A stretch of 64,000 nt of DNA from Robertkochia aurantiaca (lineage in GTDB: Bacteria > Bacteroidota > Bacteroidia > Flavobacteriales > Flavobacteriaceae): assembly GCF_020166495.1 (NCBI RefSeq), contig NZ_JAINZS010000002.1, positions 248,001-312,000 of the forward strand. The letters are read 5' to 3'. How positions within the stretch are numbered: the first letter of the stretch is position 1; every line of letters begins with the position of its first letter. Under the pieces are notes generated by a model. It was not told the origin of the DNA. It made no database searches and saw only the letters and a list, made by a program, of their open reading frames with translations. This document shows positions 1-64,000 of the stretch, piece after piece. Both the position numbers and the translations under genes were made by a program.

Positions 1-607
1 CATATTGTGAGCCTCGATCAGAATGAAAAACAAGTTGCTTTCGCTCTTTTTCACTTAAACCTTTTAAGGCATCTTTTAAGCTGGGAAGCACAGTTTCTTC
101 GGTTTCCATGGTACTTGATAAGGACCAGCCTTTGATCACTTTTGAATACACATCCTGAACCAAAGTCAGATAATAAAACTGTTTATATCCTACCGGAATA
201 TAAGTGATATCACTTACCCAGAGCTGATGTTTGTCGTTCAGTATCTTTCCCGACAACAGATTATCATACCGATATCCTCCAGCATAGGTCGTACGGCGAT
301 AACTGCGTTTTCTGGGCACCCTGAAGCCTTCATTAAGCAACAACGCTTCCACACGATCTCTACCCATTCCCTTGGGGCGGATCTCATCGTAGAGCTTTCT
401 ACAGCCCATTTTAGTGTGATCCTTTCGAAGCTCCGTAGCCATTGCCAAGATATACTGTTTGGTAGCCTCTTGAGCTTTTAATCGGGCTAATCGCTTATAA
501 AATGCCTGTTTGGTGATCCCTATCATAGCGTACAGATCGTTCATCTTGTAGCTATGCGATGACTTGTCCTCACGAAAACGCGTTATGACCGTCGTTTGGA
601 CTTTTTT
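1..607 (-). CDS. IS3-family transposase OrfB (DDE integrase), partial
   Basis: This is the catalytic subunit of an IS3-type transposase. On the minus strand the frame reads through an HTH_21-like region (KMNDLYAMIGITKQAFYKR) into the rve integrase core. The first catalytic Asp is seen in WVSDITYIP and the second in FHSDRGSQY; the final Glu lies beyond the left edge. The frame is open from 607, but its first ATG is only at 544. The likely product is therefore an OrfAB fusion made by -1 frameshifting on the A7 run at 602-608 (A AAA AAG): after slipping, the frame continues VQTTVITRFRED. Incomplete at position 1. Confidence 0.85.
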
Positions 608-939
608 TCAATATCCACTCCTAGTTCAGAAGAGGCCACGTCCACCACCTGTTCAAGGTAATCGATCCGCATTTGTTTTTGCCCTAAAGCCCGCTCCAGC
701 TCAGCTATGCGCTGCTGTAGCTCTTTGTTCTTATTGGAAATACTCTTCTTTTCCACCACAACTCGGGTTTGATTTTTATAAAGATCGGAATATTTCCGCA
801 ACCATTTATAAATGGCCGCAGGGCTTACCTGATAAATCCTTGATACTTGGCTTACGCCTACTTTTCCAGACTCGATTTGCTTGACCAGATCCAGTTTCAG
901 ATCTAAATCGAACGTTCTCTTAGTTGCTACTTTTTTCAT
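583..939 (-). CDS. IS3-family transposase OrfA (HTH protein)
   Basis: A 118-residue DNA-binding subunit of the IS3 element. It has an N-terminal helix-turn-helix of the HTH_8/IS911 OrfA type (VGVSQVSRIYQVSPAAIYKWLRKY, about residues 27-50). A leucine-zipper-like coiled coil follows (about 65-105), as is usual for multimerisation of IS3 OrfA. The stop lies about 16 nt downstream of an A7 slippery run, so OrfA is made by normal termination and OrfAB by -1 slippage. The gene looks intact, so the element may be active if its unseen part is complete. Confidence 0.9.
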   Translation of the reverse strand: MKKVATKRTFDLDLKLDLVKQIESGKVGVSQVSRIYQVSPAAIYKWLRKYSDLYKNQTRVVVEKKSISNKNKELQQRIAELERALGQKQMRIDYLEQVVDVASSELGVDIEKKSKRRS

Positions 940-989
940 CGTTTAAAAAGGTTGTGAAAAAAGGCAACCTATATCAGGCGGAGTCAGTA

Positions 990-1625
990 GAGAATTGAGA
1001 ATTGAGAATAGAGCGGGATGCGTGGTGAAAAGGTCAGGTGGTCAGGTGGTCAGGTGGTCAGGTGGTCAGGTAGAAAATGATAAATTTTGGCTTAACCTTT
1101 ATAATTACTGCCGTTGCGAATCGCAGGATGCGTGATGCGTGATGCAGAAAATAAAAAATTTCCGGAAGATCAATCCTGAATTTTCAATGGTTGATCTTTT
1201 TATTTAAATAGAGTGTTGGGATTTCATCAAGGGTGAACATAACCACCCCGCCCAGCTTTCAGCAGGCCCACCTCTCTGGAAGGAGGGAAACGAAGTATTC
1301 GTTTAGAATCATATCTGGTAGTCTGTAAAACATCTATTTGATAACATGCATTACCCTCCCCTTTTTAAGGGGAGGTGCCTGGAAGGCGGAGGGGTTCTCG
1401 AGACTTTCAAATGAACCATCCGAAAATTTGTCCGTACCCCCCAATTACCTCCTTACCTACTTCCGTATTCACCCTTTCACCTGCTGACCCATATACCCAC
1501 GTACCCATTTACCTATTTACCCCCATACCCCCATACCCCCATACCCCCATACCCCCATACCCCCATACCCCCATACCCTCATACCCTCATACCTGCACAA
1601 CCGCATAACCATATAACTAACTTAT
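990..1625. repeat. Intergenic repeat module 1 (G-rich tract, palindromes, C-rich tract)
   Basis: No gene is credible here. From left to right: an 8-bp tandem repeat (GGTCAGGT, about 1029-1070); a core at 1071-1250 with two copies of a 7-bp GATGCGT unit and a terminator-like hairpin; palindromic GC-rich pieces around 1230-1280 and 1345-1395 (CCTCCCC...GGGGAGG); and a C-rich 8-bp tandem repeat (ACCCCCAT, about 1520-1590). The core is repeated almost word for word at 5875-6200, with about 17 copies of the 7-bp unit there. A proline-rich open frame across the C-rich tract is a repeat artefact. Confidence 0.85.
1166..1205 (+). terminator. Rho-independent terminator-like hairpin in repeat module 1
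   Basis: AAGATCAA (1166-1173) pairs with TTGATCTT (1191-1198) and is followed by a T-rich run on the plus strand. The same hairpin is present at 6084-6120 in module 3, so it belongs to the duplicated intergenic module. Confidence 0.5.
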
Positions 1626-1630
1626 TTTCA

Positions 1631-1638
1631 TATATTTA
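1631..1638 (+). promoter_or_regulatory. Putative -7 box of the DUF3604 gene
   Basis: TATATTTA fits the Bacteroidota -7 pattern TAnnTTTG with one mismatch and lies about 29 nt before the ATG at 1667. The segment CTTATTTTCATATATTTA is shared exactly with 3871-3888, upstream of the next gene. No clear -33 TTG is present. Confidence 0.45.
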
Positions 1639-1666
1639 CATTATAATCAACCAAAAAAAAGATCAT

Positions 1667-3529
1667 ATGAGAACCTTCGTATTTCTTCTCATCACTGCCC
1701 TGATCTTTTCTTGTAAATCTGACCAAAAAAATACAGACGCCGCTGAAACGTCAGTTGATTCCATATCGGTTGATGTGGCCTCAAATCCTTTAAAAGACGT
1801 GTATTTCGGAAACCTTCACGTGCATACTAAATGGTCTTTCGATGCCTATATTAACGGTGCCGCGACCGACCCTGATGGGGCATATCGGTGGGCAAAAGGG
1901 GAACAGATATCAGGAGGAGGTGATGGCACGCCGCTAAAAATAAAAGCTCCTTTAGACTGGTATGTTGTTTCAGATCACTCTGAATTTATGGGTTCTCTTC
2001 CATTAATGGAAGATGAAACCAGCCCTGTAAGTAAACATCCACTGGCAGCAGATATCACAGGAGATGATCCTGCAAAATCGTTCGAGGCCTATACCGAAAT
2101 CCTGGATATGATTTCAAGTGGCTCCAATGATTCCATTCTTGGTAATCCTGAGTTCCAAAAGACCATCTGGTCTGAAATATGTGAAATCGCCGATAGACAT
2201 TATGAGCCTGGTAATTTTACCACTTTTGCAGGATACGAATGGACTTCAAACCCCGATTGGCGAAATCTTCACCGAATTATCGTTTTTGAGGATACCAAAA
2301 AAGTCCCTGCTCAACCCTTTTCGGCCATTGATTCTGATGTGCCTGAGAAACTTTGGGAATGGATGGACAATCAGCGTGAGCAGGGAAATGAATTACTGGC
2401 TATACCTCACAATGGAAATGCGAGTGATGGTCTTATGTTTCCGCTGCAGGAATCTTATGGAGGCAGCAGCCTGAATGCAGGGTATGCTGAAACGAGAATG
2501 CGGAACGAACCTTTATATGAAATCACGCAGATAAAAGGAACCTCAGAAGTTCATCCTGTACTTAATCCTCAAGATGAGTTCGCCAACTTTGAATTATGGG
2601 ATTATACCCTGGAATCCAAAGCACTGGCACCAAAAAATAAAAAAGGAGGATATGCAAGAGACGCTCTTCTGAGAGGGATCGAACTACAGAAAGATCAGAA
2701 CGCTAACCCATTTAAAATGGGTTTTATCGGAGATTCAGATACACATAATTCAGCAGCTTCGATTGAAGAGGATAATTATACCGGTAAGTTTGGTTTCGAG
2801 AATGATCCGAAACATCGTTTAGATGGCCCTCCGGGAGTAAGTGAAGCAGGTGCTAAACAGGTTCGGGAATTCAGTTCAGGAGGTGTAGGTGCCATATGGG
2901 CTGAATCAAATACGAGAGAAGCCATTTTTGCAGCCATGAAGAGAAAGGAGACCTATGCCACATCAGGTCCAAGAATGAAAGTTCGATTTTTTGCAGGTTT
3001 CAATTATGATAAACAGATCTTAAATAGTGAGAATTGGCTGGAAACAGCCTATAGTAATGGAGTTCCCATGGGAGGTGACCTTTCTTCAGAACAAGGCGCA
3101 CAAGCCCCTGTACTCTTGATTCAGGCCATGAAAGAAACCGACGGTGCCAACCTTGACAGAATACAGGTCATTAAGGGATGGGTCGAAAACGGTTCCCCAC
3201 AGGAGAAGATTTTTAATGTGGCATGGTCTGGCGATCGTAGCCTCGATGATAACGGAGATTTGCCGGAGGTAGGGAATTCTGTAAATCTGGAAACTGGAGA
3301 GTATACCAATGATATAGGGGAAACGGAACTTTCAGTAGCTTGGACCGATCCTGACTTTGATGCTTCCCAACATGCCTTTTATTACGTCAGGGTTCTTCAA
3401 ATTCCCACTCCAAGGTGGTCGACATACGATGCGATTAAACTGGAGAGACCCATACCAGAGGGACTTCCAGCAACCATTCAGGAACGTGCCTGGACCAGCC
3501 CGATATGGTATGTCCCGAATGGGGAGTGA
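1667..3529 (+). CDS. DUF3604 domain-containing lipoprotein
   Basis: A 620-residue exported protein of unknown activity. The N-terminus is a lipoprotein signal (ITALIFSC, Cys16) followed by an acidic linker, so it is probably anchored in an outer or periplasmic membrane leaflet. The rest matches the DUF3604 family, which resembles PHP/metallohydrolase folds. Metal-ligand-like motifs are visible: NLHVHTKWSFDA near residue 50, VVSDHSEF near 103, AIPHNGN near 247 and GDSDTHN near 363. The ATG at 1667 follows a -7-like box. It stands alone between two repeat modules. Substrate is unknown; hydrolysis of a phosphate or other ester is a guess from the fold. Confidence 0.85.
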   Translation: MRTFVFLLITALIFSCKSDQKNTDAAETSVDSISVDVASNPLKDVYFGNLHVHTKWSFDAYINGAATDPDGAYRWAKGEQISGGGDGTPLKIKAPLDWYVVSDHSEFMGSLPLMEDETSPVSKHPLAADITGDDPAKSFEAYTEILDMISSGSNDSILGNPEFQKTIWSEICEIADRHYEPGNFTTFAGYEWTSNPDWRNLHRIIVFEDTKKVPAQPFSAIDSDVPEKLWEWMDNQREQGNELLAIPHNGNASDGLMFPLQESYGGSSLNAGYAETRMRNEPLYEITQIKGTSEVHPVLNPQDEFANFELWDYTLESKALAPKNKKGGYARDALLRGIELQKDQNANPFKMGFIGDSDTHNSAASIEEDNYTGKFGFENDPKHRLDGPPGVSEAGAKQVREFSSGGVGAIWAESNTREAIFAAMKRKETYATSGPRMKVRFFAGFNYDKQILNSENWLETAYSNGVPMGGDLSSEQGAQAPVLLIQAMKETDGANLDRIQVIKGWVENGSPQEKIFNVAWSGDRSLDDNGDLPEVGNSVNLETGEYTNDIGETELSVAWTDPDFDASQHAFYYVRVLQIPTPRWSTYDAIKLERPIPEGLPATIQERAWTSPIWYVPNGE

Positions 3530-3880
3530 TGTGGGATGCGTGGTGAAAAGGTCAGGTGGTCAGATAGTCAGGTAGTCAGGTGGTCAGGTGGTCAAAGAGT
3601 CAGAAGGCCAGGTAGTATTTCTTACCCACGTACCCATTTACCTTCGTACCCATTTACCTATTTACCTACATACCCTCATACCTGTATAACCCCATAACTT
3701 TTTTAAGTGAAATGGTGAAGTAGTCAGACAGTCAGGAAGTCGGGTTGTCAGATGGAACGTCTTTGCGAACCACATTCAATGGGTGAAGCAATCTTTCAAC
3801 TATTAGACTGGTAATAGATTTTGCACCTCCATACCCCCATACCCCCATAACCCCACACCTCCATAACACACTTATTTTCA
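3530..3880. repeat. Intergenic repeat module 2
   Basis: A degenerate relative of module 1. It starts right at the upstream stop codon with GGGATGCGTGGTGAAAAGG, which is also found at 1015-1033. GGTCAGGT-type repeats follow (3550-3620), then ACCCATTTACC-type C-rich repeats (3624-3690), a second G-rich patch (3714-3755) and a C-rich CCATACCCC tract (3828-3866). It ends at the promoter of the next gene. No gene is seen. Confidence 0.8.
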
Positions 3881-3888
3881 TATATTTA
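3881..3888 (+). promoter_or_regulatory. Putative -7 box of the gene at 3934
   Basis: TATATTTA lies within a segment shared with 1621-1638. It would place the transcription start near 3895, compatible with either the GTG at 3907 or the ATG at 3934. Confidence 0.4.
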
Positions 3889-3933
3889 TAACATAAAACC
3901 GATTCTGTGCCCCGGAATCACAAACGCTACCTG

Positions 3934-4977
3934 ATGGGGCATCGCATTTCTGAAGCAAGTTTTCTTTTATTAGTTGGTTTTTGGCTGATCTTTTCTGCTG
4001 CCAGCGCCCAGGGAACCATTAAGTTCGACAATGAAGCCTATCGTGAATATCGCGACAGCCTTCAGCGGATGGAATACAAGCATACCTTTCCCGTGCTGGG
4101 TGACAAAGCTTATGAACGGGGTTATGATATTCCTTTTCCATGGGGAGCCAGCTTTGTATTCTTTACACAACGGCAAGAGATCAATATCGACCGAATACTT
4201 TTGGGAGTCAATGGTGGGGAAATGGCAGATTTCAGCGATTTTATCGTTTTCGGACCAACCATTGCCACTACTTACGCTTATACCTTCAGACCCGATCTCT
4301 GGGTTTTGCCTTTTCTCAACCTCTATGCGATCGTTGGAGGTGGAACCACCCAAACCGAAGTAAATCTTCTAAGGCCTGTAGGCTTCCAAACCTCCCAGGA
4401 GCTGGGCGCCGGTTCATTTGGCCTGGGAGCTACCCTTACAGGTGCGGTGGGTCCGGTATGGCTGGCCTGGGATAATAACTATAACTGGGCCGATGTTGAG
4501 GCGGTGGTCGAACCCATACCAGCTTTCAATTCCAGTGTTCGCATCGGTCATAATATAGCCTCCCCTGTAAATCCACAGAGAAGTCTTTCTGTATGGGCCG
4601 GGGTCTTCTATCAATCGATTCAGAGTGATACCCGGGGAAGCATCCCGTTTAAAGATATTTTTCCCAATGCCGGCTCCGGTCAAACCATCGAGAGCCTGCG
4701 CAACTGGGCTCAGACCTTGCCTCCGCCTCAAAGGGTTATTGCCAACCAGATCATCAACCGGCTGGAACAGGGTGTTGGAGGTATTGACTTTGAGAACACC
4801 AGTATTGATTACTTTTTAGATAAAGAAGTAGCCGCTCCTTTCAATATGATCGTGGGGGCTCAATATCAATTCAATAAACACTGGATGTTGCGAACAGAAC
4901 TGGGGGTTTTCGGAAAAAGAAGTCAATTCCTCCTGAATCTGAACTATCGCTTTCAGGGGTTGAAAAAGAAATACTAA
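3934..4977 (+). CDS. Exported outer-membrane beta-barrel-like protein, unknown function
   Basis: A hypothetical protein with an N-terminal signal peptide (SFLLLVGFWLIFSAASA-Q) and a body rich in alternating aromatic/hydrophobic strands. It ends in a typical barrel terminal strand (SQFLLNLNYRFQGLKKKY), so it probably sits in the outer membrane. I do not recognise a family. I chose the ATG at 3934 (about 347 residues) because it gives a normal 25-residue signal. A GTG at 3907 in the same frame would add nine residues (MPRNHKRYL) and cannot be excluded. It is flanked by repeat module 2 and the PorT-like gene at 5089. Confidence 0.65.
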   Translation: MGHRISEASFLLLVGFWLIFSAASAQGTIKFDNEAYREYRDSLQRMEYKHTFPVLGDKAYERGYDIPFPWGASFVFFTQRQEINIDRILLGVNGGEMADFSDFIVFGPTIATTYAYTFRPDLWVLPFLNLYAIVGGGTTQTEVNLLRPVGFQTSQELGAGSFGLGATLTGAVGPVWLAWDNNYNWADVEAVVEPIPAFNSSVRIGHNIASPVNPQRSLSVWAGVFYQSIQSDTRGSIPFKDIFPNAGSGQTIESLRNWAQTLPPPQRVIANQIINRLEQGVGGIDFENTSIDYFLDKEVAAPFNMIVGAQYQFNKHWMLRTELGVFGKRSQFLLNLNYRFQGLKKKY

Positions 4978-5088
4978 AGCTAATTCCCGCGGGTTTTGCA
5001 ATACAGGATTTCTGATTTAATGTATCAGGACCAATCCATTAATAATCATTAAAAAAGGTGCGTACGGATTCCTAAATTTAACTGATAA

Positions 5089-5793
5089 ATGAAAAAACAA
5101 CTTTCAGTCATACTCTTTCTGCTGGTAATTTTTCCGGTACAATCACAAATACTGATGAGCCTGATCTTCGGAGATGATTTAAACTCTGAAAAGATGGCCT
5201 TTGGCATTCACCTGGACCAGGCATGGAATCAATATTCAGGACTTGAAGAAGGAAAGCCTCTCCGAACCTTTAATATGGGCTTATTCTTCACCCGAAAATT
5301 CGACGATCACTGGAAAGGAAATCTAATGATGCTGGCCAAATACAAAAAGGGGATATCGGAGCTATCTGCCTATGGTCTGGGTGATGATAACCTGGATGCA
5401 TCCTTTTCAGAAGCTCAGGTGTCAAGGGAAATAAACTACCTCAGTATTCCCGTAACCATACAATACATGGCAGACTTTGGTGGCTTTTTGGAAGCAGGTC
5501 CGCAACTGTCTTTCAGAACGAGGGCCCGGGATATTTTCACGGTTTCCGACGGAAAAGATCAGCTGGTCTATATAAACCGTATCGATGAAGAAGTCACCCG
5601 CTGGGATTTCGGCTTTGTTGTCGGCACCGGAATCTATTTAGGCCCTGAAAAACTCACCGCCGTGGGCTTCAGGTATCACGGCGGCTTTACCGATATCCTG
5701 AAAAATGAATCCGGGAACCAGGTTAACATGCAGTGGAGCATTTTTGTCCAGATCCCGATCGGAAGAGGGAAGATGAAGCCTGAGAGCCAGTGA
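5089..5793 (+). CDS. PorT-family-like outer-membrane beta-barrel protein
   Basis: A 234-residue small barrel. It has a signal peptide (KKQLSVILFLLVIFPVQSQ), then strands alternating with turns (FGIHLDQAWNQY, FLEAGPQLSFRTRA, DFGFVVGTGIYLG). It ends in a C-terminal strand NMQWSIFVQIPIGRGK. The layout resembles the outer membrane beta-barrel (PorT/OMP_b-brl_2) families common in Bacteroidota, whose members are mostly of unknown function. The stop at 5793 runs directly into the GGTCAGGT repeat of module 3. Confidence 0.7.
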   Translation: MKKQLSVILFLLVIFPVQSQILMSLIFGDDLNSEKMAFGIHLDQAWNQYSGLEEGKPLRTFNMGLFFTRKFDDHWKGNLMMLAKYKKGISELSAYGLGDDNLDASFSEAQVSREINYLSIPVTIQYMADFGGFLEAGPQLSFRTRARDIFTVSDGKDQLVYINRIDEEVTRWDFGFVVGTGIYLGPEKLTAVGFRYHGGFTDILKNESGNQVNMQWSIFVQIPIGRGKMKPESQ

Positions 5794-6625
5794 GGTAGTC
5801 AGGTAGTCAGGTGGTCAGGTGGTCAGGTGGTCAGGTGGTCAGGTGGTCAGGTGGTCAGGTGGTCAGGTGGTCAGGTAGAAAATGATACATTTTGGCTTAA
5901 CCTTTGTAATTACTGCCGTTGCGAATCGCAGGATGCGGGGATGCCTGATGCGTGATGCGTGATGCGTGATGCGTGATGCGTGATGCGTGATGCGTGATGC
6001 GTGATGCGTGATGCGTGATGCGTGATGCGTGATGCGTGATGCGTGATGCGTGATGCGTGATGCGGAAAATAAAAAATTTCCTGAAGATCAATTCTGAATT
6101 TTCAATGGTTGATCTTTTTATTTAAATAGAGTGTCGGGATTTCATTAAGGGTGAAGATAACCACCCCGCCCTGCTTTCAGCGGGCCCACCTCATTGGAAA
6201 GGAGGGAAGGACCGAGCGAATAAAAAAGGTCTTGCAGACCTTTTTAGCAAACCTGCCTATCGGCAGACAGGGTGGCCAGCTGGCGCAAGGGCGATAATGT
6301 TTCAGGTAAACTGGTAGGCAGATAACAAAATATTTAAAGGGTTATGAGACTTTGATTTTAAACAACCACCCCGCCCTGCTCTCGGCAGGGCACCCCTCCT
6401 TGGAAAGGAGGGGGTATCCTGGCTTTCAAATGAACCATCCGAAAATTTATCCGTATTCCCCGATTACCTACTTCCTATTCACCTTTTCACCTGCTGACCC
6501 GTATACCCATGTACCCATCTACCCATCTACCCATCTACCCATCTACCCATTTACCTGCTTACCTGCTTACCTATTTACCTGCTTACCTGCTTACCTGCTT
6601 ACCTCCACACCCCACAACTAACTAA
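5794..6625. repeat. Intergenic repeat module 3 (expanded copy of module 1)
   Basis: A long gene-free stretch with the order of module 1. It contains GGTCAGGT repeats (5795-5876, about nine copies), a core near-identical to 1071-1250 and an expanded array of about 17 GATGCGT units (5946-6063). A hairpin follows at 6084-6116, then palindromes around 6160-6200 and 6363-6415, and C-rich tracts (CATCTACC, GCTTACCT) at 6508-6605. A segment after the second palindrome (CTTTCAAATGAACCATCCG, from about 6423) is shared with 1406-1424. Frames encoding RITHHAS or YLFTCLPA repeats are artefacts. Confidence 0.85.
6084..6120 (+). terminator. Terminator-like hairpin in repeat module 3
   Basis: AAGATCAA (6084-6091) pairs with TTGATCTT (6109-6116), followed by a T-rich run. 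It is a copy of the hairpin at 1166 and may end transcripts reading out of the gene at 5089. Confidence 0.5.
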
Positions 6626-6651
6626 TATTTATATATAAATCAACTCACAAC

Positions 6652-7472
6652 ATGAAATCAGGTTCGACTTTAAAAAACAGCTTCTTGTCTTATCGCTTAT
6701 TTGTCTCGGCTTCTGCTCTGTTCAGGCACAGGAAGATGCTCCTCCTGCCAATGCAGCTGATGACCTGGCCAAGCAACTGCTGAATCCGGTAGCAAGCCTG
6801 ATCAGCGTTCCTTTTCAATTCAATTATGACTTTGGTTTTGATCCCTATGACGGAAGTCGTCTCCTGTTGAATGTTCAACCCGTTTTACCTATCAGTATCA
6901 GCGAAAACTGGAATCTTATAGGAAGAGTGATCTTGCCTGTCATATCACAGAACGATGTGTTTAGCCTCGATAATCAGTTCGGACTAGGGGATGCTGTTAT
7001 CAGCGGATTCTTTTCACCTAAGGAACCGACTGCCGGCGGACTCATATGGGGTGCCGGTCCTGTGTTACTGGTTCCTACGGCCACAGATGAGTTGCTGGGG
7101 GCCGAAAAATTCGGAATAGGTCCGACCGCTGTAGCTTTACAGCAGGCTGGCAGCATGACCTTTGGGGCGTTGGTAAATCATATATGGTCGTTTGCGGGAG
7201 ATGACAACAGAGGTGATATCAACACTACCTTCGTTCAGCCTTTTATTGCCAAGAATTTTGCTGGGGGATGGGCCGTGGCTTTTAATACCGAACTCAGCCA
7301 GGATTGGGATAACGGTAATACCAACGGGAACATCAACCTGGTGGGATCTAAAGTGGTTACCCTGGGAGATCAAATGGCCCAGGTATTTTTAGGACCGCGT
7401 TTTCCTTATGGCAATGCGAATACGGCCGACTTTGGAGTGCGATTCGGACTGACCTTGTTGTTTCCTAAGTGA
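6652..7472 (+). CDS. Exported porin/transporter-like protein with a frameshift at the start
   Basis: The ATG at 6652 opens a frame that soon fails (MKSGSTLKNSFL...). The real protein is in the next frame: KQLLVLSLICLGFCSVQAQ is a clear signal peptide, followed by about 250 residues with barrel-like strands to FGVRFGLTLLFPK at 7472. That body resembles the MetA-pathway/transporter barrel family (PF13557-like). The frames would join as MKSGSTLKKQLL... if the A6 run at 6672-6677 were A7, or by a -1 slip at T TTA AAA AAC. No usable start exists in the main frame before 6864-6867. This is phase variation, recoding, decay or a sequencing error. Confidence 0.65.
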
Positions 7473-7600
7473 GATGGGGTGATTAGGGATTGGTGATTAA
7501 GGATTAGGGATTGGTTATTTGTTATTTGTTATTAGGGATTGGGTATTAGTTATACATAACTCCTGCCTCGCGATAGTCTGGATAACCCTGCACAGATTCC
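7473..7600. repeat. G-rich simple-repeat tail after the gene at 6652
   Basis: Degenerate repeats of GGGATTGG, GATTAGGGATT and TTATTTGTTATT follow the stop codon directly. The G-rich strand is the sense strand of the upstream gene. No gene is seen. Confidence 0.7.
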
Positions 7601-7700
7601 ACTCATAAAACTTTGAATACCCACTCAGGCCTTCGGCCAGCTCCCCTGAAAGGAGGAGCAGAGAGGATTTCTAATAAAAGTCAATTGAATCGCATCCCTT
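7600..7700. repeat. Dispersed palindromic intergenic element, copy 1
   Basis: This contains TCAGGCCTTCGGCCAGCTCC followed by a GGAGGAGCAGA segment and a tail ending in GCATCCC. A close copy with the same flanks is at 51965-52070. The core AGGCCTTCGGCC is self-complementary. Confidence 0.75.
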
Positions 7701-7734
7701 AAAATAAAAACCCTTCACTGTTAGCTTTCCCAAT

Positions 7735-8060
7735 AGCCATCGGAAGCCGATAGCTTTCAATTCACATCATAACCGTATAACCGCATAACCGTAAATTATT
7801 GAGGATTGTTTACACTCAAGAGATTTGCGTTCGCTGTTAGCCCTTAGCTCAAACTCCCTGCATCACTGTATCACCGAATAACACATCCCATATGTCTGCT
7901 TCGACCTCCGATACTTCGGAGCAGCATGACAAGAGCTTAAACTCCGTATCACTGCATCCCTGCTGGCAGGCAGGACCGCATACCCTCATACCTTCATACC
8001 TTCATACCTTCATACCTTCATACCTTCATACCTTCATACCTTCATACCCTCATAACTCTA
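7735..8060. repeat. C-rich simple-repeat tract facing the ftsY stop
   Basis: ATAACCG-type repeats (7768-7795), a GGCAGGCAGG palindromic half (7970-7979), and a run of eight or so copies of the 9-bp unit CTTCATACC (7985-8050). On the minus strand this is a G-rich tail following the ftsY stop codon. Open frames through it are artefacts. Confidence 0.75.
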
Positions 8061-8068
8061 TAACCGAA

Positions 8069-9022
8069 TCACTTAAAAAAAGAATCGACAAATTCGAACT
8101 TATTGAATACCTGCAGGTCTTCGATACCTTCTCCAACCCCAATGTATTTTACGGGAATCTGGAACTGATCAGATATCCCGATCACAACCCCACCTTTGGC
8201 GGTTCCGTCGAGTTTGGTCACAGCCAGGGAGGTTACTTCGGTGGCTTTGGTAAATTGTTTGGCCTGTTCAAAAGCGTTTTGACCGGTAGAACCGTCGAGA
8301 ACCAACAGTACTTCATGAGGGGCATCTTCCACTACTTTCTGCATCACCCGCTTCACTTTTGAAAGTTCGTTCATTAAGTTCACCTTATTGTGCAGTCTCC
8401 CGGCAGTATCGATGATCACCACATCGGCTCCCTGTACCTGGGCCGATTTCAAGGTATCGAAAGCCACGGAAGCCGGATCGCTTCCCATCTTTTGCTTCAC
8501 TATGGGCACATCTACACGGTCTGCCCATACCTGCAGCTGATCGATGGCTGCGGCCCTGAAGGTATCAGCCGCTCCCAGCACGACTTTTTTACCTTGTTTT
8601 TTAAACTGATAGGCCAGTTTTCCTATAGTAGTGGTCTTCCCTACTCCGTTGACACCTACCACCATGATCACATAGGGCTTGGTTTCTTCAGGCACGGTAA
8701 ATTCGGTATAGGTACCCTTATGGGTTTCAGAGAGCAAGCCTGCGATCTCTTCCCGTAAGATCTGGTTTAGTTCATCGGTTCCCAGATACTTGTCACGAGA
8801 CACCCGCTCTTCAATACGTTCGATGATCTTCAGGGTGGTATTTACCCCAACATCACTGGTCACTAAAACTTCTTCCAGGTTATCGAGTACTTCGTCATCG
8901 ACCTTAGACTTCCCGGCAACGGCTTTTCCCAGCTTGTTAAAAAAGCTCGACTTTGACTTCTCAAGTCCTTTGTCGAGGGTCTCCTTTTTCTCGGAGGAAA
9001 ATATTTTCTTGAATAGGCTCAT
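8069..9022 (-). CDS. ftsY: Signal recognition particle receptor FtsY
   Basis: The SRP-receptor GTPase delivers Ffh-ribosome complexes to the membrane translocon. The 317 residues comprise a short charged N-terminus (no long acidic A domain, usual in Bacteroidota), the helical N domain, and the G domain. Visible GTPase motifs are GVNGVGKTTTIGKLA (G1, about residue 122), DTFRAAA, DTAGRLHNKVNLM (G3) and TKLDGTAKGG (G4/G5). A -7-like box (TATATTTG, 9061-9054) lies upstream, so it may have its own promoter despite following the rpmB-rpmG-DUF4295 cluster. Its 3' side faces a simple-repeat tract. Confidence 0.97.
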   Translation of the reverse strand: MSLFKKIFSSEKKETLDKGLEKSKSSFFNKLGKAVAGKSKVDDEVLDNLEEVLVTSDVGVNTTLKIIERIEERVSRDKYLGTDELNQILREEIAGLLSETHKGTYTEFTVPEETKPYVIMVVGVNGVGKTTTIGKLAYQFKKQGKKVVLGAADTFRAAAIDQLQVWADRVDVPIVKQKMGSDPASVAFDTLKSAQVQGADVVIIDTAGRLHNKVNLMNELSKVKRVMQKVVEDAPHEVLLVLDGSTGQNAFEQAKQFTKATEVTSLAVTKLDGTAKGGVVIGISDQFQIPVKYIGVGEGIEDLQVFNKFEFVDSFFK

Positions 9023-9053
9023 CTTCTGATTGCGTGCAGATTAAATTAGATAC

Positions 9054-9061
9054 CAAATATA
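9054..9061 (-). promoter_or_regulatory. Putative ftsY -7 box
   Basis: The minus strand reads TATATTTG, a full match to TAnnTTTG, about 32 nt before the ftsY ATG and just downstream of the operon terminator. No TTG is found at the -33 spacing. Confidence 0.45.
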
Positions 9062-9077
9062 CGCTGAACTCACTTAA

Positions 9078-9114
9078 AAATAAAAAAGCTACTCCCGGGA
9101 AGGTAAGTAGCTTT
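9078..9114 (-). terminator. Terminator after the rpmB-rpmG-DUF4295 operon
   Basis: A perfect 9-bp stem, AAAGCTACT (9085-9093) with AGTAGCTTT (9106-9114), is followed on the minus strand by a TTTTTTATTTTT run. It lies between the DUF4295 stop and ftsY. Confidence 0.8.
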
Positions 9115-9136
9115 AACTATATCGATGTTGTGAACT

Positions 9137-9289
9137 TTAGTTCCCTTTCAACCAATCGTTAACCGATTCCGGAGGCATCACTGACTCCACAAAGGTATAG
9201 GCACCGGTCTTAGGCGACTTAACCATTTTGATCGCTTTGGTTAGACGCTTGGAAGAGGTCTGTAATGTTGCTACTGTTTTCTTTGCCAT
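9137..9289 (-). CDS. DUF4295 family small protein
   Basis: A 50-residue basic protein starting MAKKTVATLQTSSKRLTKAI and ending PPESVNDWLKGN. Proteins of this family are found in Bacteroidota beside the rpmB/rpmG ribosomal genes. The context and lysine-rich N-terminus suggest a ribosome-associated role, which is inference. It starts 9 nt after the rpmG stop and is followed by a strong terminator. Confidence 0.85.
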   Translation of the reverse strand: MAKKTVATLQTSSKRLTKAIKMVKSPKTGAYTFVESVMPPESVNDWLKGN

Positions 9290-9298
9290 GGTTCCTTA

Positions 9299-9481
9299 TT
9301 ATTTGATTTCTTTGTGAACAGTCATCTTATTCAGGATAGGGTTGAACTTCTTCAGTTCCAGTCTATCCGGAGTATTTTTCTTATTCTTAGTGGTAATATA
9401 TCGGGAAGTTCCCGGTTTACCGGAATTTTTATGCTCAGTACATTCAAGTATTACCTGAATTCTATTGCCTTTCTTTGCCAT
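9299..9481 (-). CDS. rpmG: 50S ribosomal protein L33
   Basis: A 60-residue large-subunit protein with the L33 pattern [27 protein letters not shown] and ...[20 protein letters not shown]. Only one Cys of the zinc-ribbon positions remains, so this is the zinc-free (C-minus) form. It sits between rpmB (21 nt upstream) and DUF4295 in one operon. Confidence 0.96.
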
Positions 9482-9501
9482 CGTTATTATCTTTTAGGAT
9501 A

Positions 9502-9738
9502 CTATTTATAAAATCCTTTTGCTTTAGCTTCTTTCAAAACCGCGGTGATTCCTTTTTTATTGATATCCTTCAGGGCTGAAGTTGATACTTTAAGGGTGAT
9601 CCATCGGTCTTCCTCAGGCAGGTAAAAACGCTTTTTAACCAGATTCGCGTTGAATCGACGCTTGGTTTTATTCATCGCGTGGGAAACATTGTTTCCTACC
9701 ATTGCCTTCTTCCCAGTAAGTTCACAAACTCTTGACAT
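9502..9738 (-). CDS. rpmB: 50S ribosomal protein L28
   Basis: A 78-residue large-subunit protein, recognised by [39 protein letters not shown] at the N-terminus and the C-terminal [24 protein letters not shown]. It is the first gene of the rpmB-rpmG-DUF4295 operon. Confidence 0.97.
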
Positions 9739-9814
9739 TATTCCTAGACTTTAATGTTATTTCAAAACAGGGTGCAAATTAACGAATTTTTGATCGCTCT
9801 GCCAAACCCTTCTT

Positions 9815-11062
9815 TTATTTTTTTAAAATTTCTTTCTGAAGCATCTCAAGGGCTTTATTTGCAGCCTTGTTAATGACCTTTTCACGATGGTTCCCGAACT
9901 GGTATTCCAGGGCATGGCTGCCTTCCGGCGTGGCCATTCCAATATAGACCTGTCCGATGCCAGCGCCTTCATCACCTTTTGTGGGGCCCGCATTACCGGT
10001 GGTTGACAAGGCATAATCTGAACCGAAGAGTTCTCTGCTTCTCACGGCCATCTGCTCTGCTACCTCGGCACTTACCACCCCATGCTCCCTGATAATGTCA
10101 GGATCGATACCTAACACCTTTATCTTGCTTTCGGTGGCATAGGTGACAGCACCACCCCTGAAATAAGCTGATGCTCCCGGAACTGAAGAGATCATCGACG
10201 CGATCTTTCCTCCCGTGCAGCTTTCAGCAATTGACAGGGTTCGTTTTTTCGAGGCCAGCAATTTCCCGACCAGTTCCTCGATATGACCATCTTCCTCCAT
10301 GCCATAGATGATATCACCGATCATCGGATAAAGCTCTTTGATACGTTCCTCCACCTCTGCTTCCAGGGCTTCCTTATCTTCTCCCCTGGCGGTAAGACGC
10401 AAGCGTACCCTGCCTAAATTAGGAAGGTAAGCCAGTTTGATATGCCTGGGAAGTGCGTCTTCCCACGCTTCTATTTTTTCAGCTATGGCACTTTCACCCA
10501 GTCCGTAAGTAAGAACGGTGCGGTGAAGAATATAAGGTCTGTGAAACTTCTGCTGTATTAAAGGAAGTACCTCATCGTTTACCAGGGCTCTCATTTCATA
10601 GGGAACTCCCGGAAGAGATACGTAAACCTTCCCGTTTTCTTCCAGCCACATACCCGGTGCGGTGCCGTATTTGTTCTTCAGGACTTTTGCCTTTGAGGGC
10701 ACCAAAGCCTGTCTTCGGTTGAGATCTGAAATAGGTGTGGAAATATATTTCTCAAACAGATGTTCCACATGCTGAAGGGTCTCCTGGTGTTGCACCAGTT
10801 CATCGTCGAAGAATTCTACCAGGGTATGTTTGGTGATATCGTCTTTTGTAGGACCGAGTCCGCCGGTGATCAGAATAATATCGGCGCGTTCCCGGGCTTC
10901 CTTCAGGGCAGTGAGTATATGTGTTCGCTCATCCTGTACCGAACTGATCTGAAAAACAGAAACTCCTATATCATTGAGAGCTTTGGCTATAAAGGCCGAG
11001 TTGGTATCGATCACCTGGCCGATGAGGATCTCATCTCCGATGGTAATGATCTCTGCCTGCAT
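9815..11062 (-). CDS. cinA: CinA family protein (NMN deamidase-type)
   Basis: A 415-residue two-domain protein. The N-terminal MoCF/COG1058 domain ([35 protein letters not shown]) has ADP-ribose pyrophosphatase-like activity in characterised homologues. The C-terminal CinA/PncC domain ([22 protein letters not shown], about residue 270) is an NMN amidohydrolase, so the protein probably acts in pyridine-nucleotide salvage. Its ATG overlaps the TGA of the HPt gene by one base (TGATG), which suggests translational coupling in the exonuclease-FAH-HPt-cinA operon. Confidence 0.93.
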
Positions 11063-11400
11063 CAGCTGTCCATATAAGATTTGAAATACGGATAGGCACC
11101 TGCCAGTTCTTCCTTAACGATAGCATACTTAGCCCTTATGAACTCCATATCCTTATCGTTTTTAGCATTCAGTTCTATATCCAGAAGGTTCTTATGAGCC
11201 TTTTCTATACCCAGCAATTCAGCATTGGGCTTGATCTTATGAGCACTCTTATGAATCATTTCATAGTTAGAAGCGTTGATCGCCTCTTCAAGCGCTTTCT
11301 CATCTTCGGGGGTCTCGTTGAGAAAAACCTCTATGATCGATTTATTGAAATCGGTATCTCCTCCAGACAGTTCATTTAATTTGCTCAGATCGTAATTCAT
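11062..11400 (-). CDS. HPt domain-containing protein
   Basis: A 112-residue, entirely helical single-domain phosphotransfer protein. The phospho-acceptor His lies in [16 protein letters not shown] (about residue 57), matching the HPt signature HxxKPxxxxxG. It should relay phosphate between a hybrid histidine kinase and a response regulator, but neither is encoded nearby. It is tightly packed in an operon (4 nt after FAH, 1-nt overlap with cinA). Partner unknown. Confidence 0.85.
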
Positions 11401-11404
11401 GGTC

Positions 11405-12016
11405 TCACTTTATTTTCAGACTAAACATTTCTTCCTCCCCTATATAACCTCTCAACTGATCTCCGGGGGAAAGCTTCCCAACTCCCGCAGGAGTTCCTGT
11501 AAAGATAACATCTCCCTTCTTAAGAGTAAAATATTTCGATACGTATGATATCAGTTCATCTATTTTCCAAAGCATATGCGAAGTGTCACCATTTTGCACC
11601 ACCTCGTTGTTCTTTTTCAAATAGAACTCCAACTTGTTTACATCATCAACAATGGTTTTGGGAACCCAGTTACCGATCGCAGCTGAGCCGTCAAACCCTT
11701 TGGCCTTTTCCCAGGGCAATCCCTTTTCCTTTAGCCGGGCCTGCACATCTCTCGCGGTCAGGTCCAGGCCGAGACTGATTTCCTCGTAATAATTACAGGC
11801 ATATTTTTCATCGATATGTTTCCCCATTTTAGAGATTCTGACAAGCACTTCGGTTTCATAATGTACATTATCAGTAAACTCTGGTATGTAGAAATCCTGC
11901 TGATCGGGAAGCACCGCCGTATCAGGTTTCATAAAGATCACCGGATCTTCCGGCTTCTCGTTCTGCAGCTCTTCGATGTGTTCGGTATAATTTCTTCCTA
12001 TGCAAATTATCTTCAT
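11405..12016 (-). CDS. Fumarylacetoacetate hydrolase family protein
   Basis: A 203-residue FAH-fold enzyme (FAHD1-like) acting on beta-keto acids such as acylpyruvates or oxaloacetate. Diagnostic features are KIICIGRNYTEHIEEL, the metal-binding VHYETEVLVRISKMGKHI (E-x-E) and LGLDLTARDVQ, then DVIFTGTPAGVGKLSPGD near the C-terminus. The length is that of the short FAHD1 type. It is the second gene of the exonuclease-FAH-HPt-cinA operon, 11 nt after the exonuclease. Confidence 0.9.
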   Translation of the reverse strand: MKIICIGRNYTEHIEELQNEKPEDPVIFMKPDTAVLPDQQDFYIPEFTDNVHYETEVLVRISKMGKHIDEKYACNYYEEISLGLDLTARDVQARLKEKGLPWEKAKGFDGSAAIGNWVPKTIVDDVNKLEFYLKKNNEVVQNGDTSHMLWKIDELISYVSKYFTLKKGDVIFTGTPAGVGKLSPGDQLRGYIGEEEMFSLKIK

Positions 12017-12026
12017 ATCCCTGGAA

Positions 12027-12800
12027 TTATAACTTGGTGTTTAAACGTCTCAGTTTAATGGCGGTAAGTACTTTTTTGGTATATAGCGGAAAGTCGGCAT
12101 TCAGTATCCAGCCAAAATAACCAGGCTCTTCGTCCAGCACTTCTTCCACCCGTTTACCTTTATGCTTTCCGAAGGAAAAACATTCTTCCTTTTGCTCATT
12201 GTAAATAATAAATCCGGCAAAATCTGCCGTGCGCTTCCGGGTGGTAAAATCGGCCAGGAATTTAATGTCATTTTCCAGCTCGTCATACCTGTCAAGCTGA
12301 GCCTTCAGCACCTCGTAGGTCGCTTCGGTGTCGGCTTCGGCGCTGTGTGCATCTTTAAGCGTCTTATCGCAATAGAATTTATAGGCAGCCTCAAGGGTAC
12401 GCTTTTCCATTTTATGGAATATGGTCTGTACATCAACGGTTACCCGGTTGCCCAGATCAAAATCAACATCTGCCCGCAACAATTCTTCGGCCAGCAGGGG
12501 AATGTCAAAGCGGTCTGAGTTATATCCCGCCAGATCACTGTCTTTGATCATGGCATAGATGGTCTTCGACAGTTCTTTAAAGGTAGGTTCATTTGCCACT
12601 TTATCATCTGTAATGCCATGTATAGCTGAAGAAGCCGGTGGAATGGGCATTTCGGGATTAACCAGCCAGGTACGGCTTTCTTTATTGCCGTTGGGGTACA
12701 CCTTCAGCACAGATATTTCAACAATCCTGTCACGGGCCACATCTGTACCGGTGGTCTCCAGATCGAAAAAACAGATCGGTTTATTGAGTTTAAGCTCCAT
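12027..12800 (-). CDS. DnaQ-like 3'-5' exonuclease
   Basis: An RNase T/DnaQ-fold (DEDDh) exonuclease of 257 residues. ExoI DxE is seen in PICFFDLETTGTDVARDRIVE, ExoII in LAGYNSDRFDIPLLAEEL, and the ExoIII HxxxxD in KDAHSAEADTEATYEVL. A C-terminal tail (KHKGKRVEEVLDEEPGYFGWIL) resembles the extension found in Bacteroidota exonucleases of this type. I chose the ATG at 12800, where homology begins; an in-frame ATG at 12860 would add 20 atypical residues. First gene of a four-gene operon. Confidence 0.88.
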   Translation of the reverse strand: MELKLNKPICFFDLETTGTDVARDRIVEISVLKVYPNGNKESRTWLVNPEMPIPPASSAIHGITDDKVANEPTFKELSKTIYAMIKDSDLAGYNSDRFDIPLLAEELLRADVDFDLGNRVTVDVQTIFHKMEKRTLEAAYKFYCDKTLKDAHSAEADTEATYEVLKAQLDRYDELENDIKFLADFTTRKRTADFAGFIIYNEQKEECFSFGKHKGKRVEEVLDEEPGYFGWILNADFPLYTKKVLTAIKLRRLNTKL

Positions 12801-12908
12801 AATGTTGCGAATATTAACTGCCTTCAATATATCCGACAGCTGTTTTGTAAAAATAAGCATACCCGCTCATAATGAGAGGGTATACTGAAAGTTATGATAG
12901 ATTATGTA

Positions 12909-14258
12909 TTAAATTTCGCGATCGATATCCCAGTCTTCCAGGTATTCAGCCACCCGCTTCACGAATTGGCCACCCAGGGCACCGTTAACCACGCGATGGT
13001 CATAACTGTGAGAAAGGAACATCTTATGACGTATTCCGATCAGGTCGCCCTCCGGGGTCTCGATAACCGCAGGAACCTTTCTAATGGCTCCCAAAGCTAG
13101 AATTCCCACCTGTGGCTGATTGATAATAGGTGTTCCGAATACACTTCCGAAAGTACCTACGTTGGTAACTGTATAAGTGCCACCCTGAATCTCATCGGGC
13201 TTTAACTGGTTCTTTCTTGCTCTTTGAGCCAGATCGTTGACCTTCTTAGCCATACCTACCAGGTTCAGTTGATCGGCGTTCTTGATCACCGGCACGATCA
13301 GATTTCCGTCTGGCAAGGCTGCGGCCATACCCAGGTTTATATTCTTTCTTTTGATGATCCTGTCACCGTCGACAGAAATATTGATCATAGGGAAATCTCT
13401 GATAGCTTTGGCTACAGCTTCCATGAAGATGGGTGTAAAAGTGAGTTTCTCTCCTTCGCGCTCCTGGAAGGACCTCTTGTTCTTCTCACGCCACTTGACG
13501 ATAGCGGTAACATCGACCTCGATAAAACTCTGCACATGAGCAGAAGTCTGAACGCTTTCCCTCATATGATGTGCGATGAGTTTACCCATACGGGACATCT
13601 CTATGATCTCATCTTCCCCGCTTACCGAAACAGGGGCCGCACTTCGTTCGATCTTAGGCTGGGGTGCCGGTTCAGATTTAGGAGCTTTATCAGCTCGCTG
13701 AGCTTGTGTGGCTGGCTTTTCAGAAGCAGCGGCAGGCTTTCTTTCACCCCGCTCTTCCAGATAGTTGAGTATATCGTCTTTGGTAACCCTTCCGTCTTTA
13801 CCCGACCCTTCGATCGAATCGAGCTCATCAAGTGTCACATTTTCTTCACGGGCGATGTTGCGAACCAGAGGTGAATAAAATCTTTCACTATCAGAAAAAT
13901 CATTTGATACGCTTTCCTGTACCTCCTGTATACCTGCTTCCAGGTCTGCAACCGCCTCTGCGGGAGCCGCCTCTTCTTCCTGTGCCGATTCTGCTGCGTC
14001 ACCGGCCGCATCTTCTCCATCGGTCTCGATAATAGCGATCACTTCTCCCACCTTTACGACATCATCTACATCAAATCGCTTTTCGACCAGTACCCCGTCT
14101 ACTTCACTGGGCACCTCACTATCTACTTTATCTGTTGCGATCTCCACCACAGCCTCATCGGCCTCGATGGTATCGCCAACATCTTTTAACCAACCGGTAA
14201 CCGTCGCCTCGGCTACGCTTTCTCCCATTTGCGGGAGCTTAAGTTCAATCTTTGCCAT
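12909..14258 (-). CDS. 2-oxo acid dehydrogenase E2 subunit (dihydrolipoamide acyltransferase)
   Basis: The E2 core of a 2-oxo acid dehydrogenase complex, 449 residues. Domains in order: one lipoyl domain (VVEIATDKVDSEVPSEVDG, modified Lys near 43); an acidic Ala/Glu linker; a peripheral-subunit-binding domain (SPLVRNIAREENVTLDELDSI); a Pro/Ala linker; and the catalytic domain ending in SHSYDHRVVNGALGGQF (active-site His/Asp). The single lipoyl domain and sequence type point to a branched-chain 2-oxo acid complex rather than pyruvate. This is inference, and E1/E3 genes are not nearby. Confidence 0.92.
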   Translation of the reverse strand: MAKIELKLPQMGESVAEATVTGWLKDVGDTIEADEAVVEIATDKVDSEVPSEVDGVLVEKRFDVDDVVKVGEVIAIIETDGEDAAGDAAESAQEEEAAPAEAVADLEAGIQEVQESVSNDFSDSERFYSPLVRNIAREENVTLDELDSIEGSGKDGRVTKDDILNYLEERGERKPAAASEKPATQAQRADKAPKSEPAPQPKIERSAAPVSVSGEDEIIEMSRMGKLIAHHMRESVQTSAHVQSFIEVDVTAIVKWREKNKRSFQEREGEKLTFTPIFMEAVAKAIRDFPMINISVDGDRIIKRKNINLGMAAALPDGNLIVPVIKNADQLNLVGMAKKVNDLAQRARKNQLKPDEIQGGTYTVTNVGTFGSVFGTPIINQPQVGILALGAIRKVPAVIETPEGDLIGIRHKMFLSHSYDHRVVNGALGGQFVKRVAEYLEDWDIDREI

Positions 14259-14357
14259 ATATATAATGAATAGCTGATTTTTTCTGTTTGCTTTGCGAAA
14301 ATAATTAAAAGAACGAGGTTCTATTAAAAATACCTTAATAAATTTTCCTTAAACCAC

Positions 14358-14981
14358 CTATTCGCTTCGCAACGAATTCTCGAAGGGAACCCGGTTAATA
14401 ATACTACGCCCCAGGGTTACCTCATCGGCGTATTCAAGTTCATCTCCCACCGCGATTCCACGGGCGATGGTCGACATTTTAACAGGGATATCCTGTAGTT
14501 GCTTAAAGATATAAAAATTGGTGGTGTCACCTTCCATGGTTGAGCTCAGGGCAAATATGATCTCCTTTACCGTACCTTGCTTTACCTTTTCGACAAGACT
14601 ATTGATATTCAATTGCTGCGGACCAACCCCGTCTATGGGAGATATCTTCCCTCCAAGAACGTGATACTGTCCCTGAAACTGTGCTGTATTCTCGATAGCC
14701 ATCACATCTCTCACATCTTCAACCACACATACCAATGAGGCATCCCTCCTGGGGCTTTTGCAAATGGCACATAACGGCACATCAGAAATATTATGGCAAT
14801 TCTCACAATACTGTATCTCATTTCTTAGTTTGGTCAGTGCCTCGACAAGATCTGCTGTTTGTTCCCTGGGCTGACGAAGCAAATGCAACACCAGTCGCAG
14901 GGCTGTACGCTTGCCAATTCCAGGCAATTGAGAGACCTGGTCAACGGCTTGTTCCAGTAATTTAGAAGAAAATTCCATCAA
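14358..14981 (-). CDS. recR: Recombination protein RecR
   Basis: A 207-residue RecFOR-pathway protein that helps load RecA at gaps. It shows the HhH region ([19 protein letters not shown]), the four-Cys zinc finger ([16 protein letters not shown]), the Toprim domain ([32 protein letters not shown]) and the C-terminal [21 protein letters not shown]. It is divergent from the symporter gene. The two -7 boxes form an inverted repeat (14984-14994 / 15030-15040). Confidence 0.96.
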
Positions 14982-14983
14982 CG

Positions 14984-15040
14984 CGAAAATACAATTTTAG
15001 ACGGCATAATTAGCAAATCAAGATCAGTTTTGTATTTTCG
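14984..15040. promoter_or_regulatory. Divergent recR/symporter promoter region with inverted repeat
   Basis: CGAAAATACAA (14984-14994) and TTGTATTTTCG (15030-15040) are perfect 11-bp inverted arms. Each contains a -7-like TATTTTCG oriented toward one of the two divergent genes. The symmetry may just reflect paired promoters. Confidence 0.5.
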
Positions 15041-15060
15041 ATCCTTCAAAAAACAACCTC

Positions 15061-16545
15061 ATGCACCCGATCGTTATCCTGGCTATAATCGCCGCCTACT
15101 TTGGCATACTTGTATTGATTTCTTATCTGACCGCTGACAAGGAAGAGTCTAATGATGACTTTTTCAAGGCCAGCCGGCAATCTCCCTGGTATGTGGTTGC
15201 TTTCGGAATGATAGGTGCAACCCTGAGCGGTGTCACCTTTATCTCGGTACCCGGGTGGGTCGAGGCATCCCAGTTCAGCTATATGCAGGTGGTCTTTGGC
15301 TATATACTCGGTTATGCCGTGATCGGCCTGGTGTTGCTTCCCTTATATTACAGGCTGAACCTTACCAGTATTTACACCTACCTGGGTTATCGTTTCGGGG
15401 AACGAAGTTACCGTACAGGAGCCTCCTTTTTTCTGATTTCACGGGTGGTAGGTGCCAGCTTCAGGCTGTTTCTGGTAGCTAATGTATTACAGGTGATCCT
15501 CTTTGACAGCCTGGGAATACCTTTCTGGGTTACTGTAACCATCACCATAGCGCTTATTTGGTTGTATACCTTTAAAAGCGGGATTAAGACCATCGTATAC
15601 ACCGACACCCTGCAGACCTTGTTCATGCTGCTGGCAGTGGGGATTGCCCTGGTAACGGTATATAATGATCTCAATATAGACCAAACCGGGCTGGTTGATT
15701 TCATCGCTTCCTCAGACCTTTCAAAAATGTTCTTTTTTGATGATGTGAAGAGCGGGGATTATTTCTGGAAACAGTTTATTTCAGGAGCCTTTATCGCTAT
15801 CGTGATGACAGGGCTGGACCAGGATATGATGCAGAAGAACCTGACCTGCCGCAGTCTGAAAGATGCGCAAAAGAACATGTTCTGGTTCACTATCGTGCTG
15901 ACTATCGTCAAATTCCTTTTTCTTGTACTTGGGCTTATGCTCACCCTTTACGCTCGCAAATACGGGATCGACGCTCACCGCGATGATCTTTTTGCCGTGC
16001 TGGCCAGCGAGAAACTGGGTCTCGCCGTATTCGTTTTCTTCCTTATCGGGTTGATAGCAGCGGCATACAGCAGCGCCGACAGTGCCCTCACTTCGTTAAC
16101 CACTTCATTTAGTGTCGATATACTTCAGATAGAAAAAAGATATACCAAACAACGACAGATACAGGTAAGAAAGCGTATTCACATAATCATCTCCGTTTTA
16201 CTCATACTGGTGATTATCGCCTTCAAATACATTATCAAAAATGAAAGCGTGATAGAGCGATTGTTCGTTTTTGCCGGCTACACCTATGGCCCCCTTCTGG
16301 GATTATACACCTTCGGCCTCTTCAGCAAAAAACCGGTAAAAGACAAGTGGGTTCCGATCATTGCCATTGCAGCCCCGGTGCTGACCTACCCGATCAGCTA
16401 CTGGTCTGTTCTGTATTTCGGCTTTGATTTCGGCTTCTTTATTCTCATCCTGAACGGGGTTCTGACCATGATCGGCCTGGCGCTGCTCATAGACCCGAAC
16501 GGAGAACCTGTAACCAATGCTAGTATTGCCCGCTCGAAAGCATAA
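15061..16545 (+). CDS. Sodium:solute symporter (SSS family)
   Basis: A 494-residue inner-membrane transporter with about 13 hydrophobic segments. The SSS/SLC5 fold is shown by GMIGATLSGVTFISVPGWVEASQFSYMQ, the GYRFGERSYRTGASFFLIS segment, and AAYSSADSALTSLTTSFSVDIL (Na2-site region, Ser/Asp-rich). It imports a solute together with Na+; the substrate cannot be told from the sequence. It ends 26 bp inside the convergent CoA-binding protein gene. Confidence 0.93.
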   Translation: MHPIVILAIIAAYFGILVLISYLTADKEESNDDFFKASRQSPWYVVAFGMIGATLSGVTFISVPGWVEASQFSYMQVVFGYILGYAVIGLVLLPLYYRLNLTSIYTYLGYRFGERSYRTGASFFLISRVVGASFRLFLVANVLQVILFDSLGIPFWVTVTITIALIWLYTFKSGIKTIVYTDTLQTLFMLLAVGIALVTVYNDLNIDQTGLVDFIASSDLSKMFFFDDVKSGDYFWKQFISGAFIAIVMTGLDQDMMQKNLTCRSLKDAQKNMFWFTIVLTIVKFLFLVLGLMLTLYARKYGIDAHRDDLFAVLASEKLGLAVFVFFLIGLIAAAYSSADSALTSLTTSFSVDILQIEKRYTKQRQIQVRKRIHIIISVLLILVIIAFKYIIKNESVIERLFVFAGYTYGPLLGLYTFGLFSKKPVKDKWVPIIAIAAPVLTYPISYWSVLYFGFDFGFFILILNGVLTMIGLALLIDPNGEPVTNASIARSKA

Positions 16546-16879
16546 CAAGGGTACAGGCATTTTCGTACGCGATACCGTGTTCATCAAGCAAGCGGTATAA
16601 CTCAGGATTTTCGGTACCCGGATTGAAAATTACCCGATCAGGTTTTATTTCCAGGATCTGGTCATACCATGGTTTTTGATTCCCGGCATTGAGATAGAGC
16701 GTGATGGTATGAATATCTGAATCGTTGTTTAATTCTCGTTTCACGGGTACTCCGTGTACCTCTCCCTCCTTTAATCCGACTGCCACTACCGGCTGCCGGT
16801 GATCTCTTAATCGTCTGATTGCCATATTGCTGTAACGATGGGGCTTTAATGATGCTCCCAAAACTAATGTCTTCTTCAT
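16520..16879 (-). CDS. CoA-binding domain protein (YccU-like)
   Basis: A 119-residue single Rossmann-like CoA_binding_2 domain: TLVLGASLKPHRYSNMAIRRLRDHRQPVVAVGLKEG at the N-terminus and PDRVIFNPGTENPELYRLLDEHGI later. Such proteins bind CoA and have no established catalytic role. Its 3' end overlaps the convergent symporter gene by 26 bp, and there is no terminator between them. Confidence 0.88.
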   Translation of the reverse strand: MKKTLVLGASLKPHRYSNMAIRRLRDHRQPVVAVGLKEGEVHGVPVKRELNNDSDIHTITLYLNAGNQKPWYDQILEIKPDRVIFNPGTENPELYRLLDEHGIAYENACTLVMLSSGQY

Positions 16880-17004
16880 AAATAATGTTAATCTCTGTTA
16901 AAGCACCTTTTGAGGTGTAACAAGTTCAGGTATCGGTCGTCTTTTAGATATACAACCTAATAATAATTCACAGAATATGAAATAACAACCTTCTTTTTCA
17001 GCCA

Positions 17005-17057
17005 ACATTCATTCATCATCATAATCATCATCATCAATCAAAAACAACCATCAATCA
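17005..17057 (+). promoter_or_regulatory. ATC/CAA-rich 5' leader of the TonB-dependent receptor
   Basis: An A/C/T-rich, nearly G-free leader made of repeated ATC/CAT and ATCAATCAA motifs runs up to the ATG. It should be unstructured and may aid translation initiation without a Shine-Dalgarno sequence. A length-variable tract is possible but unproven. Confidence 0.35.
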
Positions 17058-19541
17058 ATGAAACGAACAGTTATGTTTTTACTGCTGTGCACGGTTATCA
17101 TAAACCTGCAGGCACAGAACTCCGCACCTGACCTCTCTTTAGCCAAAATCGGCGTCGTCACCGGAAAAGTTATTGACTTCAACCTTAAAGAACCCGTACC
17201 CTATGCTGCGGTTGTGATCAAGTCAAAAGCCGACAACAGTACCCTTACCGGAAGCATCACCGCTGATGATGGTAGTTTTGAAATTAAAAACATCGAAGAA
17301 GGTATTCATGTCTTTGAGGTACAGTTTATCGGGTACCAGACCTTCAGTAAAGAAATTGAGATCTCCCGTTCAGAAAGAAAGATCGATCTGGGCACCATCA
17401 GTCTGATCGAGAATGTGACCGAACTCGAAGGTGTCGATGTTGTCGCTGAACGCTCTACCATCGAACAAAAGATCGACCGAAAAGTGATCAATGTCGGAAA
17501 GGACCTGACCACCCAGGGTGCGACAGCGGCCGATGTAATGACCAATATCCCGTCTGTGAACGTTGACCAGCAATCAGGAGACATCTCATTGAGAGGAAAC
17601 TCCAATGTTCGGGTCATGGTCGACGGGAAACTCACCAATGTACCGGTGGCTCAGCTATTACGTCAAATTCCCTCTACCTCCATAAAATCGATAGAACTGA
17701 TCACGAACCCCTCAGCCAAATACAATCCAGAAGGAATGAGCGGGATCATTAATATTGTATTGCACAAAAATGCCAACATAGGTTTTAACGGAAATATTAA
17801 CCTGGGGTTTGCCTATGAGGTGGAAGCCAAATTCAACTCATCGGTTGACCTGAACTACCGAAACGGAAAATTCAATTTCTACGGAAGTTATGGTAACAAT
17901 ATCGGAAAGTATTACAACGACGGGCAGATCGAACGACTGGATGACCCCGCCACCCCCGATTTCAATGAGAACCAGTTTCAGTTATTCGAATTCCTTAATA
18001 ACAACAAATCACACCTCTATAAACTGGGGGTCGACTTTTACCTGAATGAAAAGAATACCATCTCGTTCTTCACCAATCAGAACCAGTTCGACGGACTTGG
18101 GCGTGGTATCACCGATATCGTAAGTTTTGATCCCATGGTCGCAGATATCACTCAACGATTCTTGTTCGATGAGAACAACCTGAACGAACAGTATAATTTC
18201 GACTACAAACTGGACTTTGCCAAAGACGGTCACAATATAGAGCTGGAAGCAGATTACAGCCGTTTTACCAGCGAGCAGGATGCCGACTTTAATTTTTCAG
18301 GGGCCAGCACCATTCCTGACTATATGGATTTTGTCGATACCGAGCGGGACCAGACCATCGTAAATCTTGACTATGTGAACCCAATCGGTGAAAAGACCAA
18401 ACTTGAACTGGGTCTGGAAGCCAGGGTATTCGAAACCGACGTTGACTACTCTTCCACAGGATTAACCTTCAACAGCGGGGGACAACTGGCACCCACTCCC
18501 AGCACCGATTTCGTATACGGGATGGATATATATTCAGCCTATGCCACCTGGGGTCAGAACTTCGATAAATGGAGCTACCAGGTAGGTGCCCGCTTCGAAA
18601 CCGTAGAAGTGAAAGCCGACACCAACAGTGTGAGAAGTTTTACCGATGAATACACCCAATTATATCCCTCAGCATTTATTACCTATACACCTTCAGAAAA
18701 GAACCAATATCAGGTAAGTTTCAGCAGGAGGGTTGACAGACCGGGATTACAACAGGTGAATCCTATAAGGGAATGGAGCACCCCGCTTCTCTCCTCCTTC
18801 GGAAATGAAAGCCTGCTGCCCCAGTTCACCAATTCTTTTGAAACCAATTATACCCACAGATTTGAAAAGCTTGGAAGTATTACCCTTGGCGCATTCTTCA
18901 GGAATATAGCAGACGAAATAAACCGGGCCGTATTTATCGATCGACAGGATGTGACCAAACAGATACTCACATGGGATAATTTTCAGGACACCCAGGCCTA
19001 TGGATTTGAAATGTCGGCCAACCTGAAGCCTACCAGCTGGTGGAGCATCAATGCCAGTGCTGAATATTTTGCGCAAACCCAACGCGGACTGACCGAAAGG
19101 CTGCGAGCGGGGGTAGCAGACCCTACTGCTGATGATATAGTAACCGATGAGATCACTGTAGATAACAATATATTGAACCTGCGCATGAACAATAATTTTA
19201 AGGCTACCGAGAAACTTACCTTTACCATTTTCGGCCTTTATCGCGGAGCAAATGAAACCCTGCAGGTAGACCAGCGAGCCATGTACTTCGTCAATACCGG
19301 AGCCCGATACAGTTTTGCAGAGGGAGATGGGACCTTCAGCCTTAATTTCAATGACATCTTTAATACTGCACAGTGGGGCTTTGATACCGATCGACCCTAC
19401 GCCCAGCGAGGACAATTCAACTGGGAAAGCCGAACCGTTTTCCTGGGGCTGTCTTACCGTTTCGGAAGTGGTAAAAATGCAGCTTTGCGAAGAAAAAACC
19501 GGGATGACCGCACCAAAGATGGTGGCGGAGGCATCCTCTAA
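17058..19541 (+). CDS. TonB-dependent outer-membrane receptor (OMP_b-brl_3 type)
   Basis: An 827-residue outer-membrane receptor. Order: signal peptide (to about residue 20, LQAQ); CarboxypepD_reg-like domain (VTGKVIDFNLKEPVPYAAVVIKS, to about 110); plug domain (TAADVMTNIPSVNVDQQSGDISLRGNSNVRVMVDGK, about 155-240); then a 22-strand-like barrel ending RTVFLGLSYRFGSGKN plus a basic tail. There is no SusD partner, so it is not a classic glycan-uptake pair. The sulfatases that follow suggest import of a sulfated or desulfated compound (inference). A terminator follows. Confidence 0.9.
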   Translation: MKRTVMFLLLCTVIINLQAQNSAPDLSLAKIGVVTGKVIDFNLKEPVPYAAVVIKSKADNSTLTGSITADDGSFEIKNIEEGIHVFEVQFIGYQTFSKEIEISRSERKIDLGTISLIENVTELEGVDVVAERSTIEQKIDRKVINVGKDLTTQGATAADVMTNIPSVNVDQQSGDISLRGNSNVRVMVDGKLTNVPVAQLLRQIPSTSIKSIELITNPSAKYNPEGMSGIINIVLHKNANIGFNGNINLGFAYEVEAKFNSSVDLNYRNGKFNFYGSYGNNIGKYYNDGQIERLDDPATPDFNENQFQLFEFLNNNKSHLYKLGVDFYLNEKNTISFFTNQNQFDGLGRGITDIVSFDPMVADITQRFLFDENNLNEQYNFDYKLDFAKDGHNIELEADYSRFTSEQDADFNFSGASTIPDYMDFVDTERDQTIVNLDYVNPIGEKTKLELGLEARVFETDVDYSSTGLTFNSGGQLAPTPSTDFVYGMDIYSAYATWGQNFDKWSYQVGARFETVEVKADTNSVRSFTDEYTQLYPSAFITYTPSEKNQYQVSFSRRVDRPGLQQVNPIREWSTPLLSSFGNESLLPQFTNSFETNYTHRFEKLGSITLGAFFRNIADEINRAVFIDRQDVTKQILTWDNFQDTQAYGFEMSANLKPTSWWSINASAEYFAQTQRGLTERLRAGVADPTADDIVTDEITVDNNILNLRMNNNFKATEKLTFTIFGLYRGANETLQVDQRAMYFVNTGARYSFAEGDGTFSLNFNDIFNTAQWGFDTDRPYAQRGQFNWESRTVFLGLSYRFGSGKNAALRRKNRDDRTKDGGGGIL

Positions 19542-19615
19542 ATATAACAGGATAAACTTGATGACCGGCCGAAATATAATAGTTGATGGTTAGTGTTAAG
19601 GTTGGTTATTAAGAG

Positions 19616-19652
19616 AAATCCCGGGACAAGAAGTTCCGGGATTTTATTTTTT
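19616..19652 (+). terminator. Terminator of the TonB-dependent receptor gene
   Basis: AAATCCCGGGA (19616-19626) pairs with TTCCGGGATTT (19634-19644, one G-U pair), followed by TTATTTTTTT. The remainder of the 300-bp gap to 19856 is AT-rich leader and promoter sequence for the sulfatase, with a -7-like TATTTTTA near 19750. Confidence 0.8.
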
Positions 19653-19855
19653 TACCATCATTTTATCTTACCGGGCACCCGTAATTCCGGAAATAAACAA
19701 GGGAAACTTAGGTGTAATGACTTTTTTTTTAAAATAGGAATTATTTGCATATTTTTAAACTATTGACTTCTAGTCGTTTAATATCCCTACATCTTCACTC
19801 CAACTTTCCTGTTTCTGTTTATAAAAAAATTGTTAATCACCAACTTAATTATCAC

Positions 19856-21439
19856 ATGAAAAAACTCAGTTTTCTTCTAATCATGTGCTTTCTTATGCCG
19901 TTTGGCCAGGAACTTTATGCACAGAACAACAAAAAGCCCAATATCCTTGTGATCTGGGGAGACGATATCGGCTGGACGAATGTCAGCGCTTACGAACATG
20001 GCGTAATGGCCTATACGACACCCAATATCGATCGAATCGCCGAAGAAGGCATCATCTTCACCGATCACTATGCCCAGCCCTCCTGTACAGCGGGAAGAGC
20101 AGCCTTTATTACCGGGCAGTACCCGATCAGGTCAGGTATGACCACCGTCGGACAACCAGGCGACGCACTCGGACTTCAGGAAGAATCTCCCAGCCTGGCA
20201 GAAGTATTAAAGGCTGAAGGTTACAGCACAGGTCACTTTGGTAAGAATCACCTGGGCGACAGAAACTCACACCTTCCCACCAACCATGGTTTTGATGAAT
20301 TCTTCGGGAACCTTTATCACCTGAATACCCAGGAAGAAGCAGAACAGCGGGATTATCAGAATTTCGGAGAAGCCTATTCCGGGTCCCTCGAAGAATATGA
20401 AAAAAAGTTCGGTACCCGCGGAGTGATCCATTCTTTCGCTACAAATGAAATGGACAACACAGAAGATGAACGATTCGGAGTGGTGGGAAAACAGCGCATT
20501 ACAGACACCGGTCCGTTAACCCAGGAAAGAATGAAGAATTTCGACCGGGCAGAGGTTATTCCGAAGGCCCTGGAATTCATGGATCGCGCCAAGGAAGATG
20601 GTGAACCTTTCTTTGTCTGGCTCAACACCAGCAGGATGCACCTATACACCCGTATAGAAGATAAGTGGCTGGAAAAAGTCGAAAAATATACCACTGAAGC
20701 CGATTACTATGGAGCCGGAATGTTGCAACATGATTCAGATATCGGTTACGTTTTGGATCAGCTGGATGAAATGGGTCTCTCTGAAAATACTATAATTATT
20801 TACAGCACAGATAACGGCCCGGAGCATTCATCCTGGCCTCACGGTGGAACCACCCCCTTCCGGGGTGAAAAAATGACCACCTATGAAGGAGGCGTTAGGG
20901 TACCTTGCCTGGTCAGATGGCCCGGGGTCATTCCTGCAGGTCAGGAACTGAATGGCATTCAGAGTCATATGGACCTGTTCACAACCCTGGCTTCTGCTGC
21001 GGGCGTAGAAAATGTTGCTGATAAGATCATGAGTGAGTCGAACCAGTATATCGACGGATTGGATAACCTGGACTACTGGAAAGGTGAATCAGATGAATCT
21101 AAACGCAATCACATCTTTTATTATTACGAAAGTAAATTAACAGCGGTACGAATGGGTCCCTGGAAATTTCATTTCTCAACCAAAGAAGACTATTACGCAA
21201 ATGTGATACCCAGAACCGTTCCCCTGGTGTTCAATATCAGAATGGATCCCTATGAAAGTTATGACAGCCCTGATGCCTACGGGCACCTGATGCAAAAGGT
21301 ATCGTGGCTGATTCAGCCTATGGGAGAACTCATGGCCGCTCACCTCAAAACTTTGGCTGAATATCCACCGGTACAGGGGGGTAAATCTTTTGATATGTCA
21401 AATGTAGTAGAGGAATTCATAAACAAAGCCCGGCAATAG
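19856..21439 (+). CDS. Arylsulfatase (type I, formylglycine-dependent), copy 1
   Basis: A 527-residue exported sulfatase. Signal peptide [21 protein letters not shown] is followed by the alkaline-phosphatase-superfamily core: [14 protein letters not shown] (metal-binding Asp pair), the formylglycine motif [12 protein letters not shown] with Cys77 as modified residue, [11 protein letters not shown], and [25 protein letters not shown] chose the ATG at 19856 because it gives the signal peptide; an upstream in-frame ATG at 19745 adds a non-signal stretch. It is a paralogue of the next gene and needs an anaerobic or aerobic sulfatase-maturating enzyme not found here. Confidence 0.92.
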
Positions 21440-21461
21440 GCTTTATTCAGAATATGATAAG

Positions 21462-21498
21462 AAAAAACCGGGGCCGATCGTCCCGGGTTTTTGTTTTT
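21462..21498 (+). terminator. Terminator of sulfatase 1
   Basis: AAAACCGGGG pairs with TCCCGGGTTTT across a short loop and is followed by TTTTTGTTTTT. Confidence 0.75.
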
Positions 21499-21622
21499 AA
21501 TCGACAATTGACACACCTAACACGCTGATTACTATATTTTTACCGCTGACTAATTTCTCCCTAAGACTATTCCCTTCGCTAAGTGATGTTTAAGAAAATC
21601 ATTTAACTAAACTCACTTGAAC

Positions 21623-23176
21623 ATGTTGAAATCAAAAATCCTTATTTGTTCCTTTTTGCTGGTGACGGCCCTTTACGGGCTTCGTGCGCAGAATAACGAC
21701 AAACCCAACGTCCTGGTTATCTGGGGCGATGATATCGGCACCTGGAACATCAGTCACAACAACCGTGGGATGATGGGGTATAAAACACCAAACATTGACC
21801 GTATCGCTAAAGAAGGGGTTAGTTTCACCGACTATTACGGGCAGCAAAGCTGTACGGCCGGCAGGGCTGCATTTCTCAGCGGAGCCGTTCCGGTGCGTAC
21901 GGGCATGACCAAAGTCGGTCTTCCGGGCGCAGAACAAGGCTGGCAGGAAAGCGATGTCACTATTGCGGCTGTGATGAAAGGGCTGGGTTATGCCACCGGG
22001 CAATTCGGTAAGAACCACCAGGGTGACCGTGATGAGCATCTCCCTACCAATCATGGTTTCGATGAATTTTTTGGCAATCTGTATCATCTTAACGCAGAAG
22101 AAGAACCTGAAAACAGGGATTACCCGGCTGACATGAAGCTTGCTAACGGAAAAACCTTTTTGGAGACCTATGGCCCAAGAGGCGTGCTGCATACTTACGC
22201 CGACGGTCGAATAGAAGATACCGGCCCCCTCACTAAGAAAAGAATGGAGACTATCGATGAAGAAACCCTGGAAGCCGCCATTGATTTTATCAAAAGACAT
22301 GAAGAAGCCGGTAAACCCTGGTTTGTCTGGTGGAACGGTACCCGTATGCACTTCAGAACACATGTGAAAGACGAGCATATCGGGATTTCAGGACAGGATG
22401 AATATTCAGACGGAATGGTCGAACACGACATGCACGTTGGCCAGTTGCTGGATCTGCTCGATGAAATGGGTATAGCCGATAATACGGTTGTTTATTATTC
22501 CACTGATAACGGTCCGCACTACAACACCTGGCCCGACGCGGGAACTACTCCTTTCAGAAGTGAGAAGAATTCCAATTGGGAAGGGGCCTATCGGGTACCT
22601 GCCTTCGTAAGATGGCCCGGTGTATATCAGCAAGGAGTGACCCTTAACGGGATCGTGGCACATGAAGACTGGCTCCCCACTTTTGCAGCCATAGGAGGTG
22701 ATCCCAATATGAAAGAGAAGATTATGAACGGTACCACCCTTATCGGGCGGAATTACAGAAACTATATCGATGGTTACGATCTGAATCCCTACCTGAAAGG
22801 AGAAACCGACAAATCTCCCCGTTCTGAGTTCTGGTATGTGAACGATGACGGGCAGATCGTCGCTGCACGCTATGATGACTGGAAAGTAGTCTTCATGGAA
22901 AACCGGGGCGAGAAATTCGGAGTTTGGGTTGAACCCTTTGTTGAAGTTCGGGTGCCCCAGTTATTCAATGTACGAAGAGATCCCTTCGAAAAAGCACAAC
23001 ACAATTCAAACACCTATTACGACTGGCTTTTGGACAGGGCTTTTATACTCGTGCCTATTCAAACTATGGCCGGAAAGTTTCTGCAAACCATGCAGGAGTA
23101 TCCACCCAGTCAGGAACCGGGATCATTTAACCTCAGCAGCATCCAGAAAAAGCTGAGTAATGCCGGAAGTAATTAA
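21623..23176 (+). CDS. Arylsulfatase (type I, formylglycine-dependent), copy 2
   Basis: A 517-residue paralogue of the preceding sulfatase, with signal peptide (ILICSFLLVTALYGLRAQ). It has [16 protein letters not shown], the [12 protein letters not shown] formylglycine motif (Cys77), [29 protein letters not shown] and YSTDNGPHYNTWPDAGTTPFRSEK. Both copies share the C-terminal EYPP-Q signature. The ATG at 21623 is preferred over the in-frame TTG at 21617. Each copy has its own terminator, so the pair is a tandem duplication under separate transcription. Differences downstream of the active site suggest distinct substrates. Confidence 0.92.
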   Translation: MLKSKILICSFLLVTALYGLRAQNNDKPNVLVIWGDDIGTWNISHNNRGMMGYKTPNIDRIAKEGVSFTDYYGQQSCTAGRAAFLSGAVPVRTGMTKVGLPGAEQGWQESDVTIAAVMKGLGYATGQFGKNHQGDRDEHLPTNHGFDEFFGNLYHLNAEEEPENRDYPADMKLANGKTFLETYGPRGVLHTYADGRIEDTGPLTKKRMETIDEETLEAAIDFIKRHEEAGKPWFVWWNGTRMHFRTHVKDEHIGISGQDEYSDGMVEHDMHVGQLLDLLDEMGIADNTVVYYSTDNGPHYNTWPDAGTTPFRSEKNSNWEGAYRVPAFVRWPGVYQQGVTLNGIVAHEDWLPTFAAIGGDPNMKEKIMNGTTLIGRNYRNYIDGYDLNPYLKGETDKSPRSEFWYVNDDGQIVAARYDDWKVVFMENRGEKFGVWVEPFVEVRVPQLFNVRRDPFEKAQHNSNTYYDWLLDRAFILVPIQTMAGKFLQTMQEYPPSQEPGSFNLSSIQKKLSNAGSN

Positions 23177-23195
23177 TACACATTCTTCAATTTAT

Positions 23196-23226
23196 AAAGG
23201 AACAGCCGAAACGCTGTTCCTTTTTA
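23196..23226 (+). terminator. Terminator of sulfatase 2
   Basis: AAAGGAACAGC (23196-23206) pairs perfectly with GCTGTTCCTTT (23213-23223), followed by more T. Confidence 0.85.
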
Positions 23227-23243
23227 CTTAATTGTCAACAAGT

Positions 23244-24269
23244 ATGAAACTCATAAAACTCCTGTCCATATTATTGATCCTTTACATATATGGTTGCAAG
23301 TCGCCGGAGAAACAGTCTGCCAATCCCGCTGAATCTCCCGGATCAGAAAAGATCGCATTATTACCCTCCTGGAACGAGGGGCCTGCCAAGCAGCAGATCA
23401 TGGAGTTCGTCAGGAAGGCCACCACTGAAGGCGACTCAGGGTTTATCCCGGTATCCCAGCGCATTGCCGTTTTCGATAATGACGGGACATTATGGGCCGA
23501 AAAACCGGTGTATTTCCAGCTGCTGTTTGCCATTGACCGGGTGAAAGATCTGGCCGATGAACATCCAGAATGGCAGAACGAGCAACCCTTCAAAGCTATT
23601 TTAGAAAACGATATGGAAACGCTGTCTCAAATAGGTCATAAAGAGTTGTTTAAGATCATAATGGCTACTCATTCAGATACCACGGCGGAAGAATTCAGAA
23701 ATATTGTCAATGACTGGATGGCCAAAGCCAGACATCCGAAAACCGATCGCCCTTTCACAGAAATGGTATACCAACCCATGCTGGAATTAATCGATTACCT
23801 GAAAGCACATGATTTTAAAACATATATCGTTTCCGGAGGCGGCATTGAATTTATGCGTGCCTGGGTAGAAGATGTATATGGCACGCCCCCTTCTCACGTT
23901 ATCGGCAGCAGTATAAAATCAGCTTTCGCAGTGCAGGAAGGAAAACCGGTTATTAAGAGGCTTCCCGATATGGAGTTTCTTGATGATAAGGAAGGTAAGC
24001 CGGTAGCGATCAATCGTTTTATAGGAAAGGTACCTGTATTTGCAGCAGGTAACTCAGACGGAGACCTGCAAATGCTTCAATACAGTGCCGGTAAAGTCCC
24101 CAGCTTACAGCTCTACGTACACCACACCGATTCGATCAGGGAATGTGCTTATGACCGGGAATCTAAAGTTGGAAAGCTGGATAAAGGTCTTGATATGGCC
24201 CGGGAAAAAGGATGGGTTGTGGTTGATATGGCCAAAGACTGGGATAAGGTGTTTATGTGGGAGGAATAA
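23244..24269 (+). CDS. HAD-family phosphatase lipoprotein
   Basis: A 341-residue exported hydrolase. A lipoprotein signal (LLSILLILYIYGC) is followed by a HAD-superfamily core: motif I IAVFDNDGTLWAEKP (nucleophile Asp78), motif II TYIVSGGGIEF, and motif IV GNSDGDLQML. It is related to phosphoserine-phosphatase-like HADs found outside the cytoplasm. ATG at 23244 gives the lipobox; an in-frame TTG at 23232 is less likely. It follows the sulfatases and may dephosphorylate a scavenged compound (inference). Confidence 0.85.
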   Translation: MKLIKLLSILLILYIYGCKSPEKQSANPAESPGSEKIALLPSWNEGPAKQQIMEFVRKATTEGDSGFIPVSQRIAVFDNDGTLWAEKPVYFQLLFAIDRVKDLADEHPEWQNEQPFKAILENDMETLSQIGHKELFKIIMATHSDTTAEEFRNIVNDWMAKARHPKTDRPFTEMVYQPMLELIDYLKAHDFKTYIVSGGGIEFMRAWVEDVYGTPPSHVIGSSIKSAFAVQEGKPVIKRLPDMEFLDDKEGKPVAINRFIGKVPVFAAGNSDGDLQMLQYSAGKVPSLQLYVHHTDSIRECAYDRESKVGKLDKGLDMAREKGWVVVDMAKDWDKVFMWEE

Positions 24270-24490
24270 GTTGGATGGTTATTCGGTTATGTAGTGATGC
24301 AGTTATGCAGTTATGCGGTTATGCGGTCCTGCCTGCCGGTAGGCAGGTATGCGGTTATGCCAGGTTAGGGAAATAAAAAACTATCATCACTGAAAATCGT
24401 AATGCGTACCACGGTTTATAAAACCCATGGTATCCAGAAGGAAATTAAAAAATCACCTATTCCCTATTCTCTACTCTCCATTCCCTACTC
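24270..24490. repeat. Simple-repeat region between convergent genes
   Basis: After the HAD stop comes a G-rich GGTTATGC/AGTTATGC repeat (24273-24360) with the palindrome CCTGCCTGCCGGTAGGCAGG (24329-24348). After a short unique stretch comes a C-rich TCTCTACTCCC/ATTCCCTA repeat (24460-24500) that runs into the end of the minus-strand gene. No gene is seen. Confidence 0.75.
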
Positions 24491-24491
24491 T

Positions 24492-24896
24492 CTACTCCCT
24501 CACATACTTCTGCGCACAAGGCTCGATACAAGGATAATTGAGTATGAGTGTATTACCGTCTAGTTCAAAACTGATCACGGCTCCGGAATCATAATTTTCA
24601 CAACCCAGGGGTTGGATGGTACGTTGGGCAAGATTATAGTTCCCCAAAGCATAAGCCTGGTCATTGGTGGTAATAAAACAAAGTGTTCCCAGTGATTCCA
24701 AAGCGCCGTCTTCGTAGAACCGAAGACGCCGGCCCGTATCGACGGGTCTGAACTCCCCGCTTCCGTCACCTGGATCCACTAATTGTTCGGTCATTTGCCA
24801 GGCACCCAGCAATGGGTTGGCTGAATCGGTATCATCGTCTGAACAACCCAGAAATAACAATGTGAAAACCGCAAGACAAAAAGTTCGTATCAACAT
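24492..24896 (-). CDS. Small lipocalin-like lipoprotein
   Basis: A 134-residue lipoprotein. Signal LIRTFCLAVFTLLFLGC is followed by an acidic linker and a single beta-rich domain starting PLLGAWQMTEQLVDPGDGSGEF, with RLRFYEDGALES and a C-terminal ISFELDGNTLILNYPCIEPCAQKY. This is the pattern of lipocalin-like (DUF4488/Lipocalin_5-like) proteins of Bacteroidota, whose function is unknown. The Met at 24896 gives the lipobox; an in-frame Met at 24956 would overlap the upstream gene. Probably the last gene of the App1-DAG kinase operon. Confidence 0.65.
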   Translation of the reverse strand: MLIRTFCLAVFTLLFLGCSDDDTDSANPLLGAWQMTEQLVDPGDGSGEFRPVDTGRRLRFYEDGALESLGTLCFITTNDQAYALGNYNLAQRTIQPLGCENYDSGAVISFELDGNTLILNYPCIEPCAQKYVRE

Positions 24897-24952
24897 AAGG
24901 CTAAGTTTTGTATAAATATAATCGATTTCTCCGGTCAGGGAGATTCTTCCGA

Positions 24953-25843
24953 TCAAAATTCCTTATCACTGGTCGAGATCAGTTTCACGGCACCCTCTTT
25001 AATACGTACATCAAGAGATCGGAACTCTCCCGCAATTTCTCCGTCAAGTTGCAACAGTCTTCCGGTATCCAATTCAATCTCTGCCTGTCGGGTACGGATG
25101 GTCTTTACGAGTCCCTGCTCCCGCAGGTAATCCATAAATCCTGACAATCCTGCCTTGATAAGAGAAGAGACTTTAGCAGGACGTACGAGCACTATTTCAA
25201 AAATTCCGTCTGAAGGATCCCCTTCAGGATTTATGGTAAGTCCGATCCCGAATTGACGGGCATTACACAGCACCACCATCACCACCTCTTCGTCAAATTC
25301 ACCCTCATCAGTTTTAAGGTGAATCTGAAAAGGTTCTGAATTTCTCAGTTCCCGGAACATATACTTGGCATAAACCGAGAGTCCCCGGGCCTCATCTTCG
25401 TCAAATCCCGCTACGATCTCAGCATTCAACCCCAGGTCCCCGATATGTAGACATTTGTAATCTTCATTGACCGCTATCAGGTCGAGCGACATATAATGAG
25501 AAGACATGATAATATCTTTCAGAGCATCGATAGGTTGTCTGTTTACGAAAAACTCCTTGGCGAGTCCGTTAGACGAGCCCATGGGTACAATTCCGAACGG
25601 GTACGAAGTTCCCTCCAGACAAAGAGCGACCAGTCTAATGGTGCCGTCTCCCCCGACAGCCGCTATTTTGTCGGGCCTGAAAGAGTCGAGTGTCTTTCTC
25701 AATGATTGTGCATCTTTGTCACCTGAGGTATACATGATTTTATAATCGATGCCATAACGTTCACACAGTAACTGCGCCTCGTCGGTGAAGGGCTTTTTAT
25801 CGATCCCCCCGGAAACGGGGTTGATAACTAAGAGTAATTTCAT
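24953..25843 (-). CDS. Diacylglycerol kinase family lipid kinase (YegS/BmrU-like)
   Basis: A 296-residue DAGK_cat family lipid kinase. It starts LLLVINPVSGGIDKKPF and carries the nucleotide-binding KIAAVGGDGTIRLVALCL and FGIVPMGSSNGLAKEF. The C-terminal half is the beta-sandwich domain (LDTGRLLQLDGEIAGEF). Family members phosphorylate diacylglycerol, sphingoid or related lipids at the inner membrane; the exact lipid is unknown. It starts 10 nt after an App1-type phosphatase that could act on its product, so the two may form a phosphorylation/dephosphorylation pair (inference). Confidence 0.88.
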   Translation of the reverse strand: MKLLLVINPVSGGIDKKPFTDEAQLLCERYGIDYKIMYTSGDKDAQSLRKTLDSFRPDKIAAVGGDGTIRLVALCLEGTSYPFGIVPMGSSNGLAKEFFVNRQPIDALKDIIMSSHYMSLDLIAVNEDYKCLHIGDLGLNAEIVAGFDEDEARGLSVYAKYMFRELRNSEPFQIHLKTDEGEFDEEVVMVVLCNARQFGIGLTINPEGDPSDGIFEIVLVRPAKVSSLIKAGLSGFMDYLREQGLVKTIRTRQAEIELDTGRLLQLDGEIAGEFRSLDVRIKEGAVKLISTSDKEF

Positions 25844-25853
25844 GGTGAGCTCA

Positions 25854-26777
25854 TTAGATATTGTCCAATACTTTTATTTCGTCTTCCGGATCATCGGTGT
25901 CTGAGAAATAATGCACGGGAACCGGAGAGGCATCCAGCTTTTCAAGTTCTTCAGATTTGGAGGGAGACAATTCCCGCAAGGTTTTCCGTATATATATTTT
26001 GAGAACCTGTTCAGGGAATTTCCTGGATATTTTCTCATAGACCATAATATCCTGTTGGGTATCATCACCCATAAGAACGAAATGCTGACCGGGAGAGTTT
26101 TCGATAATCTCTGAAATGCGCTGTTCCTTATAGAATTTTCCCTTGTTTGGATTCAGCAACTGCGAATAACGCAGATAGGGCGTAAGAAAGAGCGCTCCGT
26201 TGGGCACTTCGTGGTTCATAAAAAATGAACTGATCATGATGAATAGATTTCCTTCACTCTTTGAAACATAATAAACTCTCCCCTCTCGTTGCGCTACCTC
26301 CCGTAGTATACGAAGGGTGAAGCTGATACTTTTTCTGCGCCGGGGTGATCTGAAAAGCATGGTCTTAACCCTTTTATAAATATTGCGGGTATATGAGACC
26401 AGAATGGTATCATCCACATCAGAGATCACAGAAATTTTTGGGTTTTCGTGGTTAAAAAGTACCGGGTATTCCTGAGGCACCGGTATATCACTGCCGTCGT
26501 TGTTTGAGAAAGAAACAGGCTCTGTGATCAGGGTGTCGAGTAAACAATGAAAGCCCCCCTTCTCATCGGTGGTGATCTCATAGGTCTTTTCTGAAGTTTT
26601 TACCAGCACCTTCCGGTTGGCATAAGGTTTTTGAAAATAGCTGCCTATCACCGCAAAAAAATTGGCAACGGTTCCGTGCGGATTATCTGCAGGGTCATGA
26701 GAGCCTTTCAGGACGGTTCCGTAAACCAGGGTTTTGCTATAAAAGGGAACAATTCCCAACTGATAAATATATGCCAT
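25854..26777 (-). CDS. App1-type phosphatidate phosphatase domain protein
   Basis: A 307-residue protein of the App1/DUF2183 family. The HAD-like catalytic motif VISDVDDTILVSY (DxDxT) lies near residue 141, followed by VYYVSKSEGNLF and VLMGDDTQQDIMVYEKI. Yeast App1 is a Mg2+-dependent phosphatidate phosphatase, which suggests a PA-to-DAG reaction. No signal peptide is seen. First gene of an operon with the lipid kinase at 25843. Confidence 0.82.
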   Translation of the reverse strand: MAYIYQLGIVPFYSKTLVYGTVLKGSHDPADNPHGTVANFFAVIGSYFQKPYANRKVLVKTSEKTYEITTDEKGGFHCLLDTLITEPVSFSNNDGSDIPVPQEYPVLFNHENPKISVISDVDDTILVSYTRNIYKRVKTMLFRSPRRRKSISFTLRILREVAQREGRVYYVSKSEGNLFIMISSFFMNHEVPNGALFLTPYLRYSQLLNPNKGKFYKEQRISEIIENSPGQHFVLMGDDTQQDIMVYEKISRKFPEQVLKIYIRKTLRELSPSKSEELEKLDASPVPVHYFSDTDDPEDEIKVLDNI

Positions 26778-26836
26778 AACTGCCTTCAGGTATCTGTTCT
26801 AACATGAAGGTACAAAATCTGGAGCAGAGCAAAAAC

Positions 26837-26870
26837 AAAAGGCCTGCCGGAAATCCCGCAGGCCTTTTAT
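26837..26870 (-). terminator. Terminator of the fabH-like gene
   Basis: AAAGGCCTGC pairs with GCAGGCCTTT, with an inner GG/CC pairing. On the minus strand it is followed by TTTTGTTTTT. It isolates the gene at 26891 from the App1 operon. Confidence 0.8.
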
Positions 26871-26890
26871 CTTATTCAGGTAAGGTAATG

Positions 26891-27901
26891 CTACCACCTT
26901 ATGATGGTGCTTCCCCAGGTAAATCCACTTCCAAAAGCGGCAAGTACCACCGTATCACCTTCCTTGACCCTGCCCTCTTCCCAGGCTTCGGTCAGAGCTA
27001 TTGGGATGGAGGCGGCTGTGGTATTTCCGTAGCGCATGATATTATTATATACCTGGTCATCACTGAGCTTGAATTTCTGCTGAATGAACTGCGAAATTCT
27101 CAGATTCGCCTGGTGAGGTATAAGCATATCGATATCTGCGGGAGACAGGTTGTTGGCCTGCAGACCTTCCATGATCACTTCGCTGAACCGAACCACGGCA
27201 TTTTTAAATACGAACTGTCCGTTCATATAAGGGTAATACGATATATCATCAGGATGATTATCTTTCAGTATGTCATTCACCCATCTTTTGCCCATTCCGG
27301 GAGCGATCAGCGACAATTCCTCTGCATGCTCTCCTTCAGAATGCAGGTGTGTGCTTAAAATCCCCTTTGAGGTATCATCTTCCCTTGAAAGAATGGCTGC
27401 ACCGGCTCCGTCACCGAAAATTACAGACACTCCCCTTCCGCGGGTGGTCATATCAAGCCCTTTAGAATGCAGCTCAGAGCCTATTACCAGCACATTTCGA
27501 TACATCCCTGTTTTGATAAACTGATCAGCTACAGAGACTGCATAGACAAAGCCTGAACATTGATTTCTCACATCAAGTGCTCCCACGGTATCCAGGCCCA
27601 GCTCCTTTTGAACCAGCACACCGGGACCGGGAAAATAATAATCCGGACTCAGAGTAGCGAAAATAACGAAGTCGATATCTTTGGTACCTACCCCGGCACG
27701 TTCCATGGCAATCTTCGCCGCCTTGACACCCATGCTTGTGGTGGTATTTCCATCACCTTCCTTTACGTGTCTTCTTTCCTTGATACCCGTTCTTTCCGTG
27801 ATCCACTCATCACTGGTATCCATGATTTTAGAAAGATCATCATTGGTCACCACATGCTCGGGCACATAATACCCCAGGCCGGTGATTTTAGAGTTATACA
27901 T
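26891..27901 (-). CDS. fabH: 3-oxoacyl-ACP synthase III family protein
   Basis: A 336-residue thiolase-fold condensing enzyme. The catalytic triad is in place: Cys in ALDVRNQCSGFVYAVS (about residue 114), His in MLIPHQANLRI and Asn in RYGNTTAASIP. FabH starts fatty-acid synthesis by condensing acyl-CoA with malonyl-ACP; Bacteroidota carry several paralogues, and this one stands outside the usual plsX-fabH cluster. It may therefore serve a specialised lipid or secondary pathway (inference). Monocistronic with its own terminator. Confidence 0.88.
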   Translation of the reverse strand: MYNSKITGLGYYVPEHVVTNDDLSKIMDTSDEWITERTGIKERRHVKEGDGNTTTSMGVKAAKIAMERAGVGTKDIDFVIFATLSPDYYFPGPGVLVQKELGLDTVGALDVRNQCSGFVYAVSVADQFIKTGMYRNVLVIGSELHSKGLDMTTRGRGVSVIFGDGAGAAILSREDDTSKGILSTHLHSEGEHAEELSLIAPGMGKRWVNDILKDNHPDDISYYPYMNGQFVFKNAVVRFSEVIMEGLQANNLSPADIDMLIPHQANLRISQFIQQKFKLSDDQVYNNIMRYGNTTAASIPIALTEAWEEGRVKEGDTVVLAAFGSGFTWGSTIIRW

Positions 27902-28106
27902 GTCTTTAGTTGTTTGTTGCGAAATAGTTAATTCTCTTATTTAAAACTACGAATATTTTAAAAATGAGCGGCGCAATTTACACATAATCGCGAATTCTGT
28001 AAGCCCTTCGGGCTTTAAAAAGCCCAAAAAATAACATCTGAGTAGTAATTTTACTATTTTACAGCTTGAAAAATTTTTTACTAACCGCAAAAATCAAAAT
28101 GATCAA

Positions 28107-30557
28107 ATGAGAATACTGTTTTTACTGATCGGTTTTTTATGTCTTATGCCCTTGCAGGCACAGGAAAAACTGACCTATCAAAAACCACACGAAAACATCC
28201 TGGAACTGGCCGATGCTCCGCTTGCTCCCTCCGTGCTTGTCACAGAAGACAGGGAGCAGCACATGGTACTGCTCTACAGGGATGCCTACAGCGATATCGC
28301 TACCCTCTCTGAAGATGAATTGCGCCTTGCCGGGCTTCGTATTAATCCGAAGACCAATATTGGCAGTCGAACCCGTTACTACAACAACATCAGTCTGAAA
28401 AAACCCTCTGATAAGGAGGAACTAAGTATTTCAGGACTCCCGGAAAATCCGAGACTCGCCAATTTCAGGTGGTCACCCGATGAGAAGATGATCGCCTTTA
28501 CGCATACTGCTTCAACAGGGGTTGAGATCTGGCTGCTTGACCTTGAAACGGCAACAGCACGAAAACTTACAGAGGCAAGAGCAAACGCCAACCTGGGAGA
28601 CGTGGTCAATTGGTTCGGTGACAGTTCTGCCCTCCTGGTAAAAATGGTACCTGAAGATCGAAAACCTCTGATCGATACAGATAACGCTGTACCCACAGGC
28701 CCCACCATTTCGACCAATGACGGAAAAACAGCACAAAACCGTACCTATCAGGACCTGTTAAAGAATCCAAACGATGAGTTCAACTTTGAGCAGCTCGCTC
28801 TCTCTGAATTATATAAAGTCGAACTGAATGGCAATACCACCCTCTGGAAGGAAGCCGATATGTATAACAATATCAGTTTCTCACCAGACGGGGAATATCT
28901 CATGATAAATACGGTCGATAAACCGTTCTCCTACCTGGTTCCCTATCGTCGTTTTCCCTTCACCACGACGATTTACAACACCAACGGAGACCTTGTTTCA
29001 AAAGTACTTGAGGTAGGGCTGGTAGAAGACCTTCCAAAAGGGTTCATGGCAGAAAGAGAAGGAATGCGGGACTTTAGCTGGCGTGATGATAAGCCTGCCA
29101 CCCTGATCTACGCAAAAGCCCTCGACGGTGGAGACCCCGCCAGGGAAGTAGAATGGAGAGATGAGGTATACCAGCTTGAAGCACCTTTTACGGGTGAAGG
29201 AACTCCCTTACTGAAAACGAAAAACAGATTTTCAGGAATCAGCTGGGGAAATGACGATTTTGCAGTGGCTTATGATTATTGGTGGGACACCCGCAATACG
29301 AAAGTCTATGTTTTCAATCCCTCTGATCTTTCTGAAGATGCAGAGATCATCGTTGACAGGAACTACCAGGACCGATACAGTGATCCGGGAAGTTTCGTTA
29401 CCAGAAACAACGCTTTCGGAAGGCCGGTGATCGATATCGATAAAAAAGGAAATGCCTACCTGCTCGGAGCGGGATATACGCCCAAAGGTCAGTTTCCCTT
29501 TCTGGACAAGGTAAACCTGGAAACCCAGAAAAAGGAACGGATCTATCGTTCTTCCCTGGAAAACAAAAAGGAAAACCTGCTGGACTATGAACCCGAAAGC
29601 GATCGCCTGATGGTTCGTATAGAATCTAAGAATGAGTACCCTAATTTTTATTTCCGTTATGTTAGAAAAAGACGAGCTCCCCAACAGTTGACCTTTTTTG
29701 AAAACCCGTTCAGCAGTATACAGAACGTACATAAAGAAGTGATCACCTACAAAAGGGACGATGGGCTGGAATTAAGCGGTACCCTGTACCTCCCGACAGG
29801 CTACGACCTCAGCAGCAAAGAAAAAATGCCGATGATCTTATGGGCCTATCCAAGAGAATACAAAGACAAGAACAGCGCCTCTCAAAATACACAGAACCCG
29901 AATGAATTCACCTACCCTTACTGGGGATCTCCCATTTACTGGGTGACCCGTGGATATGTAGTTCTTGATGATGCGGCCTTTCCCATCATCGGTGAAGGTG
30001 AAGAAGAACCCAACGACAGTTTCAGAACACAGCTGGTCGCCAATGCCAAAGCCGCAATCGATGCGGTAGACGCTATGGGATATATCGACCGGGAACGGGT
30101 AGCTGTGGGCGGCCACAGTTATGGTGCCTTTATGGTAGCTAACCTTTTGTCGCATTCAGATCTGTTCGCTGCCGGTATAGCCAGAAGTGGTGCCTATAAC
30201 CGTACACTTACTCCTTTTGGCTTTCAAAGCGAACAACGTAATTACTGGGAAGCGCCGGAGGTGTATTACAGTATGTCTCCGTTTATGCATGCCGATAAGA
30301 TGAAAACCCCTTTACTGCTAATTCACGGGAAGGCCGACAACAACTCGGGTACCTACCCTATGCAAAGCGAGCGGTATTTCAATGCCCTTAAAGGCCTGGG
30401 AGCGACCGTAAGACTGGTAATGCTCCCTAAAGAAAGTCATGGGTATCGTGCCAGGGAAAGTATCATGCATATGCTTTGGGAACAGGATCAATGGCTGGAG
30501 AAATACGTCAAAAATAAGCCTGAGACCATCGATCAAAATCCTGCAGGGTCGAATTAA
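28107..30557 (+). CDS. S9-family serine peptidase (prolyl oligopeptidase fold)
   Basis: An 816-residue exported peptidase. Signal peptide ILFLLIGFLCLMPLQAQ, a long beta-propeller region (about 30-550), then an alpha/beta-hydrolase domain with the nucleophile elbow VAVGGHSYGAFM (Ser near 671). The acid residue is in LLIHGKADNNSGT and the His in LPKESHGYRARES. The acid and His spacing fits S9 peptidases of the acylaminoacyl-/glutamyl-peptidase type rather than DPP4. It probably degrades peptides in the periplasm. It ends at a bidirectional terminator. Confidence 0.9.
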   Translation: MRILFLLIGFLCLMPLQAQEKLTYQKPHENILELADAPLAPSVLVTEDREQHMVLLYRDAYSDIATLSEDELRLAGLRINPKTNIGSRTRYYNNISLKKPSDKEELSISGLPENPRLANFRWSPDEKMIAFTHTASTGVEIWLLDLETATARKLTEARANANLGDVVNWFGDSSALLVKMVPEDRKPLIDTDNAVPTGPTISTNDGKTAQNRTYQDLLKNPNDEFNFEQLALSELYKVELNGNTTLWKEADMYNNISFSPDGEYLMINTVDKPFSYLVPYRRFPFTTTIYNTNGDLVSKVLEVGLVEDLPKGFMAEREGMRDFSWRDDKPATLIYAKALDGGDPAREVEWRDEVYQLEAPFTGEGTPLLKTKNRFSGISWGNDDFAVAYDYWWDTRNTKVYVFNPSDLSEDAEIIVDRNYQDRYSDPGSFVTRNNAFGRPVIDIDKKGNAYLLGAGYTPKGQFPFLDKVNLETQKKERIYRSSLENKKENLLDYEPESDRLMVRIESKNEYPNFYFRYVRKRRAPQQLTFFENPFSSIQNVHKEVITYKRDDGLELSGTLYLPTGYDLSSKEKMPMILWAYPREYKDKNSASQNTQNPNEFTYPYWGSPIYWVTRGYVVLDDAAFPIIGEGEEEPNDSFRTQLVANAKAAIDAVDAMGYIDRERVAVGGHSYGAFMVANLLSHSDLFAAGIARSGAYNRTLTPFGFQSEQRNYWEAPEVYYSMSPFMHADKMKTPLLLIHGKADNNSGTYPMQSERYFNALKGLGATVRLVMLPKESHGYRARESIMHMLWEQDQWLEKYVKNKPETIDQNPAGSN

Positions 30558-30576
30558 CAGTGTTATTTTCCATTAA

Positions 30577-30606
30577 AAAAAGGGAAACCGAATGGTTTCC
30601 CTTTTT
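30577..30606. terminator. Bidirectional terminator between the S9 peptidase and ABC1 kinase genes
   Basis: AAAAAGGGAAACC (30577-30589) pairs perfectly with GGTTTCCCTTTTT (30594-30606). Flanking A and T runs make it work for both convergent genes. Confidence 0.85.
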
Positions 30607-30627
30607 ATTGTTTACTGTCATTACCTG

Positions 30628-31938
30628 CTAGTCGAGGTATTTTTTATAATTATCTGTATCAACCCGTGCTTTCAGGTCGTAAAGCAGATTGTAAAGTCCG
30701 AAAAAGGTACGATTCATATACAGGAAATGTTTGGAGCCTCTGTTACCATTCATTTTCCTTATCTGCTGATCTTTTGAATACCTTTCGCTCAGATCGGCGA
30801 TCCTTCCCCAGAAATCATCGCTTGAAAAATCGAAATGGTCACTGTGAAATGGAAGGGTGAAAATACCCAGCATCTCTTTAAAAAGTGCCGTGAAGAACTT
30901 TAACTCTTCATCAGAATCGGTTTTTGTCAGAATCTCGAGTTCATACAACTTCTTGTGGAATACCTCATCATTTTCGAGATTCTCACGTTTTGCCAATTCA
31001 AAATAGGGAGTATAAAACTCTTCAGGCACTGTTTTAATACATCCAAAATCTATAGCTATGAGTTCACCTTCTTCACTTACTAGAAAATTCCCGGGATGGG
31101 GGTCTGCGTGCACCTTTTTAAGCCCGTGAATCTGGAACATGTAAAAGTCCCACAAGGTTTGTCCCAGGCGGTCACCGGTTTCCCTGCTGAATTCCTTCCT
31201 GACATAGTCGCTCAGGTGAGTTCCATGCATCCAGTCCATGGTAATGATGCGCTCATTTGAGAGCTCCTTGTAATATTTAGGAAAACGGAGACCGGGTATG
31301 TGACCACAGGCTTCTGTGATTTCCTGACTTTGACGCAGCTCCAGAAGGTAGTTGGTCTCTTCAACGAGTTTATGCTCTACTTCCTTAAAATACTTATCTG
31401 AATCTTTACCCTGAAGATTAAACATCTTTATAGCAAAGGGTTTTACCAAAGCCAGGTCACTGCTGATGCTTTCAGCGACGCCGGGATATTGAATTTTCAC
31501 CGCCAGTTCTTTTCCATTGAGCTCAGCCTTATGAACCTGACCGATACTGGCAGCATTGATCGAATCCTTGCTGAATGTATCGAACAGCTCTTCCGGATAT
31601 TGGCCTTGATACTTTTTAAAAGTTTTACGAACCAGAGGCGCAGATAATGGGGGAACCGAAAACTGCGCCAGGGAAAACTTTTCCACATAGGCTCGCGGAA
31701 GCAGGTTTTTTTCCATACTGAGCATTTGAGCCACCTTCAGGGCGCTCCCTTTCAGTGATTTCAACCCATCATAAATATCTTCTGCATTATCCTGATCCAG
31801 CTGCTCCCTGCTCAGACCGGGGTTTACGACCTTTCCGGCGTAATACTTCAGGTAGTTTCCACCCACCTTGGCACCGGTTGTCACCAGTTTACCGGCTCTT
31901 TCTATTTTCCCTTTCGGGATCTTATCTAATGTTTTCAT
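30628..31938 (-). CDS. ABC1/UbiB (AarF) kinase-like protein
   Basis: A 436-residue member of the atypical UbiB/ADCK kinase family. Typical elements: KGSALKVAQMLSMEKNLLPR (KxGQ-like helix), ASIGQVHKAELNGKELAVKIQYPGV (Ala-rich loop and ATP-binding Lys), HADPHPGNFLVSEEGELIAIDFG (catalytic and metal-binding residues). Family members act as ATPases or small-molecule kinases supporting quinone or lipid metabolism. It lies 18 nt after the TetR regulator and is probably controlled by it. Confidence 0.9.
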   Translation of the reverse strand: MKTLDKIPKGKIERAGKLVTTGAKVGGNYLKYYAGKVVNPGLSREQLDQDNAEDIYDGLKSLKGSALKVAQMLSMEKNLLPRAYVEKFSLAQFSVPPLSAPLVRKTFKKYQGQYPEELFDTFSKDSINAASIGQVHKAELNGKELAVKIQYPGVAESISSDLALVKPFAIKMFNLQGKDSDKYFKEVEHKLVEETNYLLELRQSQEITEACGHIPGLRFPKYYKELSNERIITMDWMHGTHLSDYVRKEFSRETGDRLGQTLWDFYMFQIHGLKKVHADPHPGNFLVSEEGELIAIDFGCIKTVPEEFYTPYFELAKRENLENDEVFHKKLYELEILTKTDSDEELKFFTALFKEMLGIFTLPFHSDHFDFSSDDFWGRIADLSERYSKDQQIRKMNGNRGSKHFLYMNRTFFGLYNLLYDLKARVDTDNYKKYLD

Positions 31939-31956
31939 ATGATTTTCTTCATTCCC

Positions 31957-32619
31957 TTACGCAAAGGTTTCTTTCCATAAAAATTTACCCAGATCCACAA
32001 TATTATCGAGCGGGGTATTATCAAAAACGTCAAAAATGGTGTTGACAGATTTCTCAATGGCCACATCTGTCTTTTCAAATCCGGGAGAATCATCGTTCAG
32101 CCAGAATCTCAGCAGAAACATCAACTGAACCCATGCCCCCTCTGAAAATATCTCCGGGGAACGTTGTGTTAACTTGATCTGCCTCTCTGCGTTCCTTTCC
32201 TCTATAAGTTCTCTGGCGAAGTCCTTTACAGACCTGCGCAGCCCTTTCAGCTGTTCCAGATGCTTCAGACTGCCACCAGCTTCATTTACAGAATACAAGA
32301 TGTAACTTCTGTTAAGCTTCAATACTTCGAAAAAAGTAAAGAAGAAGGTGAGCATCTTTTCGCGGTTACTGTAACCGGCATAATCTTTATCTTTTTGCGC
32401 GGCCTGCATGGCATTATCGAAAAATGCCTGCCATATTTGCTTTCTCAGGCTATCAAACGAACCGAAATGCTGATAGAAATCAGTCTCTTCGAACTGATTA
32501 TCCTTACAAAAACGATATACCGATTTGGGGCGGTCTTCCGTTTCCAGGACATGGTTCATGTAAGCGGTCATGATGTCTTCCGCCTTTATCTTATCATTCT
32601 TTTTTTTGGTGGGTGCCAT
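31957..32619 (-). CDS. TetR-family transcriptional regulator
   Basis: A 220-residue regulator. The N-terminal TetR HTH region contains DRPKSVYRFCKDNQFEETDFYQHFGSFDSLRKQIW, and the rest is an all-helical ligand/dimerisation domain. I chose the ATG at 32619 (MAPTKKKND); an in-frame ATG at 32637 adds six residues. It heads an operon with the ABC1 kinase. A 16-bp perfect palindrome within a consensus promoter 220 bp upstream is a likely autoregulatory operator. Confidence 0.9.
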   Translation of the reverse strand: MAPTKKKNDKIKAEDIMTAYMNHVLETEDRPKSVYRFCKDNQFEETDFYQHFGSFDSLRKQIWQAFFDNAMQAAQKDKDYAGYSNREKMLTFFFTFFEVLKLNRSYILYSVNEAGGSLKHLEQLKGLRRSVKDFARELIEERNAERQIKLTQRSPEIFSEGAWVQLMFLLRFWLNDDSPGFEKTDVAIEKSVNTIFDVFDNTPLDNIVDLGKFLWKETFA

Positions 32620-32703
32620 GTTATATATTTTAGTCAAATATAATAATGTTTAACTTTTATATAAAATTATTAAACACCATTAACACAGACTTTAACGCAA
32701 ACA

Positions 32704-32735
32704 GAAAACGCATCAGATCTGACTGATGCGTTTTC
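32704..32735 (-). terminator. Terminator/attenuator hairpin in the tetR leader
   Basis: A perfect 13-bp stem, GAAAACGCATCAG (32704-32716) with CTGATGCGTTTTC (32723-32735), is followed by TGTTTG on the minus strand. A G/T-rich linker (ATTGGTTAGGTTGTTTGG) precedes it, the same design as the elements at 38.8-41.3 kb. It lies between the minus-strand promoter at 32833-32864 and tetR, so it may end a small RNA or attenuate the operon. Confidence 0.65.
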
Positions 32736-32781
32736 CAAACAACCTAACCAATAAATAAACAAACCAATTACAGGAATATTC

Positions 32782-32808
32782 TTATTTAAATTTGTGATTC
32801 TTTTTCAT
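32782..32808 (-). CDS. Possible eight-codon leader ORF
   Basis: ATG to TAA encodes MKKNHKFK. It begins about 18 nt after the predicted transcription start and precedes the hairpin at 32704-32735. Position and lysine richness are leader-peptide-like, but an ORF this short can arise by chance. Confidence 0.25.
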   Translation of the reverse strand: MKKNHKFK

Positions 32809-32832
32809 AGTTTTCTTCCCATAATGACAATA

Positions 32833-32864
32833 CAAATATAACTAATGTTTAAACATTAAAACAA
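32833..32864 (-). promoter_or_regulatory. Consensus promoter with palindromic operator upstream of tetR
   Basis: The minus strand reads TTG (32864-32862), 21 nt, TATATTTG (32840-32833), matching the Bacteroidota consensus. The spacer contains TAATGTTTAAACATTA (32843-32858), a perfect 16-bp palindrome. A related split pair of TGTTTAA/TTAAACA half-sites lies at about 32647-32677, just upstream of tetR. This is a likely TetR-type operator (inference). Confidence 0.65.
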
Positions 32865-32981
32865 ATAATTAAACAAAAAAAGATGTTAAATTTTTAAAAA
32901 CTCTTTCAGCTGTCATGTTGTCACGATCTCAAGAATGGTATTTTTTTTGAACCTTGGGGAACAGACAAAAAATATATACTT

Positions 32982-34862
32982 ATGACAACCGGGAATATTA
33001 ATGTATCTGTAGAGAACATCTTTCCGCTGATAAAGAAATTTTTATACAGCGACCATGAGATCTTCCTGAGAGAATTGATCTCCAATGCAACTGATGCCAC
33101 CTTGAAACTAAAAGCGCTTACCGACCTGGGAGAAGCCGAAGGGGTGGAATACGGCAACCCTTTGATCGAGGTAAAGATCGATAAGGAGAATAAGAAATTG
33201 CACATTCTGGACCAGGGGATCGGAATGACAGCCGAAGAGGTTCAGAAGTACATCAACGAAGTTGCTTTTTCAGGTGCCGAAGAGTTTCTAGAAAAATATA
33301 AAGACAAGGCTAAAGACAGCGGGATCATCGGACATTTCGGACTCGGATTCTATTCTGCCTTTATGGTGGCTGATAAAGTAGAGATCATCACCAAATCATT
33401 TAAAGATGAGCCTGCCGCACACTGGACCTGTGACGGCTCACCGAAGTACACCCTAAACGAAGCAGACCGTAAAAAACGCGGTACCGAGATCATTCTTCAT
33501 ATCAATGAAGATTCTGAAGAATTTCTGGATAACAGCCGTATAGAAGAGTTGTTGCGCAAGTACAATAAATTCATGCCGATACCTATTAAGTTCGGTACCC
33601 GTGAAGAAACATTCACCAAAGGTGAAGGTGATGAGGCTTCAGAAGAAAAGAAAACCGTAGACAATATCATCAACAACCCGGAGCCGGCATGGACCAAGGC
33701 TCCGACAGAATTAGAGGAAGACGATTATAAGAACTTCTACCGGGAACTGTACCCTATGCAGTTCGAAGAGCCCCTCTTTCACATACACCTGAATGTTGAT
33801 TATCCGTTTAATCTTACGGGAATTCTTTATTTCCCTAAACTTACCAACGACCTCAATCTTCAGAAAGACAGAATACAACTATACCAGAACCAGGTATTCG
33901 TAACTGATAATGTTGAAGGTATCGTGCCTGAATTCCTGACCATGCTGCGCGGGGTAATCGATTCGCCAGATATCCCCTTGAACGTTTCCCGTTCCTATCT
34001 TCAGGCCGACAGTAATGTGAAGAAGATCTCGAGTTACATCAGCAGAAAGGTTGCCGATAAACTCAAGAGCCTGTTCAACGATAACCGGGAAGATTTCGAA
34101 AAGAAATGGAACGATATCAAAATCGTTATCGAATACGGAATGCTATCTGATGAGAAGTTTTTTGACAAGGCAGAAAAATTCGCTCTTTACCCCACAGTTG
34201 ACGGAGAGTTTTATACTTACAGCGAACTGGAGGAAAAGATCAAACCGGCCCAGACTGATAAAGACGGAAAACTGGTCATTCTTTATGCCAGTGATAAAGA
34301 CGCTCAACACACCTATATAAGCGAGGCCAAAGAAAAAGGCTACCAGGTACTGTTACTCGATTCTCCGATAGTAGCTCACCTGATGCAAAAGCTGGAAGGC
34401 AGCAAAGAGAATATCTCATTCGCCCGTGTAGACTCAGATTCACTGGATAACCTGATTAAGAAAGACGAAGAAAAAGTCTCTAAGCTCAATGATGAGGAAA
34501 AAGACAGTCTGAAAGAAATGTTGGAAACCAATATTCCTAAAGAGAAATTCACTATTCAGCTGGAGGCCTTAGACAGCAAAGCAGCTCCCTTTGTCATTAC
34601 CCAACCGGAATTTATGCGACGAATGAAAGAAATGAGCGCTACCGGAGGCGGTATGTTTGGTATGGGTAATATGCCTGAAATGTACAATCTGGTAGTCAAC
34701 ACCAATCATGACCTGGTGAACCAGATTCTTCAGACCAAAACGGCTGCCAAGCGCGAAAGACTGATCAAACAATCGCTTGATCTGGCCAGACTCTCTCAGG
34801 GACTCCTGAAAGGCGAAGAGCTCACAAACTTCGTGAAGCGAAGCTATGACATGATCAAATAG
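32982..34862 (+). CDS. htpG: Molecular chaperone HtpG (Hsp90)
   Basis: A 626-residue Hsp90. The GHKL ATPase domain has ELISNATDATLKL (Glu/Asn), ILDQGIGMTAEE and GIIGHFGLGFYSAFMVADKVE; the middle domain follows (DIPLNVSRSYLQADSNVKKISSYI); the C-terminal dimerisation domain ends at KRSYDMIK. Length is normal for bacterial HtpG. The 360-bp upstream gap is shared with divergent tetR; no CIRCE element is seen. Confidence 0.96.
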   Translation: MTTGNINVSVENIFPLIKKFLYSDHEIFLRELISNATDATLKLKALTDLGEAEGVEYGNPLIEVKIDKENKKLHILDQGIGMTAEEVQKYINEVAFSGAEEFLEKYKDKAKDSGIIGHFGLGFYSAFMVADKVEIITKSFKDEPAAHWTCDGSPKYTLNEADRKKRGTEIILHINEDSEEFLDNSRIEELLRKYNKFMPIPIKFGTREETFTKGEGDEASEEKKTVDNIINNPEPAWTKAPTELEEDDYKNFYRELYPMQFEEPLFHIHLNVDYPFNLTGILYFPKLTNDLNLQKDRIQLYQNQVFVTDNVEGIVPEFLTMLRGVIDSPDIPLNVSRSYLQADSNVKKISSYISRKVADKLKSLFNDNREDFEKKWNDIKIVIEYGMLSDEKFFDKAEKFALYPTVDGEFYTYSELEEKIKPAQTDKDGKLVILYASDKDAQHTYISEAKEKGYQVLLLDSPIVAHLMQKLEGSKENISFARVDSDSLDNLIKKDEEKVSKLNDEEKDSLKEMLETNIPKEKFTIQLEALDSKAAPFVITQPEFMRRMKEMSATGGGMFGMGNMPEMYNLVVNTNHDLVNQILQTKTAAKRERLIKQSLDLARLSQGLLKGEELTNFVKRSYDMIK

Positions 34863-34889
34863 GAAAGAATTGATGATTCCCCTACAACA

Positions 34890-34921
34890 AACCGCTTTCG
34901 AACTGAAAGCGGTTTTTTTTG
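34890..34921 (+). terminator. htpG terminator
   Basis: AACCGCTTTC (34890-34899) pairs perfectly with GAAAGCGGTT (34905-34914) and is followed by TTTTTT. Confidence 0.9.
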
Positions 34922-34968
34922 TAATTTGAAACAAAGGAAACGACTAACCGCCAAAACAAACCAACCCT

Positions 34969-35790
34969 ATGAGATCAATTTATCCGCTTTTACTTTTATT
35001 GCTGATCAGCTGTAAAGATCAGCCCGCGGAAAAAGAAACCACCCATGAGGGGGAGATGACCGAAACGGCAGAGGAAACTCCGCCAAGAGTGATCGCTCCT
35101 TTCACTCAACCCGTGGAAACCGCTCATCAACGTGACAAGGTGATGAAAAAGACTGCGCTTTCCTTTGAAATAGATCTTGACTTTAGAGGCGAAGACCGAA
35201 TGGATGCCTCGGTTACCATGACACCTGAATCTGACCGTATTCTCATGGTCAGGCAAAAAGGAGACACCCTTCTGTTCGATGGTGAAAAAGTATATATCAG
35301 TCCGTCAGGCGCAGAAACCGAAGGTGCCAGGTTTGATGTTTTCACATGGCCTTATTTTTTTGCCTTACCGTTTAAACTGAACGATCCGGGCACGCAATGG
35401 CAAGACCTGGGAACAACCGAATTAGACGGGGCTATGCGTAACGCCGGCAAATTAACTTTCGAAAAGGGAACAGGAGATGCTCCTGATGACTGGTATGTGG
35501 TATACACAGACCAAAGCACCAACCTGATCTACGCGGCAGCCTATATTGTGACCTACGGAGGGCGTGATGTTCAAAAGGCTGAAGAAAACGCCCATGCGAT
35601 AAGATATACCGGCTACGAGACTATCGAGGGGGTTCCGGTTGCCACCAGATGGACCTTTCATAATTGGAGCGAAGAAGAGGGTTTAGGGGAACAGATCGGG
35701 GAAGCACGCATAACCAACGTACGCTTTATCGATCCCGGTAAGGATTTTTTCAGTAAAACCGGTGACAGTAAAGAAGTTCCGGCACCCTGA
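34969..35790 (+). CDS. Lipoprotein, DUF6503-like
   Basis: A 273-residue lipoprotein: signal IYPLLLLLLISC, an acidic Glu/Thr-rich linker, then a beta-rich domain (ALSFEIDLDFRGEDRMDASVTM, GDTLLFDGEKVYISPSG, TWPYFFALPFKLNDPG, THFHNW-like RWTFHNWSEE). The pattern resembles DUF6503/LolA-like outer-membrane lipoprotein folds of Bacteroidota; the assignment is from memory and not certain. It may bind a hydrophobic ligand. Monocistronic between two terminators. Confidence 0.6.
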   Translation: MRSIYPLLLLLLISCKDQPAEKETTHEGEMTETAEETPPRVIAPFTQPVETAHQRDKVMKKTALSFEIDLDFRGEDRMDASVTMTPESDRILMVRQKGDTLLFDGEKVYISPSGAETEGARFDVFTWPYFFALPFKLNDPGTQWQDLGTTELDGAMRNAGKLTFEKGTGDAPDDWYVVYTDQSTNLIYAAAYIVTYGGRDVQKAEENAHAIRYTGYETIEGVPVATRWTFHNWSEEEGLGEQIGEARITNVRFIDPGKDFFSKTGDSKEVPAP

Positions 35791-35811
35791 AAATCAAAAG
35801 ACCTGAAAAGG

Positions 35812-35842
35812 AGCCGCTGCTTATTCGTAGCGGCTTTTTTTG
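35812..35842 (+). terminator. Terminator of the lipoprotein gene at 34969
   Basis: AGCCGCT (35812-35818) pairs with AGCGGCT (35829-35835), followed by a T-run. Confidence 0.75.
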
Positions 35843-35854
35843 TAACTTTATTCA

Positions 35855-36256
35855 ATGAAATCTTTATTCCAGAAACTGAAATTCGAAAACCAGGAAGAAA
35901 TCCTTATCCTGAACGAACCACCGGGATTCAGCGAAGAGCTCGCTGAGCTGGTGAATATCGAGATTTATCAGTCGGTTATTCAGATCAACAAGGTAGAATT
36001 TGCCCTGATCTTTGTAACCACCATCGATGAACTCGAGAAGCAACTGGATACCGTACTGCATAAACTCAAGGAGGATGCCATTCTTTGGATAGCCCACCCC
36101 CGAAAGGTCTCTGACAACCTTTTTACCGATATCACAGATCAGTATCACTGGAAACCCCTGCTGGATAAATGTTATGAGAACGTAGGGCACCTTACCGTAA
36201 ATGATGACTGGGAGGCCGAACGATTCAGACGGTCTGAGTATATAAAATGTAAATAA
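35855..36256 (+). CDS. Small cytosolic protein, DUF3052-like
   Basis: A 133-residue protein without signal or membrane segment. KLEEDAILWIAHPRKVSDNL and the late WEAERFRRSEY resemble the DUF3052 pattern (a conserved WxxxPK motif followed by a final W-R segment). No function is known. It precedes the DoxX gene by 34 nt and is probably co-transcribed. A -7-like box TAACTTTA lies about 15 nt upstream. Confidence 0.55.
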   Translation: MKSLFQKLKFENQEEILILNEPPGFSEELAELVNIEIYQSVIQINKVEFALIFVTTIDELEKQLDTVLHKLKEDAILWIAHPRKVSDNLFTDITDQYHWKPLLDKCYENVGHLTVNDDWEAERFRRSEYIKCK

Positions 36257-36290
36257 CCAAGCTAATAACACCCCAAACTTCGCTAACCCT

Positions 36291-36650
36291 ATGAATGATA
36301 TTTCCTGGCACCTCTCATTAATGGCCGTTGTATATATACTTGCCGGCTGCCTGCATTTTATAAAACCACAATTCTACAAAGGGATTATACCTTCCTGGCT
36401 TCCCGCCCATAAATGGCTGATCATTCTCAGTGGTTTTGCTGAGATCCTGCTGGGTATCCTGCTGTTTTTTCCCGAAACAAGAGAGATGGCACTTTATGGG
36501 ATCGTTTTGATGCTGCTCTCCTTTTTACCTGTTCACTGGTATATGCTTCGTGACAAACGCTTTCTGAAACTCGCCCCCCGATGGGTATGGGTATTGCGAT
36601 TCCTGTTACAGTTCCTGCTGATCTATTGGGCCCTGGTGTATGTCAAATAA
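36291..36650 (+). CDS. DoxX-family-like membrane protein
   Basis: A 119-residue protein with four hydrophobic helices (LSLMAVVYILAGCLHFI, LIILSGFAEILLGILLFF, MALYGIVLMLLSFLPVHWYML, VLRFLLQFLLIYWALVYV). The GxxHF pattern in helix 1 and the topology fit small DoxX-like membrane proteins. Function unknown. It ends at a hairpin belonging to the convergent minus-strand gene. Confidence 0.7.
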   Translation: MNDISWHLSLMAVVYILAGCLHFIKPQFYKGIIPSWLPAHKWLIILSGFAEILLGILLFFPETREMALYGIVLMLLSFLPVHWYMLRDKRFLKLAPRWVWVLRFLLQFLLIYWALVYVK

Positions 36651-36652
36651 AA

Positions 36653-36675
36653 AAAGGCAGCCATAAGCTGCCTTT
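36653..36675 (-). terminator. Terminator of the gene at 36705
   Basis: AAAGGCAGC (36653-36661) pairs with GCTGCCTTT (36667-36675). On the minus strand it is preceded by TAGTTAGTTAGG and followed by TTTT. This is the same linker-terminator style as in the 38.8-41.3 kb array. Confidence 0.8.
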
Positions 36676-36704
36676 CCTAACTAACTATCTAAAACTATTC
36701 GCCT

Positions 36705-37100
36705 TTAAATACGAATTTTTCTTTCGAATACATTGCCCTTATAAGCCACCTCTATAGTATAGGTGCCTTTGGCTGCATCTGAGAAATCATAAATTCTCCC
36801 GAGACTTTGCCCGGCCTTCAGGTTTTCTTTAAAGATCAACTTTCCGCTTTCGCTGTAGACGGCAACAATTACCGGACTCGCATCAAGGCTCAGCATATTG
36901 ATACTCACGGTCTCCCCTGCCTCTCTGAAAAACGGGCGATGAAGCTCTTCAGTTCCCGGGTTGGAAACCGCATTCATCACCTTGGCCTCTGCGTTATATA
37001 GGGAGTCGGAAATCGTGTTGCCTGTTACATTTCCTGCAAAAGCTGATACTACTCCGAACAGAGCGGTGATCAGCATACTGTTTTTTACAATTCTTTTCAT
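36705..37100 (-). CDS. Small secreted protein with T9SS-tail-like beta domain
   Basis: A 131-residue exported protein. Signal peptide MLITALFGVVSAFA is followed by a short helix and a single beta-sandwich of about 75 residues (ETVSINMLSLDASPVIVAVYSESGKLIFKENLKAGQSLGRIYDFSDAAKGTYTIEV). This resembles Por-secretion-system C-terminal domains (YDxxGKL-like, GxYxI). A passenger is missing, so it may be a free-standing DUF3244-like domain. Function unknown. Confidence 0.65.
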   Translation of the reverse strand: MKRIVKNSMLITALFGVVSAFAGNVTGNTISDSLYNAEAKVMNAVSNPGTEELHRPFFREAGETVSINMLSLDASPVIVAVYSESGKLIFKENLKAGQSLGRIYDFSDAAKGTYTIEVAYKGNVFERKIRI

Positions 37101-37264
37101 CTTTTTCTAGTTTAAATGGTTAAACTTCAATTACAATACAAAGCTAAGGGAAGAGGTCTCCTGATGCTTCCAGACTATTTGCTGATTTATGTGCTATATT
37201 ATCATAATCAGAAACTACTACAACGTTTTAGGTTAAAATAGTAAATGTCAAAGGTAAATTTCAA

Positions 37265-37272
37265 TATCTTTG
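37265..37272 (+). promoter_or_regulatory. Putative -7 box of the AraC-type gene
   Basis: TATCTTTG is a full match to TAnnTTTG, about 31 nt before the ATG at 37303. An in-frame TTG at 37270 overlaps this box, which argues against it as the start. Confidence 0.5.
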
Positions 37273-37302
37273 ATTGAACTCAAAGGAGTAATTTTACGGG
37301 AA

Positions 37303-38208
37303 ATGGCAGCAGAAGGAAATATGCAGAATAAGAAACCGACATTAGAGCTTATACAGCCTTCATTCGGCAGTTCTTTTTCATTGATGACCTATGATAAGAA
37401 CAAGAATGACAATGCCCGAAACTGGCATTTCCACCCGGAGGTGGAGCTGGTTTACATAAATGGTGGTTCAGGGAAGCGACAAATCGGTAGTCATATATCT
37501 TATTTCACCGATGGAGATCTGATCATGATAGGTTCCAATCTACCGCATTGTGGGTTCACAGATAAATACACGGGTAATAAAAACGAAACCGTCGTACAGC
37601 TGCCACCTGATTTTCTTGGAGAAGACCTCATCAACAGACCGGAAATGAAAAATATAAGATATCTGTTCGAACGATCTAAGAGCGGACTGGCTTTTACCGG
37701 GGTGACCAAAAGAAAGGTGGGCGAAAAAATACAACTACTACAGCAGAAGCCCGGCTTCGAACGTTTTATCGGTATACTCGAAATACTGAATACACTGCAG
37801 CTATCGGAGGAATACCAGATTCTGAATGCCGGAGGATTTCATATTCAGGCGGAGATTCAGGATAATGACCGTATCAACACTATTTTCAACCACGTGCGAA
37901 CAAATTTCAAAGAATCTATCAGCCTGGATGAAATATCAGATATAGCCGGAATGACTGTTCCTTCCTTTTGCAGGTATTTCAAAAAAATGACCGGGAAGAC
38001 CTTTACAAACTTCGTCAACGAATACCGGTTAGTACATGCCTCAACCCTGCTGGCTGAAAAACCCATGAGCATCACCGAGATATGCTATGAAAGTGGTTTT
38101 AACAACTTTTCTCATTTTAATAAATCATTTAAGGCCTTTACCGGAAAATCTCCTTCGGCCTACAGAAACGAATTTAAAAAGGTGATCAGCAACAGTGAAA
38201 ATCAATAA
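37303..38208 (+). CDS. AraC-family regulator with cupin sensor domain
   Basis: About 301 residues. The N-terminal cupin/AraC-binding domain (NARNWHFHPEVELVYINGGSGKRQIG, FTDGDLIMIGSNLPHCGF) has His residues that could bind metal or ligand. The C-terminal double HTH is ESISLDEISDIAGMTVPSFCRYFKKMTGKTFTNFVNEYRLVHA...ICYESGFNNFSHFNKSFKAFTG. It overlaps the start of alkB by 14 nt, so the two are probably co-expressed. Its ligand is unknown. Confidence 0.9.
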   Translation: MAAEGNMQNKKPTLELIQPSFGSSFSLMTYDKNKNDNARNWHFHPEVELVYINGGSGKRQIGSHISYFTDGDLIMIGSNLPHCGFTDKYTGNKNETVVQLPPDFLGEDLINRPEMKNIRYLFERSKSGLAFTGVTKRKVGEKIQLLQQKPGFERFIGILEILNTLQLSEEYQILNAGGFHIQAEIQDNDRINTIFNHVRTNFKESISLDEISDIAGMTVPSFCRYFKKMTGKTFTNFVNEYRLVHASTLLAEKPMSITEICYESGFNNFSHFNKSFKAFTGKSPSAYRNEFKKVISNSENQ

Positions 38209-38797
38209 AAACATCCCGGCAGAAAGATTACCGTTACAGCAATCGGAGATTTACTATATACCAGAATTCCTTTCAAAAAAAGAGGCTGATCATTACCTGG
38301 GGTATTTTCTGCATGAGACTGAATGGCGACAGGATGAGATCACCCTTTTCGGGAAAACCATGCTTCAGCCGAGGCTTACTGCGCTCTACGGAAATAATGA
38401 GAAAACCTATACCTATTCCAATATAAAGATGCACCCCCTCCCCTTTCCTGCCGGGTTTGAGCAGCTGAAAGATAGAATTGACCTCTTTTGCAATGAAGAA
38501 TTTACGACCTGCTTACTCAACCTGTATCGCCATGGAAATGACAGTATGGGTTGGCATTCTGATGATGAACCCGAACTGGGCCTTGAACCGGTAATAGCCT
38601 CCCTTAGTCTCGGCGCAGAAAGAATTTTTCATTTCAGGCATAAGCTGTATAAAGAAAAAAAATACCGCCTTCAACTGGGTCATGGCAGCCTGTTATTGAT
38701 GAAGGGAAAGACCCAGGAATATTGGCAACATCAATTACCCAAGACCAAAAAAAATAAAGAAGCCCGCGTAAACCTGACCTTCCGCATCATCAAATAA
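38195..38797 (+). CDS. alkB: Alpha-ketoglutarate-dependent dioxygenase AlkB-like
   Basis: A 200-residue Fe(II)/2-oxoglutarate oxygenase of the AlkB family, which repairs alkylated bases by oxidative demethylation. Metal ligands are in DSMGWHSDDEPELG (HxD) and the distal His/Arg region is in YWQHQLPKTKKNKEARVNLTFR. The substrate region LTALYGNNEKTYTYSN is typical. The start is GTG at 38195, inside the end of the AraC gene, suggesting coupled translation. Directly after its stop comes the first hairpin of the non-coding region. Confidence 0.9.
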   Translation: MKINKNIPAERLPLQQSEIYYIPEFLSKKEADHYLGYFLHETEWRQDEITLFGKTMLQPRLTALYGNNEKTYTYSNIKMHPLPFPAGFEQLKDRIDLFCNEEFTTCLLNLYRHGNDSMGWHSDDEPELGLEPVIASLSLGAERIFHFRHKLYKEKKYRLQLGHGSLLLMKGKTQEYWQHQLPKTKKNKEARVNLTFRIIK

Positions 38798-38798
38798 A

Positions 38799-38964
38799 AA
38801 AGTCGCATCCATTTTACAGGATGCGACCACCAAACCAACTAACTCAAATATGAAAATCAATGCAATAATGAAGATACATGGCTATCTGCTATTCGCTTAA
38901 ACATGTATCGTCGTAAAAACCGTATATGAAATTACGACCTCAAAAAAGCGGTGCAAAAGTACTG
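38799..38964 (-). ncRNA. Candidate small RNA A with promoter and terminator
   Basis: A minus-strand promoter (TTG, 21 nt, TACTTTTG) lies at about 38988-38957. A predicted RNA of about 150 nt follows. It has a hairpin GTCGTAA/TTACGAC (about 38915-38937), a GATACATG/CATGTATC hairpin (about 38874-38912), a linker GAGTTAGTTGGTTTGG and a 9-bp terminator stem, GTCGCATCC (38802-38810) with GGATGCGAC (38819-38827), then TTTTTT. An embedded 15-codon ORF is not supported. Confidence 0.5.
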
Positions 38965-39029
38965 CTTTTGTTGTATTCAAAGCAATAAAAAACCGGCATA
39001 TTTTTGCCGTTTTTATATAGGACCAAAAG

Positions 39030-39190
39030 AAAAGAGGCCGTTAAGAACGACCTCTTGCAACCAACCAAAATTATGAAAAATCAAAAAACCAAATCTATTT
39101 GGATCTAAACTCCTGCCAGGACCTTTCGTCCTTTCTGAAACAGGTAAACCCAATATGATTACGTCTACGCAGGCAAAGATACTGAGAAAG
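39030..39190 (-). ncRNA. Candidate small RNA B with terminator
   Basis: A -7-like TATCTTTG on the minus strand (near 39176-39183, weak -33) precedes about 140 nt. It contains a hairpin AGGAC/GTCCT, a T-rich run, the linker TTTTGGTTGGTTGC and a terminator stem, AAGAGGCCGTT with AACGACCTCTT (39032-39056), followed by TCTTTT. Confidence 0.4.
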
Positions 39191-39351
39191 GGCTGCCTGA
39201 AACTTGTATAAAAACAGGGAAGAATTGTTTAAAAACACACCTAACACTTTGTAAAACAGATATATGACTATTTTTTAAGGAGACGTATTAAGAAACAAAA
39301 GTGTACAGGAATGATGTCGCCTGATGCCGCTCTTATCTGATTACAAACAAA

Positions 39352-39378
39352 AAAAAAGGAGTCCTGAGACTCCTTTTG
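39352..39378 (-). terminator. Terminator hairpin C in the gene-free region
   Basis: AAAGGAGTC (39355-39363) pairs perfectly with GACTCCTTT (39368-39376), with T8 downstream on the minus strand. No protein gene precedes it, so a non-coding transcript is implied. Confidence 0.6.
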
Positions 39379-39534
39379 AACACTAATAATAACCATCATC
39401 CGGTGGTGGCTTATTCTCTTATTTCCGTTCATACATGAATGAAGTTATATCAACTGGGCACCGGACCCTGTAATTATCTGCGAATGGTTTGTACTATAGG
39501 GCTCCGGGTTAAAACGCGAAGACACCCTCCGCTT

Positions 39535-39715
39535 TGTTTAAAAAACAAAGACCATCACTATTAGTAACGGCCTTTGTTCATAACCAACCAACCAAAAAAA
39601 TCTTTGTCATCTCAGCCTGTAGCCTGACTGCTTCATTAAGAAGCGAAAGTATCTGCATTACCAGGTGAGCATTATATTTTACCTTAAACCTTTGCTGATC
39701 GATTCGATTGAAGTG
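39535..39715 (-). ncRNA. Diverged array element D
   Basis: On the minus strand an AT-rich start and a short hairpin (GCTTC/GAAGC) lead to the linker TTGGTTGGTTGGTTATG. A terminator-like stem follows, AACAAAG(G)CC with GG(T)CTTTGTT (39543-39578), then a T-run. It is a diverged neighbour of the 169-bp units. Confidence 0.35.
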
Positions 39716-40560
39716 GTATAAAGGGACCACCGGAAAGGCGGCCCGCATTATTAACCAACCAACTTAAAAAATCAAAAATCAATCAATCTTCTGGCAGGCT
39801 TCTCTTTTAGGGACGGGAAGCCATGCCCTCATTAACATAGGTTAAGCTTTATATTTTTTCTGTATGACCGATCTGATCAAAGCGGTATAAAGGGGCCACC
39901 GGGGAGGCGGCCCGCATTAGTAACCAACCAACTTAAAAAATCAAAAATCAATCAATCTTCTGGCAGGCTTCTCTTTTAGGGGCGGGAAGCCATGCCCTCA
40001 TTAACATAGGTTAAGCTTTATATTTTTTCTGTATGACCGATCTGATCAAAGCGGTATAAAGGGGCCACCGGGAAGGCGGCCCACATTAGTAACCAACCAA
40101 CTTAAAAAATCAAAAATCAATCAATCTTATGGCAGGCTTCACTTTTAGGGGCGGGAAGCCATGCCCTCATTAACATAGGTTAAGCTTTATATTTTTTCTG
40201 TATGACCGATTTGATTAAAGCGGTATAAAGGGGCCACCGGGGAGGCGGCCCACATTAGTAACCAACCAACTTAAAAAATCAAAAATCAATCAATCTTCTG
40301 GCAGGCTTCTCTTTTAGGAGCGGGAAGCCATGCCCTCTTTAACATAGGTTAAGCTTTATATTTTTTCTGTATGACCGATCTGATCAAAGCGGTATAAAGG
40401 GGCCACCGGGGAGGCGGCCCACATTAGTAACCAACCAACTTAAAAAATCAATCAATCTTATGGCAGGCTTCACTTTTAGGGGCGGGAAGCCATGCCGTCA
40501 TTAACATAGGTTAAGCTATATGCTTTATCTGTATCCTGTTTATGTTCGATTCTATAGAGG
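39716..40560 (-). repeat. Five tandem 169-bp units, each ending in a minus-strand terminator
   Basis: Units start at 39716, 39885, 40054, 40223 and 40392, each exactly 169 bp and differing at only a few positions, except the last, which is rearranged internally at the same length. On the minus strand each unit has an A/T-rich start, a stem GGCATGGCTTC/GAAGCCTGCC around a GCCCCT loop, and a GATTGATTGATTTTTGA stretch. Then come TTAAGTTGGTTGGTTA and a terminator-like stem GGGCCGCC/GGTGGCCC followed by TTTATAC. No long ORF exists on either strand. Function unknown; tandem small-RNA copies are my reading. Confidence 0.85.
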
Positions 40561-40730
40561 ATTATAAAGGGGCCACCGGAAAGGCGGCCCGCATTATTAA
40601 CCAACCAACTTAAAAAATCAAAATCAATCGAAAATCATATAACGCTTTCAATTATGAGGGGCTGAAAGCATCCACTTGTCCAAACAGGATCAGTTATATT
40701 TTTATGCAGAGCCATCTGTACTCTTGCTCT
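40561..40730 (-). ncRNA. Diverged sixth unit of the array
   Basis: The terminator stem and linker match the 169-bp units, but the upstream stem is GCTTTC/GAAAGC instead of GGCTTC/GAAGCC, with two paired positions changed together and the GCCCCT loop kept. The compensatory pattern argues for conserved RNA structure rather than coding. Confidence 0.5.
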
Positions 40731-40855
40731 ATTTGCTTCATTATCAGTATATCTAAGAACATTTTGTTATGCATGCATAATATTTCAACTATCGTGCCAA
40801 ACTCATTTTTGAGTTATATATCGAATAAAAATGCATTTCAACTTCAATCAGGCTC

Positions 40856-41069
40856 AAAAAAAGAGCAAGGCTTTCAGAGCCTCACTCTTTCCTGATCCTT
40901 AATCATTAACAGCATCTCTGTTAGGGTCAGTAATACTGTTTTAGCAATAGGTCAAGTTGTATCTTGTAAATGAACGCTTTGGCTTTTAAGATGAACCGTA
41001 ACTTTTTATCGTTCAACGGTTTATTTTCAAATCCGGTGACAAAGATACTATGCAGGCATAATTGACCAA
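40856..41069 (-). ncRNA. Candidate small RNA with textbook promoter and terminator
   Basis: The minus strand has TTG (41069-41067), 19 nt, TATCTTTG (41047-41040), an exact Bacteroidota consensus promoter. About 175 nt downstream is a hairpin AAAGAG-GGCT / AGCC-CTCTTT (40859-40890) followed by T7. No ORF of useful size lies between. Predicted RNA is about 41034 to 40857. Confidence 0.6.
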
Positions 41070-41260
41070 ATATTTTTGCCATATTTCGATTAATTTTAAC
41101 ACTCTAAAGCGCTGTTAATCAATTATATAGAAATTAATCGATTACAAATTGAGATAAATACTCAACTATAATCAGAAACCGACTGTTAAGACAATCCTCT
41201 GATTTTGTGAAAATTAGCATTTTGTCGAAGATACTTTACCATTGGTCTCTTTGAAGTAAG

Positions 41261-41286
41261 AAAAGGCCGCACGAATGCGGCCTTTT
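41261..41286 (-). terminator. Terminator of the membrane protein gene at 41345
   Basis: AAAAGGCCGCA (41261-41271) pairs perfectly with TGCGGCCTTTT (41276-41286), followed by TTTTC on the minus strand. It is preceded by TTTTAAGTTGGTTGGT, the linker also found in the array. Confidence 0.85.
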
Positions 41287-41344
41287 ACCAACCAACTTAA
41301 AATCAAATGAACATAGCAGGCGATCAAAACGTTAGTTTAGGGTG

Positions 41345-41803
41345 CTAACGTTTCTTCTCACCAGTCGTAGGCACATTTAATAGCGTTCTATATGATAATC
41401 TCTTGTGATATCTGAACTGTTGCGCCAGCAACACTGCTGCCAGGGCTATAAAAAAGTGAATGATCATTTCGGGCGTATCCCATCCGTCAAGGTATATATA
41501 GGCGCTGATCAGAAAATAGGCAAAGCTGAGATACAGCAGTGTTTTTTCCCGTAAACCCAATATTACCATAATACCGGTAAAAACCTTTACGAATGGCAGC
41601 ATCGAAATGATAAAAAAGAACATCTGATAATCAAAAATCTCCGCCTGCTTATAAACCTGCATCACCTTCAGGTGATAATCGGCATAATTAAGTGATGAAT
41701 ACAACCCGCTTACCAATAACACCAAGCCAAATAACAGGCATGACCAGGTCAGTATTTTATCGGGGCGAACACGCATTAATCTCTTGACTATCAATTCATG
41801 CAA
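41345..41803 (-). CDS. DoxX-like four-helix membrane protein
   Basis: A 152-residue inner-membrane protein with four hydrophobic segments (ILTWSCLLFGLVLLVSGLY, FFFIISMLPFVKVFTGIMVI, LLYLSFAYFLISAYIYL, IIHFFIALAAVLLA) and a basic C-terminus. The topology is DoxX-like, but I see no motif that fixes a function. It is divergent from the AraC gene at 41970, separated by 166 bp, and may be its target (inference). Confidence 0.65.
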   Translation of the reverse strand: MHELIVKRLMRVRPDKILTWSCLLFGLVLLVSGLYSSLNYADYHLKVMQVYKQAEIFDYQMFFFIISMLPFVKVFTGIMVILGLREKTLLYLSFAYFLISAYIYLDGWDTPEMIIHFFIALAAVLLAQQFRYHKRLSYRTLLNVPTTGEKKR

Positions 41804-41969
41804 AGATAAATGAGAGGGAGGAACTGGCAGTTGTAAAAAAGAATGATTAATTTACCGCGTTGACGAACCTGACATCAATTTTGTTCACAAAGCCCTTATT
41901 CAGAGAACAAAATCCTTTCCAGCCCCGGTCTTCAGATGACACCCTGCCTGTTACTAAAAACGAAAACGC

Positions 41970-42839
41970 ATGTTCAGACTTAATTTACATGAAACGTACA
42001 TCGTCAAAAAGATTGACCTGGAGCCCGGCGAAGAGATACCTGAACACAAACAGAACTTCTTCGAACTGGTATTTATAGAAAAAGGTGAAGGTTTTCATAT
42101 AATAAACAATGCCAGAGTGCCTTACAAAAAGAGAGATGTTTTTCTGCTGGCTCCTGAAGATGAACATTTCGGGGAAGTTTTAACCCCTACCACTGTTACG
42201 CTGATCAGGTTTACCGAACTTTTCTTTTCAGGAAAATCTTCTCTTCCCGACCGCAGCTACTGGTTACGGCATATTGAACATATTTTACACCACCCTAATC
42301 TGTTGCCCGGAGTAGCCGTTAAAGATCCCGACGACCTGAAGATCGTCTGGCTCACTAAAGACCTTCTATGTAAAGAGCATATTGAAGAGCAGGAGTTTCA
42401 CATGAACATCATCAGCAACAATATTTCGACCATACTCAGTATCATCGCCAGAAATATCATCAAGAACTACGCTTTGGAAAAAGGTGTAGAGCCCACGGTA
42501 TATATCAATAAGGCTGACGAGGTGCTCTCGTATATTCGTCAGAATATCTACGATACCGAACGGATGAAGATCGAACACCTGGCTGATAAGTTTCATATGT
42601 CACCGAATTACATCAATTCGTTCTTCAAAAAAGAAACCGGCGAAACCATCCGACAGTATATTCTCAATTACAAACTCATGGTTACCGAATTCAGGTTAAA
42701 ATACACCAACAGCAGTATTTCAGAAATAGCACACCAGGTAGGTTTTACAGATGAGAGTCATTTATCGAAGGCTTTTAAAAAGAAAAACAAGATGACCCCC
42801 AACGAGTTTCGGAAACAGTATTCTCCCTACGAGATCTGA
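41970..42839 (+). CDS. AraC-family regulator with cupin domain
   Basis: 289 residues. The N-terminal cupin part (EEIPEHKQNFFELVFIEKGEGFHIINNARVPYKKRDVFLLAPEDEH) is followed by a helical dimerisation region and the double HTH (MKIEHLADKFHMSPNYINSFFKKETGETIRQYILNYKLMV...ISEIAHQVGFTDESHLSKAFKKKNKMTPNEFR). It is divergent from the membrane protein gene at 41803 and is the second cupin-AraC regulator flanking the gene-free array. Effector unknown. Confidence 0.88.
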   Translation: MFRLNLHETYIVKKIDLEPGEEIPEHKQNFFELVFIEKGEGFHIINNARVPYKKRDVFLLAPEDEHFGEVLTPTTVTLIRFTELFFSGKSSLPDRSYWLRHIEHILHHPNLLPGVAVKDPDDLKIVWLTKDLLCKEHIEEQEFHMNIISNNISTILSIIARNIIKNYALEKGVEPTVYINKADEVLSYIRQNIYDTERMKIEHLADKFHMSPNYINSFFKKETGETIRQYILNYKLMVTEFRLKYTNSSISEIAHQVGFTDESHLSKAFKKKNKMTPNEFRKQYSPYEI

Positions 42840-42859
42840 ATTTGTATTTTTGTACTGCT

Positions 42860-43150
42860 ATGAAAAAAGAAATATTCCATACCCTCACAGAAAGAGAAGC
42901 AGACCGGATCATTGAAATGGCATGGGAAGACCGCACACCTTTCGATGCTATTGAAATGCAGTTCGGACTGGACGAAAAAGATGTAATCACCTTTATGCGC
43001 CGCAATCTGAAGCCCGGGAGCTTCAGACGATGGAGAAAACGCGTTCAGGGCAGAGCCACCAAACACCGTATGCTGAGATCCGGCACTACAGACAGGTTTC
43101 GCTGTTCCCGCCAAAAACACATATCAGGAAACCGGATCTCCAAGCGCTAA
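42860..43150 (+). CDS. TIGR03643 family protein
   Basis: A 96-residue basic protein matching TIGR03643: TEREADRIIEMAWEDRTPFDAIEMQFGLDEKDVITFMRRNLKPGSFRRWRKRVQGRATKH. Function unknown; the helical N-terminus resembles an HTH, followed by an Arg/Lys-rich tail suited to nucleic-acid binding. A -7-like TATTTTTG (42845-42852) lies only 8 nt before the ATG, so the mRNA may be nearly leaderless. Its stop overlaps the convergent nuclease gene by 4 nt. Confidence 0.85.
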   Translation: MKKEIFHTLTEREADRIIEMAWEDRTPFDAIEMQFGLDEKDVITFMRRNLKPGSFRRWRKRVQGRATKHRMLRSGTTDRFRCSRQKHISGNRISKR

Positions 43151-43938
43151 AAGATATCGTTGAGAATGGCAGCCAGTCTCAACCCGGCCTTCTGTAACTG
43201 ATCCTGTACGGTTCCGAAGTGATTATACATATATTCATACCCCAGTTTTTCTCCGGGTTCTGCGGAATTATAAGCCATTGCGGTGAGTTCTCTCATTTGT
43301 GAACCCCAAAGGTAATGATCTCCCTGCATGATCACCTTTTTCTCATTCTCACCCAGCACAGGAAGGTTATCTGCCAGTTCAGAATAGCTCATCCCGTACT
43401 GTTCGATCATACGGGTATCCCAAACGCTATGCAGGTTGGCTCCGTCACCGAACCACCTTACCTGAATATCATTACCGCCTTTATCTTCTGAGCGGCCAAG
43501 ATGCAAAGGCTGATGCAGGTCACCAACCAAATGTACCAGCATTTTGAGGTAAAACACCTTATCTTCTTTACTGCTTGCCGGATTCTTCAGAATTTCGATA
43601 CACCTGTCGATACCCTGGTACAGGTCTCCTTCGCTGGCTGCCTCCGCTTTAATATATTCGGCGTCGAGTGGATAATTCACATAGTGCCACGGATAAAATT
43701 CATTATAACGATCATCTGACTTGATCTCATCTGCATAGGTGGAAACCTTGGCCAGGCTGGCACCATCAAGCAGGGCGTCTATCTTTTTGGCCGCCCTTCT
43801 GTCAAGGTGCCGGGAGGCAATTTCCCCGACAATACGATGACCGTTACGGCCCCAATCTGAATCACTTTTTACTGAAAAACCTGCATTGATCTGGTTAAAA
43901 CTGAATACCGACAGCATGAGGAAAACTATATACTTCAT
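43147..43938 (-). CDS. S1/P1-type zinc nuclease, exported
   Basis: 263 residues. The signal peptide KYIVFLMLSVFSFNQINA is followed by a mature S1/P1 nuclease/phospholipase-C-like fold. Zinc-ligand regions are SDWGRNGHRIVGEIASRHL (N-terminal Trp/His), YADEIKSDDRYNEFYPWHYVNY, LVHLVGDLHQPLHLGRSEDKGGND, and WDTRMIEQYG. It degrades single-stranded nucleic acids or removes 3' phosphates in the periplasm or outside. I chose ATG 43938 for the signal; an in-frame ATG at 43998 adds 20 residues. Confidence 0.9.
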   Translation of the reverse strand: MKYIVFLMLSVFSFNQINAGFSVKSDSDWGRNGHRIVGEIASRHLDRRAAKKIDALLDGASLAKVSTYADEIKSDDRYNEFYPWHYVNYPLDAEYIKAEAASEGDLYQGIDRCIEILKNPASSKEDKVFYLKMLVHLVGDLHQPLHLGRSEDKGGNDIQVRWFGDGANLHSVWDTRMIEQYGMSYSELADNLPVLGENEKKVIMQGDHYLWGSQMRELTAMAYNSAEPGEKLGYEYMYNHFGTVQDQLQKAGLRLAAILNDIF

Positions 43939-44055
43939 TTTTGTATTGTTTATAAGGAATATTTCTGTGGTAAAGAAAGAAAATAATGTGCTAATCACGT
44001 AATTGACTGCACTTTTTTTACCTTTACCGACATTATTTTTTCGTTAACAACATTC

Positions 44056-45390
44056 ATGTCGCCTTCCCGCCTTCTCTTGCAATTTTTTTTAATCTTCTTC
44101 TCGATATCCGTAATGGCACAGATCCCTCAGGAAATCGAAGAAGAAATAAAGCGTCGCGTCAAATTCGGAATGTATCCGGGGATCTCTGTTGCCCTGCATG
44201 ATGCCTTTGGTGACCATTTTTTCAACTATGGGTTTCGCGACACCATCTTACGAAATGTAACCACCCGACACACCTTGTACCAGGCTGGTGGAATAAGTCA
44301 GGTAATGACCGGTCTTTTACTGGCTGTAATGGCTCAGGAGGAGGAACTGGTATTGCAGGAACCGGTTCATAGCTTTTATCCTGACAGCATCGAACTCATC
44401 AATGCAAAGGGAGAATCGATCACCTTAAAGCACCTGGCTACCCATACTTCAGGCCTGCCAAGGTACCCATGGCGTGGAGAAGTAACCGGTGACTCTCTCT
44501 TTCTCAATTTCGGTAAAAAAGAATTATTGTCGTTTCTGGCTTCCTATAAACCGCTCTCAATCGGAAAGAACTTTCGGTATTCAGAACTGGGGTTTGCCGT
44601 TCTGGGCGAAGCTCTCAGCCAGGAATATGAAAAGGGTTTTAAAAATCTGCTGAAAGACAAGGTCCTGGTTCCTCTGGAACTGCAAGATATGGTTGCTTCT
44701 ATTGATGGAGGAAAGGCGCAACGGGCCACAGGTTACAGCGAACACGGAGCAGTAAAAAAGAACCTGTACGGGATCTTCACGCCCGCCCTGGGCCTCAGTG
44801 CCTCGGTCAATGATCTCCTTCAAATGGGCAAAACCATACTCAGGGATTCAAGTAAGATCACCAAAGCAGTTTCATTAAGCATTGCTCCGGCCGTAGGTAT
44901 ACCGGGCAGACAGGATGCAGCCTTGGGCTGGCTTATAAGTGAGCCGGGAGTGCTTTACCAGTCGGGCGTCACCGAAGGATTCAGGTCTTTCCTGGCTATT
45001 GACAGGAAACACGCACGGGTGGTGGTGATTATGTGCAACTCAGGTCGCAATGACCTCAGTGACCTGGGACTGTATTTATTGAAGGAAAATCAAGGTACAT
45101 TCATTTCCACAAAAACCGAAACCAGGGGAACAAAAGAACTTGAAAAGTTCACAGGCACCTATGTTAATGATGGCTATCAGCTGGAATACTCCGTCACCCT
45201 GGAGGAAGGGCAATTATACGCTGATGATCTGCAGGAGCGCCGAGCCTTGTTTTATTCAGGAAATGATGAATTCTTTACCAAAAAGATTTTGCAGAGCCTG
45301 CGGTTTGAAAGCGATGAGAACGGAAATATTGTCGGCCTGATCGTACGAAAAGACGGGAATGAATGGTTATATATAAAGAAAGACCCATAA
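44056..45390 (+). CDS. Serine beta-lactamase-fold protein lacking the catalytic motifs
   Basis: A 444-residue exported class-C-beta-lactamase-like protein with signal peptide (LLLQFFLIFFSISVMAQ). The fold is clear from PGISVALHDAFGDHFFNYGFRDT, LKHLATHTSGLPRYPW and ALGLSASVNDLLQMGK, with a C-terminal beta domain. The SxxK motif has become GGISQ (Ser position 79 is Gly, Lys position 82 is Gln), YxN is YSE, and the HxG/KTG motif is QSG. It is thus probably not an acyl-transferring hydrolase and may be a binding or scaffold protein. It leads an operon with the HAD and M61 genes (2-nt and 25-nt gaps). Confidence 0.85.
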   Translation: MSPSRLLLQFFLIFFSISVMAQIPQEIEEEIKRRVKFGMYPGISVALHDAFGDHFFNYGFRDTILRNVTTRHTLYQAGGISQVMTGLLLAVMAQEEELVLQEPVHSFYPDSIELINAKGESITLKHLATHTSGLPRYPWRGEVTGDSLFLNFGKKELLSFLASYKPLSIGKNFRYSELGFAVLGEALSQEYEKGFKNLLKDKVLVPLELQDMVASIDGGKAQRATGYSEHGAVKKNLYGIFTPALGLSASVNDLLQMGKTILRDSSKITKAVSLSIAPAVGIPGRQDAALGWLISEPGVLYQSGVTEGFRSFLAIDRKHARVVVIMCNSGRNDLSDLGLYLLKENQGTFISTKTETRGTKELEKFTGTYVNDGYQLEYSVTLEEGQLYADDLQERRALFYSGNDEFFTKKILQSLRFESDENGNIVGLIVRKDGNEWLYIKKDP

Positions 45391-45392
45391 TT

Positions 45393-46217
45393 ATGGATTA
45401 CAGAATTATATTTTCAGACATAGACGGTACTCTGCTCGACGAGAACAGGGAGATCTCAGAATTTACCCGGAAACAGATTCTTGAACTTACAGATCGCATT
45501 CCTTTTGTTCTGGTATCGGCCAGAATGCCCCGTCAGATGGCTGGCTTCAGCCGGGATCTGAATGTGGCACGATACGGTTTGATCGCATATAACGGAGCTC
45601 TTGTGCTTCACCAAGACCGGGTTCTGCACAGTAAAGAAATACCCCTGGAACCCGTTCAGGAACTCACTGATTTTAATCATCGTCAAACTGAACCCGTACA
45701 TATCAGCCTCTACCATCACGATGAATGGTATGTTCCGCAAATGGACCGATGGGCAGAAAGAGAGATCAACAATACCAGGGTCACCCCTGAGGTCCTCTCA
45801 AACAGCGAAACCCTCTCAAAATGGCAAGATGAGAAAAAAGGAGCTCATAAGATCATGTGTATGGGAGATGCAGCTGCCATCGACCGCATTTTCAAGTTTT
45901 TAAAGGAGCGATTTAACGATGACCTGCACCTGTACAGGTCTAAAGACACCTATATAGAAATCGCCGATAAATCGGTCTCTAAGCTAACCGGAATCAAACT
46001 GCTGGCCGAACAGCTCCGGCCCGGCACTTCACTTCAACAGATCATGGCCTTTGGAGACAACTACAACGACGTTGAAATGATTGGTGCGGTAGGGCATGGA
46101 GTAGCTGTAGCCAATGCACGCGACGAAGTAAAGGCCGTAGCCAATGCTGTGACCACCCATCATAAGGAAGATGGCGTTGGTCGTTATCTGGCATCATTTT
46201 TTAAAGGAAACCCTTAA
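45393..46217 (+). CDS. Cof-type HAD-IIB hydrolase
   Basis: 274 residues, cytosolic. Motif I is IIFSDIDGTLLDENREIS (Asp nucleophile), motif II VLVSARMPRQM, motif III Lys in KSVSKLTGIKLL, motif IV MAFGDNYNDVEMIGAVGHGVAVANARDEVK. The C2-type cap lies between. Such enzymes dephosphorylate sugar phosphates, nucleotides or cofactors. I chose the ATG at 45393, 2 nt after the previous stop. Confidence 0.92.
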   Translation: MDYRIIFSDIDGTLLDENREISEFTRKQILELTDRIPFVLVSARMPRQMAGFSRDLNVARYGLIAYNGALVLHQDRVLHSKEIPLEPVQELTDFNHRQTEPVHISLYHHDEWYVPQMDRWAEREINNTRVTPEVLSNSETLSKWQDEKKGAHKIMCMGDAAAIDRIFKFLKERFNDDLHLYRSKDTYIEIADKSVSKLTGIKLLAEQLRPGTSLQQIMAFGDNYNDVEMIGAVGHGVAVANARDEVKAVANAVTTHHKEDGVGRYLASFFKGNP

Positions 46218-46242
46218 ATTGCAACAAACCCAACAGAATCAA

Positions 46243-48105
46243 ATGAAGAAAATTTTATTAATCAGTGCATGCGCACTGTTGTTATCATGCGGACCTAAAC
46301 TCGATGATCTGGCTGTAAACCGCGTAGTTGAGGCAGACATCGACCTCGTTAATGTAGAAAATGATATGGTCAAAGTACGGATAGATCCGGGTCGATTTAC
46401 CGAGGAGACCATCAATTATTATATTCCTCGCACCGTTCCGGGAACCTATTCCAATGACGACTACGGAAAATATGTCGAAAACCTTAAAGCCTTTGATTAT
46501 TCAGGCAGTGAAGTAACTGTCAATAAAACAGACACCAACACCTGGGAACTTACCAACGCCACAGAGGTTGATTACCTTGAATATCTCGTGAATGACACTT
46601 TTGACACCGAAGGTGAGGTCGAAGAGCCGGTATTCTCCCCTGCGGGCTCGAATATTGAGGCAGGAGAAAATTACTTCCTGAATCTGCACATGTTTGTAGG
46701 TTATTTTTCAGGACTGGATCAAAGACCCTACGAGATAACCTTTGTACACCCTGAGTCATTAGAAGTGACTACCTCCCTGACCGAAATGACCCCTGAAAAA
46801 GCATCTGCCGGCGTCGATACCTTTTATGCTGAAAGATATTTCGAAGTAACCGACAACCCGGTCATGTATGCAAAGCCGGATACTGAAACCTTTCTGGTGA
46901 ATGACATACAGGTCACGCTTTCGGTATTTTCTCCTAATCAGGCATATTCAGCTGCCAGCATCAGTGATGAAATGGAAAAAATGATGGCCGCGCAGAAAAA
47001 GTTTCTGGGTGATCTCAATACTACAGACACTTACCAGATACTCTTGTTCTTCAGCGATATGGAAGAAACCTCTCCAACCGGTTTCGGAGCACTTGAACAT
47101 CACACCTCCACCACGGTAGTCCTTCCGGAATCCATGCCGGAACCCATGCTTCTGGAAACCATGACAGACGTGGTATCTCACGAGTTCTTTCATATTGTGA
47201 CACCGCTGTCTATTCATGCTGAAGAGATTCACTTTTTCGATTACAACAATCCAAAGATGTCAAAACACCTATGGATGTATGAAGGAGTGACCGAGTACTT
47301 TGCCAACCTGTTTCAGGTCAACCAGGGGCTTATCGATAACCAGGCATTTTACGACCGAATTCTGAGAAAGATTGAAAATTCACGCCGCTACAACGACGAA
47401 ATGTCGTTTACCGAGATGAGTGAAAACATACTGATGCCTCCCTACAAGGAGAACTATGCCAATGTGTATGAAAAAGGAGCGCTGATTGGCATGTGTATCG
47501 ATCTGATCATACGGGAACAAAGCCAAGGAGAGAAAGGCATTCTGTGGCTAATGAAAGAGCTTTCGGCATTCTACGGTAAAGACCAGCCTTTCGCAGACGA
47601 TGAACTGATACCAAAGATCACCTCGCTCACCTATCCTGAGGTAGCCGATTTCCTGACTACCCATGTCGAAGGAACGGAGCCTATCGATTACAACACCTAC
47701 TTCACTAAGGCAGGTCTTCAAATGGGTACAGATACCATCACTACGGCCGTGCTTTTCAGGGATCAGCAAACTCCGTTTATAGATGCGAATCCTCAAAGCA
47801 AAGAGATCTTCTTCCGCGACATCCCTTTAAATTCATTACTTACTGAACTTGGAATTCAGGGAGGCGACGTAATTCAATCAATCAACGGAACCGAATACAA
47901 CCTTGATTCTGCGCAACAGTTAGTAGTAGCTTCCATGGGCTGGCAGGAAGGTGATCCTATTGAAATGGTGGTCTTAAGAGACGGTGAAACCGTTGAAGTG
48001 AGCGGTACGATCAGTCAGCCAACTGTCACGGTCGATATCCTCCGGGAAGACCCTGATGCTACACAGGAGCAAAAAGCCTTACGAGAGGCCTGGCTGAAGG
48101 GATAA
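46243..48105 (+). CDS. M61-family glycyl aminopeptidase-like metalloprotease, lipoprotein
   Basis: 620 residues with lipoprotein signal (ILLISACALLLSC). The N-terminal beta domain precedes a thermolysin-like zinc site VVSHEFFHIVTPLSIHAEEI (HExxH near residue 313) with the downstream Glu in LWMYEGVTEYFANLF. A C-terminal PDZ domain (ELGIQGGDVIQSINGTEYNLDSAQQLV) completes the M61 architecture. It probably trims peptides in the periplasm. The ATG at 46243 gives the lipobox; an earlier in-frame ATG at 46171 lies inside the HAD gene. Confidence 0.9.
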   Translation: MKKILLISACALLLSCGPKLDDLAVNRVVEADIDLVNVENDMVKVRIDPGRFTEETINYYIPRTVPGTYSNDDYGKYVENLKAFDYSGSEVTVNKTDTNTWELTNATEVDYLEYLVNDTFDTEGEVEEPVFSPAGSNIEAGENYFLNLHMFVGYFSGLDQRPYEITFVHPESLEVTTSLTEMTPEKASAGVDTFYAERYFEVTDNPVMYAKPDTETFLVNDIQVTLSVFSPNQAYSAASISDEMEKMMAAQKKFLGDLNTTDTYQILLFFSDMEETSPTGFGALEHHTSTTVVLPESMPEPMLLETMTDVVSHEFFHIVTPLSIHAEEIHFFDYNNPKMSKHLWMYEGVTEYFANLFQVNQGLIDNQAFYDRILRKIENSRRYNDEMSFTEMSENILMPPYKENYANVYEKGALIGMCIDLIIREQSQGEKGILWLMKELSAFYGKDQPFADDELIPKITSLTYPEVADFLTTHVEGTEPIDYNTYFTKAGLQMGTDTITTAVLFRDQQTPFIDANPQSKEIFFRDIPLNSLLTELGIQGGDVIQSINGTEYNLDSAQQLVVASMGWQEGDPIEMVVLRDGETVEVSGTISQPTVTVDILREDPDATQEQKALREAWLKG

Positions 48106-48215
48106 TATAATTTTCAGCCTCAGGCTGTAAAAAATCTTACAAGGAACCCGGGAAATCTTGCTGAGCGGTCAGTGATTTTTTTCGGGTTTTTGTATTTTGC
48201 CGCAAAATCTAATCC

Positions 48216-49481
48216 ATGCAGGAAACTCCAATCTTTACCAACGACACCATTGTACTGGGCATTCTAATGGCATGCCTGGGATTCGTATTTTATACCTCCC
48301 AATTCAAATCAGGGTTCTGGAGCAAATTTTACAAAGTAGTACCCGTACTGCTTATGTGTTATATGCTACCGGCGGTATTCACCTCCCTTGGGATCATCTC
48401 TGACGAGATCTCCAACCTGTATTTCGTGGCGAGCCGATATTTGTTACCAGCATCCCTGGTATTGATGACCTTAAGTATCGATCTGAAATCGGTTTTTAAT
48501 CTTGGTCCAAAAGCGCTGATCATGTTCTTCACCGGAACCCTGGGAATCGTGATAGGCGGACCGGTGGCCATGATTCTGGTATCTATTGTTTCACCTGAAA
48601 CTCTGGGCGGTGTAGGGTTCGATGCGATCTGGAGAGGTCTGGCAACCATAGCCGGTAGCTGGATCGGAGGCGGGGCCAACCAGGCAGCAATGCTCGAAAT
48701 ATTTCAATACAATCCTGATAAATACGGAGGCATGGTCCTGGTCGATATCGTCGTCGCCAATATCTGGATGGCTATCGTTCTGCTCGGTATCGGAAAGAAC
48801 GAGAAGATCGACAGCTGGCTTAAAGCCGATGCTACGGCTATAGAAACCCTCAAGAAAAAAGTAATCGCCTTTACCGATAAAGTGACCCGTAACCCGACAC
48901 TGGGCGACCTGATCATCATGCTGGCTATTGCCTTTGGTGCGGTCGGACTGGCTCACTGGGGAGCAGATGGGATATCGGCATTTCTCAGTGAAAACTTCGC
49001 CGCTATACGCGACCAGAAAAATGCACTCTCCTCGTTTGGATCACAATTTTTCTGGATGATCACCATCGCCACCCTCATCGGTATAGGTTTGTCTTTTACC
49101 AAAGCTAAGAACTATGAAGGTGCCGGTGCCAGTAAGATCGGCTCCCTCTTTATTTACGTGCTGGTGGCCACCATCGGTATGAAAATGGACCTGGCCAAGG
49201 TTTTCGAAAACCCGGGACTATTGCTTATCGGACTGGTTTGGATCACCATACATGCCCTGCTGTTAATCCTGGTAGCCAAACTCATCAAAGCTCCTTACTT
49301 TTTCCTGGCTGTAGGAAGCCAGGCCAATGTAGGTGGCGCAGCCTCTGCCCCGGTGGTAGCGGCGGCTTTTCACCCTTCACTGGCAACGGTTGGGGTTTTG
49401 CTGGCAGTATTCGGATACGCCGTGGGAACCTACGCGGCGCTGTTCTGTGCCTACCTTATGGAAATAGCCTCCAAACTCTAG
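48216..49481 (+). CDS. DUF819 family membrane protein
   Basis: 421 residues with about 11-12 hydrophobic helices, matching DUF819 (YjcL-like): FTNDTIVLGILMACLGFVFYTS, FTGTLGIVIGGPVAMILVSIVSPETLGG, AGSWIGGGANQAAMLEIFQ, and AVGSQANVGGAASAPVVAAAFHPSLATVGVLLAVFGYAVGTYAAL near the end. The repeated Gly/Ala-rich motifs look like a two-fold transporter. Substrate unknown. Located in the inner membrane; a -7-like TATTTTG precedes it by about 25 nt. Confidence 0.88.
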   Translation: MQETPIFTNDTIVLGILMACLGFVFYTSQFKSGFWSKFYKVVPVLLMCYMLPAVFTSLGIISDEISNLYFVASRYLLPASLVLMTLSIDLKSVFNLGPKALIMFFTGTLGIVIGGPVAMILVSIVSPETLGGVGFDAIWRGLATIAGSWIGGGANQAAMLEIFQYNPDKYGGMVLVDIVVANIWMAIVLLGIGKNEKIDSWLKADATAIETLKKKVIAFTDKVTRNPTLGDLIIMLAIAFGAVGLAHWGADGISAFLSENFAAIRDQKNALSSFGSQFFWMITIATLIGIGLSFTKAKNYEGAGASKIGSLFIYVLVATIGMKMDLAKVFENPGLLLIGLVWITIHALLLILVAKLIKAPYFFLAVGSQANVGGAASAPVVAAAFHPSLATVGVLLAVFGYAVGTYAALFCAYLMEIASKL

Positions 49482-49525
49482 CTTTATAACAAAGAAATAT
49501 GCATATTTGCCCTGCTAAATTGAGA

Positions 49526-50266
49526 ATGATGAAAAGATTGATTTTTGCCCTGGTATGCCTGGCCACCGTGGCTTCCTGCTCAAAGGGAGACAACCAGAAT
49601 ATGACCGTGAACGGAAACATAGAAGGCCTTAAAAAAGGAATGTTGTATTTCCAGAAATATGAAGATACAGCCATGGTCACCCTTGACAGCCTGAAGATAG
49701 AAGGAGATGCCAATTTCAGTTTTTCAGCACAGGTTGAAGGACCTGAACTGTTCTATCTGTATCTCGATAAGAATGACGGGAACGATGCCAACGATATGCT
49801 GGAATTCTTTGGAGAGCCGGGAAACATCACCATTACAACTTCTCACGATTACTTCGCTCCTGAGGCAAAGATCGAAGGCTCGAAAACCCAGGACACCTAC
49901 AGTGAATATCAAAAGATCGCCGATCAGTTTAAGGCAAAAAATCTCGACCTGGTCGCCGAACGGCTGAATGCTCTTAAAGACGGGCGTGAAGAAGTGATGG
50001 ACTCACTTGACGATGCCATCGCACGAAATAATAAGAGGTCAGTACTCTATACGCTGAATTTCATGTTCAACAACCAGGAATCACCCGTGGTTCCATATCT
50101 GGTTCTGAGCGAAACACCCAACCTGAGCCAGAAGTACCTGGACAGTATAAAATCAGTTCTTAGCCCTGAGGTACTGAATACCAAATACGGAAAAGCATTT
50201 ACCGAGTTCACCGAACAGGTCAGAGAAGAAGAATCAAAGGCGGTAACCGCTCAAAACAAGGAGTAA
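49526..50266 (+). CDS. DUF4369 domain-containing lipoprotein
   Basis: About 247 residues. Lipoprotein signal KRLIFALVCLATVASC, then a DUF4369 domain (NMTVNGNIEGLKKGMLYFQKYEDTAMVTLDSLKIEGDANFSFSAQVE...FYLYLD) of the kind found in front of thioredoxin-like domains in Bacteroidota. The remaining part is helical with no thioredoxin CxxC, so this is a version without the thioredoxin domain. Start at 49526 or the adjacent ATG 49529. Function unknown. Confidence 0.82.
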   Translation: MMKRLIFALVCLATVASCSKGDNQNMTVNGNIEGLKKGMLYFQKYEDTAMVTLDSLKIEGDANFSFSAQVEGPELFYLYLDKNDGNDANDMLEFFGEPGNITITTSHDYFAPEAKIEGSKTQDTYSEYQKIADQFKAKNLDLVAERLNALKDGREEVMDSLDDAIARNNKRSVLYTLNFMFNNQESPVVPYLVLSETPNLSQKYLDSIKSVLSPEVLNTKYGKAFTEFTEQVREEESKAVTAQNKE

Positions 50267-50288
50267 AACTCTTGTACTCCTCATAACA

Positions 50289-50318
50289 GACACCATCCCA
50301 TCCGGATGGTGTTTTTTT
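50289..50318 (+). terminator. Terminator of the DUF4369 gene
   Basis: ACACCATCC (50290-50298) pairs perfectly with GGATGGTGT (50304-50312), followed by TTTTTT. Confidence 0.85.
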
Positions 50319-50394
50319 ATTAGCCTGCTTCTCCCAACCATCGGGCTACTCAGGTTCCCAACAATTAGCTATATTTACTCCAAATTCACGAACT

Positions 50395-51225
50395 ATGCAC
50401 CTACTTAGCATCACCTGGGATTCAGATGGCGTTTTATTTCACATCGGATCTTTTCCTCTGCGGTATTACAGCCTTATGTTCATCGTGGCATTTTCAGCCG
50501 GATGGTATATCATGAAGCGCATATATAACAATGAAGGCATTTCAGAAGAAAAGCTCGATCCGCTTTTTATCTATACAGTAGTGGCGACCCTGATCGGAGC
50601 ACGGCTGGGGCATTTCATTTTTTACGAACCCGAAGTGTTTTTGAGCGACCCGCTCAGCGTCTTCCTTCCCTTTGAATTCTCTCCTGAATTCCGCTTCACA
50701 GGATTCCAGGGACTCGCCAGTCACGGGGCAGCAATCGGTATCATCATCGCCATGTATCTCTACAGCCGCAGGGTGGTTGAAAAACCGGTACTGTGGATCC
50801 TGGACAGAATCGTGATTCCTGTAGCCTTTGGTGGCATATTTGTTCGTCTCGGAAATTTCTTCAATTCTGAAATTGTTGGAAAACCCACCAACAGCGATTA
50901 CGGAGTCATCTTTTCAAGACTGGGTGAAACCTTCCCCCGTCATCCCGCTCAGTTATATGAAGCTTTCGGCTATATCATAGTCTTTATCGTGCTATGGCAG
51001 GTATACTGGAAAACAGATAAAAAAGACCGTCTGGGTTACATTTTCGGACTCTTCCTGGTATTGTTATGGACCGTGCGTTTCATCGCTGAATTCTTCAAGC
51101 GTTCACAGGGAGGTTTCGAATCGGCCCTGGGCTTGTTCACTACCGGGCAATGGCTGAGTATCCCTTTCATTATTGCCGGATTTTACTTCATGTACCGTAA
51201 CACCAAAAAGGTTTCTCATGCATAA
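50395..51225 (+). CDS. lgt: Prolipoprotein diacylglyceryl transferase
   Basis: 276 residues, inner membrane, seven hydrophobic helices. Lgt moves a diacylglyceryl group onto the lipobox Cys of lipoproteins, of which this window encodes many. The Lgt signature is RLGNFFNSEIVGKPTNSDYGVIF, preceded by GLASHGAAIGIIIAMY (His of the HGGL-like motif as HGAA) and followed by RHPAQLYEAFGY. A -7-like TATATTTA (50370-50377) precedes it. It overlaps the next gene by 8 nt. Confidence 0.96.
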   Translation: MHLLSITWDSDGVLFHIGSFPLRYYSLMFIVAFSAGWYIMKRIYNNEGISEEKLDPLFIYTVVATLIGARLGHFIFYEPEVFLSDPLSVFLPFEFSPEFRFTGFQGLASHGAAIGIIIAMYLYSRRVVEKPVLWILDRIVIPVAFGGIFVRLGNFFNSEIVGKPTNSDYGVIFSRLGETFPRHPAQLYEAFGYIIVFIVLWQVYWKTDKKDRLGYIFGLFLVLLWTVRFIAEFFKRSQGGFESALGLFTTGQWLSIPFIIAGFYFMYRNTKKVSHA

Positions 51226-51709
51226 GCTCTTTCTCTGCGGAATAGCGATTTTGACTTTACTAACCGTATCCTGCAAGGAAAAGACCAGTCATCCCTCAAG
51301 GACTGCTCCTGAGGAAATTCCTTTTGAACAGGATGGATTACTGAGCATCTGGCGTAACGACAGCCTGATCGTCAAAGATCTGGCCATCGAGATCTCAGAC
51401 GACGAATACGAGCGTTCTACCGGGCTTATGTACCGGTACTCCATGAAAAATGAACAGGGAATGCTCTTTATCTTTCCCGACAGCCAGGAACGCTTTTTCT
51501 ATATGAAGGATACCGAATTCCCCCTTGATATTATCTATTTCGATGCTGATCAGAAACTGGTAAGCATCATCAGGAATGCAGAACCACTCAATGAGAAAAG
51601 CCTGCCCTCGGGCGCTCCTTCCCAATATGTTTTGGAGGTGAATGCCGGCCTGAGCGATCGCTGGAACCTGCAGAAGGGTGATAGTATCGGGTTTGAGTTT
51701 GATAGGTAG
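51218..51709 (+). CDS. DUF192 domain-containing lipoprotein
   Basis: 163 residues. Lipoprotein signal LFLCGIAILTLLTVSC, linker, then a DUF192 domain: LAIEISDDEYERSTGLMYRYSMKNEQGMLFIFPDSQERFFYMKDTEFPLDIIYFDADQKLVSI...YVLEVNAGLSDRW. The family is small beta-barrel-like with unknown function. The ATG at 51218 overlaps the lgt stop by 8 nt, so it is probably coupled to lgt. The stop is followed at once by a simple-repeat tract. Confidence 0.88.
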   Translation: MHKLFLCGIAILTLLTVSCKEKTSHPSRTAPEEIPFEQDGLLSIWRNDSLIVKDLAIEISDDEYERSTGLMYRYSMKNEQGMLFIFPDSQERFFYMKDTEFPLDIIYFDADQKLVSIIRNAEPLNEKSLPSGAPSQYVLEVNAGLSDRWNLQKGDSIGFEFDR

Positions 51710-51715
51710 GCCAGA

Positions 51716-51870
51716 CAGGTAAGCAGGTAGACAGGTAAGCAGGTAGACAGGTAGACAGGTAGACAGGTAGACAGGTAAGCAGGTAGACAGGTAAGCAGGT
51801 AGACAGGTAAGCAGGTAGACAGGTAAGCAGGTAGACAGGTAGACAGGCAGACAGGAAAGCAGGTAATCTG
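51716..51870. repeat. CAGGTAGA/CAGGTAAG 8-bp tandem repeat
   Basis: About 18 copies of an 8-bp unit alternating CAGGTAGA and CAGGTAAG begin 6 nt after the DUF192 stop. The sense strand is purine- and G-rich. Minus-strand frames encoding CLPVYLST repeats are artefacts. Confidence 0.9.
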
Positions 51871-52355
51871 GACGACAAATAAAAGCGAATAACAGCAGTA
51901 CAATCCTTTAGACTAGAACCAACCCGTCTTGCCGATGGTAAGGAGCTCACTGAATAGATTCTACTAATAAAACATTGAATACCCCCTCAGGCCTTCGGCC
52001 AGCTCCCCCTGGAAGGAGGAGCAGAAGGGATTTCTGTTTAAGTGAATTTATCTGCATCCCTGAATATCTCCATTCCTTTCTACTTCTGACGGTAGTATAA
52101 AACGAAGGTAAGATCCTTCGTCCCGAGGCTTCGGGACTCTGGATGACTTTAAAGGTGAGTTGGTGAAGAGGTGAAGAAATGCCGATTCTTTTCCCAGAAA
52201 AAACCGTTCACTCTTAGCTGTTAGCCGTTAGCATAAATTCCCCGTATCACTGCATACCTGCCTGCCGGCAGGCAGGACTGCATAACTGTATAACCCCATA
52301 ACTCTTTAACTCCATAACCCCATAACCCCATAACCTCATAACCTCATAACCTCAT
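51870..52355. repeat. Palindromic element copy 2 and C-rich tail facing secDF
   Basis: A copy of the 7600-7700 element lies at 51965-52070 (TCAGGCCTTCGGCCAGCTCC core). After unique sequence come the perfect palindrome CCTGCCTGCCGGCAGGCAGG (52257-52276) and ATAACCCC/CATAACCT repeats (52280-52357) up to the secDF terminator. On the minus strand these are a G-rich tail of secDF. No gene is seen. Confidence 0.8.
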
Positions 52356-52363
52356 AACAAAAA

Positions 52364-52390
52364 AAAGCCCGGGAAAAACCCGGGCTGTTT
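52364..52390 (-). terminator. secDF terminator
   Basis: AGCCCGGG (52366-52373) pairs with CCCGGGCT (52379-52386) and is followed by T8 on the minus strand. Confidence 0.9.
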
Positions 52391-52414
52391 TTATATCATA
52401 TAAGATCAGAAAAA

Positions 52415-55399
52415 TTACGCCTCAACAGCCTTTTTCTTTTTCTCACCTTTTTCTTTAAGTGTATCGAACATCACAGGTGTAGCGATAAACAGCGATGAAT
52501 AAGTACCTACGATAACACCGATGATCATAGCGAACATGAATCCACGCAGGGATTCACCTCCGAAGATGAAAATACTCAGCAGTACCACCAAAGTGGTCAG
52601 TGAGGTGTTCAGCGTACGGCTCAGGGTACTGTTCAGGGCATAGTTCACATTTATTCCTGCTCTCCAGCCTTTTTCCTGAATTACTTCCCTGATACGGTCA
52701 AACACAACCACGGTATCGTTCAGCGAGTAACCGATTACGGTAAGGATCGCAGCGATGAACGCCTGATCGATCTCCATGTTAAACGGCATGATCTTAGAAG
52801 TCAGTGAGAAGATACCCAGTACGATCACGATATCGTGGAATACGGCGGCAACCGCTCCCAGTGAGAACTGCCACTTTCTGAATCGCAACAGGATATAAAG
52901 GAATACGACAAGCAGTGATCCGATGATCGCCCAAATCGCATTCTTCTTGATATCATCGGCAATGGTAGGACCAACCTTTATAGACTGGAGAATACCAACC
53001 TTCGCTTCTTCACTTCCGATGATGAACTCTTCATAGGTGATACCATCAGGAAGATACTCCTGCAGTTCGGTAAAGAGCATATTCTGGATCTCAGTGTCTA
53101 CTTCAGCTCCTTCAACATCAACCTTATATTTGGTGGTGATTTTCACCTGGTTAGCATCTCCGAAAGTTTTAACCTCTGCACTTCCAAAAGCTTCGTTCAG
53201 ATCAGCAGCGATCTCAGAAGGATTAACCGGATCTACAAAACGTACGGTGTACGAACGACCTCCCACGAAATCAACACCGCCATCAAGACCCTTCGTAAAC
53301 AGTGATCCAAGTGAGATCAGCAGCAAGGCTCCTGAAATGATGTAGGCCATTTTGCGTTTTGAAAGGAAGTCTATGCTCAGGTTCTTAAACAGGTTCTTGG
53401 TGATTCCTGTAGAGAAATCAAGAGAACGCTTCCCGCTTTTCACATACCATTCGATCAGCAATCGGGTAACGAAAATAGCGGTGAACAATGAGGTGGCAAT
53501 ACCTATCAATAAGGTAGTGGCGAATCCTTGAATAGGACCGGTTCCGAATAAAAGGAGAATAATCGCCGTAAGACCGGTAGTAATGTTAGCATCCAGAATT
53601 GACGACAGCGCATTGCTGAAACCATCCTGAATAGACTGAATTTGTCCTTTTCCTTTTTCAAGCTCTTCACGAACCCTCTCAAAGATCAGCACGTTCGCAT
53701 CGACCGACATACCGATCGTAAGAACGATACCCGCAATTCCGGGCAGGGTAAGCACGGCTCCAAGTCCTGAAAGCACCCCAAAGATCAAAAGTATATTGAA
53801 CACCAGGGCGATATCTGCATAGATACCTGCTTTTCCGTAATAGAATACCATCCAGATCAGTACCAGTACCATAGCGATCAGGAAAGACATGATTCCACTG
53901 TCTATAGCTTCCTGTCCGAGTGACGGACCAACCACTTCTGATTGTATGATGTCTGCTGAAGCAGGAAGTTTACCTGCACGCAGTACGTTAGCAAGGTCAT
54001 CGGCCTCTTCCAGGGTGAAATTACCCGAGATCTCAGAATTACCTCCTGAGATAGGCCCTTGTGAAACGCCGGGAGCAGAGTAAACCACATTATCAAGAAC
54101 GATGGCGATATTTCCTTGCTCAAGGAAAGCTTTCCCTGTGAGGTCTTCCCACAGCTTGGCTCCTCTTGTGTTCATTTGCATGGATACAGAAGGACGACCT
54201 CCCATATCGAAGCTCTGAGCGGCATCGGTGATCACATCACCGTTCATGGCCGGCTCATCATCGCGATTTCCTTTCAGCGCATAAAGCTCTACCACATCTG
54301 AATTCTTGGCAGGGATACCCCATGCAAACTCTACGTACTGAAGATTGGCAGGCAATAATTGCTGAACTGCCGGCATGTTCAGATATTCTCTGAATTGGGC
54401 GGTATCTTTAACAGCAACGCTGGCAATCACAGGAGATCCCTGGAAGCCACCGCTTACCATCAGTTCGAAAAGCGGATTTCTCTGATTGGCAATCTCCAGA
54501 GAATCCTGGGCAGCATCAGAAAGCAGCGAATCGATCTCAGAAGCCGGAGCTTCTTCTTCAGCCTGGTCACCTTGAGCCTCAGTGATATCAGCCAGTTTAT
54601 TATTGGCAGCTACCAGAAATGGAGTGAGCTGATCGGCCTTGTAGGTTTCCCAGAACTCCAGTTGGGCTGTACTTTGCAGTAGTTTCTTAACACGCTCGAT
54701 ATCTTTCGCCCCTGGCAGTTCAACCAGGATACGCCCTGAAGTTCCCAGACGCTGAATATTAGGTTGGGTAACTCCAAACTTATCGATACGCTTACGCAGA
54801 ACCTCAAACGCAGAAATGATCGACTCATCGATCTTTCTTCTGATTATGGGCTGAACCTGCTCATCAGACATTTGGAAATTGATCTCTTCGCTCAGGGTTT
54901 TATTGGCGAAGATATCAGGAGATGCAAGTTTGGTGGAACCGTTACTTACAGCTTCAAACTCCTGGAAGAAAAGCTCCAGGTAATCTTCCTGGCTGTTCTT
55001 GGCGGCCTCATCAGCACGTGCCAGCGCCTGGTTGAAAACCGGGTCTTTGGAGTCATTGGCCAGTCCGCGAAGGATGTCCTTCACAGAGATCTGAAGGATC
55101 ACGTTGATCCCCCCTTTCAGGTCGAGACCTTTGTTCAGTTCCTTTTCTTTTACCTCTTCATAGGTGTAGCTGCTGATCCCGAGGTTATACACCTCTTCGT
55201 TTCCGATCGAGTCAAGATATCTTGCCTCGGCCTCTTCACGCTTTGCTACATAGTCTTCTTCAACTTCTGTGATTTTGTTCAGGGCAAAATTTTCAGCATC
55301 GCTCTCCACCTTGTTGGCAACAAAAGTGAAGGACAGCTGATAGATACTTACGATCCCAAATAAAATAGCAAAAAGTCTGATAAGTCCTTTGTTCTGCAT
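52415..55399 (-). CDS. secDF: Fused protein translocase subunit SecDF
   Basis: 994 residues, inner membrane. It combines SecD and SecF, which use the proton-motive force to help pull proteins through SecYEG. The SecD part begins with one TM and LNKGLDLKGGINVILQISV, a large periplasmic P1 domain (FGVTQPNIQRLGTSGRILVELPGAKD) and six TMs (GIVLTIGMSVDANVLIFERVREEL). The SecF part follows (LDGGVDFVGGRSYTVRF, IGYSLNDTVVVFDRIREV). Fusion is usual in Bacteroidota. It has its own consensus promoter and terminator. Confidence 0.97.
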   Translation of the reverse strand: MQNKGLIRLFAILFGIVSIYQLSFTFVANKVESDAENFALNKITEVEEDYVAKREEAEARYLDSIGNEEVYNLGISSYTYEEVKEKELNKGLDLKGGINVILQISVKDILRGLANDSKDPVFNQALARADEAAKNSQEDYLELFFQEFEAVSNGSTKLASPDIFANKTLSEEINFQMSDEQVQPIIRRKIDESIISAFEVLRKRIDKFGVTQPNIQRLGTSGRILVELPGAKDIERVKKLLQSTAQLEFWETYKADQLTPFLVAANNKLADITEAQGDQAEEEAPASEIDSLLSDAAQDSLEIANQRNPLFELMVSGGFQGSPVIASVAVKDTAQFREYLNMPAVQQLLPANLQYVEFAWGIPAKNSDVVELYALKGNRDDEPAMNGDVITDAAQSFDMGGRPSVSMQMNTRGAKLWEDLTGKAFLEQGNIAIVLDNVVYSAPGVSQGPISGGNSEISGNFTLEEADDLANVLRAGKLPASADIIQSEVVGPSLGQEAIDSGIMSFLIAMVLVLIWMVFYYGKAGIYADIALVFNILLIFGVLSGLGAVLTLPGIAGIVLTIGMSVDANVLIFERVREELEKGKGQIQSIQDGFSNALSSILDANITTGLTAIILLLFGTGPIQGFATTLLIGIATSLFTAIFVTRLLIEWYVKSGKRSLDFSTGITKNLFKNLSIDFLSKRKMAYIISGALLLISLGSLFTKGLDGGVDFVGGRSYTVRFVDPVNPSEIAADLNEAFGSAEVKTFGDANQVKITTKYKVDVEGAEVDTEIQNMLFTELQEYLPDGITYEEFIIGSEEAKVGILQSIKVGPTIADDIKKNAIWAIIGSLLVVFLYILLRFRKWQFSLGAVAAVFHDIVIVLGIFSLTSKIMPFNMEIDQAFIAAILTVIGYSLNDTVVVFDRIREVIQEKGWRAGINVNYALNSTLSRTLNTSLTTLVVLLSIFIFGGESLRGFMFAMIIGVIVGTYSSLFIATPVMFDTLKEKGEKKKKAVEA

Positions 55400-55434
55400 C
55401 TTTATTTATTTAATAGGTCAATTTTAATAACGGG

Positions 55435-55465
55435 CAAATATAAGTTTTACGGGATGAACTGACAA
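55435..55465 (-). promoter_or_regulatory. secDF: secDF promoter
   Basis: The minus strand has TTG (55465-55463), 20 nt, TATATTTG (55442-55435), a full Bacteroidota consensus, placing the start about 30 nt before the ATG. Confidence 0.75.
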
Positions 55466-55498
55466 TAATTTTTTGGGCAAGATCAGAAAACAGCAAAA

Positions 55499-55528
55499 AT
55501 CCCGCTGCTTTCTTTAAAACAGCGGGAT
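55499..55528 (-). terminator. mdh terminator
   Basis: ATCCCGCTG (55499-55507) pairs perfectly with CAGCGGGAT (55520-55528), followed by TTTTTG on the minus strand, between mdh and secDF. Confidence 0.85.
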
Positions 55529-55558
55529 TCACGTGCATTCAGAATCTGAAAAATGAGC

Positions 55559-56485
55559 TTAGAGCTCCAGTAGTCCGTTCGTTTTGGATACGCCTTCGGC
55601 GCTTTCTTTCAACTTCTCTTTTTCACTCTGATCGAGTTCGATCTCAACGATCTTTTCGATCCCATTTTTCCCCAAAACAACCGGAACTCCGATACAGATA
55701 TCGCTCATCCCGTATTCCCCGTCAAGCATAGTTGAACAAGGGAAAATCTTTTTCTGGTCGCAGGCTATGGCTTGTACCAGACCTGAAACGGCTGCTCCGG
55801 GAGCATACCATGCGCTGGTACCTAAAAGTTTGGTAAGGGTGGCCCCTCCTACTTTGGTGTCTTCTTTTACCTGCTCAAGACGTTCCTCACTGATGAATTC
55901 GGAAACAGGCACGCTGTTGCGGGTTGCCAAACGGGTCAGCGGAAGCATTCCCGTATCGCTGTGACCTCCGATCACCATCCCGTCAACATCAGAGATAGGC
56001 GCTTCCAAAGCTTCAGCAAGTCGGTATTTAAAACGGGCACTGTCAAGAGCACCACCCATACCGATAATCCTGTTCTTAGGAATATCTGTGGTCTTATGAA
56101 CCAGGTAGGTCATGGTATCCATCGGGTTACTTACCACGATGATAATAGCATCAGGAGAATGCTTTAACAGGTTGGAAGAAACATCTTTAACGATCCCTGC
56201 GTTGATCCCGATCAGTTCTTCACGGGTCATGCCCGGTTTTCTCGGAATTCCACTGGTGATCACAGCAATATCACTACCTGCCGTCTTTGAATAATCATTG
56301 GTGGTTCCGGTGATCCTGGTATCAAAACCGTTCAGAGAGGCGGTTTGCATCAGGTCCATTGCTTTCCCTTCTGCCACCCCTTCTTTGATGTCTAACAATA
56401 CCACTTCAGATGCAAAGTCTTTTATGGCGATGTATTCAGCGCAGCTTGCACCCACTGCACCGGCCCCAACTACTGTTACTTTCAT
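55559..56485 (-). CDS. mdh: Malate dehydrogenase
   Basis: 308 residues, cytosolic TCA-cycle enzyme converting malate to oxaloacetate with NAD+. Features: KVTVVGAGAVGASCAEYIA (Rossmann loop), VVLLDIKEGVAEGKAMDL (Asp for NAD), GIPRKPGMTREEL (mobile loop Arg), VVSNPMDTMTYLV and IGGHSDTGMLPLTR (catalytic His/Asp region). It is of the LDH-like MDH type usual in Bacteroidota. A -7-like TAGCTTTG upstream lies in one arm of an inverted repeat. Confidence 0.96.
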   Translation of the reverse strand: MKVTVVGAGAVGASCAEYIAIKDFASEVVLLDIKEGVAEGKAMDLMQTASLNGFDTRITGTTNDYSKTAGSDIAVITSGIPRKPGMTREELIGINAGIVKDVSSNLLKHSPDAIIIVVSNPMDTMTYLVHKTTDIPKNRIIGMGGALDSARFKYRLAEALEAPISDVDGMVIGGHSDTGMLPLTRLATRNSVPVSEFISEERLEQVKEDTKVGGATLTKLLGTSAWYAPGAAVSGLVQAIACDQKKIFPCSTMLDGEYGMSDICIGVPVVLGKNGIEKIVEIELDQSEKEKLKESAEGVSKTNGLLEL

Positions 56486-56988
56486 AGAAAATATCGGTTT
56501 TTTTTAGATTAATTGTAAGAAAACACAAAGCTACTAATTTTAACACAATCAGTAGCTTCATCAACCCGATTATCTGTACCGTCTCCAGCCTTGATTCAAC
56601 GACAAGACGATTTTTAAGAAATAAGCCGCTTCAAGTCTTCATTTCACTGGCAATTTTTACAGCCCGAGACCATGCAAAACCTGACATAAATCATATATAA
56701 TCAGATACTTAACAACGAACTTTATTCACTCATAAAGGGATTAGACAGAATAATTGACAACACCTTAAGTTTATAAGGTGTACCGAAGCATTTTGATTGT
56801 ATTAATTCCTTGAAAGCCTCCCTACTGATCACTGCTAAACCCCTACTCTTTGGGGTGTAATGACAAATTACCGCCCCCGTCGCCCGCGTTTTAACCCATA
56901 ATGCTATGTGGTCTTTTATAATTACGTCAGGAAGACCTGTTGAAAGAAGTCTCAATCAGAAAAAGAAATTCATTCACTATAAAACCGC
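56486..56988. promoter_or_regulatory. 500-bp divergent intergenic region between mdh and the DUF1254 gene
   Basis: It holds a -7-like TAGCTTTG for mdh (56533-56526) inside an inverted repeat, AAGCTACT (56528-56535) and AGTAGCTT (56551-56558). A second hairpin is ACACCTTA/TAAGGTGT near 56760-56781. A 77-codon minus-strand frame at 56722-56955 has no recognisable family or promoter, and I do not call it a gene. Otherwise nothing is seen. Confidence 0.4.
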
Positions 56989-58383
56989 ATGATCATGAAA
57001 ACATTAAGGAATTTGGTAAGCATATGTAGTCTGTTACTGCTACTGCCGGGTTATTCTCAAACGGATCAACAAATTACAGACCAGCAGGTCGAAGAAATCG
57101 TCAAACACTCTTATCAGTATGTTGCCATGTACAATGTCAACAACAAATCAGCTATACAAAACGGTGGATGGAACACCATAGCTATTGATACCACCTTAAA
57201 AGACCACACCTTAAAGCTGATTGCCAGACCCAACAATGATTCTTTCTACATTATATGTGCTCTCAACCTTCAGCAGGAGGCTGCTGTGATAGAGATGCCT
57301 GCCTTTGATTCAAAGTACGTATCGCTAATGGTAACGGGGTACGATCATTATGTAAACATCCCCCTGTCTACCCGCCAGAATAATTTTAAAGAACCCGAAA
57401 AGATCTTATTGTACTCAGAAAGAAGCCCTGATTATCAAAAAGGCACTAAGATCGAGGGCATCGATCATTATTTCGAAGCCAGCGGTGATTTTGTAACAGC
57501 CATATTCAGGGTCATGCCACATATGAATAACCCAGAGCGCTTCAAGGTCATCATGGATCAAATTAAATCTGTTAATCTCTTAACTCTATCAGAATATCAG
57601 GGAAAGGAGCCACTTCCCGAGTCTGATATCGATGCTCCTGAAGTGGGAAAGACAGACTATGATATTTTTGAGAACAACCTCCTGGAGGTGATGCAATTTG
57701 TCTTCAATCACACCTCTTTCGATAAAAACAATGAACTCGACCAAAGACTGCTGGAGATATACGAGCCCCTGGGAGTTATTCCCGGTAAACCTTATGATGC
57801 CTCCCGAATGGCCCAAATCGACGGTAAGCGATTTCGACTGGTGGCTGAACGTGTGGCAGCAGAAGAGATGGCCAAGGCGGCACAAATGGGCAGCATGAGA
57901 GAAATGTTCCAACCTAAAGGAAAGATCAACCTTGAAGTACTGTTAATGCAGTCTGTGGTAGGCCCGATCGGTCAGCCGGCACAGGAGGCCATTTATCCCA
58001 TGATAGGCACAACGGATGGGAAGCCCATGAATGCTCAGAACGACTACGTTATTCGTATGAAAAAAGACGAACTGCCTCCTGCCAAGGCCTTCTGGTCATT
58101 GACCCTGTACGATACAGCAAACGGCTTTTTCCTGCCCAATGACCGCAAAAAGTACAGTGTGGGCGAAAATGCAGGAATGAAACTGAACGATCAAGGAGGA
58201 ATTGAAGTCTACATCTCAGCTGAACAACCTGAAGGGGTTCCCGATGAAAATTGGCTGCCGTTAAATCGCGGCGATTACGGCATAGATGTTATACTAAGAC
58301 TCTATGAACCGGACCTTGATAAAGTTGAACATTGGGAAGCTCCCAAAGCTGAAAAGATAACAGTAAAAACTGCCAGTAATTAA
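56989..58383 (+). CDS. DUF1254/DUF1214 domain-containing exported protein
   Basis: 464 residues. Signal peptide LRNLVSICSLLLLLPGYSQ, then the N-terminal DUF1254 domain (YQYVAMYNVNNKSAIQNGGWNTIAIDTTLKDHTLK...YVSLMVTGYDHYVNIPLS) and the C-terminal DUF1214 domain (AKAFWSLTLYDTANGFFLPNDRKKYSVGENAGMKLNDQGGIEVYISAEQPEG...NWLPLNRGDYGIDVILRLYEP). Function unknown. Start at 56989 or the in-frame ATG at 56995. Its terminator separates it from the PAP2 gene. Confidence 0.88.
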   Translation: MIMKTLRNLVSICSLLLLLPGYSQTDQQITDQQVEEIVKHSYQYVAMYNVNNKSAIQNGGWNTIAIDTTLKDHTLKLIARPNNDSFYIICALNLQQEAAVIEMPAFDSKYVSLMVTGYDHYVNIPLSTRQNNFKEPEKILLYSERSPDYQKGTKIEGIDHYFEASGDFVTAIFRVMPHMNNPERFKVIMDQIKSVNLLTLSEYQGKEPLPESDIDAPEVGKTDYDIFENNLLEVMQFVFNHTSFDKNNELDQRLLEIYEPLGVIPGKPYDASRMAQIDGKRFRLVAERVAAEEMAKAAQMGSMREMFQPKGKINLEVLLMQSVVGPIGQPAQEAIYPMIGTTDGKPMNAQNDYVIRMKKDELPPAKAFWSLTLYDTANGFFLPNDRKKYSVGENAGMKLNDQGGIEVYISAEQPEGVPDENWLPLNRGDYGIDVILRLYEPDLDKVEHWEAPKAEKITVKTASN

Positions 58384-58390
58384 AGAAACT

Positions 58391-58425
58391 AACAGGGGTA
58401 AGGAGCATATCTTGCCCCTGTTATA
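58391..58425 (+). terminator. Hairpin after the DUF1254 gene
   Basis: AACAGGGGTAAG (58391-58402) pairs with CTTGCCCCTGTT (58411-58422, one G-U pair). The following T-run is weak (TTATAAAAGTTT), so it may be leaky and let the PAP2 gene be co-transcribed. Confidence 0.55.
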
Positions 58426-58437
58426 AAAGTTTCACCG

Positions 58438-59895
58438 ATGAAAAATGATAAAAAAAATACCGGCAAATTGATTCGAATGATCCTATTTTGCACCATCATT
58501 TCTCAGGTGCTTTTCAGCCAGGTAAGAGAACCTGACTTCTCAACGAACAAGTGGTCTACAGAACTCCCCGTCTACTCCTTACTTAAAAACTCTGAGGTTG
58601 AAACTACCAATTATCAAACTCCAAAACTTAACCTGCTAGGTGTCGAAACTTCGGTTGACCAGGTCAGCTACGAAGAATGGAACAAAAAAAGCACCGGGTC
58701 TTCCCTTATCATCTCAGGAAGTCTTATTACCGCTGGCGCCCTGCTAATACCTGTGAATGAAAACTTCAACAACGTAAGAACCAGATACCAGCCTAATTTT
58801 GAGGATCCTCTCGATGACTATATTCAATATGCACCTATCGCAGCTATCTACACGATGAACCTGCTGGGATACGAAGGGCGCCATTCTGTTGGCCGTTACT
58901 CGCTGAATTTTGCCACGACCGGGGTGGTCATGCTGGCAGGTATCCAAGGGCTGAAATCGATTATAAACATCGACAGACCCGATGAGTCAGCTGATAACTC
59001 ATGGCCCTCAGGTCACACCGCAACGGCTTTTATGGCGGCCCATATGCTGCACAAGGAATACGGATATAAAAACCCATATATAAGTATCGCCGGATACACA
59101 GTTGCGGTTACCGTAGGAGCAATGAGACAACTGAATAATCGACACTGGTTTTCTGATACAGTGGCCGGTGCGGGATTTGGAATTGGACTAACAGAACTGG
59201 GATATTATCTATCTGACCTGATCTTTAATGATTACGGGGTGAATGAGGTGGAAGTAACTGCCAGAGACCCCAATTATGACAAGCCTTCATTTTTCAGCTC
59301 CAAGCTGGGATATGCCAACCTCCTCAGCGAACTCACCGGACCGGGAAGGTTGATTTTTGGCGACGATGGTTTCCAGATAAACCTTGACGGAGCTTATATG
59401 TTCAATCGTTACCTCGGCGCAGGAGCCACGCTTTCCTTTGCAAGTTTTCCGCTCAGGGAGAGCGCCCCTCTTCCCATTGCTGCCACAAATGTGGAATCTA
59501 CAGCCATAGGGGTGACCACCCTTGCCGCGGGCCCTTATTTCGGGTATCCCTTCAGCAACACCCTTTTGTTGAACGCTAAAGCCCTATTCGGGTATGCGCG
59601 ATCTACAGAAGCCAGTTTTATCGTTGATACCGAGAATCAGACTGATCTGCTATTCGCCGATGTGGAAGAAGGCAACGATTTTTCATTCATCGGGGGCCTT
59701 ATGCTCACCAAAACCTTCAATAAAAGAATGGGGGTAGGCATATTTACAGAGTACACCAAAACGATTCCAAAGGCGGATATTACCCTTTTAACGCAACTTA
59801 CAGAAAATGGAGAGGCTGTCTATGAAACACAGACAGCCCCGTTAGATTTTGAATTCTTAAGTTTCGGGATCAGTTTTAATGTGATGTTATGGTAA
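58438..59895 (+). CDS. PAP2 phosphatase fused to an outer-membrane beta-barrel-like domain
   Basis: 485 residues. The signal region (MILFCTIISQVLFS) is followed by a PAP2 acid-phosphatase domain with all three motifs: KSIINIDRPD, SWPSGHTATAF and RQLNNRHWFSDTVAG (about 165-245). From about residue 280 it turns into an eight-strand-like barrel (GPGRLIFGDDGFQINLDGAYMFNRYLGAGATLSF...GISFNVMLW) with an aromatic C-terminus. The enzyme may therefore act on lipid phosphates at the outer membrane (inference). Confidence 0.85.
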   Translation: MKNDKKNTGKLIRMILFCTIISQVLFSQVREPDFSTNKWSTELPVYSLLKNSEVETTNYQTPKLNLLGVETSVDQVSYEEWNKKSTGSSLIISGSLITAGALLIPVNENFNNVRTRYQPNFEDPLDDYIQYAPIAAIYTMNLLGYEGRHSVGRYSLNFATTGVVMLAGIQGLKSIINIDRPDESADNSWPSGHTATAFMAAHMLHKEYGYKNPYISIAGYTVAVTVGAMRQLNNRHWFSDTVAGAGFGIGLTELGYYLSDLIFNDYGVNEVEVTARDPNYDKPSFFSSKLGYANLLSELTGPGRLIFGDDGFQINLDGAYMFNRYLGAGATLSFASFPLRESAPLPIAATNVESTAIGVTTLAAGPYFGYPFSNTLLLNAKALFGYARSTEASFIVDTENQTDLLFADVEEGNDFSFIGGLMLTKTFNKRMGVGIFTEYTKTIPKADITLLTQLTENGEAVYETQTAPLDFEFLSFGISFNVMLW

Positions 59896-59913
59896 CATGC
59901 AGACAAAAACCTT

Positions 59914-60927
59914 TTACCTGAACCCGAGATGCAATCCTACTGAAAAGGTATCGTATTCAGCAAAGGTATAATCAGCATTAAACCTGAATACACCTAGTTT
60001 TAAACGCGTACCAAGGGTGGCCCGAACCCCGCTCACTTCACTGTCAACAGAAAATGGGTCGGTGATCTCTTCAGTGGTCAGCAGACCATCGGTAACGATA
60101 TAGGTTCCCAGTATGTCTGATTCTGAAGTACCGGTGAGATACCCCAGTGACCCATAGAAGTTGATAACCGGAAGACGGGTGGAACCAATCATCTGGAATG
60201 CCCATGTCGAGGTATTGTTCTCTACCCGCTGGTTCTCTCCTTCGATACCAGAAGATTCGGTGAAATTATAAGAGCCGTTGAGGCGGGTATAACCAACAAG
60301 CCCTGATATGGCTACAGGCCAGAGCTTATCTGCCGGAAGCCATTCGGTAAATTCGTGCTGAAGACCAAAACCGTATAGTTCGGTACTTACCTCATCATAT
60401 GTGATCTTAGGGATAAAGCGAAACTTAAGTTCAGTTGCCTTTATCACACCTACCCCTGCCTGAATAACTGCTGAAGGGATCAGCGAAGCTGCATCACCTA
60501 AACCGTTGGGAAGAGTGATCTCCACTTCCTGTCCGCCAAAGATCGGATCGTCATAGGTAAGTACCACATCAATATCGGGAACATTCTCCCCCAAAGCAGT
60601 GGCGACGTTCTGAACAGAAGGTCCCTGGGCAAACCGTACGTTCTCATAGTTTGCCTCATTCAGTGCAAAAGACTTTTTGTCATCAGAAACCAGGGCCCCG
60701 TTAGCGATAACAGATACCTCGAACCCAAGAAAGGGTTTTACTTCTGCCGAATTAAACCAGCCATTATTCATACTGTACATCAGGCCATTGGTGCCGGGAG
60801 CCATGTAATCATCGGCGAATCGCTCGGCATCTTCCACACCGGCCGCGAGTATCACATTAAAGTCATTTTGAGCATACATACTGCTGAAGAACAGCCCTGC
60901 AGCAAGGGCAAGTAGCATTTTTTTCAT
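59914..60927 (-). CDS. DUF6588-like exported outer-membrane protein
   Basis: 337 residues. Signal peptide KMLLALAAGLFFSSMYAQ; the start of the mature part (VEDAERFADDYMAPGTNGLMYSMNNGWFNSAEVKPFLGFEVSV) matches the DUF6588 family of Bacteroidota as I remember it. The rest is barrel-like, ending FRFNADYTFAEYDTFSVGLHLGFR. Function unknown. It follows gyrB (84 nt, with a terminator between). Confidence 0.75.
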   Translation of the reverse strand: MKKMLLALAAGLFFSSMYAQNDFNVILAAGVEDAERFADDYMAPGTNGLMYSMNNGWFNSAEVKPFLGFEVSVIANGALVSDDKKSFALNEANYENVRFAQGPSVQNVATALGENVPDIDVVLTYDDPIFGGQEVEITLPNGLGDAASLIPSAVIQAGVGVIKATELKFRFIPKITYDEVSTELYGFGLQHEFTEWLPADKLWPVAISGLVGYTRLNGSYNFTESSGIEGENQRVENNTSTWAFQMIGSTRLPVINFYGSLGYLTGTSESDILGTYIVTDGLLTTEEITDPFSVDSEVSGVRATLGTRLKLGVFRFNADYTFAEYDTFSVGLHLGFR

Positions 60928-60952
60928 GATTTTAAGATTGGGTTATAAAAAT

Positions 60953-60977
60953 AAAACTCACGGAATACGTGAGTTTT
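60953..60977 (-). terminator. gyrB terminator
   Basis: AAAACTCACG (60953-60962) pairs perfectly with CGTGAGTTTT (60968-60977), followed by ATTTTTA on the minus strand. Confidence 0.85.
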
Positions 60978-61010
60978 ATCGCAATATTAAAAAAATATTT
61001 TCAAATGCTC

Positions 61011-62957
<1,947 letters not shown>

Positions 62958-63010
62958 TTAGGTTAATAGATCATGTATGCAAACAGACAAATATAAGAAA
63001 AGACCAATAA

Positions 63011-63033
63011 AAAGAGGGCATAAAGCCCCCTTT
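63011..63033 (-). terminator. asnB terminator
   Basis: AAAGAGGGC (63011-63019) pairs with GCCCCCTTT (63025-63033, one mismatch), with TTATTGG downstream on the minus strand, between asnB and gyrB. Confidence 0.6.
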
Positions 63034-63119
63034 AACACCTCAAGTTATCAACAGTAATTGTGGAAAAACACAACTGTTGCTGATCTCGTGCTTCGCCTTA
63101 TCTGTAAAGGCTTCAGAAG

Positions 63120-64000
63120 TTATTTAACATAGGCCTCGGTATGCACTTTAGCCACGGCTCTTCCCGAAGGGTCGTTCATGTTTTTGAACGCCTCATCCCA
63201 CTCCAGTGCGACAGGGGTGCTGCAGGCCACGGAAGGCACTGAGGGAACGCTCAGCGCAGCAGCATCTGAGGGGAAGTGTTCGGCAAAGATTGTACGGTAA
63301 TAATACTCTTCTTTCGAGGATGGTGTCTGAATGGGAAAACGAAAACGGGCGTTGGCCATTTGCTCATCGCTGACCTTTTCTTCCACCATCTCCTTCAGGG
63401 TATCGATCCAGCTGTATCCGACCCCGTCAGAGAATTGTTCTTTTTGTCTCCAGGCAACGCTTTCCGGTAAATACGACTCAAAAGCCTTCCTGATCACCCA
63501 TTTCTCCATACGCTCTCCGTTGATCATTTTATCTTCCGGGTTGATGCGCATGGCAACATCCATAAATTCTTTGTCAAGAAAGGGCACCCTACCCTCTACT
63601 CCCCATGCTGCCAGGGATTTGTTGGCCCGCAGACAGTCATACTGATGCAGCTTATCCAGTTTTCTAACGGTCTCTTCGTGAAAATCTTTTGCACTGGGCG
63701 CTTTATGGAAATACAGGTAACCCCCAAATACTTCGTCAGCTCCTTCACCCGAAAGCACCATTTTGATCCCCATAGAGCGTATCACACGCGCCATCAGGTA
63801 CATGGGAGTGGAAGCTCTCACTGTAGTCACATCATAGGTTTCCAGGTGGTAGATCACATCCCTGAGCGCATCCAGTCCTTCCTGTATGGTAAACTTGATC
63901 TCATGATGAACCGTACCGATATGATCGGCTACCTTTTGAGCAGCCGCCAGATCGGGCGATCCTTCAAGGCCTATTGAAAACGAATGCAGTCTCGGCCACC
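63120..64000 (-). CDS. asnB: Asparagine synthase B, partial
   Basis: The C-terminal part of glutamine-hydrolysing asparagine synthetase, making Asn from Asp, Gln and ATP. The frame is open to the right edge; visible residues start [20 protein letters not shown] (just after the SGGLDSS loop). It continues with [10 protein letters not shown]-like [40 protein letters not shown] and [19 protein letters not shown]. The N-terminal glutaminase domain lies outside the window. Confidence 0.95.

Follow-up and report, generated by a model that had tools for sequence, protein, structure and literature searches.

The interval between alkB and a gene for a small, probably membrane, protein (below, the membrane gene) in the marine bacterium Robertkochia aurantiaca (Flavobacteriaceae) is probably a cluster of genus-specific paralogous (sibling) sRNA genes, whose products would pair in trans through their loops and would be co-regulated with the membrane gene. 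The interval was analyzed in its window, that is, the whole stretch of 64,000 nucleotides, and in a set of five Robertkochia genomes (G000-G004), among which G000 (3.43 Mb; its cluster is denoted W) is the window's own. A reading made from the sequence only had described this region as free of genes and packed with minus-strand terminators behind T/G-rich linkers, and had offered either an array of paralogous small RNAs or decoy mRNA tails as explanation. The first proposal gains support from a cluster that is syntenic in all five genomes, from a shared promoter and a conserved core and structure, from two copies outside the training set that carry most of the parts, and from negative Rfam and ORF results. 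Decoy mRNA tails could account at most for unit 1, where sRNA and the end of the membrane gene overlap. We consider sibling sRNAs that are confined to the genus and act via C-rich loops the most likely reading, and gene regulation their likely job.

The units follow a common plan, comprising a 5' CUUAWCCUA motif, a hairpin with a C-rich loop, a U/G-rich linker and an intrinsic terminator, and several carry a promoter of the Bacteroidota type. Some classes are without the CUUAWCCUA motif and the C-rich loop, and the linker is degenerate or absent in some units. An own promoter, an intrinsic terminator and related copies, which are the general marks of sibling sRNAs, were found together for part of the units. 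The features of the interval are collected in Table 1. Beyond what had been read earlier, these include a 169-bp tandem array, a first unit overlapping the 3' end of the membrane gene, and promoters that are evident in some units only. The array, in which one class was amplified to six units in the window's species, has copies with 91% matches and a period that is not a multiple of 3.

Table 1. Features of the putative sRNA cluster and its neighbors (positions in the window)
Feature	Position	Strand	Remarks
alkB	38,195-38,797	+	borders interval on one side
Membrane-gene promoter	41801..41839	-	TTTTTAC-N24-TATCTTTG; same box as sRNAs; 19.8 bits
Gene for small, probably membrane, helical protein	41345..41776	-	fast-evolving; no Pfam match
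Unit W1, putative 3'UTR-type sRNA	41261..41377	-	orthologous in 5/5 species
W1 parts	hairpin 41328-41352; linker about 41286-41308; terminator 41261-41286	-	hairpin loop CACCCUAAA
Unit W2	40856..41047	-	-7 box TATCTTTG at 41040-41047; CUUGACCUA motif; without linker
W2 hairpins	40908-40940; terminator 40856-40888	-	loop of first hairpin ACCCUAA
Unit Wa6, first array unit	40563..40721	-	C-rich-loop hairpin, linker; core 40632-40701
Wa6 weak-tail hairpin	40563-40590	-	
Palindrome TTATGCATGCATAA	40767-40780		upstream of Wa6, which is without a clear -7 box
Tandem array, units Wa1-Wa6	39711..40629	-	169-bp period, 5.4 copies
Wa5-Wa1 cores	40454-40521, 40293-40360, 40123-40191, 39955-40022, 39786-39853	-	
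Wa5-Wa1 hairpins	40393-40420, 40224-40251, 40055-40082, 39886-39913, 39717-39744	-	
Unit Wb	39540..39641	-	linker about 39580-39600; terminator 39540-39577; no evident promoter
Unit Wc	39349..39431	-	terminator 39349-39377; without linker; no evident promoter
Unit W3	39025..39212	-	promoter box 39174-39212 (31.1 bits); hairpins
W3 tail	linker about 39059-39075; terminator 39025-39056	-	
Extra terminator-like hairpin, between W3 and W4	38984..39009	-	
Unit W4	38795..38961	-	-7 box TACTTTTG at 38954-38961; linker about 38833-38845
W4 terminator	38795-38828	-	extends to alkB stop
AraC-family regulator	41970..42839	+	divergent from membrane gene; syntenic in 5/5 species

When the minus strand between 38,795 and 41,377 was searched with patterns typed from the sequence, 13 terminator-like hairpins were counted, in agreement with the minimum of ten that had been claimed; six of their tails (one for each array unit) are a weak CTTTATA, and the other seven are T-rich. 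The linkers said to precede many of the hairpins were also present: ten GUUGGUU-type linkers of the GTTGGTTGG kind lie on this strand, nine of them found by the pattern GTT[AG]GTT[GT]G and the tenth (TTTTGGTTGGTTGC, in unit W3) read directly from the sequence. A finder of hairpins followed by T-tracts, applied to the gap, returned 8 terminators on the minus strand and 2 on the plus strand, compared with 0-3 and 0-1, respectively, in 12 first-order Markov shuffles; 6 of the 8 minus-strand sites are among the 13 hairpins, and those at 41,137 and 38,872 are outside the list. A generic terminator scanner also detected 8 sites (2.4 +/- 1.6 in shuffles), but these were divided 4 per strand, so that an excess but no strand bias is seen with this scanner. 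In the whole window, the linker complement AACCAACYAA occurred at 29 sites when one mismatch was allowed, with 9.6 expected.

Most of the dispersed copies share a promoter of the form TTTWTAC-N24-TAnnTTTG, which is also found ahead of the membrane gene, and is of this special type there in three of the five species. In the five genomes, the pattern TTTWTACN{22,25}TANNTTTG gave 43 matches, with 17 for the reversed control. Matches with exactly N24 numbered 27, of which 21 are part of the system (G000, 4 of 5; G001, 4 of 4; G004, 6 of 6; G003, 5 of 6; and G002, 2 of 6, where three of the misses were left uninspected). A further 16 matches had other spacers, and the 12 of these that were read by eye all lie outside the system. 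Eleven of the 21 system promoters had served to derive the pattern and are therefore not independent of it, and the other ten came from the search itself. Three of these ten belong to the membrane gene (in G000, G001 and G003) and seven to sRNA loci, among which G004 C1:684059, G004 C2:322976 and G003 C66:87541 had been listed by no earlier search. No box match was found for the membrane gene in G002 and G004. A matrix made from 20 promoters outside the window scored only two sites above 8 bits on both strands of the 64 kb, and these were the promoters of unit W3 and of the membrane gene. In units W2 and W4 a -7 box is present but no upstream box is clear, and no evident promoter was found for Wb, Wc or the array units. 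The membrane gene itself probably starts at the ATG at 41,776, because the listed TTG at 41,803 precedes the point at which the -7 box of the promoter ends.

The shared box raises the possibility that an activator, perhaps the adjacent AraC-family protein, would act at it to co-induce the membrane gene and the sRNAs; this regulator is a candidate on account of its position. Two AraC-family regulators (37270-38208 and 41970-42839) flank the block of alkB, cluster and membrane gene in all five species. A palindrome, ATGCATGCAT, was seen within the spacer of several sRNA promoters (loci L083, L084 and L085) as well as upstream of Wa6, and may be a second regulator site.

The RNAs of the array would arise by read-through and processing, because these units have weak terminators and no evident promoter of their own. 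The same observations could be taken further, to a single transcript that reads through from the membrane gene and is processed into all the units, in the manner of ccaF1-CcsR1-4, and the overlap of unit 1 with the 3' end of the membrane gene would suit such a polycistronic precursor. In the alphaproteobacterial CcsR1-4/cuckoo RNAs (CIN1), as far as the available part of the source describes them, a gene for a small DUF1127 RNA-binding protein is followed by tandem homologous sRNAs, and a single precursor is cut by RNase E (PMC10253847). This is the nearest arrangement that we found, and Robertkochia resembles it in having a small-protein gene that adjoins tandem homologous sRNAs, but differs from it, to the extent that CIN1 is described there, in the helical, probably membrane, protein, in its several promoters and terminators, and in its motifs (PMC10253847). 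An adjacent DUF1127 protein was not found, the neighbor being a helical protein of about 143 aa that has no match in Pfam. Strong T-tract terminators end W1 and W2, W3 has its own box promoter, and W2 and W4 have their own -7 boxes, all of which speak against one precursor for the whole cluster, and we regard this explanation as rather unlikely.

A shared core, the sequence CUU[AG][AU]CCU[AG] (CUGAUCCUG in Wa6) followed by the C-rich-loop hairpin, is found in class-2 units, in the array and in most of the dispersed copies. When loop letters were fixed and the arms shuffled, a C-run within a loop closed by at least 5 pairs was found in 20 of 21 selected units, with 4.2 expected; units and motifs were chosen by hand, which favors this result, and near-identical array copies were excluded except for Wa2. 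The dispersed copy at G003 C66:91934, which has box promoter, linker and terminator but is without the CUU[AG][AU]CCU[AG] motif, was also excluded. The stems around the loops vary: among the 20 units, each position over the first nine pairs shows between 3 and 6 standard pair types, and one pair type is dominant at positions 3 and 4 (13 and 14 of 20). Unit 1, which in the window overlaps the stop codon of the membrane gene, shows the same division across species, in that all five share the octamer CCCUAAAC and the stretch UAUGUUCAUUUGAUUUU without change and differ in the flanking stem letters. Predicted folds place CCCUAAA of unit 1 in a hairpin loop in four of the five species, and in the unit of G004 (G004_1) the C-run is partly paired. 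The loops of different classes are not alike (CCCCCCUU, CCCCUAAA and CCCUAC). C-rich loops in tandem hairpins are a property of the CcsR/cuckoo RNAs as well, where the loop is CCUCCUCCC; this loop was absent among the 20 listed C-rich loops. By eye, 14 of the 30 cluster units have no C-rich loop, and a single mechanism may therefore not cover all of them.

An outer stem was also considered in the eight class-A copies, where 97.5% of cells were paired (22.5-60% in slid controls) and 2 of 5 pairs were changed on both sides. Since its covariation score was reached by 45 of 500 shuffles, the covariation is supportive rather than decisive. RNAalifold did not predict the outer stem on class A, and gave instead a 5' hairpin, CUUAUC/GAUAAG, which is a possible alternative fold and whose covariation was no higher than that of shuffles.

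As to how the RNAs might act, we favor a mechanism in which each class would use its C-rich loop in trans to pair with G-rich sites in mRNAs, with the linker-terminator tail serving stability or a shared helper. Two points favor class-specific pairing: unit 1 keeps its loop octamer fixed across species on a stem that is free, and GsrN of Caulobacter works in a like manner (PMC5869019). GsrN has, in the part of the paper available, a 5' C-rich loop that is the most conserved part of the RNA and base-pairs to a G-tract of the katG leader; the likeness is one of proposed mode of action, by description, and gsrN differs in being a single gene, with no tandem cluster mentioned there (PMC5869019). 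More tentatively still, the whole could be a modular system of the genus, in which one regulatory promoter drives the membrane gene together with clustered and dispersed RNAs, and a shared tail of linker and terminator is combined with exchangeable hairpins of free stem sequence and class-specific C-loop seeds, the array tuning dosage, and which would represent a young, diversifying family.

The main rival on how the RNAs act is that they are sponges, whose many C-rich loops titrate a cytosine-binding protein. CsrB and RsmY RNAs titrate CsrA through GGA loops, and the Robertkochia units likewise present a short motif in apical loops, in many copies and on stems of differing sequence, with a tandem array that increases the dosage. 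The invariance of the whole unit-1 octamer in five species is, however, beyond the needs of a generic CCC site, the class-specific loops suggest class-specific partners, and proteins with RRM_1 (PF00076), the one RNA-binding family searched for, were found in none of the five Robertkochia genomes, with Bacteroides ihuae positive as control. We therefore judge a protein sponge improbable, and retain pairing with mRNAs as the preferred mode of action.

Candidate targets were sought among 215 sampled genes, and the mean energies of loop, 5' motif and linker against the translation starts were no better than those of shuffles. A role of the linker as an antisense seed to starts with AACCAAC was unsupported, 15 of 25 shuffled linkers being as low or lower, and AACCAAC did not occur in the 40 nt upstream of the starts of these genes. 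The difference between start and coding energies of the linker was below that of all 25 shuffles in the same 215 genes. The pattern AACCAACN{1,18}ATGA was 2.4-2.8-fold more frequent than its reversed control in the 5 genomes, a ratio to be read with the caveats that the backgrounds of ATGA and AGTA may differ and that sRNA loci are among the matches. SusC start regions were rejected as targets, with 10 of 41 matches over the family cut-off and no linker-complement match seen by eye in the leaders of 30 loci.

The cluster has kept its place in the genus. Orthologues of alkB and the membrane gene flank the same interval in all five genomes, the window's own included, and the interval sits within a longer syntenic block. 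Identity to the window in the other four species is 49-50% for alkB and 23-28% for the membrane protein, and the linker patterns found in their clusters keep to the same strand with respect to the membrane gene. By eye, 30 units were delimited in the five clusters (W, 12; G001, 6; G002, 4; G003, 3; G004, 5). A core model (R1) was built from 13 sequences as a sequence-only model without base pairs, because MAFFT fails to align the variable stems. R1 gave 19 matches in the five genomes (G000, 8; G001, 3; G002, 1; G003, 2; G004, 5). Besides the 13 training sequences, these are four close copies of training sequences and two loci that are new, at G004:C1:636128 (55 bits) and G001:C6:710042 (29.9 bits). 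A C-loop hairpin, a terminator and a -7 box are present at each of the new loci, with a degenerate linker (a single GGTT, or none). Neither locus was matched by the strict box pattern, and by eye box variants (TTTTGTAC and ATTTTAC) stand 24 nt above their -7 boxes.

Outside the genus, matches were few. The core model R1 matched 2 of 249 Flavobacteriaceae genomes (235 genera), both of them Robertkochia, in a search with stricter filters at which weak homologues could be lost. With the array DNA as the query, 3 of 40 genomes were matched in a mixed set of relatives, all Robertkochia, and the linker 19-mer was found in 9 stretches of a genome collection of 84,980 species, 5 in Robertkochia and 4 in single MAG records outside the genus. 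The units did not turn out to be a known Rfam element, as there were no matches to Rfam 15 at the gathering score in the window or in 14 loci, and the sub-threshold matches (the best, rimP, with 25.8 of 47 bits) look like chance. Flavo-1 is an Rfam family and was included in this search, so that the Robertkochia window and loci differ from it in having no Rfam match. Both Flavo-1 and Rfp18 are described, in the part of the source available, as noncoding RNAs that are likewise from Flavobacteriaceae (PMC9723704). The tandem array and the dispersed copies would also be expected of a DNA-level repeat or MITE-like mobile element without RNA function, but promoter, terminator and stem pairing persist in most dispersed copies despite much difference in sequence, and the cluster is syntenic, which makes such an element very improbable.

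Protein coding was rejected as a general explanation. No credible ORF had been seen in the gap, and this observation holds, with the longest ORF no more than 63 aa and none of the five of at least 50 aa convincingly conserved; in tblastn of these five against 12 loci, the best match had an E value of 0.013 over 21 aa and lay in a promoter region. A frame of unit 1 that ends in CYVHLIF is opened by ATG solely in G001 and G004, and has no ATG in W, G002 and G003. In the former two (loci L079 and L082, respectively), unit 1 contains a 19-codon ATG frame ending in SCYVHLIF behind a GGAGG, and there unit 1 may be a dual-function RNA. The neighboring membrane protein is predicted to be helical (mean pLDDT 79.6), and had no PDB match at an E value of 0.001 or better. 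That small plus-strand genes have the AACCAACCAACTTAAAAAATCAATTATGAA complement as their 5' leader or start region, as its A-rich look with an ATG might suggest, is scarcely credible given the excess of finder terminators and the box promoters on the minus strand and the lack of conservation of the sole plus-strand ORF of at least 50 aa.

Most of what is known of post-transcriptional control in Bacteroidota comes from Bacteroides. Within the phylum, the nearest concept is the FopS/GibS family of Bacteroides thetaiotaomicron, an analogue with many paralogous sRNAs, comprising intergenic copies and one derived from a 3'UTR, in which, according to the available part of the source, FopS RNAs of ∼65-70 nt act via an R1' seed at the 5' end with the RRM_1 protein RbpB (PMC11697453). 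Like these, the Robertkochia units form a multicopy family of paralogues with promoters of the sigma-ABfr type (here, TAnnTTTG boxes), and include one 3'UTR-type unit beside intergenic ones; unlike FopS, as described there, they are clustered or in tandem and have a C-rich loop in about half of the cluster units (PMC11697453). Among the matches listed in a full-text search of one collection, papers on Robertkochia had no RNA topic by title, and among those listed for multicopy, flavobacterial or C-rich-loop sRNAs, no title described a Robertkochia sRNA family. The genus, without a detectable RRM_1 partner of the FopS type, offers in its compact syntenic cluster, with recognizable box, clear orthologues and tandem expansion, a testable model of the origin of an sRNA family, which bears on how such families share a promoter and diversify their seeds.

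Some minor observations were made in the course of the analysis. Around position 1783 of locus L090 (G000 C2:485283) is a further short unit, which has a -7 box, a hairpin, a linker and a terminator and is absent from the R1 matches; G001 and G004 contain its 26-nt linker complement unchanged. Directly behind an sRNA terminator at locus L146 (G003 C66) is a GAAGCTTTAGCGAAGGAGGATCTC-type repeat in tandem copies. Finally, the window contains many short tandem arrays (1032-8054, 24277-24327 and 51713-52358) with units of 7-8 bp (GGTCAGGT, TACCCCCA, GATGCGT and AGACAGGT), which are unusual-looking for a bacterial chromosome.
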